Source: Deltaproteobacteria bacterium RBG_13_61_14 (lineage in GTDB: Bacteria; RBG-13-61-14). Taken from it: a DNA stretch of 31,688 bases. The stretch covers positions 50,527 through 82,214 of the forward strand of contig MGQK01000099.1 of the NCBI GenBank assembly GCA_001797815.1, given 5' to 3'. The position numbers and the translations under genes are program-made. Below the pieces are notes generated by a model. The model worked only from the letters and a program-made list of their open reading frames with translations. It was not told where the DNA came from and searched no databases. This document shows, piece after piece, positions 1 to 31,688 of the stretch (position 1 is the stretch's first letter; each line of letters begins with the position of its first letter).

Positions 1-1
1 G

Positions 2-2221
2 CCGGTCAAGCTCGTGGCCACCGGCGACGCGGCGATTGCCTGGGTCCTGATCTCGCCCAAGCTGCTCGATAATTACACCCGGGCCGAGGTCGCCTTTGAT
101 ATTTTTGTAACTAATTTCACAAATATACCGCAGGCCGCCCTGGTCCAGATCCAGGTGCAAGGCGAGAACTTCGAGGGCGATTCCGAGACCCTGGCCGGCC
201 GGGTGATGCTCCCGCCCGGGCCGAACAAGGTCCGGCTCACGCTCTTGGTGGACCAGCCCCGGCTCTGGTGGCCCTGGGACCACCCCGAGCTGGGCGCGCC
301 CTCGCTCTACCGGGCGCGGGCCGTGGTCTCGATCGGCGATCAGGCCGCGGACGAGCAAAGCCATGTTTTCGGCATCAAGGAGGTGAAGCTGACCGAGACC
401 GGGCCCGAGGCTTTCTTCTGGTCCGTGAACGGCCGGCGCCTGTCCTTGCGCGGGACCAACGGCATCCCCACCGAGTATTACTCCAAGATCACGCCGGAAT
501 ACCTGGCCGACTATTTCCGCCTGCTCAAAGCCAACAACATGGACGTCCTCATCATCCACGACCACCAGGCGCCGCCGATGGTTTATGAATGGGCCGACCG
601 CGAGGGCATGGTCATCCTCCAGAACTTCACCCTGATCTGGGAAGTCAACGTCTGCGACTTCATCCGGCCCAACGGCGACCCGGAGCTTACCAACAACGCC
701 GAAGTAATCGGCCGCATGGCCACCGAGGCCCTCTGGTATCTTTACAACCACCCCTCGATTTTCTGGTGGAGCATGCACGATGAGTCGGGCCATATCGGGC
801 TTAATGAGCACGGGTTGCTGCCCGGCAACTGGTGCCGGGAAGAGCCTTTTCGGCCGGGCGAAAAATTCCCGATGATCCAGGACCTGAGCCTGAATTTAAA
901 CCTGGACAACGAGCTGATCCGGATCGCGAAAACGGTGAACCCCTTCATTCCCATGCACCGGACCGGCGGGCGGGTGACCGACTCGACCACCTGGTATGGC
1001 TGGTACAAGGAGACCTACTTTGACCTGATCCGCGACCCGGAAGCCTTCCCCCTCGAGTTCGGCGGAGAGGCGGTCAGCTACTCCATGCCCAGCGTGATGA
1101 ATTATTACCCCGACCTCTGGCCGCTGCGGGACGATAAAATCAAGGGCGAATGGCTCTACCATGCCCTGGAGGTCCCGTTCCAGGAAACCTACATCGGCCG
1201 CAGCGTCCTTTACCCGGATTTCAATAGCTGGGCCTTTGCCAGCCAGCTCTACCAGGCCGTGGTGATCAAGTATCACATCGAGATCAACCGGGAGAACAAG
1301 TATCGCCCCACCGGCTCGGTGCTGCAATACATGTTCAACGACTGGTGGCCGAGCGTGAACTTCGGGTTCACCGACTGGAACCTGGAAGAAAAGATCTCGC
1401 TGGCCTGGATCAAGCGGGCCTTTACCCCGCAACTGGTCGCGACCCGGGTGGACCGCAACATCTATTCGCAACGGGAGCAGATCCAGATTCCGCTCTATCT
1501 GATGAACGACCAGCGCCTGGCCTTTCCCGGGGCCAAGGTGAAGTGGCGGTTGGTGGAAGAGACGGACAGTTTTATTTTCGGGGGCTATCGCCAATCTGGC
1601 AAGTTGAACATTACCGCGCTGGTGGACCCCATCGGCGCGATCCGTTCCACCCGCCTGGTGCCGATCACCGCCACCATCGGCCACCAGGTTCCGATTGCCA
1701 CTGTGCTTTCGGATGAGATCACGGTGAACCTGCCGGCGGATGAGGCTTTGCTCGCCACCGTGGTCACCTTCGCGGCTCCTGAAACCGAACAGCCGCGCCA
1801 TTACACTTTGTATATGACCTTGACCGCGGCCGACGGGCAGGTGCTCTCCGAGAACTGGGACCATTTCCTGGTGGTGCCCAACGCCCGCAAATTCAAACCC
1901 CCGGAAGGTATCACCCCGGCGCCGCGCTTCTCGTTGGAATTGCACCTGAGCCGCCTGGGCCAGCCTTTGGCCGACTCCAAGGTGGTCATGGTGGACCAAT
2001 ACAATTCTGAAAACAGCTGTCAAACCCAAACCGATGAAAAGGGGCAGGCGACTTTGGCGGAGCTTTTGCCCGGAGCCTATCGGCTGGAAGTCGCGGGTCA
2101 GAGCTATGAGTTTTTGCTGAACCGGGATGAAAGGCTGGCGGTGGATTTTCGGCCGGGACTCAAGACCACGCTCGGGGTCCAGCCGATCATTGCCTGGGAC
2201 GGAGAGATGCAGCGGCCCTGA
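2..2221 (+). CDS. Glycoside hydrolase family 2 (beta-mannosidase-like), 5'-truncated by window edge
   Basis: The frame is open from base 2, so the gene starts upstream; the GTG at 14 is probably internal. The visible protein (about 740 residues) has a GH2-type beta-sandwich (WWPW near residue 85 counted from the GTG), then a TIM barrel starting near 'NGRRLSLRGTN' (139-149). The barrel ends with a 'FNDWWPSVNFGFTDW' block (coded near 1330-1380) typical of beta-mannosidase and exo-glucosaminidase relatives. The expected nucleophile lies in LEFGGE (near 1050-1070). The acid/base position reads HDE (near 775-785) where the family normally has Asn-Glu. The last ~80 residues resemble a small carboxypeptidase-regulatory-like beta-sandwich. 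No export signal can be judged because the N terminus is missing. Substrate is not determinable; hydrolysis of beta-mannosides or related sugars is inferred. An REP hairpin follows the stop. Confidence 0.85.
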   Translation, partial: PVKLVATGDAAIAWVLISPKLLDNYTRAEVAFDIFVTNFTNIPQAALVQIQVQGENFEGDSETLAGRVMLPPGPNKVRLTLLVDQPRLWWPWDHPELGAPSLYRARAVVSIGDQAADEQSHVFGIKEVKLTETGPEAFFWSVNGRRLSLRGTNGIPTEYYSKITPEYLADYFRLLKANNMDVLIIHDHQAPPMVYEWADREGMVILQNFTLIWEVNVCDFIRPNGDPELTNNAEVIGRMATEALWYLYNHPSIFWWSMHDESGHIGLNEHGLLPGNWCREEPFRPGEKFPMIQDLSLNLNLDNELIRIAKTVNPFIPMHRTGGRVTDSTTWYGWYKETYFDLIRDPEAFPLEFGGEAVSYSMPSVMNYYPDLWPLRDDKIKGEWLYHALEVPFQETYIGRSVLYPDFNSWAFASQLYQAVVIKYHIEINRENKYRPTGSVLQYMFNDWWPSVNFGFTDWNLEEKISLAWIKRAFTPQLVATRVDRNIYSQREQIQIPLYLMNDQRLAFPGAKVKWRLVEETDSFIFGGYRQSGKLNITALVDPIGAIRSTRLVPITATIGHQVPIATVLSDEITVNLPADEALLATVVTFAAPETEQPRHYTLYMTLTAADGQVLSENWDHFLVVPNARKFKPPEGITPAPRFSLELHLSRLGQPLADSKVVMVDQYNSENSCQTQTDEKGQATLAELLPGAYRLEVAGQSYEFLLNRDERLAVDFRPGLKTTLGVQPIIAWDGEMQRP

Positions 2222-2237
2222 GAAAGGTGTCAGGGAA

Positions 2238-2265
2238 CCCACCCTTGCGGACAAGGGTGGGCTAC
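2238..2265 (-). repeat. REP-like palindrome with GTAG head
   Basis: A perfect 10-bp stem (2238-2247 with 2252-2261, loop CGGA) is preceded on the minus strand by GTAG (2262-2265). GTAG followed by a palindrome is the layout of REP sequences recognised by REP-associated tyrosine transposases. It lies 17 bp after the GH2 stop and could also act as a weak terminator, but only a short T run follows. Confidence 0.6.
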
Positions 2266-2295
2266 AATTTTAGAATAAGATTTTAGAAAAAGAGG

Positions 2296-2324
2296 TTGAC
2301 AGGGTGCGAGCGGTCGGCTACTCT
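2296..2324 (+). promoter_or_regulatory. sigma70-type promoter for the RDD gene
   Basis: TTGACA (2296-2301), a 17-bp spacer, then TACTCT (2319-2324). An A/T-rich stretch lies just upstream (2266-2290). Predicted transcription start is near 2331, about 55 bp before the ATG. Confidence 0.6.
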
Positions 2325-2386
2325 AGGCTCAAACCGATTGAAGATCGAATGCGTTTCAGGGGATTGAACCGAAAGGAGGAAGGAAG

Positions 2387-2821
2387 ATGAGCAATGTTCC
2401 AGGAGTTCCGGCTCCAGGGCCGGCGGCGCCGGTAGCGGGCGCCGAGCTGGCGGATTTCGGGCAGCGGGCGATTGCGATCATCATTGACGCGGTGCTTCTC
2501 ATGGTGGTGGGCGGCATCCTGAGCGTGGTGCCGGTAGTGGGGAAGTTGGTCGGCATTGTGCTTCCCTGGGCTTATTACATCTATTGCTGGTCTTACGAGA
2601 ATCCGATCGGGCTCAAGGGCCAGACCATCGGCAAGAAGCTGATGAACATCAAGGTGGTGATGGACGACGGCGCGGACTTGACCGTGCAGCAGGCGGTGAT
2701 CCGGTGCGTGGGCTACCTGGTGACCGGCATCACCTTGGGCCTGGGGTGTCTCCTGGCCCTGCGGCCCGACCGCAAGGCGCTGCATGACATGATCGCCAAT
2801 ACCAAGGTGATTAAGGTTTAA
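2387..2821 (+). CDS. RDD family membrane protein
   Basis: A 144-residue protein with a Pro/Ala-rich N terminus (1-20) followed by the RDD domain. 'FGQRAIAIIIDAVLL' carries the conserved Arg and Asp of the first helix, 'GQTIGKKLMNIKVV' (about 78-91) is the middle motif, and 'DRKALHDMIANTKVI' (about 128-142) is the C-terminal LHD motif. Two to three hydrophobic segments (about 26-52, 54-69, 105-123) place it in the inner membrane. A strong Shine-Dalgarno (AAAGGAGGAAGG) precedes the ATG. The gene stands alone behind its own promoter. RDD proteins are small membrane proteins, some implicated in ion transport; no specific role can be assigned here. Confidence 0.88.
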   Translation: MSNVPGVPAPGPAAPVAGAELADFGQRAIAIIIDAVLLMVVGGILSVVPVVGKLVGIVLPWAYYIYCWSYENPIGLKGQTIGKKLMNIKVVMDDGADLTVQQAVIRCVGYLVTGITLGLGCLLALRPDRKALHDMIANTKVIKV

Positions 2822-2884
2822 GCAAAAGTTGGAAAAAAAGCGGGGCACCGTTCCTCGGGATGGCCCCGGTTAGTTCATGCAGCA

Positions 2885-2907
2885 GGGGCGGGTGCCTCAC
2901 CCGCCCC
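2885..2907. repeat. GC-rich hairpin downstream of RDD gene
   Basis: A perfect 10-bp stem GGGGCGGGTG/CACCCGCCCC (2885-2894 with 2898-2907) with loop CCT. It lies 63 bp after the RDD stop and lacks a T tract. GCAG precedes the stem, close to the GTAG head of other palindromes in the window, so it is more likely a REP variant than a classic terminator. Confidence 0.5.
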
Positions 2908-2971
2908 GGCTTTGGTCATGGTCTCGAATTCGAATCCGGATCATGCCCCTGGAAATCCAGGTCTCCTAATA

Positions 2972-3115
2972 TTACCAGGCGTCCTTGTCCCCCGGCCCCC
3001 TCGGGACGACGCGGGTGACGCCGGTGACAAAAATCAATTCAATCGCGCCTTGATCCAAGCCATACGCACTCTGCTTTAAGGACTGACGGCTGGCGTTGCT
3101 GTTCACGGACACGGT
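2972..3115 (-). pseudogene. Partial second copy of the pilin C-terminus
   Basis: Read on the minus strand from 3115, this gives 47 codons ending in TAA (2974-2972). The product ends 'GAIELIFVTGVTRVVP...DKDAW' and parallels the C-terminus of the pilin just upstream ('GAIELIFATGVTRVVP...DKDAW'). At DNA level 2975-3054 matches 3118-3197 at a constant 143-bp offset with about 5 mismatches in 80. The preceding stretch (SVNSNASRQS) resembles the pilin's IHIQNHPRQS. There is no start codon or ribosome-binding site, and the frame is -1 relative to the pilin, overlapping its last 4 codons. It is either a truncated paralogue, a silent tail cassette, or the lost half of a longer pilin. Confidence 0.75.
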
Positions 3116-3894
3116 CCCCAGGCGTCTTTGTCCACCGGCCCCCTCGGGACGACGCGGGTGACGCCGGTGGCGAAAATCAATTCAATCGCGCCTTGACCAG
3201 CTTGAGCCTCGGCACTTTGCCGAGGGTGATTTTGGATATGGATGCGCCGATTGGCCTGGACCAAGGGGGTGGGGGGACTGACCACCCCGCCCAAGGGACT
3301 GAATAAGATGTATTCGTAACCCGCGTCGATGAAATTCTGCACCCCCCCGCCGGCCGGGCAGTTGGAGCCGAAAATTCGGGTGAAATAATCGCCTCTTTCC
3401 AGCACGAAGGGACCGTCCAAGATCACATCGTTAGTATCTATGTAGTCGGTAGTTACCGTAGGATCATCTACGCAACTCGTCGGAGGCGCGGCCTTGGGAC
3501 AGTTAATCTTAGTGTAATCATCATCGGGATCCGCAGGATCTTCATTCGGATCCGGATTGGGTTGGCATCCCATACAAGGTGTGTCGTCATCCGTATATCT
3601 GTTGTCCCCGGTGGTATCCATGAAGATCCAGAACTCGCCCGGCTCCTTGGTGCGGTCTTCGCCGCCTTTACGCCAGAAGACCACGCCGCAGGGAACTCCG
3701 CTGGAAACGGCCTGCATCTTGGCCTGTTGCAGGGTCTGGTCCACCTGGCGCACGTCTCCGCTCAGGCGCATCTGCTGAATTTGAGTATAATAACTATAGC
3801 CGGCCAGCGCGGCGAGAACGGCGATGATCGCCATCACCACCGCCATCTCGATCAGGGTAAAGCCTTTTTGATTAAGCTTCTTTCGCACCTTCAT
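3103..3894 (-). CDS. Type IV prepilin / GspH-FimT-like pseudopilin
   Basis: A 263-residue protein. The N terminus MKVRKKLNQKG|FTLIE is a class III prepilin leader, with prepilin peptidase cleavage after Gly11 and the conserved Glu at mature position 5. A hydrophobic helix follows (about 12-35). The region after the helix ('VDQTLQQAKMQAVSSG', then 'WIFMDTTGDNRYTDDD') resembles GspH/FimT minor pilins. The middle holds an Asp/Pro-rich, Cys-containing insertion (CMGC, several DP repeats). The start at 3894 is chosen over an in-frame ATG at 3930 because AAAGGAG lies just upstream and the leader then has normal length. A consensus promoter lies upstream. It is a single pilin gene with no secretion or assembly genes nearby. 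Export to the inner membrane and assembly into a pilus or pseudopilus is inferred from the leader. Confidence 0.85.
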   Translation of the reverse strand: MKVRKKLNQKGFTLIEMAVVMAIIAVLAALAGYSYYTQIQQMRLSGDVRQVDQTLQQAKMQAVSSGVPCGVVFWRKGGEDRTKEPGEFWIFMDTTGDNRYTDDDTPCMGCQPNPDPNEDPADPDDDYTKINCPKAAPPTSCVDDPTVTTDYIDTNDVILDGPFVLERGDYFTRIFGSNCPAGGGVQNFIDAGYEYILFSPLGGVVSPPTPLVQANRRIHIQNHPRQSAEAQAGQGAIELIFATGVTRVVPRGPVDKDAWGPCP

Positions 3895-3941
3895 CACCGC
3901 CGACTCCTTTCGCGGCCCCCGCACCCCCATCCCTAAATATT

Positions 3942-3970
3942 ATTATAGTTTTATAATTCGGGAATGTCAA
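3942..3970 (-). promoter_or_regulatory. Consensus sigma70 promoter of the pilin gene
   Basis: On the minus strand, TTGACA (3970-3965), a 17-bp A/T-rich spacer, then TATAAT (3947-3942): a perfect match to both consensus hexamers. The predicted start is near 3935, about 40 bp before the ATG. The upstream edge is 3 bp from the target duplication of the MITE at 3984-4120. Confidence 0.8.
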
Positions 3971-3983
3971 GTATTTCCCCAGG

Positions 3984-4120
3984 CTTGCCCTCCCTCAGTT
4001 TGTGACCGCGCCGCGTATTTTCGGTCTTCGTAGGGGCGCATTGATTGCGCCCACCTCCCGGCAAGGGCGCGATAAATCGCGCCCCTACCCCCGGTTCACG
4101 GAAAAATGAGGGAGGGCAAG
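3984..4120 (-). mobile_element. MITE-like element, copy 1
   Basis: A 137-bp non-coding element bounded by a perfect 14-bp terminal inverted repeat (3984-3997 with 4107-4120, CTTGCCCTCCCTCA). It is flanked by an exact 10-bp direct repeat TTTCCCCAGG (3974-3983 and 4121-4130), the signature of a target-site duplication. Inside are two palindromes in inverted orientation, each headed by GTAG and built on GGGCGC...GCGCCC stems. A second copy, reverse-oriented in the window and roughly four-fifths identical by eye, is at 26275-26409. No transposase is encoded, so mobilisation in trans is inferred. Confidence 0.85.
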
Positions 4121-4212
4121 TTTCCCCAGGGTGGCGGTGGAACAAGGAATACACATGGTATCCCCTTGATCCCCCAAGCGGAAGTGAATTCAAGCCGCAA
4201 AGACACGACAGT

Positions 4213-7200
4213 TCACTGCTTGTCCCGGATGCCGCCGCGGCGATCCACCTGGCGGATCTTGAGGTAGAGCAAGATCCCGAAGAGGGTGATGATCAAGGTG
4301 GAGATGAGCAGGCCGGTGCGGCGGAGGTTGTATTGGTTCTTGGCCTGCCGCACCTGGTTTTGCAGGCGGAGCAAAACCTGGGTGCCCTGGTCATAAGCTT
4401 TCTGAAATTCACTGCGGGAAAAGGAATGGATCAGGGAGCGGGTGCGGCTCAAGGCGTCCTTGAGGTCGGCCAGGGTAAAGTAGAGGTTATCCACCTCCAT
4501 GCCTTTTTCCTGGAGCTGGCCGATCTGGGTGTTCAGCCGGTTGTAATTGTCGCGGAGAGAAACCACGGAGGCATAAAAGTAATCCGCGGTCTGGTTGCTG
4601 ACCGGGGACGCATACTGGTCGTGACATTGCTTGCACACGCTCCGGGGCCCGGTGCCCAGCATCTCATCCGCAGGCTCCTGGATGGCATGGTTGCCGTGGC
4701 AGGTCTCGCATTCGGGCCAGCCCATGGCATCGAAGGCGTCCTTGTGCTTGGAGCCGTCGAAGAGGGTGGCGTTGTTCACGTGGCACATCCGGCAGACCTG
4801 GGCGATGCTTTGCACCTGGGGCGGCACCGCGGCATGGTTGCCGTGGCAGCCGTTGCAGGCCGGGGCGCCCAGGTCGCGGCGCTGAAGGAGCGCCTGGCCG
4901 TGGACCGAGGTCTTATAGAGCGCGAGCTGGTTGGTGGGCAAAGGGGTCACCCCGTCGTCCTTGGTGTAGCCTTTCATGTATTCGGGGCTGGCGTGGCACT
5001 CGCCGCAGGTAGAAGGGAGGTTCCGCGGGTTCACCCGCGAGATCGGGCTGGTCGGTCGGCGGATGCCGTGCACCCCGTGGCAGGAGAGGCACTGGGCGGC
5101 TTTCGAGTCGTGCTTCTGGAGCAGCAGCTCGCCGTGCTTGCTCTGCTCATACTTGAGCATCTGGTCCACCGGCAACTCCGGATTGAACCGGCGCATGAAC
5201 TCGGGCGCCGCATGGCAGCGCTGGGTGCAAAACCCCGGGATCCAGGTCCGGTCGGCGCGGCGCACCGAAGTCGCCGGCCAGCGCTGGTAAATGGCGTCGC
5301 TCATCGCGGTGTCCGCCGGCGTCCCGCCGTGGCAGCCGGAGCAGAGCAGGCCGCGGCGGAAATGCACGTCGGCCGCCACCTCGCGCAAGTCCAGGAACCG
5401 GTAAGGGTCCGCCGGGTCCTGGCGGGGCCGGAACAGGGTGGACTCGTCCTGCTGGTCCGGATTGGAGTGACAGAGCACGCAGTTGTCCGAGAGCAGCACC
5501 GCCAACTGCTGGTCATCGGTCTCCAGGGTGAGAAGGTTTTGGAGTTGTTGCGGCGAGGAGAGAAGCCCGGACTCGGCGCCCCGGAAAAAGAGTTTCTGGA
5601 CCAAACCCGCGAAACTGCGGAACCGCGCCCGGGCGTCCTCGCTCAAGACCGGCTTCCCGTCTTGCAGGGCCTGCCACAACTCTCGAAAAGAAGCCGGCCA
5701 GTTGGCTTCCGTGATTGTTTGTCCCTCGACCGCCCCCGGAGAGGCGGCCGGCTCCTGGCCCCGGGCGCCGGCCGGAGCCAGGCTCAAGCCCAGCCAGGCC
5801 AGGATCAGAAAAGCCGCGGTCCGGCCGGGCCGGCGGGCCCAGGTCGCGGCCAGCACCGCCGCCAGCAGGAGCAGGCAGATGCCGGTGGCGGCGAGGTAAG
5901 AAAGTCCGACCAGGCCGTGCAAGATCGCCTGGAGCAGGACCAGCGAGGAGAGGTAGAAGTATTTCGTTTTCAGGACCAGGCGCCGGAACCCGATCAGCAG
6001 AGCGCCCAGGCCGAGCACGGCCAAGGCGGCATTGCGGGCGATCAGTTGGGCCTGGATCGGATCAGCGGAGGGGTCCATTCCCTTTTCCGGCGCAAAGCCC
6101 AGGTTCCAGGCTTTGAGCATGAGGAAAAGCAGGAAGAGGATGACCCCGACGCCGAAGTCGGTAAAAGCCGGGCTGGGGCGGTTTTGCGCGGCGCTTCGAT
6201 CCAGGATCGGGATGATCGCCCAAACCCCGAGGAGCGCGCTGATCAGGAGCAGGCAGGCCTGGGGCCCTTCCAGGCCCAGGAAGTGGGAGGGGAATTCCTT
6301 GAGCAGTTGGTAGATCCAAAGGAAATACCATTCGGGCCGGATGCCGGGATAAGCCGGCGCCAGCGGATCGGCCTTGACCCCCAGCTCCCACTCCGCGCCG
6401 GGAATCCCGGGGCCGTAAGGTAGCCAGACCGCGAGGATGGCGAGCGCGTTCAGGCAGACCACCCAGAGGAGCAGGTCGCGCAGGGTAAAGTTGGGAAAGA
6501 AGCGCATGTAGCGGAGCCGGCGGGGCTTGCCGCCTTGCGCGTGGGGAATCGGCTCGGACATGCCCTGGCGCTGGATCAGGAACAAGTGCAGCCCGACCAG
6601 GCCGAAGGTGGCCAAAGGCAGGATGCAGACGTGGAGCGCGAAGAAGCGGTAGAGGGTGTTGATGCTGACTTCCGGGCCGCCCCGCATCACTTCCAGCAGC
6701 CATTGGCCGATTACCGGGACGGACTTGACCGCGTCGGTGCCCACCGCGGTGGCGAAGAAGGCAAGCTCGTTCCAGGGAAGCAGGTAGCCGGAAAAGCCGA
6801 AGGTGAGGGCCAGGCCCAAAAGCCCGAGCCCGGTGAACCACGTGACCTCCCGCGGCTGGCGAAAGGCCTTGGTGAAAAATACGCTCTGCATGTGCACGAG
6901 CAGGGTGATGATCATCAGGTGGGACGCCCAGCAGTGGATGCTGCGGATCAGCCAGCCGAAGGGAACCACGCCGACCAGATACTTCATGCTTTCAAAGGAA
7001 CTCGCCTCCCCGGGCTGGTAATACATGAGCAACAGCATCCCGGTGGCAATCTGGATGAAGAAAAAGAAAAGGGTGACGCCCCCGAAGTAATACCAGATGG
7101 TATCGCCGCCCAGGGGGACCTCCTTGTGGCGGACGAAGGCGACCAGGTCTTGGAGGTGGAAGCGCTGGTCCAGCCAGGACCAGGGGTGTTCCAGGACGCT

Positions 7201-7263
7201 ACCCGGGAACGGGTTGCCAGGCTCGGAAGCCGGTCCGGCCGCGGGGGAAGGGTTCGCAGACAT
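4213..7263 (-). CDS. Cytochrome b (b6/bc type) fused to nonaheme cytochrome c
   Basis: A 1016-residue fusion. Residues about 1-330 are a bc-type cytochrome b: heme ligand pairs H110/H124 and H211/H226 (14 residues between the second pair, as in cytochrome b6) and the quinol-site PEWY at 310-313. Further membrane helices run to about 475. Residues 482-503 (RRPGRTAAFLIL...APAGARG) look like a retained Sec signal peptide. The periplasmic part carries eight CxxCH motifs (595, 641, 725, 753, 803, 824, 852, 877) and one CxxxCH (679). A helical stretch (890-980) and a C-terminal membrane anchor (about 983-1002) close the protein. It should oxidise quinol with the Rieske protein encoded 3 bp upstream and pass electrons to periplasmic carriers. 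AGGAG precedes the ATG. Cytochrome b and heme-binding assignments are firm; electron acceptors are unknown. Confidence 0.93.
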   Translation of the reverse strand: MSANPSPAAGPASEPGNPFPGSVLEHPWSWLDQRFHLQDLVAFVRHKEVPLGGDTIWYYFGGVTLFFFFIQIATGMLLLMYYQPGEASSFESMKYLVGVVPFGWLIRSIHCWASHLMIITLLVHMQSVFFTKAFRQPREVTWFTGLGLLGLALTFGFSGYLLPWNELAFFATAVGTDAVKSVPVIGQWLLEVMRGGPEVSINTLYRFFALHVCILPLATFGLVGLHLFLIQRQGMSEPIPHAQGGKPRRLRYMRFFPNFTLRDLLLWVVCLNALAILAVWLPYGPGIPGAEWELGVKADPLAPAYPGIRPEWYFLWIYQLLKEFPSHFLGLEGPQACLLLISALLGVWAIIPILDRSAAQNRPSPAFTDFGVGVILFLLFLMLKAWNLGFAPEKGMDPSADPIQAQLIARNAALAVLGLGALLIGFRRLVLKTKYFYLSSLVLLQAILHGLVGLSYLAATGICLLLLAAVLAATWARRPGRTAAFLILAWLGLSLAPAGARGQEPAASPGAVEGQTITEANWPASFRELWQALQDGKPVLSEDARARFRSFAGLVQKLFFRGAESGLLSSPQQLQNLLTLETDDQQLAVLLSDNCVLCHSNPDQQDESTLFRPRQDPADPYRFLDLREVAADVHFRRGLLCSGCHGGTPADTAMSDAIYQRWPATSVRRADRTWIPGFCTQRCHAAPEFMRRFNPELPVDQMLKYEQSKHGELLLQKHDSKAAQCLSCHGVHGIRRPTSPISRVNPRNLPSTCGECHASPEYMKGYTKDDGVTPLPTNQLALYKTSVHGQALLQRRDLGAPACNGCHGNHAAVPPQVQSIAQVCRMCHVNNATLFDGSKHKDAFDAMGWPECETCHGNHAIQEPADEMLGTGPRSVCKQCHDQYASPVSNQTADYFYASVVSLRDNYNRLNTQIGQLQEKGMEVDNLYFTLADLKDALSRTRSLIHSFSRSEFQKAYDQGTQVLLRLQNQVRQAKNQYNLRRTGLLISTLIITLFGILLYLKIRQVDRRGGIRDKQ

Positions 7264-7266
7264 CGC

Positions 7267-7749
7267 TTAGGCTCCTTGCCGGGAAACGGTAACGGTGCCG
7301 ACCAGGTCGCCGGTCACTTGATAAGCGAACAGGGGTTTGGGCGGCGGCCCCGAGATCACCCGGCCCTCGCTCGTGAACTTGCCGTTGTGGCAGGGGCACC
7401 AGATCAGGTCTTCACTCTTCTTATAGGTCACGGTGCAGCCCTCGTGGGTGCACACGGCCGAGAGCGCTTTCAGTTTGCCCTGGCTATCCTGAAACACAAT
7501 CACCCGGCTCGTGCCCAGCCGGATTATAACAAAGCTCTCCTCCTGGACCTTGTGCTTGTCCTCGTCGCTGAGCGCGCTCTCGCTGGCGCCGCCGCTTTCC
7601 GCCGGCGGTCGCAAGTAGCGGATCACCGGATAAATCACCACCGCGGCCCAGGCCAAAAAGCTCCCGCCCAGAAGCACGTTCAAGAGCCTCCGGCGGCCCG
7701 GGCCGACGGCGTCGGTCCCGCCGGCCGGGTTCTCAGGGTTGGCGGACAT
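7267..7749 (-). CDS. qcrA: Rieske iron-sulfur protein of a quinol-oxidising bc complex
   Basis: A 160-residue protein. A single N-terminal membrane helix (about 21-45) follows a twin-Arg-like GRRRLLN segment, as in Tat-inserted Rieske proteins. The [2Fe-2S] ligands are in box 1 CTHEGC (100-105) and box 2 CPCHNGKF (118-125), followed by the GPPPKPL proline loop (134-140). Box 2 has Asn-Gly-Lys where mitochondrial proteins have Gly-Ser. The start at 7749 has AAGGAAG upstream and agrees with family length. The gene lies between the hydrolase (16-bp gap) and the cytochrome b fusion (3-bp gap). Both the Rieske and the cytochrome b proteins begin with MSANP, a small oddity. Confidence 0.92.
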   Translation of the reverse strand: MSANPENPAGGTDAVGPGRRRLLNVLLGGSFLAWAAVVIYPVIRYLRPPAESGGASESALSDEDKHKVQEESFVIIRLGTSRVIVFQDSQGKLKALSAVCTHEGCTVTYKKSEDLIWCPCHNGKFTSEGRVISGPPPKPLFAYQVTGDLVGTVTVSRQGA

Positions 7750-7765
7750 TCGTAGCTTCCTTATT

Positions 7766-8695
7766 TCAGGCTCGCTCGGACTGGCGGCTTGCGGCGAGCT
7801 CAGCCGAGCTGAGAAATTCCCGGATCTTGGCGATGATGGGCGCGGGGGTGTCGTCCTGCAGGAAATGGCTGGCATCCGGGATGCGCAAGGTGGGACGGTG
7901 GTTGGGCAGCAGTTCCTCGAACTTGTCGGCAAACCACGGCACAAACACCGGGTCTTTCATGCCCCAGATGATCTGGGTGGGCACGGGCCAGCCTTGGAGG
8001 TTCATCCCGATATCGCGCAAAAGCTGCCAGGTGGGGTGGGTGGGCAGCATGGGGATTTGCCGCACCGACTTGAGGTGCGCCCGGCGCGAGCCCCAGGTCG
8101 GGTAAGGTTCCAGGTAGCCCCGCATCACCTCCGGCGTCAGCCGCTCCCGGTGATAGGTGGCCAGCGGGATCAGGTATTTGGCAAAGCCGTTGAGCCCCTG
8201 GATAAAGATCTCGCCCAGGATCGGGATCTTTAAGGCCCAGAGCATGGGGAAAGCCCAGGGCACCGGCCCCTTTCTCTTCGCCATCTCCCGGAACACGGGC
8301 GCAAAGCCGGCGGTGTTGAGGATGACCAGGCGCTTGACCAGGTGCTTGTGATAAACCGCCCAGCCCAGGCCGATGATCCCGCCCCAGTCCTGGCCCACGA
8401 AGGTGATGTCCTTAAGCCCGAGCTGGTCCACGAAGGATTTCAGCCGCATGATGTGCGCGCGCATGCTGTAGTCGGCGAGCCAAGGCTTGTCCGAATATCC
8501 GAAGCCGAGGTGGTCGAGCGCGATGCAGCGATAGTCCGAGCGCAGGTCGCGGATGAAGTGGCGGTAGAGGTAGGACCAGGTGGGGTTGCCGTGGACCATG
8601 AGCAAGGTCTCGCCCTTGCCCTCGTCCACGTAATGGATCCGGTAGCCGTCCACCACCTGGTAGCGGGACTCGAAATCGTAATGGTCGTAGAGCAT
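7766..8695 (-). CDS. Alpha/beta hydrolase, haloalkane dehalogenase / OleB-like
   Basis: A 309-residue alpha/beta hydrolase. HGNPTWS (35-41) forms the oxyanion/halide-site motif, VGQDWGG (100-106) gives an Asp nucleophile (D103) with the adjacent Trp, and GMKD (D248) and SHF (H277) complete the triad. The Asp nucleophile followed by Trp marks the haloalkane dehalogenase subgroup, which includes the beta-lactone decarboxylase OleB of olefin biosynthesis; sequence alone does not separate the two. GGGAGG precedes the ATG. It is first in the operon with the Rieske and cytochrome b genes, an association without an obvious biochemical reason. An OleD-like reductase occurs far away at 30376. Confidence 0.85.
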   Translation of the reverse strand: MLYDHYDFESRYQVVDGYRIHYVDEGKGETLLMVHGNPTWSYLYRHFIRDLRSDYRCIALDHLGFGYSDKPWLADYSMRAHIMRLKSFVDQLGLKDITFVGQDWGGIIGLGWAVYHKHLVKRLVILNTAGFAPVFREMAKRKGPVPWAFPMLWALKIPILGEIFIQGLNGFAKYLIPLATYHRERLTPEVMRGYLEPYPTWGSRRAHLKSVRQIPMLPTHPTWQLLRDIGMNLQGWPVPTQIIWGMKDPVFVPWFADKFEELLPNHRPTLRIPDASHFLQDDTPAPIIAKIREFLSSAELAASRQSERA

Positions 8696-8796
8696 CTCAC
8701 GCCTCCCTGCTTTTCATGCTTGGAACGGGCCGCGGCGCTTGTCCTGATTTTCCCCGGCTGCTGTCCCGAACCTATCTTGGCCCACCTCGCCCCGGC

Positions 8797-8824
8797 TTGT
8801 CAAGGGCCAAAGGAATTGTATAAT
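8797..8824 (+). promoter_or_regulatory. sigma70-type promoter for the RidA-family gene
   Basis: TTGTCA (8797-8802), 16-bp spacer, TATAAT (8819-8824). Predicted start near 8831, about 22 bp before the ATG. It lies in the 157-bp gap between divergent genes; no clear promoter is seen for the opposite (hydrolase) direction. Confidence 0.65.
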
Positions 8825-8852
8825 GATGCCATTTCGATCAAGGGGGATCATC

Positions 8853-9356
8853 ATGGCAAAGATCGAAGCGCGACTTATCGAGCTTGGACTTACCCTGCCG
8901 GCTCCGCCCACGCCCATGGGCGCTTACGTGCCGGCCCTGACCGTGGGCAACCTGGTCTTTATCTCCGGCCAGCTCCCGCGCGAGGGCGACCGCATGGCGG
9001 TGAAAGGCAAGGTGGACACCGAGGTCCGGGTCGGCTTTGCCAAGCAAGGCGCCCGCCTGGCCGCGCTCAACTGCCTGGCCGTGCTCAAGGCCGAGATCGG
9101 CGACCTCGACCGGGTCAAGCGCATCGTCCGGCTGACCGGCCACGTGGCCTCGGTTCCCGGGTTTATCGGCCAGCCGGAGGTCATGAACGGGGCCTCCGAG
9201 CTGATGGTCGAAGTTTTCGGCGAGCGGGGAAGACACACCCGCATGACCCTGGGCGTGCCCGTGCTCCCCTCCGACGCCACCGTCGCGGTCGAGATGATCG
9301 CGGAGATCGAGCAAAAAGCGCTGAAACACAAAGGCACAAAGACACGAAAAAGATAA
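8853..9356 (+). CDS. RidA/YjgF family protein with basic repeat-derived tail
   Basis: A 167-residue member of the RidA (YjgF/UK114) family, which deaminates reactive enamine/imine intermediates or related compounds. Visible family features are 'VFISGQLP' near the N terminus, the central helix region 'ALNCLAVLKAEIGDLDRV', and 'HTRMTLGVPVLPSDATVAVEMIAEI', in which the Arg sits at the position of the substrate-binding Arg of canonical RidA. The start at 8853 is preceded by AAGGGGGA; an in-frame ATG at 8823 overlaps the promoter. The protein ends in a Lys/Arg-rich tail (KALKHKGTKTRKR) encoded by a dispersed-repeat-like sequence, so the original stop has probably been replaced. Exact substrate unknown. 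Confidence 0.85.
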   Translation: MAKIEARLIELGLTLPAPPTPMGAYVPALTVGNLVFISGQLPREGDRMAVKGKVDTEVRVGFAKQGARLAALNCLAVLKAEIGDLDRVKRIVRLTGHVASVPGFIGQPEVMNGASELMVEVFGERGRHTRMTLGVPVLPSDATVAVEMIAEIEQKALKHKGTKTRKR

Positions 9357-9392
9357 AATGATCCTGGAGCTTTTTTATTAGTGCCTTTGTGT
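9326..9392. repeat. Inverted repeat spanning the end of the RidA gene
   Basis: ACACAAAGGCAC (9326-9337) is inverted as GTGCCTTTGTGT (9381-9392), with a 43-bp centre that includes the RidA stop and a T tract (9371-9376). The CACAAAGGCACAAAGACAC composition resembles a repeat seen in many bacterial intergenic regions. It could serve as a terminator or be a remnant of a repeat insertion. Confidence 0.5.
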
Positions 9393-9416
9393 CTTAAGTG
9401 GTGAGAGATTTTTTTC

Positions 9417-10157
9417 ATGATGAACCCACGCCCGCTTTGCTTCGGCCACCGGGGCGCGGCCGGGGAAGCGCCGGAGAACACCCTGCCCGCGTTCCAGCGC
9501 GCGCTGGAGCTGGGCATGGACGGGATCGAGCTCGACGTGCTCCGCTGCCGAAGCGGCGAAGTGGTTGCGGCCCATGACCTCACCCTGCGCCGGCTGATCC
9601 CGGGCCACGGCCGGGTCAAGTCCTATACCTACCCGGAGCTGAAAACCCTGGACGTGGGCAGCCACTTCTCTCCCCGGTTCGCGGGCGAGCGCATCCCCCG
9701 CCTGGAGGAAGTCCTGGACCAGTTCGGGAGCAGGATGTGGCTGGACATCGAGATCAAGGGCCGGAGCATCCGCAGCGACGGCATCGAGGAGCAGATCGTC
9801 CGGCTGCTTCAGGAGCGGAAGCTCTTCGAGAACGTGATCCTCTCCAGCTTCAACCCCTTTATCGTGCGGCGGGTCCAGGCCCTGGATTCAAGGTTGAAAG
9901 TGGGCTTCAATTACTTGCAGGATTCCTCCGAACCTTTGCGTAAAGTCTGGTTCCGATCTCTGGCGCTCCCTTTCTCCCTTCATCCCCAGCCGGCGCAAGT
10001 GGATCAAGCGTTCCTGGCTTATGCGCAAAAAATTAAGGCCAAGGTGCTGCCCTGGGGCGTGAACGAGCCGGCAGAGATCCAGCGCCTGCTCGCTCTTGGG
10101 GTGGACGGATTGATTTCCGACTATCCCTCGCGCTTACAGATTCTAGTCCATAAATGA
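9417..10157 (+). CDS. ugpQ: Glycerophosphodiester phosphodiesterase
   Basis: A 246-residue GDPD-family TIM barrel. It hydrolyses glycerophosphodiesters to sn-glycerol 3-phosphate and an alcohol. Catalytic and metal residues are visible: HRG at 11-13, EN at 20-21, metal ligands E38 and D40 in IELD, general acid/base H53 in AAHD, and E112 in LDIEIKG. The C-terminal 'PWGVNEP' and 'GVDGLISDYP' motifs close the barrel. No signal peptide, so cytoplasmic. The start could be either of two adjacent ATGs (9417 or 9420); the ribosome-binding site is weak. It follows the RidA gene and converges on the GH2 gene at 10203, with 45 bp between. Confidence 0.9.
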   Translation: MMNPRPLCFGHRGAAGEAPENTLPAFQRALELGMDGIELDVLRCRSGEVVAAHDLTLRRLIPGHGRVKSYTYPELKTLDVGSHFSPRFAGERIPRLEEVLDQFGSRMWLDIEIKGRSIRSDGIEEQIVRLLQERKLFENVILSSFNPFIVRRVQALDSRLKVGFNYLQDSSEPLRKVWFRSLALPFSLHPQPAQVDQAFLAYAQKIKAKVLPWGVNEPAEIQRLLALGVDGLISDYPSRLQILVHK

Positions 10158-10202
10158 TCCCGCTTGAAGCAGCCCACCAAGATATACCAAGGAAGAGCCT
10201 CG

Positions 10203-12239
10203 TTACGGTCCTTTCACTTCGAGGTCTTGATAGATCTTTTTGAGCGCGCTATAGCCGAGCTTCTTCTCCCGCCGGTAAGTGAGCACTCCCTTCTCGTTCA
10301 TGTGGAAGGTCGGGTGCATGTCGCCGAACCATCCCACCCGGAAGTCGGCAAAGACCCAGGGCATGCCGCCCACCATGAAGTCCCTTTTCCGGATTTCCGA
10401 CCAGACGTGCTCCAGCATCTTGACCTGGTATTCCTCGGTGAACTTCTCCGGCTCCGCCCCGGCCGGCGCATGCCGGCCCGGGACCGCGTCGGCCCCGAAC
10501 TCCGAAAGCAAAATGGGCTTCTGCGGCCACTTCTGGTGCATGTGGTCCAGGTAGGGTCCCAACTGTTCCATCTCGCCGTAATACCAGCCGTAGTATTCAT
10601 TGATGGAAATCACGTCGGCCAGGTCGGCCACTCCTTCAAAACGAGGGGAAAGGTGGCCGACGGAAGTGATGACGGCGAAGGTGACCAGCCGGTCCGGATC
10701 GAAACGGCGGACCGCCTCGATCACGCGGGCGTGCATTTTCCGGGAGGACGGGAAAAAGCTGAGCGTCATGTTCTCGTTGCCCACCGACCACATCACGATA
10801 CTGGGGTGGTTGCGGTCGCGCTCGATGGTTTCCAACTCCTGCTGGATGGCATTCTGAATCAGCTTCTCGTCCGCTTGCTGGTGGATCAGCCCGAAAGGAG
10901 AACGCCGCTCCACCCCTGCCGGCGGCTCTTCTTTTTCCCGCTCCCCCAGGAAAAAAGTCTCACCATACTTGGTAAACCCCATGGCGGTCTGGTAGAGCGG
11001 GATTTCCTCGCAAATGGTGAAGCCCTCCCGATCCATGCGGTCAAGCCAGCGCGGGTCGTTGGGGTAATGGGCCATCCGCATATGGTTCACGCGCAAGTCC
11101 TTGAGCAGCGCGATGTCTTCTTCCATCCGCGCGTCGCCCTGAAAGAGGCCGGTCGCCGGGTCGTCTTCATGCCGGTTGATCCCCCGGATGTAATAGGGCT
11201 TACCATTCAAGAAGATGCCCGTTCCCCGCGCCTCGAACCGGCGGAAACCGATCTCCACCGCCTGCCGCTCGGCTCCGACCGGGCCGGAGAGCGCGAGGGA
11301 GAGCCGATAGCGGTTGCCCGGCGTCTCGGGCGACCAGTATTTCGCGTTCGGCAAGTTCCCTTCAAGCTTGAAAGCGGCCACGCCCTGGGCCGGCAGTTCC
11401 ATGATTTCAGCCGGGAAAAGGAGCATGGTCTCTTGGGCCGGATCCGAAAGCCGGACGGCCAGCTCCGCCCGGGCCGGCTGGTCCGAAGCATTGTAAGCGA
11501 TGCCCTGGATGGCGATGCGGCCGGCGCCGCCGGCGACCGGCTCCGCTGTCACCGCCAGCTTGCAGATGGTCTGGGCCGGCGACGACTCGATCTGAACCAG
11601 CCGGCCGATCCCGGCATATTCCCACCAGCCCAGGCGCGACCCTTGCCACAGCCGCGGCGGCACGTCGGAATAGCCGAGCAGGTTATCAATCCGAAGGACC
11701 AGCGAGTTCGGCTCGCCATATTTCAATTTTTTGGAGACATCGAGCGACCAGCGCGAATAATTGCCGGCATGACGGCCGATCTCTTCGCCGTTCAAGAAGA
11801 CCCGGGTGTGGAACCCGGCCCCGTCGAGCACCAGGCGGTTGAACTTTCCCGCGAACGCGGCCGGGACCGTGAAGCTCCGGCAATACCAACTGGCGCCGAT
11901 GTATTCCAAGAGCTCCGGGAACACGGCCTGCCAGGAGCCGGGAATCGGGTGGTCTTTCCAGTCCGCTTCATTCAGCTCCGGCGCGAACCATTGCTCGGCC
12001 AGACCCCGATTTTCCGGGTCGGCTTTGAATTTCCAGGTTCCCGAGAGGTCGAGCACCGGATGGTCGGTCTCCTGGAAGCGGGTGAAGTAAGGGATCCCGT
12101 TCATGAACAGGTAAGGGATTCCGTCCGCCTCCCGGATCTCATACTCGGCCGGCGCTGACTGCTCCTTCCCCAGGCCTAAAACCGCGACCCCCAACAAGGC
12201 AATCCCCATCCAAACGCTGCTCGGGTTTATTTTTTTCAT
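10203..12239 (-). CDS. Exported glycoside hydrolase family 2 (beta-glucuronidase/galactosidase type)
   Basis: A 678-residue GH2 enzyme. An N-terminal signal peptide (MKKINPSS then a hydrophobic stretch to about residue 24) sends it across the inner membrane. The sugar-binding jelly roll (about 60-220) contains 'YCRSFTVP' and 'VFLNGEEIG'. The immunoglobulin-like domain (about 225-335) and catalytic barrel (about 340-678) follow. The acid/base is E489 in WSVGNEN and the nucleophile E580 in LSEFGAD, both intact, with 'INEYYGWY' near 546-553 as in beta-glucuronidases. The start has only a weak ribosome-binding site within a degenerate CCTTCAC tandem repeat. It is divergent from the six-hairpin glycosidase at 12374. 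The exact glycan is not determinable. Confidence 0.9.
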   Translation of the reverse strand: MKKINPSSVWMGIALLGVAVLGLGKEQSAPAEYEIREADGIPYLFMNGIPYFTRFQETDHPVLDLSGTWKFKADPENRGLAEQWFAPELNEADWKDHPIPGSWQAVFPELLEYIGASWYCRSFTVPAAFAGKFNRLVLDGAGFHTRVFLNGEEIGRHAGNYSRWSLDVSKKLKYGEPNSLVLRIDNLLGYSDVPPRLWQGSRLGWWEYAGIGRLVQIESSPAQTICKLAVTAEPVAGGAGRIAIQGIAYNASDQPARAELAVRLSDPAQETMLLFPAEIMELPAQGVAAFKLEGNLPNAKYWSPETPGNRYRLSLALSGPVGAERQAVEIGFRRFEARGTGIFLNGKPYYIRGINRHEDDPATGLFQGDARMEEDIALLKDLRVNHMRMAHYPNDPRWLDRMDREGFTICEEIPLYQTAMGFTKYGETFFLGEREKEEPPAGVERRSPFGLIHQQADEKLIQNAIQQELETIERDRNHPSIVMWSVGNENMTLSFFPSSRKMHARVIEAVRRFDPDRLVTFAVITSVGHLSPRFEGVADLADVISINEYYGWYYGEMEQLGPYLDHMHQKWPQKPILLSEFGADAVPGRHAPAGAEPEKFTEEYQVKMLEHVWSEIRKRDFMVGGMPWVFADFRVGWFGDMHPTFHMNEKGVLTYRREKKLGYSALKKIYQDLEVKGP

Positions 12240-12329
12240 CCTTCACCCTTCACCTTTCACCCTTCATCCTTTTCCCACTTCTCTTCACCGGCCTCATCTT
12301 AAGAGAACGATGGCGAGATTGTCAAATCA
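12240..12329. repeat. Degenerate CCTTCAC-type tandem repeat and divergent intergenic region
   Basis: Positions about 12238-12272 hold four to five imperfect copies of a CCTTCAC(C) unit immediately upstream of the GH2 start. The rest of the gap to 12329 shows a minus-strand TTGACA (12325-12320) but only a poor -10 candidate, so I do not call a promoter for the GH2 gene. Confidence 0.45.
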
Positions 12330-12338
12330 TGTTATGAT
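12330..12338 (+). promoter_or_regulatory. Possible extended -10 promoter for the exported six-hairpin glycosidase
   Basis: TGT-TATGAT (12330-12338) is an extended -10 match, with no good -35 at the right distance. Predicted start near 12345, about 29 bp upstream of the ATG at 12374. Confidence 0.4.
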
Positions 12339-12373
12339 GAGCCCGGGAAATGTTTTAACTGGAGGAAATGCCG

Positions 12374-14791
12374 ATGAACCAGCCCGTCCGGTGGGGCGCA
12401 ATCCTGCTTGGTGTGCTCTTGTCTTTTCCTCTGCCAGGGCTGAGAGCTGCGGAGCCGCTTCCCCATGCCCGAGTTTCCGACCGGGTGAAAACGAACCTGA
12501 TGGGTCACGCATCCCACGGGGTCTTGACCATCCGGCACCAGTCCCTGCTGGACCCGAGCCTGGACGATCCCGCCGGACCCTTCTCCTACTTCGTCAAGCC
12601 CAGCCAGCAGCTTGGGCTCCCCGGCCGGGTTACCGCGCCGGAGGTCACGCGGCCGGCCGGCCTGACCGACATGATCCGGAACCGCTCGGAGAACGTCTTC
12701 GCCACCCAGGTCACGCCCGAAGGCCGCCTTTACACCGGCGCCGCGGAGCTGATCTTTTTCGCCGGGGACCCTTTACAACCTATTCACCAGCGGATCCGCG
12801 CGCTCCGCCGCGGCTACCTGCCTTGCGTGCAGATGGAAGTGGAACGGGACGGCATCCGGTTCCAGATCGAGGCCTTCCAGTTCTGGCTGGGAGAAGAAAT
12901 GAACTCCCCGCCGGTGAATTTTATCCGGGTCCTGGCCCAGAACCAAGGGAGCCAAGAGATGGAGAGCCGGTTTGCCGTGGGTTTCAGCTTCGGCGGGGGA
13001 GACCACCGGCCTCCGCAAATGATCCAGGAAAAATTTTCCCGGCGCTGGAATTACGAAATGAAGGAGAGCGCGGCCTGGCGCGACGGCAAGATCATCTATG
13101 CCTGGGGCACCAACCCCTCGCTGAAGCTGGCCTGGCTGGATCAAACCTACTCCGAGCCTTTTCACAACCGCCAGCCGGACCGGCCGGTCTGCCTGGCCGT
13201 TTATGCACTATCGCTTAAGCCCGGCGGGCAGGCCCGGCTCGTCTTCAAGATGCCCCACTTCCCCCTGGAGCCGGCCCGGCGGGAAGAGCTGATCGCGGCC
13301 GGCTTTGACGAGCGCCTGGCCCGCTTCGAGAGCTACTGGGATAAGCTCCTGGCCCAAGGCGCATCCCTCTCGCTCCCCGAGGCCAAAGTCGCCGACGCCA
13401 GCCAATCCTACCGCGTCCACAACCTCATGACCATGAACATCCTCTCCGAGAACGAGATCGAGCAGCACGTCAACCGCTTCCAATACAACCGCTTTTGGCT
13501 CCGCGACGGCGCCTTCTTCGCCCGCATGTTCGACCTCTGGGGCTTCCATGATATCGCCGAGAAGGAACTCCGCCACTTCCTCAAATACCAGGACGCAACC
13601 GGCAACTTCCTCTCCCAAAAAGGCCAGCTCGACGGCTTCGGCCAGGCCCTCTGGGCCTTGGGCGAGCACGTCCGCCTCACCGGCGACGCCGACTTTGCCC
13701 GCGAAGTTTTCCCAGCGGTCGAGCGGGCAGTGAGCTGGTTCGAGCAGGCAAGCGCCGAGGACAAGTGGGGCCTGATGCCAGCGACCAATGCCCTGGACAA
13801 CGAGATGCTCATCGGCCATTACACCGGCCACAACTTCTGGGCCTTGATGGGCCTGGCCGGCGCGAAGGAGGTGGCCCGGGCCGCGGGAGAAGAAGAGGCG
13901 GCGGAGCGCTTCCAAAAAGTGCGCGATGATTTCGCCGCGCATTTCCTGCCCCTGCTCCGCCGGGTGGCGAAGGAGCGCGGCGGTCTGATCCCGCCGGGCA
14001 TGGACGTGAAGGGCGGCATTGACTGGGGCAACCTCCTGGCGGTTTACCCGGCCGGGATCCTGGACCCGTTTGATCCCCTGGTCACCGCCACGTTCACCCA
14101 CTACCGGGAGAAGCACATGGCCGAGGGGCTGGCCACCTACAATGTGACGATGCACCACTACCTCACCGAGCGAGTGGCCGAGACGGCGCTGATCCGGGGC
14201 GAGCAGGAGCTGGCGCTCCGCGATCTCTACGCCATGCTCGTCCACACCGGCTCCTGCCACGAGGGCTTCGAGTGGACTGTCTATCCCTGGGACGGCCGCG
14301 ACTATTGCTACGCCCCGTTCGGCGTCCAGGTGTGCAACTTCACGCCCCACGGCTGGTATGCGGCGCTTTTGAATACTCTGCTTCGGAATATGTTAGTGCG
14401 CGAGGAAGGGGAGACCCTGCACCTCTTGTCCGCCCTCTCGCCGGAATGGACCAAGCCGGGGGACGTGATCCGGTTCGAAAACGCGCCGACTTATTTCGGC
14501 CCGGTCCGCCTGGAGGTGGTTTCCTCGGAGCAAGGCGCGGTGATCCGTTTCCAACCCGAATTCCGCCGTCGGCCTGAGAAGATCCTGGTCCATTTGCCGT
14601 TCTACGTCACGGCCACTGAAGTCTTGGTCAACGGCCGGCCGGTGGAGATCCAAAACCGGGTAATCCCGATCGGACCGGAAAGCTCCGAGATCTCCGTCCG
14701 CTGGCAGCGCGATCCCTCCGTGCAGATGAGCTATCAGAAGGCGGTGGAGAATTACCTGGCGGAATATCGCCAGCGGTGGGAGCAGAATTAA
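12374..14791 (+). CDS. Exported six-hairpin (alpha/alpha)6-barrel glycosidase
   Basis: An 805-residue protein with a signal peptide (MNQPVRW, hydrophobic core, then a cleavage-like LRA-A near residue 25). The start is placed at 12374 rather than the ATG at 12368 because GGAGGAA abuts the first but is well spaced from the second. Residues about 30-320 are a beta-rich N-terminal domain. The C-terminal half is helical, with 'RFWLRDGAFFARM' (about 375-387) and 'LDGFGQALWALGEHVRLTGD', as in GH15/GH63/GH78-like six-hairpin glycosidases. 'FEWTVYPWDGRDYCYAPFG' (about 635-653) is probably active-site wall. Family within the clan is uncertain. Neighbouring exported GH2 suggests joint glycan breakdown. 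A REP hairpin follows the stop by 1 bp. Confidence 0.75.
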   Translation: MNQPVRWGAILLGVLLSFPLPGLRAAEPLPHARVSDRVKTNLMGHASHGVLTIRHQSLLDPSLDDPAGPFSYFVKPSQQLGLPGRVTAPEVTRPAGLTDMIRNRSENVFATQVTPEGRLYTGAAELIFFAGDPLQPIHQRIRALRRGYLPCVQMEVERDGIRFQIEAFQFWLGEEMNSPPVNFIRVLAQNQGSQEMESRFAVGFSFGGGDHRPPQMIQEKFSRRWNYEMKESAAWRDGKIIYAWGTNPSLKLAWLDQTYSEPFHNRQPDRPVCLAVYALSLKPGGQARLVFKMPHFPLEPARREELIAAGFDERLARFESYWDKLLAQGASLSLPEAKVADASQSYRVHNLMTMNILSENEIEQHVNRFQYNRFWLRDGAFFARMFDLWGFHDIAEKELRHFLKYQDATGNFLSQKGQLDGFGQALWALGEHVRLTGDADFAREVFPAVERAVSWFEQASAEDKWGLMPATNALDNEMLIGHYTGHNFWALMGLAGAKEVARAAGEEEAAERFQKVRDDFAAHFLPLLRRVAKERGGLIPPGMDVKGGIDWGNLLAVYPAGILDPFDPLVTATFTHYREKHMAEGLATYNVTMHHYLTERVAETALIRGEQELALRDLYAMLVHTGSCHEGFEWTVYPWDGRDYCYAPFGVQVCNFTPHGWYAALLNTLLRNMLVREEGETLHLLSALSPEWTKPGDVIRFENAPTYFGPVRLEVVSSEQGAVIRFQPEFRRRPEKILVHLPFYVTATEVLVNGRPVEIQNRVIPIGPESSEISVRWQRDPSVQMSYQKAVENYLAEYRQRWEQN

Positions 14792-14792
14792 A

Positions 14793-14839
14793 GGGACACT
14801 ATACCTAATTCAAGATGACTGAATTAAGTATGGTGTCCC
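14793..14839. repeat. REP-like hairpin after the glycosidase gene
   Basis: A 20-bp arm (14793-14812) is inverted at 14820-14839 with two mismatches around a 7-base loop. Both arms read GGGACAC(C/T)ATAC(C/T)TAATT. It starts 1 bp after the glycosidase stop. The right arm is part of the 29-bp sequence repeated inversely at 16552-16580, so the same palindromic unit recurs on the far side of the lipoprotein pair. Confidence 0.75.
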
Positions 14840-14850
14840 CCGAATTGCGA
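14822..14850 (+). repeat. Left copy of 29-bp perfect inverted repeat bounding the AT-rich islet
   Basis: Bases 14822-14850 are the exact reverse complement of 16552-16580 (29/29). The pair encloses the two paralogous lipoproteins and little else. Confidence 0.85.
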
Positions 14851-14874
14851 ATTGAGTTACGAAAGGAGACGAAA

Positions 14875-15549
14875 ATGAACACATTGAAAGTTATTCTTTT
14901 AATTCTGATAGCTTCAAGCTATTCATGCGATGAAAAGGTTTCGCAAATTCAAACTCTTCCAACTGATGAGTATTATCAAATAAAAGAAAAGGAATATGCT
15001 GATTTCAAAATTAGATTTGGGGATCCTTTCAAATATGCCCCAGATGATATTCCAAAAGAAACAAGAAATCCCATAAAAGTGCCGGCTAAACTGATAAAAT
15101 GCTTTGAAACCAACATGCCTGATCTTCCCGGAATACCGGGCACCTTGACTCGCCCTGTTTTTGATACAGGACAACATACGATTGATGCTATCTATCAAAC
15201 AAAGATAACCGATCAAATACATTCTGATACTCAAATCGATATTACTATTTATCAAAATTATGAACAAGCCAGGAAATTTTCTGTCTTTTATTTTACGACT
15301 GTAGCTGAACCTCAAGCCTGGAAACCTGACATAAAGCAAAAGATGGCAGACTATAGCTGGAGCACTGAACAAAAGGGGAATAGTCTTGCTTTTAAGACTA
15401 AGATATTATTCTCTAATCTCCATATTATAATCATGTATAGTGAAGGGAGCCTAAATCCTGATTACCTTAAAAGAAAGCAAGTCAATTATTATGAAAGGAA
15501 GCAAGAAGTCTGTCACGCCATTTTGAAAATGATTGAAGAATGCCAATAA
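14875..15549 (+). CDS. Putative lipoprotein, paralogue A (unknown function)
   Basis: A 224-residue protein not recognised from any family. MNTLKVILLILIASSYSC looks like a lipoprotein signal with Cys18 as lipidated residue; Ser at -3 makes the lipobox imperfect. The mature part is hydrophilic with a conserved block 'DIPKETRNPIKVPA.LIKCFE', then YQTKI, IYQ.YEQAR and DYSWS, and ends in a helix with two Cys (EVC...EECQ). All these are shared with the paralogue at 15846. AAAGGAG precedes the ATG; an in-frame ATG at 14815 lies within the upstream hairpin and is rejected. Codon use is strongly A/T-rich, unlike the surrounding genes, suggesting transfer. A role as an envelope-anchored protective or immunity protein is only a guess. 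Confidence 0.75.
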   Translation: MNTLKVILLILIASSYSCDEKVSQIQTLPTDEYYQIKEKEYADFKIRFGDPFKYAPDDIPKETRNPIKVPAKLIKCFETNMPDLPGIPGTLTRPVFDTGQHTIDAIYQTKITDQIHSDTQIDITIYQNYEQARKFSVFYFTTVAEPQAWKPDIKQKMADYSWSTEQKGNSLAFKTKILFSNLHIIIMYSEGSLNPDYLKRKQVNYYERKQEVCHAILKMIEECQ

Positions 15550-15820
15550 TATAATCTATTGCGACTCTGGATATGAAGCGACTTATCCTAGTTTTCCAAA
15601 TCTATATAACCCTGCTGATTGGTATTTTCATATGTATCCATTGCTTGATTTGCCGATGAACCCGGTCTATGACTCGGCCAGCATTCAGGTGAGAGGAAGC
15701 GGTGACGACTATTTTTGCCCAAGGGGTTTGTGGCATTCATCATATAAATCCGATACTTTTGAGACCTCAACCTTGAGTGGTAATACAATTCTGACAATCA
15801 CTAATAGCAACATTCCATAA
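15533..15820 (+). other. Protein-like open frame without convincing start
   Basis: A 95-codon open frame that overlaps the end of paralogue A by 17 bases in another frame and could start only at TTG (15533) or an internal ATG, none with a ribosome-binding site. The reading 'YDSASIQVRGSGDDYFCPRGLWHSSY' looks like folded-protein sequence rather than a random shadow, and the middle (15650-15750) is less A/T-rich than its flanks. It may be the severed C-terminus of another protein lodged between the lipoprotein genes. Confidence 0.35.
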
Positions 15821-15845
15821 TTTTTTGTAACGAAAGGAAACGAAA

Positions 15846-16520
15846 ATGAACCCATTGAAAGTTATTCTTTTAATTCTGCTCGCTTCAAGCTATTCATGCG
15901 ATGAAAAAGTTTCACAAGTTCAATCTCTTCCAGATGATGAGTATTATCAGAAAATAGAAAAGGATTACTCTGATTTTAAAAATAGAATTGGGGATCATTT
16001 TGAAAATACTCTACCTGACATTCCAAAAGAAACGAGGAATCCAATAAAGGTGCCGGCTAACCTGATAAAATGCTTTGAATCTGAAATGCCTCAACTTCCA
16101 GGCCTGGCTGGCACCCTAACTCGTTCTAAATTGGGTACGGGGCCACACAGTATCCATACTGGCTACCAAACAAAAATCAACGATAAATTACATTCTGGTA
16201 CTCTTATTGATATAAATATTTATCAAAGTTATGAACAAGCCAGGAGATTTGCCAATTTTAAACTTTATAATATTCCCCAAAAAAATTTCTATAAAGTTGA
16301 TAATGGGTATAGCTTTGGAGACTATAGCTGGAGCGCTGACCAACACGCGAATAGTCCATCATTTAGTGCAAAAATACTTTTTACCAATCTAGATATTCAC
16401 ATCATTTATCGTGAATGGGCCGAAACTTCTTCTAAGGATATTAAGTTCCCAGTAGATGCTTCGAAGCGCAAAGAAGAAGTCTGTGGAGCAATTATAAAAC
16501 TTATCCAAGATTGTCAATAG
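15846..16520 (+). CDS. Putative lipoprotein, paralogue B (unknown function)
   Basis: A 224-residue tandem paralogue of the gene at 14875. The first ~100 bases, including the leader (ACGAAAGGA...CGAAAATGAAC) and signal sequence MNPLKVILLILLASSYSC, are nearly identical to paralogue A. The central region differs, and the C-terminal helix (EVC...QDCQ) is conserved. Conserved Cys pairs are candidates for disulfides (C18 would be lipidated). ACGAAAGGAAACGAAA supplies the ribosome-binding site. A/T-rich codon use matches paralogue A, so the pair arrived or evolved together. The inverted 29-bp repeat begins 31 bp after the stop. No function assigned. Confidence 0.75.
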   Translation: MNPLKVILLILLASSYSCDEKVSQVQSLPDDEYYQKIEKDYSDFKNRIGDHFENTLPDIPKETRNPIKVPANLIKCFESEMPQLPGLAGTLTRSKLGTGPHSIHTGYQTKINDKLHSGTLIDINIYQSYEQARRFANFKLYNIPQKNFYKVDNGYSFGDYSWSADQHANSPSFSAKILFTNLDIHIIYREWAETSSKDIKFPVDASKRKEEVCGAIIKLIQDCQ

Positions 16521-16551
16521 TCGTTCATCTTCGCAGTCCGGTCGGATAACC

Positions 16552-16580
16552 TCGCAATTCGGGGGACACCATACTTAATT
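16552..16580 (-). repeat. Right copy of 29-bp perfect inverted repeat bounding the AT-rich islet
   Basis: Exact reverse complement of 14822-14850. It contains the GGGGACACCATACTTAATT unit that also forms the hairpin arms at 14793-14839. Confidence 0.85.
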
Positions 16581-16951
16581 CCCCTCATGAGGTTTTGGGC
16601 CTGGCTTGTTAATGACAGGCAGGGATGCCTGTCCCACTGCCTGATTTGCAAGCTTGAGCTGTTCTGAAAATCTGCGGATTTTCCGAGGACCATGGCCGCC
16701 CATCTCTCCTTTTCCTTGCCCAGGATGGGGTCAGACTATCAAGGCCCTTGAAGCTTGTCAAGAAGTTTTCCAAGGGCGCGCAATTAAAGGTTTACAATGG
16801 ATTGAACCTATGCACCGGCCTTGACAACCTGGTGGCGGTTAATGTAGGTTGAGTTTGCCGGGTGAAACAGCGGCGGGGCTGATCAGACGATAAGAGGGAG
16901 GCGGGGATTTTTACCTGCGCCCACCCGAGCAATCTCTCAAAGGAGACAAGC
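16581..16951. other. Intergenic region with palindromes upstream of amidohydrolase
   Basis: Contains a perfect 7-bp hairpin GACAGGC/GCCTGTC (16614-16620 with 16627-16633) of REP type and another 7-bp inverted repeat GCCCTTG/CAAGGGC (16744-16750 with 16771-16777). A TTGACA (16821-16826) could be a -35 box, but the best -10 at 16 bp (TGTAGG, 16843-16848) is poor. AAAGGAG (16939-16945) is the ribosome-binding site for the amidohydrolase. No further gene is apparent. Confidence 0.5.
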
Positions 16952-18712
16952 ATGGTTATTCATCAATTTAGCAAAGGCGTTGTGTTTATGGTTTTATTGG
17001 TGCTTCTTGCCTCCATGACAGCTATGGGTAAGGAGGCAGCTGCAGGATCTCCTGGTGACCCGGGGGGGAAGTATGACCTGGTTATTATCAATGGCAGAGT
17101 AATAGACCCGGAAACCGGGAGGGATGAAATCGCGGCCGTTGCCGTTAAGAACGGGGCAATTCAGAAAATAACCGCGGACCCGGATTTTGCCGCGGGTGAT
17201 GCCGTGCGGGTAATTGACGCAACCGGCCTGGTGGTGTCGCCGGGATTTATCAACACCCACACCCATGAGGCTATCGTGCCTGACACCGGAGCCAACCTCA
17301 CCCCCGGCTCCATGCTCATGGTGCATGACGGCATCACCTTCTGGCTGGGCGGCAATTGCGGAATGTCGCCCACGGGCATAGACATCACCGCCAAGGAAGG
17401 CATTTCCATCAAGGAAGGCGATCCTTCCAAGCCTCTGGGCAAATTCCTCGACGAAGCGGAAAAGGTCCCGCTTTACAACAATTACGGGACGCTCACGGGC
17501 AACATCACCTTGAGGTCCCAGATGGGCCTCAAGCACATGGAGCATGAGACCGACCTCCAGATTGAAGCGATGAAAAAAATCCTGGCCCAGGACCTTGCGG
17601 CCGGGTCATTCGGCATTTCCGCCGGGCTTATGTATGATATGGGCGCCACCACCAAAGCCCTGCTGGAACTGGCCAAGGTCAGCCAGGCGGCCGGCGGCAT
17701 GGCCGCGCTCCATACCCGCTATCCGACCTTCAATTTGAAACATTTATCTTTGGGAATTGACAATGTCGTGCTAGAGCGTTCCATCCATGAAGCCATTGCA
17801 ATCTGCCGGAAAAGCCGGGCCCCGCTTATCGTCTCCCACATCACGGCTATGGCCCAGGCCGATTCCACCCGCTGGACCTTGAAGGTCCTGGACAAAGCGA
17901 TCAGAGAAGAAGGACTCCCCCTGGCCGGAGACATTATTGGAGATGATTATGTCAGCAATGATTTATACATCCTCACCTTCAAGGGCAAAATCCCGGCCCG
18001 GGTCATGCTGAAACTTGGGAACTACCGGATGGACCAGTTTTACTCGGCTCATGACCTGTATCTGGACGGCAAGCTTTATGCCAAGGAATACAGCCAATTT
18101 TCCCTTTCCCAGATGGAGTATCTGCGCAAGAATGTTGAGAGAATAGACGGGTTCGGGGAAAGCCGATCCTTGCTGCGCCTGCTCTGCAAGATTGTTCCAG
18201 CGGAAGACACCAAGCTGGCCCTGCAACACCCCTGGGTCTTTATCGGCAACGACATAGGCGGGCAATCGGTTGATCCAAAGACCGGGGAGTTTGCCGCCAG
18301 TTCTCATCGGGGGCTGGCCACGTTTTCAAGGTTATTGGGCCACTGGTCCCGCGAAGAGGGCGCCCTATCCCTGGAACAGGCGCTCTTCAAAGCTACAATC
18401 GCCCCGGCCTTGTGGCTGGGTCTCGATGAAAAAGGGCGCATCCAGGAAGGGTGCGACGCGGATATTGTAATCTTCAATGCCGACACTATTATTCACCGGG
18501 CGGACTGGCTTTACCACAAAGAAAACCTTAAACCGGAAGGCATCAACTATGTCATCGTCAACGGACAAATAGTTGTTGAAAACGGAAAGCTCACCGGCGC
18601 TACGCCTGGCCGTTTGATCCGCAGAACCTGGAAAATTCCCGGAGACACCGCCGCGATTATCTCGCTTGATGAGAAGCGGGAAGGTGTCCCCAATATAGTT
18701 GAAGGCAGGTAG
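16952..18712 (+). CDS. Exported D-aminoacylase-like amidohydrolase
   Basis: A 586-residue amidohydrolase-superfamily enzyme. An N-terminal hydrophobic segment (about 9-25) followed by a Gly/Pro-rich stretch indicates a signal peptide. 'DLVIINGRVIDP' (42-53) begins the small beta domain. 'GFINTHTHE' carries the metal ligands H103 and H105. 'GGNCGMSP' (133-140) matches the GNCG motif whose Cys binds zinc in N-acyl-D-amino-acid deacylases. 'GISAGLMY' (221-228), 'LHTRYP' (253-258) and 'VSHIT' (H296) continue the family pattern, and 'GNDIGG' near 430 supplies the late Asp. Likely hydrolysis of N-acyl-D-amino acids or related amides in the periplasm. GC content is lower than neighbouring genes. It stands alone and converges on the ferritin-like gene. 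Confidence 0.85.
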   Translation: MVIHQFSKGVVFMVLLVLLASMTAMGKEAAAGSPGDPGGKYDLVIINGRVIDPETGRDEIAAVAVKNGAIQKITADPDFAAGDAVRVIDATGLVVSPGFINTHTHEAIVPDTGANLTPGSMLMVHDGITFWLGGNCGMSPTGIDITAKEGISIKEGDPSKPLGKFLDEAEKVPLYNNYGTLTGNITLRSQMGLKHMEHETDLQIEAMKKILAQDLAAGSFGISAGLMYDMGATTKALLELAKVSQAAGGMAALHTRYPTFNLKHLSLGIDNVVLERSIHEAIAICRKSRAPLIVSHITAMAQADSTRWTLKVLDKAIREEGLPLAGDIIGDDYVSNDLYILTFKGKIPARVMLKLGNYRMDQFYSAHDLYLDGKLYAKEYSQFSLSQMEYLRKNVERIDGFGESRSLLRLLCKIVPAEDTKLALQHPWVFIGNDIGGQSVDPKTGEFAASSHRGLATFSRLLGHWSREEGALSLEQALFKATIAPALWLGLDEKGRIQEGCDADIVIFNADTIIHRADWLYHKENLKPEGINYVIVNGQIVVENGKLTGATPGRLIRRTWKIPGDTAAIISLDEKREGVPNIVEGR

Positions 18713-18743
18713 CGGTTCGAAAAACATAGCCCAACCTACCTTC
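18701..18743. terminator. Possible bidirectional terminator hairpin
   Basis: GAAGGCAGGT (18701-18710) pairs with ACCTACCTTC (18734-18743) with one mismatch over a 23-base loop, straddling the amidohydrolase stop and lying 18 bp from the stop of the convergent ferritin-like gene. There is an A run before the loop's right part but no long T tract, so this is tentative. Confidence 0.3.
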
Positions 18744-18760
18744 GGGAATGTCTTTCCCCC

Positions 18761-19297
18761 TTAATTCGCGCTTTTGAGGATGGCTTCGATCTCCTGGAGA
18801 TGCTCTTGTCCTTCGGCGATCAAGCTTTCCATGATTTTCCGCGCCGGTTCGGACAACTGGAAGCCGAGGAGCAGTTGGTAGATGGCGAGGATTTTTATCT
18901 TGATGTTCTTGGCGAAAGGGATGGCGTCGCGGGGGCTGGCGAAGTTATCCAGGTCAAAGAGGAAGTTGATCCCGACCGGGAAGACCTTTTCCTCGATCGC
19001 CTGCCGGAAGCGGAGGATATATTCCCGGCCGGTCAGGGATTCGTCAAAGGCCAGTTTCCGGGGCTGAAATTCCCCGTTCAGGGACTGGATCATCCGCCGG
19101 ATCCAATTCTCGTGCTCCATCTCCATCCCCATCAGCCGGAGATAGAAGCCGCGCAATTTTTCCCGGGATTGATCTTCAGCCAGGAACCGGTAGAACTCCA
19201 CCCCGCACCGCTCCAGCCACAAGGCGAGCTCCAATAGCTCGCGCGGAGAGAGCTCGAGCTTGAACTGAATCGGCGGGACGGTCGCGTTCCCTTCCAT
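18761..19297 (-). CDS. Ferritin-like (rubrerythrin-related) helical protein
   Basis: A 178-residue all-helical protein of ferritin/rubrerythrin type. The N-terminal half has 'LALWLERCGVEFY' with candidate metal ligand E29 and an E59-x-x-H62 motif in 'MEMEHENWI'. The C-terminal half has the equivalent helices ('AIPFAKNIKIKILAIYQLL' and 'LIAEGQEHLQEI'), but the expected Glu in the third helix is absent and the ExxH Glu is replaced by Gly163. The diiron site therefore looks incomplete, and a redox or iron-storage function cannot be assumed. It is the last gene of the minus-strand cluster, 21 bp after the permease stop, with no clear ribosome-binding site. Confidence 0.65.
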   Translation of the reverse strand: MEGNATVPPIQFKLELSPRELLELALWLERCGVEFYRFLAEDQSREKLRGFYLRLMGMEMEHENWIRRMIQSLNGEFQPRKLAFDESLTGREYILRFRQAIEEKVFPVGINFLFDLDNFASPRDAIPFAKNIKIKILAIYQLLLGFQLSEPARKIMESLIAEGQEHLQEIEAILKSAN

Positions 19298-19318
19298 GCT
19301 TTGAGAAGATAGCCGGAA

Positions 19319-20242
19319 TTACCTTTTTCGCAAGCGGGGGTCGAGCGCGTCGCGGAGTCCGTCGCCCAGGAAGTTGAAGGCGAGCATGGTCAGGAAGATG
19401 GCGAGGCTGGGGAAGATGATCAGGTGGGGCTGGAAGCGGAGCGCGGTCCAGCCGTCGGCGGCGAGGGTTCCCCAGGAGGACTTGGGCGGCTGGATGCCGA
19501 GCCCGATGAAGCTCAAGGTGCTCTCGGCCAGGATCACCGCGGGGATGCGGAAGGTGAGGGTGACGATCAGCGGGCCCCAGGTATTGGGCAGGATGTGCCG
19601 GAAGAGGATCGCGCCGTGGCCCACGCCCAGCGCCCGGGCCGCCTCCACGTAGGTCTCTTCGCGGAGCCGGAGCACTTCGCCCCGGATCAGGCGGGCCACG
19701 GTCACCCAACTGACCAGGCTGAGGGCCAAGAGGAGCGCCAGGGTCTCGGCGTTGACCAGGTGGCGCGCCCAGAGGAGCCACCAGGCCGAGAGCACCGCGA
19801 GAAGCCACTCGCGGTTGATGGCGGTGTTGATCAGGATGATGAGCAAGAGGTCGGGGAAGGAATAGACCACGTCCACCACCCGCATCAGGGCGTGATCGAG
19901 CCGGCCGCCCACGTAGCCGGAGAGGGCGCCGTAAGTCGTGCCCAGGAGCAGGGAGAAGAGGGTCGAGACATAGGCCACGGACACGGAGACGCGCGCGCCG
20001 TAGATCAGGCGGGAGAAGAGGTCGCGGCCGAGGTCGTCGGTGCCCATCCAGTGGGCGAAGCTGACCGGAGCGAGCAGTTGGTCCGAGTTCTGGTAATCGT
20101 AAGGATAGGGCGAAAGCCAGGGGGCCAGGAGTGCGACCAGGGTCAAGCCGGCCACGTAAACCAGGCTTCCGAGCGCGGCCCAATTGCGGGCGAACCGGCG
20201 CAGGCCGGGATAGGCGGAAAGCGGAAGCGCGAGCGCGGCCAT
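19319..20242 (-). CDS. ABC transporter permease, OppC/DppC type
   Basis: A 307-residue inner-membrane permease. The N-terminal helix (about 24-44) is followed by 'HWMGTDDLGRDLFSRLIYGARVS' (about 64-86), typical of DppC/OppC. The cytoplasmic EAA loop 'YVEAARALGVGHGAILFRHILPN' (about 198-220) contacts an ATPase, and the C-terminus 'LGDGLRDALDPRLRK' is classic. Between two core helices there is an extra hydrophobic stretch (about 144-167) that most family members lack. No partner OppB, ATPase or binding protein is in the window, so it either works with distant subunits or the gene set is split. It lies 3 bp after the dehydrogenase. Peptide, nickel or oligosaccharide import are all possible. Confidence 0.87.
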   Translation of the reverse strand: MAALALPLSAYPGLRRFARNWAALGSLVYVAGLTLVALLAPWLSPYPYDYQNSDQLLAPVSFAHWMGTDDLGRDLFSRLIYGARVSVSVAYVSTLFSLLLGTTYGALSGYVGGRLDHALMRVVDVVYSFPDLLLIILINTAINREWLLAVLSAWWLLWARHLVNAETLALLLALSLVSWVTVARLIRGEVLRLREETYVEAARALGVGHGAILFRHILPNTWGPLIVTLTFRIPAVILAESTLSFIGLGIQPPKSSWGTLAADGWTALRFQPHLIIFPSLAIFLTMLAFNFLGDGLRDALDPRLRKR

Positions 20243-20245
20243 GGC

Positions 20246-21469
20246 TCAGCCTTGCGCGGGCTTGAGCGCGACCTTGACGCTCTGGTGGCGGGGGTGGTGC
20301 AGCGCGATCCGCAGCGCCTCCTGAAAGCGGGAGAGCGGGAACTGGTGGGTGAGCAGGGGCCGCAGGTTCAGTTTCTTTTGACCCATCAGCTTGAGCGCCA
20401 GCCGCAGGGTGCTGAGCCGCTCGCCCTGGATCTCTTCGGTCCCGCCGCCGTAAGCGCCGAGGAGCGTGATCTCGCGGAACCACAGCGGCGCCAGGTCCGC
20501 GCCTCCGGCCGGTCCGATCGCGCCGATCATCATCACCCGGCCGCCGGTCCGGACGACGCGCAGGGCCTGGTCGAGCGAGGCCGGAGAGCCCACGCAGTCG
20601 TAGGCCACATCCACCCCGCCTTCCAGCACCGGGGGCCCCAGCCGCGGCTTCAGCACCCGGGCCGAGGTGATCTCGGCCAGGCGGCGAAGCCCGGCCGCGC
20701 CGGAGGGCAGGATCTCATCCGCCCCCAGCTTGGTCGCCAGCTCGGACTGGAAGGCGTAGCGGCTCTGCACCAGCACCCGCGCCGGGAAAGCCATCGCCCG
20801 GATCCCGGCGATCAAGCAGAGACCGATGGTGCCGGCGCCGATGACCAGCACGGTCTCGCCCGGCCGGGGCGCGGCGCGGAGCAGCCCGTGGAGCGCGCAG
20901 ACCAGGGGATCGCACAGCACCGCTTCCTCATCCGGCACGCTCTCCGGAATCGGCTCGAGCAGAGTCTCGGGCACGGCGAAATACTCGGCCCAGGTGCCGG
21001 GCAGGTCGCGGTTCATGCCCACCAGGCCCGGCGCCAGCGGGCCCTCGAACTGTTTCTCGCAGGAACTGCTCCGGCCCTCGGCGCAGACCCGGCAGGGCGG
21101 GGCGGTCCCCCGGTCCAGGCAGCCGAGGTAAGGAGAAAGCGCCACCCGGTCGCCGGGCCGGAACCGGCTCGCCTCCGCGCCCGTCTCGGCCACCACGCCC
21201 ACCGCCTCGTGGCCGAGCACCGAAGGGAAGGTGAAGAACGGGTCCAGCGAATAGCTTTCCCGGCCCCGGAGCAGCCCGACGTCGCTGCCGCAGATGCCGG
21301 TGAGCGTGGTCCGCACGCGGACGTAGCGGGGAGTGAGCAGAGGGGGCAAAGGCATCTCTTGCAACGCGAGCGGTCCGGCCAGCCCGAGCAGGAAGCGGTC
21401 GGAAAGTCGGCCCAGGGTCTGGCTGAAGAGATAGCGGGGAACGGTGACCCGGCAGAGGATGGCTTTCAT
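20246..21469 (-). CDS. Zinc-dependent medium-chain alcohol dehydrogenase
   Basis: A 407-residue MDR-superfamily oxidoreductase. Catalytic zinc ligands are C60 in GICGSD and the H87-E88 pair in GHEA. Structural-zinc cysteines are C117, C126, C129 and C137. The Rossmann motif is GAGTIG (211-216), and 'YDCVGSPASLDQALRVVRTGGRVMMIGAI' patterns follow. The N-terminal ~45 residues are somewhat extended relative to typical members. The start at 21469 lies 8 bp after the lipoprotein stop; the ribosome-binding site is poor, suggesting translational coupling. Substrate not identifiable; the family includes threonine, sorbitol and other secondary-alcohol dehydrogenases. It shares a closely packed cluster with a permease. 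Confidence 0.88.
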   Translation of the reverse strand: MKAILCRVTVPRYLFSQTLGRLSDRFLLGLAGPLALQEMPLPPLLTPRYVRVRTTLTGICGSDVGLLRGRESYSLDPFFTFPSVLGHEAVGVVAETGAEASRFRPGDRVALSPYLGCLDRGTAPPCRVCAEGRSSSCEKQFEGPLAPGLVGMNRDLPGTWAEYFAVPETLLEPIPESVPDEEAVLCDPLVCALHGLLRAAPRPGETVLVIGAGTIGLCLIAGIRAMAFPARVLVQSRYAFQSELATKLGADEILPSGAAGLRRLAEITSARVLKPRLGPPVLEGGVDVAYDCVGSPASLDQALRVVRTGGRVMMIGAIGPAGGADLAPLWFREITLLGAYGGGTEEIQGERLSTLRLALKLMGQKKLNLRPLLTHQFPLSRFQEALRIALHHPRHQSVKVALKPAQG

Positions 21470-21477
21470 GGCAGGTA

Positions 21478-22059
21478 TCAGCGCTGAAGCTCGCCCAGAT
21501 AGTCCCCGGTCCTGGCGTCCACCATGGAGCCGATGGGCAGGTGCCGGGTTTGCTGGAAGAGCATGGCCCAATGCGCCGGAACCGAGTTCTGGCCGGAGCA
21601 AACCAGCCAGGCGCGCTCAAAGGCGGCATGGTCCGAGTGGCGGGAGACGAACTCCGCCGCCGACTTTTGATACGCCTCGGCGCTGTCTATCCAATCGGCC
21701 GGCAGAGGCGCGGGCTTGCCGACCTGAAGGGCTTCCTCGGCGTCTTTGACCTTCCCTTGCTCGACCACCACCACGTATTTCCGGCTCGCCTCCGGATCGG
21801 TGAAGCGGAACTCCCAGTAGCTCGAGGCGCCGCTCGGGCTGATGTCCCGGCCGCTCATGATCCCGACCAGGAGCGCCCCGGCGTTCCAGGCCCGGGCTTT
21901 CGGATCGGCCAGCGCAAAGGCTCCCCGGGCGGAAAGCCGGCCGGGTTGCGCCGGCTTGGCGGGGGCAGGAAGGCCGGCGCCTGGGGTTTTCTCCCGGCAG
22001 GAGCAAAGGAGAAGGCCCGCGAGCATTCCGGGCCAGAGCCAATGCTTGAGCCGCCGCAT
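21478..22059 (-). CDS. Putative lipoprotein of unknown function
   Basis: A 193-residue protein. MRRLKHWLWPGMLAGLLLCSC is a lipoprotein signal with probable lipidated Cys21 (possibly Cys19). A Pro/Ala/Gly-rich linker (24-45) precedes a compact domain that contains 'SYWEFRFTDPEASRKYVVVVEQGKV', reminiscent of small PepSY-like or substrate-binding folds, but I do not recognise the family. The start at 22059 is chosen over 22098 because it gives a normal signal peptide. It heads the minus-strand cluster with the dehydrogenase and permease, and its start is 55 bp from the divergent lptE. Confidence 0.7.
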   Translation of the reverse strand: MRRLKHWLWPGMLAGLLLCSCREKTPGAGLPAPAKPAQPGRLSARGAFALADPKARAWNAGALLVGIMSGRDISPSGASSYWEFRFTDPEASRKYVVVVEQGKVKDAEEALQVGKPAPLPADWIDSAEAYQKSAAEFVSRHSDHAAFERAWLVCSGQNSVPAHWAMLFQQTRHLPIGSMVDARTGDYLGELQR

Positions 22060-22114
22060 CCGGGGTTCTTTCTCGGCTTGCAGAGCCGATCCGGCCATGT
22101 TACCATGCCTGACG

Positions 22115-22624
22115 ATGAGAATGAAGCAAATTTTAATTCATGCGCTTTTGGTTTTTGCTTTCGCGGCTTGCGGCTACCACCTGGCGGGGAAGGTAGTTTC
22201 CCTGCCCGGCGGCGGCCGCGAGCTGGCGGCGCCGCTGATGAAAAACCAGACGCTCGAAGCCGGGCTCGAAGACATCATGACCCAGGAGCTGCGCCAGCAG
22301 CTTCTCTCCGACGGCCGCGTGCAGGTGCGATCCTCGGCTCCGGTCGAGCTGCGGGGAACCCTGACCCGGCTCCTGCGCACGCCCCTTTCCTTTTCCGACC
22401 TGGGCCGGGTGAACGTGGAGCGCGTGCTGGTGACCGCGGAGTTCCGGCTGGTGCGCCTCTCCGACGGCCAGGTGCTCTGGCAGAGCGGGGAGCTGTCTTC
22501 CGACGAGGAATACCCGGTGGGCGTGGACCCGCTGGTTACCGAGCGGGCGCGGGAGCAGGCGCTCAGGGAGGTAGCGGAGGACCTGTCCGAGACCGCGATC
22601 GAGTTTTTACTCGGCGACTTTTGA
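22115..22624 (+). CDS. lptE: LPS-assembly lipoprotein LptE-like
   Basis: A 169-residue outer-membrane lipoprotein. The signal sequence ends in FAAC (Cys19) followed by GYHLAG, the hallmark start of mature LptE. The body ('PLMKNQTLEAGLEDIMTQELRQQLLSDGRV') has the family's alpha/beta pattern, and 'TAEFRLVRLSDGQVLWQSGEL' matches its central strands. LptE plugs the LptD barrel to insert lipopolysaccharide. An alternative start is 22121 (MKQIL). No strong ribosome-binding site is visible. It precedes holA by 8 bp, the same order found in many Gram-negative genomes, which supports the call. Confidence 0.88.
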   Translation: MRMKQILIHALLVFAFAACGYHLAGKVVSLPGGGRELAAPLMKNQTLEAGLEDIMTQELRQQLLSDGRVQVRSSAPVELRGTLTRLLRTPLSFSDLGRVNVERVLVTAEFRLVRLSDGQVLWQSGELSSDEEYPVGVDPLVTERAREQALREVAEDLSETAIEFLLGDF

Positions 22625-22632
22625 GGAAGGCC

Positions 22633-23637
22633 ATGCCCAGCCTGAAGCCGGACCAGTTGATGCAGGAGCTCTCCGCCGGGACGCTGCGGCCGGTTTACCT
22701 CCTCTCCGGCGAAGAGACCTTGCTGCTGGACCGGGCGCTGGCCGAGATCGAGAAGCTGGCGCTGGCCAACGCGATGAAGGAGTTCAACTGCGACCGCTTC
22801 CGGGCGCGCGAGGCCGGCGCGGGCGAGGTTTTGGCCGCGGCCCAGACCTTGCCGATCATGGCCGAGCGCCGGCTGGTGGTGGTCAAGGAGCTGGAGGCCT
22901 GGCGGGCGGAGGAGCAGGAGCAACTGGCGGACTACCTGGAGGATCCCGCGGCCACGACCTGCCTGGTGCTGGTCGCGGCCGAGGTGGACGCGCGCCGGAA
23001 AATGGCCAAGGCCGCGGGCCGGGCCGGCGCGGTAGTGGAGTTCAAGCACCCCTACCCTAACCAGTTGCCGGCGCTGGTGCGGGAGCTGGCCAAAGGCCAC
23101 GGCCAGACCATCGAGCCGGACGCGGTGGACCTGCTGGTCGAACTGAAGGGCAACTCCTTGCAGATGCTGGAGCAGGAACTGGAAAAGCTCGCGCTTTACC
23201 TGGGCCAGGAAAAACGGATCACCCGCGAGCACGTGGCCGAGGCTTCTGCCGACACCAAGCTCGCGGGCGTGTTCGAGTTTACCGACGCGGTGGGAGCCAA
23301 GAACCCGGAAGCCGCGCTCCGGGCCTTCCACCGGATGATGGACATGGGCGAAGCGCCCCTGGCCGTGCTGGGCATGGTCGCCCGCCACCTCCGGCTGATC
23401 TGGAAAATCCTGGACCTGCGGGCGCAAGGCGCCAAGCCGGCGGAGATGGCGGAGGCCACCGGGCTGAACCGCTTCATCCTGGAAAAGACCTATCTTCCCC
23501 AGTCCCGCAACTTCCGCCTGGACGACCTGGGGCGCTTGAGCACGGCGCTCGCCGACCTGGACTTTGCCCTCAAGTCCAGCGCCAGCGACCGCGAGGCGCT
23601 GTTTGAGCGGGCGGTGTTCGAGCTATGCCGGGGTTGA
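22633..23637 (+). CDS. holA: DNA polymerase III subunit delta
   Basis: A 334-residue clamp-loader subunit. 'PVYLLSGEETLLLDRAL' (20-36) is the characteristic N-terminal motif, then 'FNCDRFRA' and 'AQTLPIMAERRLVVVKE' (about 70-86) that contacts the sliding clamp. The C-terminal helical collar includes 'LAVLGMVARHLRLIWKI' and 'LADLDFALKSS'. It opens the beta clamp as part of the cytoplasmic replisome. The start has GGAAGG upstream and lies 8 bp after lptE. Its last 15 bases overlap the 3' end of rpsT on the opposite strand. Confidence 0.92.
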   Translation: MPSLKPDQLMQELSAGTLRPVYLLSGEETLLLDRALAEIEKLALANAMKEFNCDRFRAREAGAGEVLAAAQTLPIMAERRLVVVKELEAWRAEEQEQLADYLEDPAATTCLVLVAAEVDARRKMAKAAGRAGAVVEFKHPYPNQLPALVRELAKGHGQTIEPDAVDLLVELKGNSLQMLEQELEKLALYLGQEKRITREHVAEASADTKLAGVFEFTDAVGAKNPEAALRAFHRMMDMGEAPLAVLGMVARHLRLIWKILDLRAQGAKPAEMAEATGLNRFILEKTYLPQSRNFRLDDLGRLSTALADLDFALKSSASDREALFERAVFELCRG

Positions 23638-23910
23638 GGGCTTGGCCGCGGTCAGGGCGTTGACCGCGCGGGTCAGCCGGGAGATGTAGCGGTTGGCGGT
23701 GTTCTCGTGGATGACGCCCCGCCCCGCGGCGCGGTGGATGGCGCGGGCGGCGGCCTGGAGCTTGGTGCCCGCGGCCGAGGCGTCACCCGAGGCGATGGCG
23801 GCGCGGCATTCGCGGATGCGATGCCGGAAATGGGTGGTCACCGAGCGGTTGCGCTCCCGCCGTTTGGCGTCCTGGCGCATCCGTTTCTTGGCGGAATGAG
23901 TATGGGCCAA
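23623..23910 (-). CDS. rpsT: 30S ribosomal protein S20
   Basis: A 95-residue basic protein beginning MAHTHSAKKRMRQDAKRRERN, the S20 signature, with 'GVIHENTANRYISRLTRAVN' near the end. The start is a TTG at 23910, preceded by GGAGG at 7 bp; no ATG fits, and a longer in-frame frame would run into the leader. A TTG start on rpsT is known in Escherichia coli, where S20 autoregulates translation, so a similar control is plausible here. It has its own consensus promoter. The gene is convergent with holA, overlapping by 15 bp. Confidence 0.95.
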   Translation of the reverse strand: MAHTHSAKKRMRQDAKRRERNRSVTTHFRHRIRECRAAIASGDASAAGTKLQAAARAIHRAAGRGVIHENTANRYISRLTRAVNALTAAKPSTPA

Positions 23911-23964
23911 GTTCAATCCTCCGAAAAAAAATTGGACGGGCGTTGCTCGCGCCCTTGGCCCTTC

Positions 23965-23992
23965 ATTATAGAGCAAGGCGCCCCGGTGTCAA
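23965..23992 (-). promoter_or_regulatory. Consensus sigma70 promoter of rpsT
   Basis: On the minus strand, TTGACA (23992-23987), a 16-bp spacer, then TATAAT (23970-23965): exact matches to both hexamers. Predicted start near 23958 gives a leader of about 48 bases before the TTG, with a T-rich run and the GGAGG site. Confidence 0.8.
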
Positions 23993-24005
23993 GGCGGCCG
24001 GGAAG

Positions 24006-24081
24006 AATTTTGGATTTTGGATTTTGGATCACTGAATGCGCTTTCTTTAAATCTAAAATCCAAAATCCAAAATCTAAAATT
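24006..24081. repeat. Inverted TTTTGGATTTTGGAT repeat between rpsT and murJ
   Basis: Bases 24006-24029 (three units of TTTTGGA) are inverted at 24058-24081 with one mismatch, separated by 28 bases. The A/T-rich palindrome interrupts otherwise GC-rich DNA and occupies most of the leader upstream of murJ; it may be a dispersed repeat or a terminator-like structure. Confidence 0.7.
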
Positions 24082-24097
24082 GCATAATCAATCCGCA

Positions 24098-25669
24098 ATG
24101 ACCGGCAACCATGAGCTCGCCCGCTCGGCCGGACTGATCGGCGGGCTGACTTTTCTCAGCCGCGTCGCCGGCATGGTCCGGGACATGGTGGTCGCCAACT
24201 TCTTCGGCGCCGGGATGGTGGCCGACGCCTTTTACGTGGCCTTCTCCATCCCCAACATGCTCCGCCGGCTGGTGGGCGAAGGCTCGCTGACCGTGGCCTT
24301 TGTCCCGGTCTTCACCGAATACCTGCATTCCCACTCCCGCGAAGAAGCCCTGCGCGTGGTCCGGATCGCCTTCACCATCGTGACCCTGATCCTGCTCGTC
24401 ATCACCCTGCTCGGCATCCTCGGAAGCCGCTACGTGGTCCTGATCCTGGCCCCCGGCTTCCGCGACGTCCCGGGCAAGATCGAGCTCGCCACCAGCCTCA
24501 CCCAGGAGATGTTCCCCTACCTCTTCTGCATCGGGCTGGTGGCCCTGGCCATGGGCGTGCTCAACTCCTTGAAACATTTCACCGCCCCCGCCTTTGCGCC
24601 CGTGCTCCTCAACCTCGCCATCATCGCCGCGGTCTCGCTCCTCCATCACCGCTTCGCCCAGCCGGGCTTGAGCCTGGCCTTCGGCGTGCTCCTGGGCGGC
24701 ATCCTCCAGCTCGGCCTGCAACTGCCGGTGCTGTGGAAGCACGGAATCCGCTTCCGGCCCGAATTCGCCTTCGCCCACCCGGCCATCGTCAAGGTCGGCC
24801 GGCTGCTCCTGCCTTCGGTGCTCGGCATCGCCGTCTATCAGATCAACATACTGGTGGCCACCATCTTTGTCTCGCCCTTCCCCGGCGGCCGCACTTTTAT
24901 CTTTTACGCCGACCGCCTGACCGAGTTCCCGCTCGGGGTGTTCGCCATCGCCATCGGCACCGCCATCCTGCCCACCCTGTCCGGCCACGCCGCCAAGAAA
25001 GACTTTCCCGCGCTCGCCGATTCCCTGGGTTTCGGGCTCCGCCTGACCGCTTTCATCATCCTGCCCGCGACCGTGGGCCTGGCCCTGCTCCGGGTGCCGT
25101 TGATCGAGCTGATCTACGAGCGCGGCCAATTCTCGCACCAGGATACCCTGGCCACCGCGAACGCGCTCCTCTTCTTCACCCTGGCCCTGCCGCCCTGGGC
25201 CGGCATCCGGGTCCTGGTCCCGGCCTATTACGCCATGCAGGACGCGCGCACCCCGGTCCGCGCCGCCGGCGCGGCCATGGTCGCCAATGCCCTCGGCTGC
25301 TGGCTCCTGGTCAAGCACTTCGACCACGCCGGCGTCGCGCTCAGCATCGCCCTGGCCGCGATCCTCAACTTCCTCCTCCACTTCCTCTTCCTGGATAAGC
25401 GGCTGGCCCACTTCCTGGACCGGCCCTTCCTGATCGCGCTCGCCAAGTCCGCCCTGGCCTGTCTGCCCATGGCCGCGCTCGCCTGGTGGATCGCGCGCCT
25501 TCCCCTCTGGCATCAACCGGGACAGGTCCTGCTCAAGGTTCTTTGGCTCGGCGCCGCGGTCCTGCCCGGCGCCCTGCTCTATCTGGCCGGCGCCTGGCTG
25601 CTCCGGAGCCGGGAGTTGGCCGCGGTGATGGAAATCCTGAGGCAAAAACTGCAAAGGAGGCAATCATGA
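24098..25669 (+). CDS. murJ: Lipid II flippase MurJ
   Basis: A 523-residue polytopic membrane protein of the MOP exporter superfamily. The N terminus 'RSAGLIGGLTFLSRVAGMVRDMVVANFFGAG' carries the conserved first-helix residues, followed by 'DAFYVAFSIPNMLRRLVGEGSL' with the RRL.GEG motif. 'FYADRLTEFPLGVFAIAIGTAILP' (about 265-290) and 'YYAMQDARTPV' (about 373-383) are also diagnostic. It moves lipid II across the inner membrane for peptidoglycan synthesis. The start at 24098 lacks a clear ribosome-binding site; upstream in-frame ATG codons lie in the repeat. Its stop overlaps the ogt start (ATGA), so the two are translationally coupled. Confidence 0.93.
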   Translation: MTGNHELARSAGLIGGLTFLSRVAGMVRDMVVANFFGAGMVADAFYVAFSIPNMLRRLVGEGSLTVAFVPVFTEYLHSHSREEALRVVRIAFTIVTLILLVITLLGILGSRYVVLILAPGFRDVPGKIELATSLTQEMFPYLFCIGLVALAMGVLNSLKHFTAPAFAPVLLNLAIIAAVSLLHHRFAQPGLSLAFGVLLGGILQLGLQLPVLWKHGIRFRPEFAFAHPAIVKVGRLLLPSVLGIAVYQINILVATIFVSPFPGGRTFIFYADRLTEFPLGVFAIAIGTAILPTLSGHAAKKDFPALADSLGFGLRLTAFIILPATVGLALLRVPLIELIYERGQFSHQDTLATANALLFFTLALPPWAGIRVLVPAYYAMQDARTPVRAAGAAMVANALGCWLLVKHFDHAGVALSIALAAILNFLLHFLFLDKRLAHFLDRPFLIALAKSALACLPMAALAWWIARLPLWHQPGQVLLKVLWLGAAVLPGALLYLAGAWLLRSRELAAVMEILRQKLQRRQS

Positions 25670-26190
25670 TCTGCTACTACCTTTTTCCGACCGCGATCGG
25701 CGCCGCGGGCTTCGCCGTCAGCCCGGAGGGCATCTGCCGGGTGATCTTGCCGGGGGCCAAGCCCGCCAAGATCCGGCAGCAACTGCTCGCGGTTTGCTCC
25801 GAAATTTCCTCCGGCTGCTTCCCGCCCTCGCCGGCGGCGCAGCGTTTCGTGGAGCAAGCCGAGGCTTACTATCAGGGCCGGCGGGTGGAGTTTGATTTGC
25901 CCCTGGATCTTTCCGGAGTGAGCGGGTTCGAGGCCAAAGTTTACCGCGCTTTGCAGAAGGTGGGCTACGGCCAGGTCCAGAGCTACGGCTGGCTGGCGAA
26001 AAAGGCGGGCGCGCCGGGCGGGGCCCGGGCGGTGGGCGCGGCCTTGAAGAAGAACCCGGTGCCGCTCTTGGTGCCGTGTCACCGCATCGTGCGCGCCGAC
26101 GGCGGCCTGGGCGGCTTCAGCGGCTCCGGGGGAATCAAGCTGAAAAAGTGGATGCTGGAGCTGGAGGCCAAGGCCGCTCAAAAAACCTAG
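25666..26190 (+). CDS. ogt: Methylated-DNA--protein-cysteine methyltransferase
   Basis: A 174-residue alkyltransferase that removes O6-alkyl groups from guanine by transfer to its own cysteine. The active-site motif PCHRIV contains Cys138; 'GQVQSYGWLAKKAG' (about 102-115) and the DNA-binding 'RAVGAALKKNP' (121-131) precede it, and 'GGFSGSGGIKLKKWMLELE' follows, all as in Ogt/MGMT. The N-terminal domain (1-80) is short but typical. AAAGGAGG and an ATGA overlap with murJ decide the start at 25666. Cytoplasmic DNA repair protein. Confidence 0.93.
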   Translation: MICYYLFPTAIGAAGFAVSPEGICRVILPGAKPAKIRQQLLAVCSEISSGCFPPSPAAQRFVEQAEAYYQGRRVEFDLPLDLSGVSGFEAKVYRALQKVGYGQVQSYGWLAKKAGAPGGARAVGAALKKNPVPLLVPCHRIVRADGGLGGFSGSGGIKLKKWMLELEAKAAQKT

Positions 26191-26274
26191 TGCCCCGTCA
26201 TTTTTATCGTGATGATGTGACCAAGTGACGACCTGACCCCATCATCCCATCATCCTCACACCGTCTAAGGAAGG

Positions 26275-26409
26275 CTTGCCCACCCCCATTTTTCCGGGAA
26301 CCGGGGTAGGGGCGCGATTTGTCGCGCCCTTGCCGGGACCGGGCGCAATGAATTGCGCCCCTACGCCGGCCGAAAACACGCGGCGCTGTAAAAAATGGGG
26401 GTGGGCAAA
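26275..26409 (+). mobile_element. MITE-like element, copy 2
   Basis: A 135-bp copy of the element at 3984-4120 in the opposite window orientation. Terminal inverted repeats run 18-19 bp (26275-26293 with 26391-26409, TTGCCCACCCCCATTTTT core). It is flanked by an exact 10-bp duplication CTAAGGAAGG (26265-26274 and 26410-26419). Two inner palindromes, each with a GTAG head (26306-26309 as GTAG; 26361-26364 as CTAC), are built on GGGCGCGA/TCGCGCCC and GGGCGCAAT/ATTGCGCCC stems. The rest of the 26191-26264 gap holds only short CATCATCC repeats. Confidence 0.87.
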
Positions 26410-26422
26410 CTAAGGAAGGTTC

Positions 26423-26452
26423 TTGACACCCCTGGTCTTTCTGCCCTATAGT
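26423..26452 (+). promoter_or_regulatory. sigma70-type promoter for the MaoC-like gene
   Basis: TTGACA (26423-26428), an 18-bp spacer, then TATAGT (26447-26452). Predicted start near 26459, about 44 bp before the ATG. The -35 box begins 3 bp after the right target duplication of MITE copy 2. Confidence 0.7.
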
Positions 26453-26502
26453 GAGCATTACCTTTGTCGGGGAAACGTCAAAATAACTAAGGAGGTAGTA
26501 TC

Positions 26503-27348
26503 ATGGGCATGAATCGGGATTGCATCGGCAAGACCTACAAGCCGATGGAGATCGCGGTCACGGCGGAGGCCGCCAAGAAGTATGCGCTGGCCTACAATGA
26601 CGACAACCCCCATTTTCTGGAGGAGCAGCGGCCGGGCGGAATTGTCGCGCCGCCCATGTTCGGGGTGGTGTATGGCGGACTTTCGGTGGCGGCGCCGCTG
26701 TTTGACGCGGAGTTGAAAATGAACGTGGCCATGATGGTGCACGGCGAGCAGGAGATGAAGTGGTATGAGCTGGTGCGGCCGGGCGACCAGATCACCAGCG
26801 TGGCCAAGATCCAGGACATCCTGGACAAGGGTTCCGGCGAGCTCTGCCAGGTCCTGGTGGAATGCACCAACCAGCACGGGAAGAAGGTGCTGGACTCGGT
26901 TTACGGCTTTTTCGTGCGCGGCGGGGGCAGCGGCAAGAAGTCCGAGGGCAAGGCCGAGGAGCCGCGGGGCCAGGAAGCCTTCCGCGCCCAGATGTCAGTG
27001 ACCGAAGACCAGACTTACCGTTACGCCGACGCCTCCGGGGACCGCAACCCCATCCACGTCAATCCCGAGTTCGCGGTCAAAGTGGGCTTGCCCGGCATCA
27101 TCCTGCAGGGCCTTTGCACCATGGCCATTTGCCAGAAGGCGGTGTTGGATCATTGCGCCAACCGCGACCCGGCCCGGCTGAAACAACTGTTCGTGCGCTT
27201 CTCCAAGCCGGTGCTGCCCAAGGACCAGCTCTCCACCCAGGGGTGGCTGATCGAGGGGAAAGCCGGCCGCAGCCGCTTCGGCTTCGAGACTACCCGTCCG
27301 GACGGCACCGCGGTGATCAAGAACGGGCTGGCCGAAGTGGCGGGTTGA
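26503..27348 (+). CDS. MaoC-like (R)-hydratase with double hot-dog fold
   Basis: A 281-residue protein with two hot-dog domains. The N-terminal one (about 8-138) has 'YALAYNDDNPHFLE' and the C-terminal one (about 160-278) has 'YADASGDRNPIHVN', in which D180 and H185 are the catalytic pair of (R)-specific enoyl-CoA hydratases. A charged linker (141-158) joins them. The likely reaction is hydration or dehydration of an acyl-CoA. A very strong ribosome-binding site (TAAGGAGGTA) precedes the ATG. It is followed 74 bp later by the Fe-S oxidoreductase, which has the same type of ribosome-binding site, so the pair may be co-expressed for acyl-CoA oxidation. Confidence 0.88.
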   Translation: MGMNRDCIGKTYKPMEIAVTAEAAKKYALAYNDDNPHFLEEQRPGGIVAPPMFGVVYGGLSVAAPLFDAELKMNVAMMVHGEQEMKWYELVRPGDQITSVAKIQDILDKGSGELCQVLVECTNQHGKKVLDSVYGFFVRGGGSGKKSEGKAEEPRGQEAFRAQMSVTEDQTYRYADASGDRNPIHVNPEFAVKVGLPGIILQGLCTMAICQKAVLDHCANRDPARLKQLFVRFSKPVLPKDQLSTQGWLIEGKAGRSRFGFETTRPDGTAVIKNGLAEVAG

Positions 27349-27422
27349 GCGCGGGCCTTTTTTTCCTGGGCCGTCACGCGTGAACCAAGACCGCTCAATT
27401 GATCTAAGGAGGTATTATTTCT

Positions 27423-29510
27423 ATGTCATTCCTCATTCCAGGCAGCGGAGTGGGCTTTGCCATCCTGGAGGTGGTGTTCGGCTTCGTGTTAGTGGGCACC
27501 TTCCTCTACAGCACCTGGGACCGCATCCAGCTCCTCCTCCAGGGCAAACCCGAAGTGCGCTGGGACCGCCTCCCCGAGCGGATCAACCAGTTCATCCGAT
27601 ACGTGCTCGGCCAGTCCAAGCTCCTGCAAGAGGCCTACGGCGGGCCCATGCACTTCTTCATTTTCTGGGGCTTCATGATCCTGGGCTTCACCATCGCCAA
27701 CTTCCTGTTCGAGGGGCTGGGCATCCGCTTCGAAAAGATCCCCTTTCTCAGCTTCCTCGCCCCTTTCCAGCACGGCACCGCGCTGCCCTTCACCGAAGGG
27801 TTCCTCTGGTACCACGCGGTCATGGACACCTTCATCCTGCTCGTGCTCATCACCATGGGCATGGCCTTTTACCGGCGGCTGGTGCTCCGGCCCGAGCGGA
27901 TGGAGCTCACCGGCCAGGCCCTCTTCATCCTCACCCTGATCACCCTGATGATGGTGACCGACGTGATGCTGAGCGGCGCCAAGATCGTGGAGGGCAGTTA
28001 CCTCCCCGGCGCTTACCTGAGTGTGCTCACGGCCGACCTCTGGCGGGTGGTCGGCGTCCGGAGCGAGTCCGCGGCCCGCGGGGCCTATGTCGCCAGTTGG
28101 TGGCTCCACTGGTTCGTGTTCTGGGGGTTTCTCAACTACCTCCCGCTCTCCAAGCACATGCACATCATGACCGCGCCCTTCAACGTCTTCTTCCACTCGC
28201 TCGAGCCCAAGGGCGCGCTCCAGCCCATCCCCAACCTCTCGGAGATGATGGAAAAATTCGACGAGAAGACCAAGTTCGGGGCCAACACCATCCCCGACTT
28301 TACCTGGAAGCAACTGCTCGACGGGCCCACCTGCCAGGAATGCGGCCGCTGCCAGGACATGTGCCCGGCCTATAACACGGACAAGCCGCTTTCGCCCAAG
28401 AAGCTGATCATGGAGCTGAAGCACGTGTGGCTGGAAGAGGGGCACCAGCCGGCGGGGGCGGAACGCAAGAGCCTGATTTCGGACGAGATCTTCAGCCTGG
28501 ACTTTATCTGGGCCTGCACCACCTGCCGCGGCTGCGAATGGGCCTGCCCGGTGCTCAACGAGCACATCCAGAAGATCGTGGACCTGCGCCGCTTCCTGAC
28601 CTTGATGGAAGGCAACCTCCCGGCCGAGGGCCAGGTGGCGCTGCAGAACATCGAGAAGAACTCCAACCCCTGGGGCGTGGGCTTTGACCAGCGGGCCAAG
28701 TGGACCGAGGGCCTGGAGGTGCCGGTGTTCGGCGAGCTTTCCGAGGAGGACCGCAAGAGGATCGAGTATTGCTACTTCGTGGGCTGCGCCGGGAGCTTTG
28801 ACGAGCGCAACAAGAAGATCGCCCAGAACCTGGTCAAGATCATGAAAGCCGGCGGCGTCAATTTCGCCATCCTGGGCGCGGAAGAGGCCTGCTGCGGGGA
28901 CACCGCCCGCCGGCTGGGCAACGAATACCTTTACCAGATCCTGGCCCTGCAGAACATGAACGCCATGTTCGGTTACGGGATCAAGAAAGTGGTGACCGCC
29001 TGCCCCCACGGGTTCAACACCCTCAAGAACGAGTATCCCCAGTTTGTGGCCGAGGCCCGCAAGGGGAACCCGGACTTCGCCTGGAACGTGGAAGTGGTGC
29101 ATGCCAGCGAGTTGATCTACCGTTTGCTCGGCGAGGGCAAGCTCAAGCCCGCGAACAAGCTCGAGCTCGAACTCGCCTTCCACGACTCCTGCTACCTGGG
29201 CCGACATAACGACCTCTACCAGATCCCGCGCCAGACCTTGCAGACCGTGGGAATCAAGGTCAAGGAGATGCCCCGGAATGCCGAGAAGAGCTTCTGCTGC
29301 GGGGCCGGCGGCGGCCGGATGTGGCTGGAGGAGCATGGGGAGAAGATCAACGTGAACCGGAGCAAGGAGGCGATCGCCACCGGCGCGGCGGGCGTGGCGG
29401 TGAACTGCCCGTTTTGCCTGACCATGTTTGAGGACGGGATCAAGGACCAGGGCCAGGAAGAGAAGATGAAGGTCTATGACTTGACCGAGCTGGTGGCGCA
29501 GGCGCTCTAG
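27423..29510 (+). CDS. Membrane Fe-S oxidoreductase (EMO/DUF224-type, ETF:menaquinone oxidoreductase-like)
   Basis: A 695-residue fusion. Residues 1-250 contain about six membrane helices of NarI-like type with His residues (H77, H131, H229) that may bind heme b. Two 4Fe-4S motifs follow: CQECGRCQDMCP (304-315) and CTTCRGCEWACP (365-376). Two CCG domains come next, with CYFVGC (450-455), CCG (490-492) and C527 in the first, and C590, CCG (625-627), C662 and C665 in the second. This is the layout of the membrane-bound DUF224 proteins shown in Geobacter and syntrophs to pass electrons from electron-transfer flavoprotein to menaquinone. No etfAB is in the window. AAGGAGG precedes the ATG. Confidence 0.9.
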   Translation: MSFLIPGSGVGFAILEVVFGFVLVGTFLYSTWDRIQLLLQGKPEVRWDRLPERINQFIRYVLGQSKLLQEAYGGPMHFFIFWGFMILGFTIANFLFEGLGIRFEKIPFLSFLAPFQHGTALPFTEGFLWYHAVMDTFILLVLITMGMAFYRRLVLRPERMELTGQALFILTLITLMMVTDVMLSGAKIVEGSYLPGAYLSVLTADLWRVVGVRSESAARGAYVASWWLHWFVFWGFLNYLPLSKHMHIMTAPFNVFFHSLEPKGALQPIPNLSEMMEKFDEKTKFGANTIPDFTWKQLLDGPTCQECGRCQDMCPAYNTDKPLSPKKLIMELKHVWLEEGHQPAGAERKSLISDEIFSLDFIWACTTCRGCEWACPVLNEHIQKIVDLRRFLTLMEGNLPAEGQVALQNIEKNSNPWGVGFDQRAKWTEGLEVPVFGELSEEDRKRIEYCYFVGCAGSFDERNKKIAQNLVKIMKAGGVNFAILGAEEACCGDTARRLGNEYLYQILALQNMNAMFGYGIKKVVTACPHGFNTLKNEYPQFVAEARKGNPDFAWNVEVVHASELIYRLLGEGKLKPANKLELELAFHDSCYLGRHNDLYQIPRQTLQTVGIKVKEMPRNAEKSFCCGAGGGRMWLEEHGEKINVNRSKEAIATGAAGVAVNCPFCLTMFEDGIKDQGQEEKMKVYDLTELVAQAL

Positions 29511-29522
29511 ACTTTATTTTTA

Positions 29523-29540
29523 GGACACCTTATCTTAATT
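29523..29540. repeat. Degenerate copy of the GGACACC...TTAATT repeat
   Basis: GGACACCTTATCTTAATT resembles the GGACACCATACTTAATT unit at 14822-14850 and 16552-16580, with one substitution and one inserted base. It lies 13 bp after the Fe-S gene stop. Short and imperfect, so tentative. Confidence 0.35.
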
Positions 29541-29599
29541 ATGCCTAGCGAGTGATCGAAAGGAAATTGAGAACTTAGCGAGAAAAAGGGAGGCCGGCG

Positions 29600-30202
29600 G
29601 TGAAATTGAATTGGGCTGAGAAGTTGTTGATGAACAGCCCCTTTCGCCCCAGGTTCCAACGGCGAGAAGCCCGGACGATGCTTCGTCTCGGCGGCGGGAG
29701 TTTTTCCGGAGGCCGGGCCCTGGAAATCGGCTGCGGCCGGGGAGTCGGGATTCAGATCATCTTCGAGCTTTTTCATCCCGATTTTATCGAAGCGTTTGAC
29801 TTTGATCCCGATCAAGTCCAATTGGCTCGGCGGCATGTGGCGCCCCGGTATCCGGACCGGGTCAAGATTTATGAGGCGAGCGCGGAAGCCATTCCTTGCG
29901 CTGAGGGTGGTTTTGATGCGGTTTTTGATTTTGGGGTGCTTCATCATGTTCCGGATCACGCGCGTGCCTTCCGGGAAATCTTTCGCGTGCTCAAACCCGG
30001 AGGAAAGTTCTTTTTCATGGAGCCGTTGGCTTCCGTTACCTCGAGCCCTCTTTCCCGCTGGCTTCTTCAGCATCAGCCCGAATTACAATTCAGCCCGGAA
30101 CAACTCCGGACCAAATTGGAAAAAGCGGGTTTTACCCTGACCGGGCAGAGCTGGGTCGAAAAGATGAGTCGAATCATCGGCGTCGCGGCCAAACCGAACT
30201 AA
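29600..30202 (+). CDS. Class I SAM-dependent methyltransferase
   Basis: A 200-residue methyltransferase starting at GTG (29600), chosen because AAGGGAGG is correctly placed. Motif I is 'LEIGCGRGVG' (about 41-50), the acidic end of strand 2 is 'EAFDFDPDQV', motif II region 'AEAIPCAEGGFDAVFDFGVLHHV', and 'FRVLKPGGKFFFMEP' is the post-motif III segment of the UbiE/Methyltransf_11 type. Soluble, cytoplasmic. Substrate unknown; small-molecule or lipid methylation is typical. The segment 29511-29599 holds a degenerate REP unit and no clear promoter. Confidence 0.87.
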   Translation: MKLNWAEKLLMNSPFRPRFQRREARTMLRLGGGSFSGGRALEIGCGRGVGIQIIFELFHPDFIEAFDFDPDQVQLARRHVAPRYPDRVKIYEASAEAIPCAEGGFDAVFDFGVLHHVPDHARAFREIFRVLKPGGKFFFMEPLASVTSSPLSRWLLQHQPELQFSPEQLRTKLEKAGFTLTGQSWVEKMSRIIGVAAKPN

Positions 30203-30306
30203 TCCCATCCTGTCCGACCATTGCCTCGCGAGCGCATCAAGTGAACTGATTGGAATTTTGGACTGTTGGGAACCATTTGCCCGGAGATGAACTCTTATTT
30301 AAAAAC

Positions 30307-30335
30307 TTGAATTGGAATTCATTTTGTGGTATAGT
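30307..30335 (+). promoter_or_regulatory. sigma70-type promoter for the NAD-dependent reductase
   Basis: TTGAAT (30307-30312), 17-bp A/T-rich spacer, TATAGT (30330-30335). Predicted start near 30342, about 34 bp before the ATG. Confidence 0.6.
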
Positions 30336-30375
30336 AATTCACGCAATGGTGTTAAGAGATTAAAAGGGAGAAAAA

Positions 30376-31377
30376 ATGAAAGTAGGAGTTACAGGCGCGG
30401 CCGGGTTTGTGGGGAAGCACTTGGTGGAAAGGTTAATCAAGGATGGTCATGAGGTTGCGGTTACGGACCATCCGAGGTGTTGTTTTGATGATTTCAAAGC
30501 CCTCGGGGCAAGGGCATTCCCTGTTGACCTTTGTGAGCGGGCTGGGTTGGAGGAGTGCTTTCGAGGAGCGGAGGTGGTTTTCCACGTGGCCGCGTTCGCC
30601 TCGCCCTGGGGCCGGCGCGAAAAGTTCTGGGCGGTTAACGTGCGCGGGACGGAGAACGTGATCCAGGCCTGCCGCCTAGCCGGCGTCCGCCGGCTGGTGG
30701 CGGTGAGCTCGACCGCCGCGGTCTTTGACGGTTATACCCATCACGTCCAGGCCGATGAAAGCCTGCCCTACCCGACCAAGTTCCTCAGCCCTTACGGCGA
30801 AACCAAGTCCGTGGCGGAGCAGCGCGTGCTCGCGGCCAACGGCCCGGACCTGGAAACCGTGGCCCTCCGGCCGCACTTGATCTGGGGGCCCCGGGACCGC
30901 ACCTTCCTGGCCCGCTTGCTCATGCACGCCCGGTCCGGGCCGATCTACCACGTCGGCGGGGGCGCTACCGAGACGGATACCACCTACGTGGACAACCTGG
31001 TGGACGGGCTGCTCCTGGCGGCGCAGTCCGAGCGGGCCCCGGGTCGGGCCTACTTTATTACCAACGGCGAGCCGGTTCGCTACGGCGAATTCATCAGCCG
31101 GTTTCTGGATATCCTGGAAATGCCGCAACCCCGGGGCAGCATCCCGACCTCGCTCGCCTACGGCGTGGGCGCGGTCTTCGAGGCGGTCTGGAAAGTCTTT
31201 GGTCTCAAGCAGGAGCCGATGCTGACCCGCTACAAGGTGGCGGAACTCGCCTGCACCCACACCTACAAGATTGACCGGGCGCGGCAAGACTTGGGTTACC
31301 ATCCCCGGGTTTCCAACGAGGAAGGCTTTGCCAGGCTGGCCGCCTGGGTTCAAGAAGTCGGCGTCGGTTCGTGCTGA
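30376..31377 (+). CDS. NAD(P)-dependent 3-beta-HSD/OleD-like reductase
   Basis: A 333-residue extended short-chain dehydrogenase. The nucleotide-binding motif is GAAGFVG (7-13), the catalytic Ser lies in 'AVSSTAAVFDG' (about 109-119), and the YxxxK pair is Y140/K144. 'LRPHLIWGPRDRTFLARLL' and 'YVDNLVDGLLLAAQ' match the 3-beta-hydroxysteroid dehydrogenase group, which includes OleD (2-alkyl-3-oxoalkanoate reductase of olefin synthesis) and sterol C4 decarboxylases. Oleic-type beta-keto acid reduction is therefore possible but not proven. AAAAGGGAG precedes the ATG. It is followed 11 bp later by an SRPBCC protein, probably co-transcribed. Confidence 0.85.
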   Translation: MKVGVTGAAGFVGKHLVERLIKDGHEVAVTDHPRCCFDDFKALGARAFPVDLCERAGLEECFRGAEVVFHVAAFASPWGRREKFWAVNVRGTENVIQACRLAGVRRLVAVSSTAAVFDGYTHHVQADESLPYPTKFLSPYGETKSVAEQRVLAANGPDLETVALRPHLIWGPRDRTFLARLLMHARSGPIYHVGGGATETDTTYVDNLVDGLLLAAQSERAPGRAYFITNGEPVRYGEFISRFLDILEMPQPRGSIPTSLAYGVGAVFEAVWKVFGLKQEPMLTRYKVAELACTHTYKIDRARQDLGYHPRVSNEEGFARLAAWVQEVGVGSC

Positions 31378-31388
31378 GAGGCGCCGCA

Positions 31389-31688
31389 ATGGGAGCTTAT
31401 CAACTGGAGCGGACCCGGGAGATTCAGGCGCCGGCCGGGAAAATCTGGGATCAGCTCCTGGAGGTGAAGCGCTGGCCGGAATGGAAATCTTTTATACCCG
31501 CGACCTCGGGCCGGGAGGTCATCGCCGGCCTCGGCGACCGGTTTCAGATGCGGATCCGGGTGAAAGGGCCTTTTGCGTTTCCGGTCCCGGTCAGGGTTTG
31601 CGAATTCGATCCTCCCCGGCGCCTCGCCTGGACCGGCGGGATTCCGGGGACCGTGATTTCCGTGCACCGCTTTCTCCTGGAGGACCGG
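31389..31688 (+). CDS. SRPBCC (polyketide cyclase/START-like) protein, 3'-truncated by window edge
   Basis: An open frame of 100 codons reaching the window end with no stop. The sequence begins MGAYQLERTREIQAPAGKIWDQL, then 'VKRWPEWKSFIPATSG', 'GDRFQMRIRVKG' and 'FDPPRRLAWTGGIPG': the N-terminal half of an SRPBCC domain, which binds hydrophobic ligands in a deep cavity. Start at 31389 follows GAGAGG. It may act on the product of the adjacent reductase. Confidence 0.8.
   Translation, partial: MGAYQLERTREIQAPAGKIWDQLLEVKRWPEWKSFIPATSGREVIAGLGDRFQMRIRVKGPFAFPVPVRVCEFDPPRRLAWTGGIPGTVISVHRFLLEDR

Follow-up and report, generated by a model that had tools for sequence, protein, structure and literature searches.

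Two short repeats in the genome of Deltaproteobacteria bacterium RBG_13_61_14 each end 13 bp upstream of a -35 box, which raises the question of how the same kind of element came to occupy the same position before two different genes. Both repeats lie in the window, by which we mean the whole 31,688-nucleotide stretch of contig MGQK01000099.1 analysed here. The initial annotation proposed either that insertion is targeted to the upstream edge of sigma70 promoters or that the element is retained by selection as an insulator or activator. We consider it likely (probability approximately 0.68, a figure that includes the inference that RNA polymerase guides insertion) that the two copies are non-autonomous MITEs of a widespread IS family that lands just upstream of -35 boxes.

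Two MITE copies and their promoters

Copy 2, a 135-bp element on the plus strand (26275-26409) with the ends CTTGCCCACCCCCATTTTT and AAAAATGGGGGTGGGCAAA, is bracketed by the target duplication CTAAGGAAGG at 26265-26274 and, on the promoter side, at 26410-26419 (10/10 identity). The trinucleotide TTC (26420-26422) separates this duplication from the -35 box TTGACA (26423-26428), which is followed after an 18-bp spacer by the -10 box TATAGT (26447-26452). The gene served by this promoter encodes a MaoC/FAS1-type dehydratase (26503-27348, plus strand; PF01575, E=6.8e-31; PF13452, E=5.3e-23). Copy 1 is a 137-bp element on the minus strand (4120-3984), with the duplication CCTGGGGAAA at 4130-4121 (left, in the orientation of the element) and at 3983-3974 on the promoter side. 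Here TAC (3973-3971) precedes the -35 box TTGACA (3970-3965), and a 17-bp spacer leads to the -10 box TATAAT (3947-3942) of a gene encoding a protein with a type IV pilin N-terminal methylation motif (3103-3930, minus strand; PF07963, E=3.8e-9). Both copies start with CTTGCCC and end with GGGCAAG or GGGCAAA, and a search of Rfam gave no match anywhere in the window.

The claim of the initial annotation that both copies lie 3 bp upstream of TTGACA, with target duplications that differ between them, held, and its coordinates were confirmed; the 10-bp duplications are perfect in both cases. The same end of the element faces the promoter in both copies, as was also claimed, although genome-wide this shared orientation is only a 2.5:1 bias.

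A palindromic core of the MITE, GTAGGGGCGCGATTYATCGCGCCC, is found at 26307-26365 and 4032-4088 of the window. It occurs 117 times in the genome when two mismatches are allowed, in many cases outside elements with CTTGCCC ends, and similar 25-mers are also present in an unrelated genome (G033). We interpret GTAGGGGCGCGATTYATCGCGCCC as a second repeat family that is nested in the MITE or shared with it.

The position of the promoter relative to the element end

DNA and end-pattern searches recovered approximately 48 copies or fragments related to copy 2 in the 4.74-Mb genome. The family meets the criteria for MITEs, being multicopy, mostly 135-149 bp long and without a transposase gene, with 19-bp inverted ends and 10-bp target duplications; the duplication was perfect in 18 of 39 copies and at least 8/10 identical in 29 of 39, versus 2% at random. 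The flanks were aligned by the element ends alone, blind to flank content, such that offset 13 corresponds to the 10-bp duplication plus 3 bp. In the right flanks, at least five of the six bases of TTGACA were found at offset 13 in 18/41 cases, and TTGA in 20/41, while the left flanks gave a smaller peak at the same offset (7/40 with at least 5/6). At nearly all other offsets, this match was seen in zero or one flank. Over all 87 ends, 26 had at least 5/6 of TTGACA at offset 13; the background rate for a single end and offset is 0.34% (binomial P=4e-43). Since no two flanks are related (31/60 in the best ungapped match), the TTGACA at this offset was not copied along with the element. In 35/39 copies, one side or both had TTG no more than 1 bp from the expected place, and the remaining four (L018, L026, L028 and L043) had no TTG so close to it on either side. 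In one of these, L026 (around 1501-1638), the duplication is perfect and there is no promoter at 13; TTGACA is found instead at approximately 27 on the right and 20 on the left.

Flanks were also scored for a -35 plus a -10 box with a 16-19 bp spacer, using a total of at least 8 as the threshold. This score was reached by 25/41 right flanks and 10/46 left flanks, whereas random positions in these loci reached it in 0.75% of cases. With stricter spacing, the 39 copies with both flanks available divided into 24 with a promoter on the right only, 7 on the left only, 8 on neither side and none on both, and thus 31/39 had a promoter on exactly one side. Among all promoter calls, 25 were at the right end of the element and 10 at the left (P=0.017), which shows that orientation is a preference of approximately 2.5:1 for the right end rather than a rule. 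A -10 box was present at a spacing of 16-18 bp, usually 17 bp, in 72-76% of the offset-13 -35 sites.

An alternative is that the transposase itself reads the motif NNCTTGAC, which is like its own end CTTGCC, and that the -10 box is incidental, since those intergenic TTGACA sites where an insertion is tolerated happen to be promoters. In favour of this reading, the strongest columns of the target, CTTGAC, resemble the element end, and CTTGCC is itself the target in L004, L015 and L030. However, when 400 kb of this genome served as background for TTGAC sites, with a rough gene call, a -10 box was present at 29/124 noncoding sites (23%) and 3.6% of 728 coding sites, versus 17/22 (77%) of element-adjacent sites (Fisher P=2e-6, element-adjacent versus noncoding). 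Furthermore, targets with weak -35 boxes, such as TTGCCC and TTGATT, are still followed by good -10 boxes at 16-17 bp. As TTGAC next to an element usually has a -10 box and other noncoding TTGAC rarely does, the data indicate that promoters, and not TTGAC alone, are the target, and we regard direct motif reading as unlikely.

The same spacing in other hosts

Just two genomes of the same order were represented among 40 broad relatives. One of them, G002 (CAIUDS01, an uncultured delta proteobacterium), has elements whose ends are the same but whose interior differs, and at offset 13 these have TTGACA in L080, L079 and L088 and TTGACT in L086, with L084 at offset 12. The end sequence was found at 79 loci when 84,980 species genomes were scanned for it. 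Outside the window's genome, 48 of 153 distinct ends had at least 5/6 of TTGACA at offset 13 (P=1e-69), a set that includes extra copies fetched from several of the scanned genomes. As a promoter is expected at only about half of all ends, the observed third is near the expected maximum. The 48 matches come from 14 genomes: besides G002, these are further deltaproteobacterial or Thermodesulfobacteriota bins, members of Nitrospinota, Troglogloeales and Acidobacteria, and unclassified bins. Owing to host descent, not every copy in a given genome is independent of the others, though their flanks differ. Several solo matches (in Streptococcus, Arthrobacter, Saprospira and others) that appeared to be chance or coding were left out of the 153 ends; this exclusion was made by record, before the flanks were scored as a set but after an earlier look at some of them. 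Among paired elements elsewhere, 27/31 had TTG at offset 12-14 on a side. The initial annotation had suggested collecting all copies and looking for TTGACA at a fixed distance, and this check was strongly positive in the window's genome, in G002 and in 13 further genomes. These results show that the inner edge of the 10-bp duplication lies 3 bp upstream of a sigma70-type -35 box, in either orientation and in several hosts.

One empty site is informative about the order of events. G001, which belongs to the same genus as G002, has an orthologue of the gene at L079 together with its promoter, TTGACA-N17-TTTATT, and lacks the element; similarity between the two genomes starts exactly at CTTGACA. 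In this single informative case, the promoter predates the element, the corresponding comparisons for L087 and L077 being uninformative at the promoter.

Two further features of these genomes were observed. A second end variant, CTTGCCCACCTTCACTTTT, is found in four deltaproteobacterial-type bins (G041, G044, G045 and G048), and many of its elements have the same promoter spacing, suggesting parallel MITE subfamilies. In G002, L090 and L097 share an outward flank repeat, TGACCGYCTAACMCTTTT..., common to two element ends, which likely reflects insertion into or beside another repeat.

If insertion were random and only copies upstream of promoters persisted, through insulation or activation, a similar association could arise by selection. 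Consistent with this, the elements form strong RNA folds (z -7 to -8), which could block read-through, and promoter-facing copies precede genes of varied types that begin mostly 45-130 bp from the element. Selection would, however, allow a spread of distances, whereas 30 of the 35 promoter calls in the window's genome are at exactly offset 13 and the other 5 are at 12 or 14; the spacing is also identical across different element interiors and hosts. Because the spacing is precise to the base pair and a -10 box is present, targeting is favoured, and selection appears very unlikely, though we have no functional data on insulation or activation. The proposal of insertion targeted to the upstream edge of sigma70 promoters is thus supported, without distinguishing bound polymerase from promoter DNA as the feature recognized.

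A putative IS4-type source, a proposed mechanism and known systems

The 19-bp family ends, CTTGCCCWCCCYCAKTTTT, also delimit larger elements, whose full members encode a small cysteine-rich DUF6788 (PF20586) protein and then an IS4-type DDE/YREK transposase. Few full-length transposase copies were available, and L177 and L104 had no promoter at the expected offset. L106, from Acidobacteria, is complete: its 1925 bp include both ends, the DUF6788 gene and that of a transposase of 399 aa, in which we identified D109, D175 and E285 as well as Y278/R281/E285/K292 (PF01609, E=2.6e-14). In L154 (Nitrospinota), the ends lie 1200 bp apart around DUF6788 and an IS4-type transposase that is truncated, and beyond each end a -35 box lies at offset 13; the 10-mers flanking this element (5442-6641) do not match, as if two copies had recombined or an inner part had been deleted. 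L177 has both genes and one end, L118 has an end linked to DUF6788, and G002 retains remnants of both genes between the same ends.

We found no transposase of this family in the window's genome, and the solo ends examined there revealed no autonomous copy, suggesting that its MITEs are orphaned or that the source was missed in the 95% complete assembly. Their mobilisation by an IS4-type transposase is thus inferred from identical ends, with matching elements known only from other genomes and from the remnants in the same order. Since a search of 386 diverse genomes gave one partial transposase match only, the distribution of the transposase appears to be patchy. A plasmid collection contained only distant ISTth2-like IS4 transposases (28% identity) and no DUF6788. 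The structure model of the 110-aa DUF6788 protein was moderately confident (pLDDT 70) and had no PDB match below E=0.001, and that of the transposase was unusably poor (pLDDT 43). DUF6788 is named in no paper of the open-access literature that we searched, which did not extend to ISfinder, and this absence is weak evidence.

Could a Mutator-type (ISKra4/ISLre2) transposase mobilise the MITEs, their ends matching IS4-type elements by chance? The known promoter-targeting transposases are Mutator-type, act at a similar distance of 13-17 bp from the -35 box and belong to elements whose ends carry a conserved terminal C (PMC3942029). Against this, ends that match at 19/19 positions flank DUF6788 and DDE_Tnp_1/IS4 genes, Mutator-type duplications are 8-9 bp (PMC3942029) versus 10 bp here, and no Mutator model matches the end-linked transposases, for which only IS4-related and similar DDE_Tnp_1 models do (a comparison that excludes the window's genome). 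We therefore consider a Mutator-type source very unlikely and retain the IS4-type element as the putative source.

In the mechanism that we propose, the RNA polymerase holoenzyme, or the shape that it imposes on promoter DNA, would direct the transposase complex to promoters. By arithmetic, if the -35 hexamer is placed at -35 to -30, the duplicated segment spans approximately -48 to -39, and docking may occur at this position, the expected site of the alpha-subunit C-terminal domain or of a class II activator, via DUF6788 or the transposase N-terminus. Insertion there would spare the -35 and -10 boxes and, because these stay intact, would leave genes undisrupted at low cost to the host. Two points favour polymerase guidance: the importance of the -10 box, and the use of nearly the same place by an unrelated transposase family. 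DUF6788 is a candidate adaptor only because its gene travels with the transposase; both its role and contact with RNA polymerase are inferences for which we have no data. A bolder reading, that an IS4-type family with DUF6788 as adaptor to the holoenzyme evolved independently of the Mutator-type elements and spread MITEs in many phyla, seems to us to fall a little short of probable. With targeting of this kind, a 140-bp element can take the place of the regulatory DNA upstream of dozens of genes in a genome and leave the core promoter intact. DUF6788 gains a testable role, and the transposase is a possible enzyme for marking active promoters.

The source element shares with the IS4 family its D65D109E spacing, the Y278-R281-E285-K292 signature and duplications of approximately 10 bp, the family criteria being Y(2)R(3)E(6)K, D(60-110)D(100-150)E and a duplication of approximately 10 bp (De Palmenaer 2008; PMC2266710). 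Unlike IS4, a single-gene element, it carries DUF6788 ahead of the transposase, and its matches to the IS4 model NF033591 (E=1.4e-39; 136 and 127 bits) are below the curated cut-off of 152. Because of the second gene and these scores, we call it IS4-like rather than a standard member. The IS4 review describes strong target specificity in some members of IS4 subgroups, and the word "promoter" is absent from its text (PMC2266710); its target-site figure was not covered, and it remains possible that some known IS4-subgroup elements share the promoter target. Yeast Ty1 and Ty3 likewise rely on the host transcription machinery to integrate close to genes transcribed by Pol III (PMC5911963), and the Ty3 analogy is drawn in PMC3942029 as well, but these are eukaryotic retrotransposons with an integrase, and a protein contact has not been shown for the present family.

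The closest parallels are the TnGBS ICEs, ISLre2 and part of the ISKra4 group, which insert 13-17 bp upstream of sigmaA promoters and for which contact with the RNA polymerase initiation complex has been proposed (Guerillot and colleagues, PMC3942029). TnGBS and ISLre2 (p-MULT 3) likewise keep a fixed distance (15-17 bp) from the -35 box downstream of them, and it is mostly one end that faces the promoter (PMC3942029). They differ in having a Mutator-type transposase, 8-9 bp duplications and mainly Firmicutes hosts, whereas the present family has an IS4-type YREK transposase with DUF6788, a 10-bp duplication and a distance of 13 bp from the element end. Orientation in the Mutator-type elements follows end asymmetry (PMC3942029), and ISKra4 (p-MULT 4) has promoters on both sides when its ends are nearly symmetric, comparable to the near-symmetric ends and both orientations seen here; its transposase and duplications are again Mutator-type and 8-9 bp, and no DUF6788 is reported for it in PMC3942029. 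The present family thus works like the Mutator-type promoter-targeting elements without being a member. In the literature that we searched, where absence is weak evidence, promoter-directed insertion has hitherto been described only for Mutator-type transposases. What is new is therefore an unrelated, IS4-type transposase family with an already known targeting habit, and that this second family uses almost the same geometry suggests that both families share a docking surface on the promoter complex.
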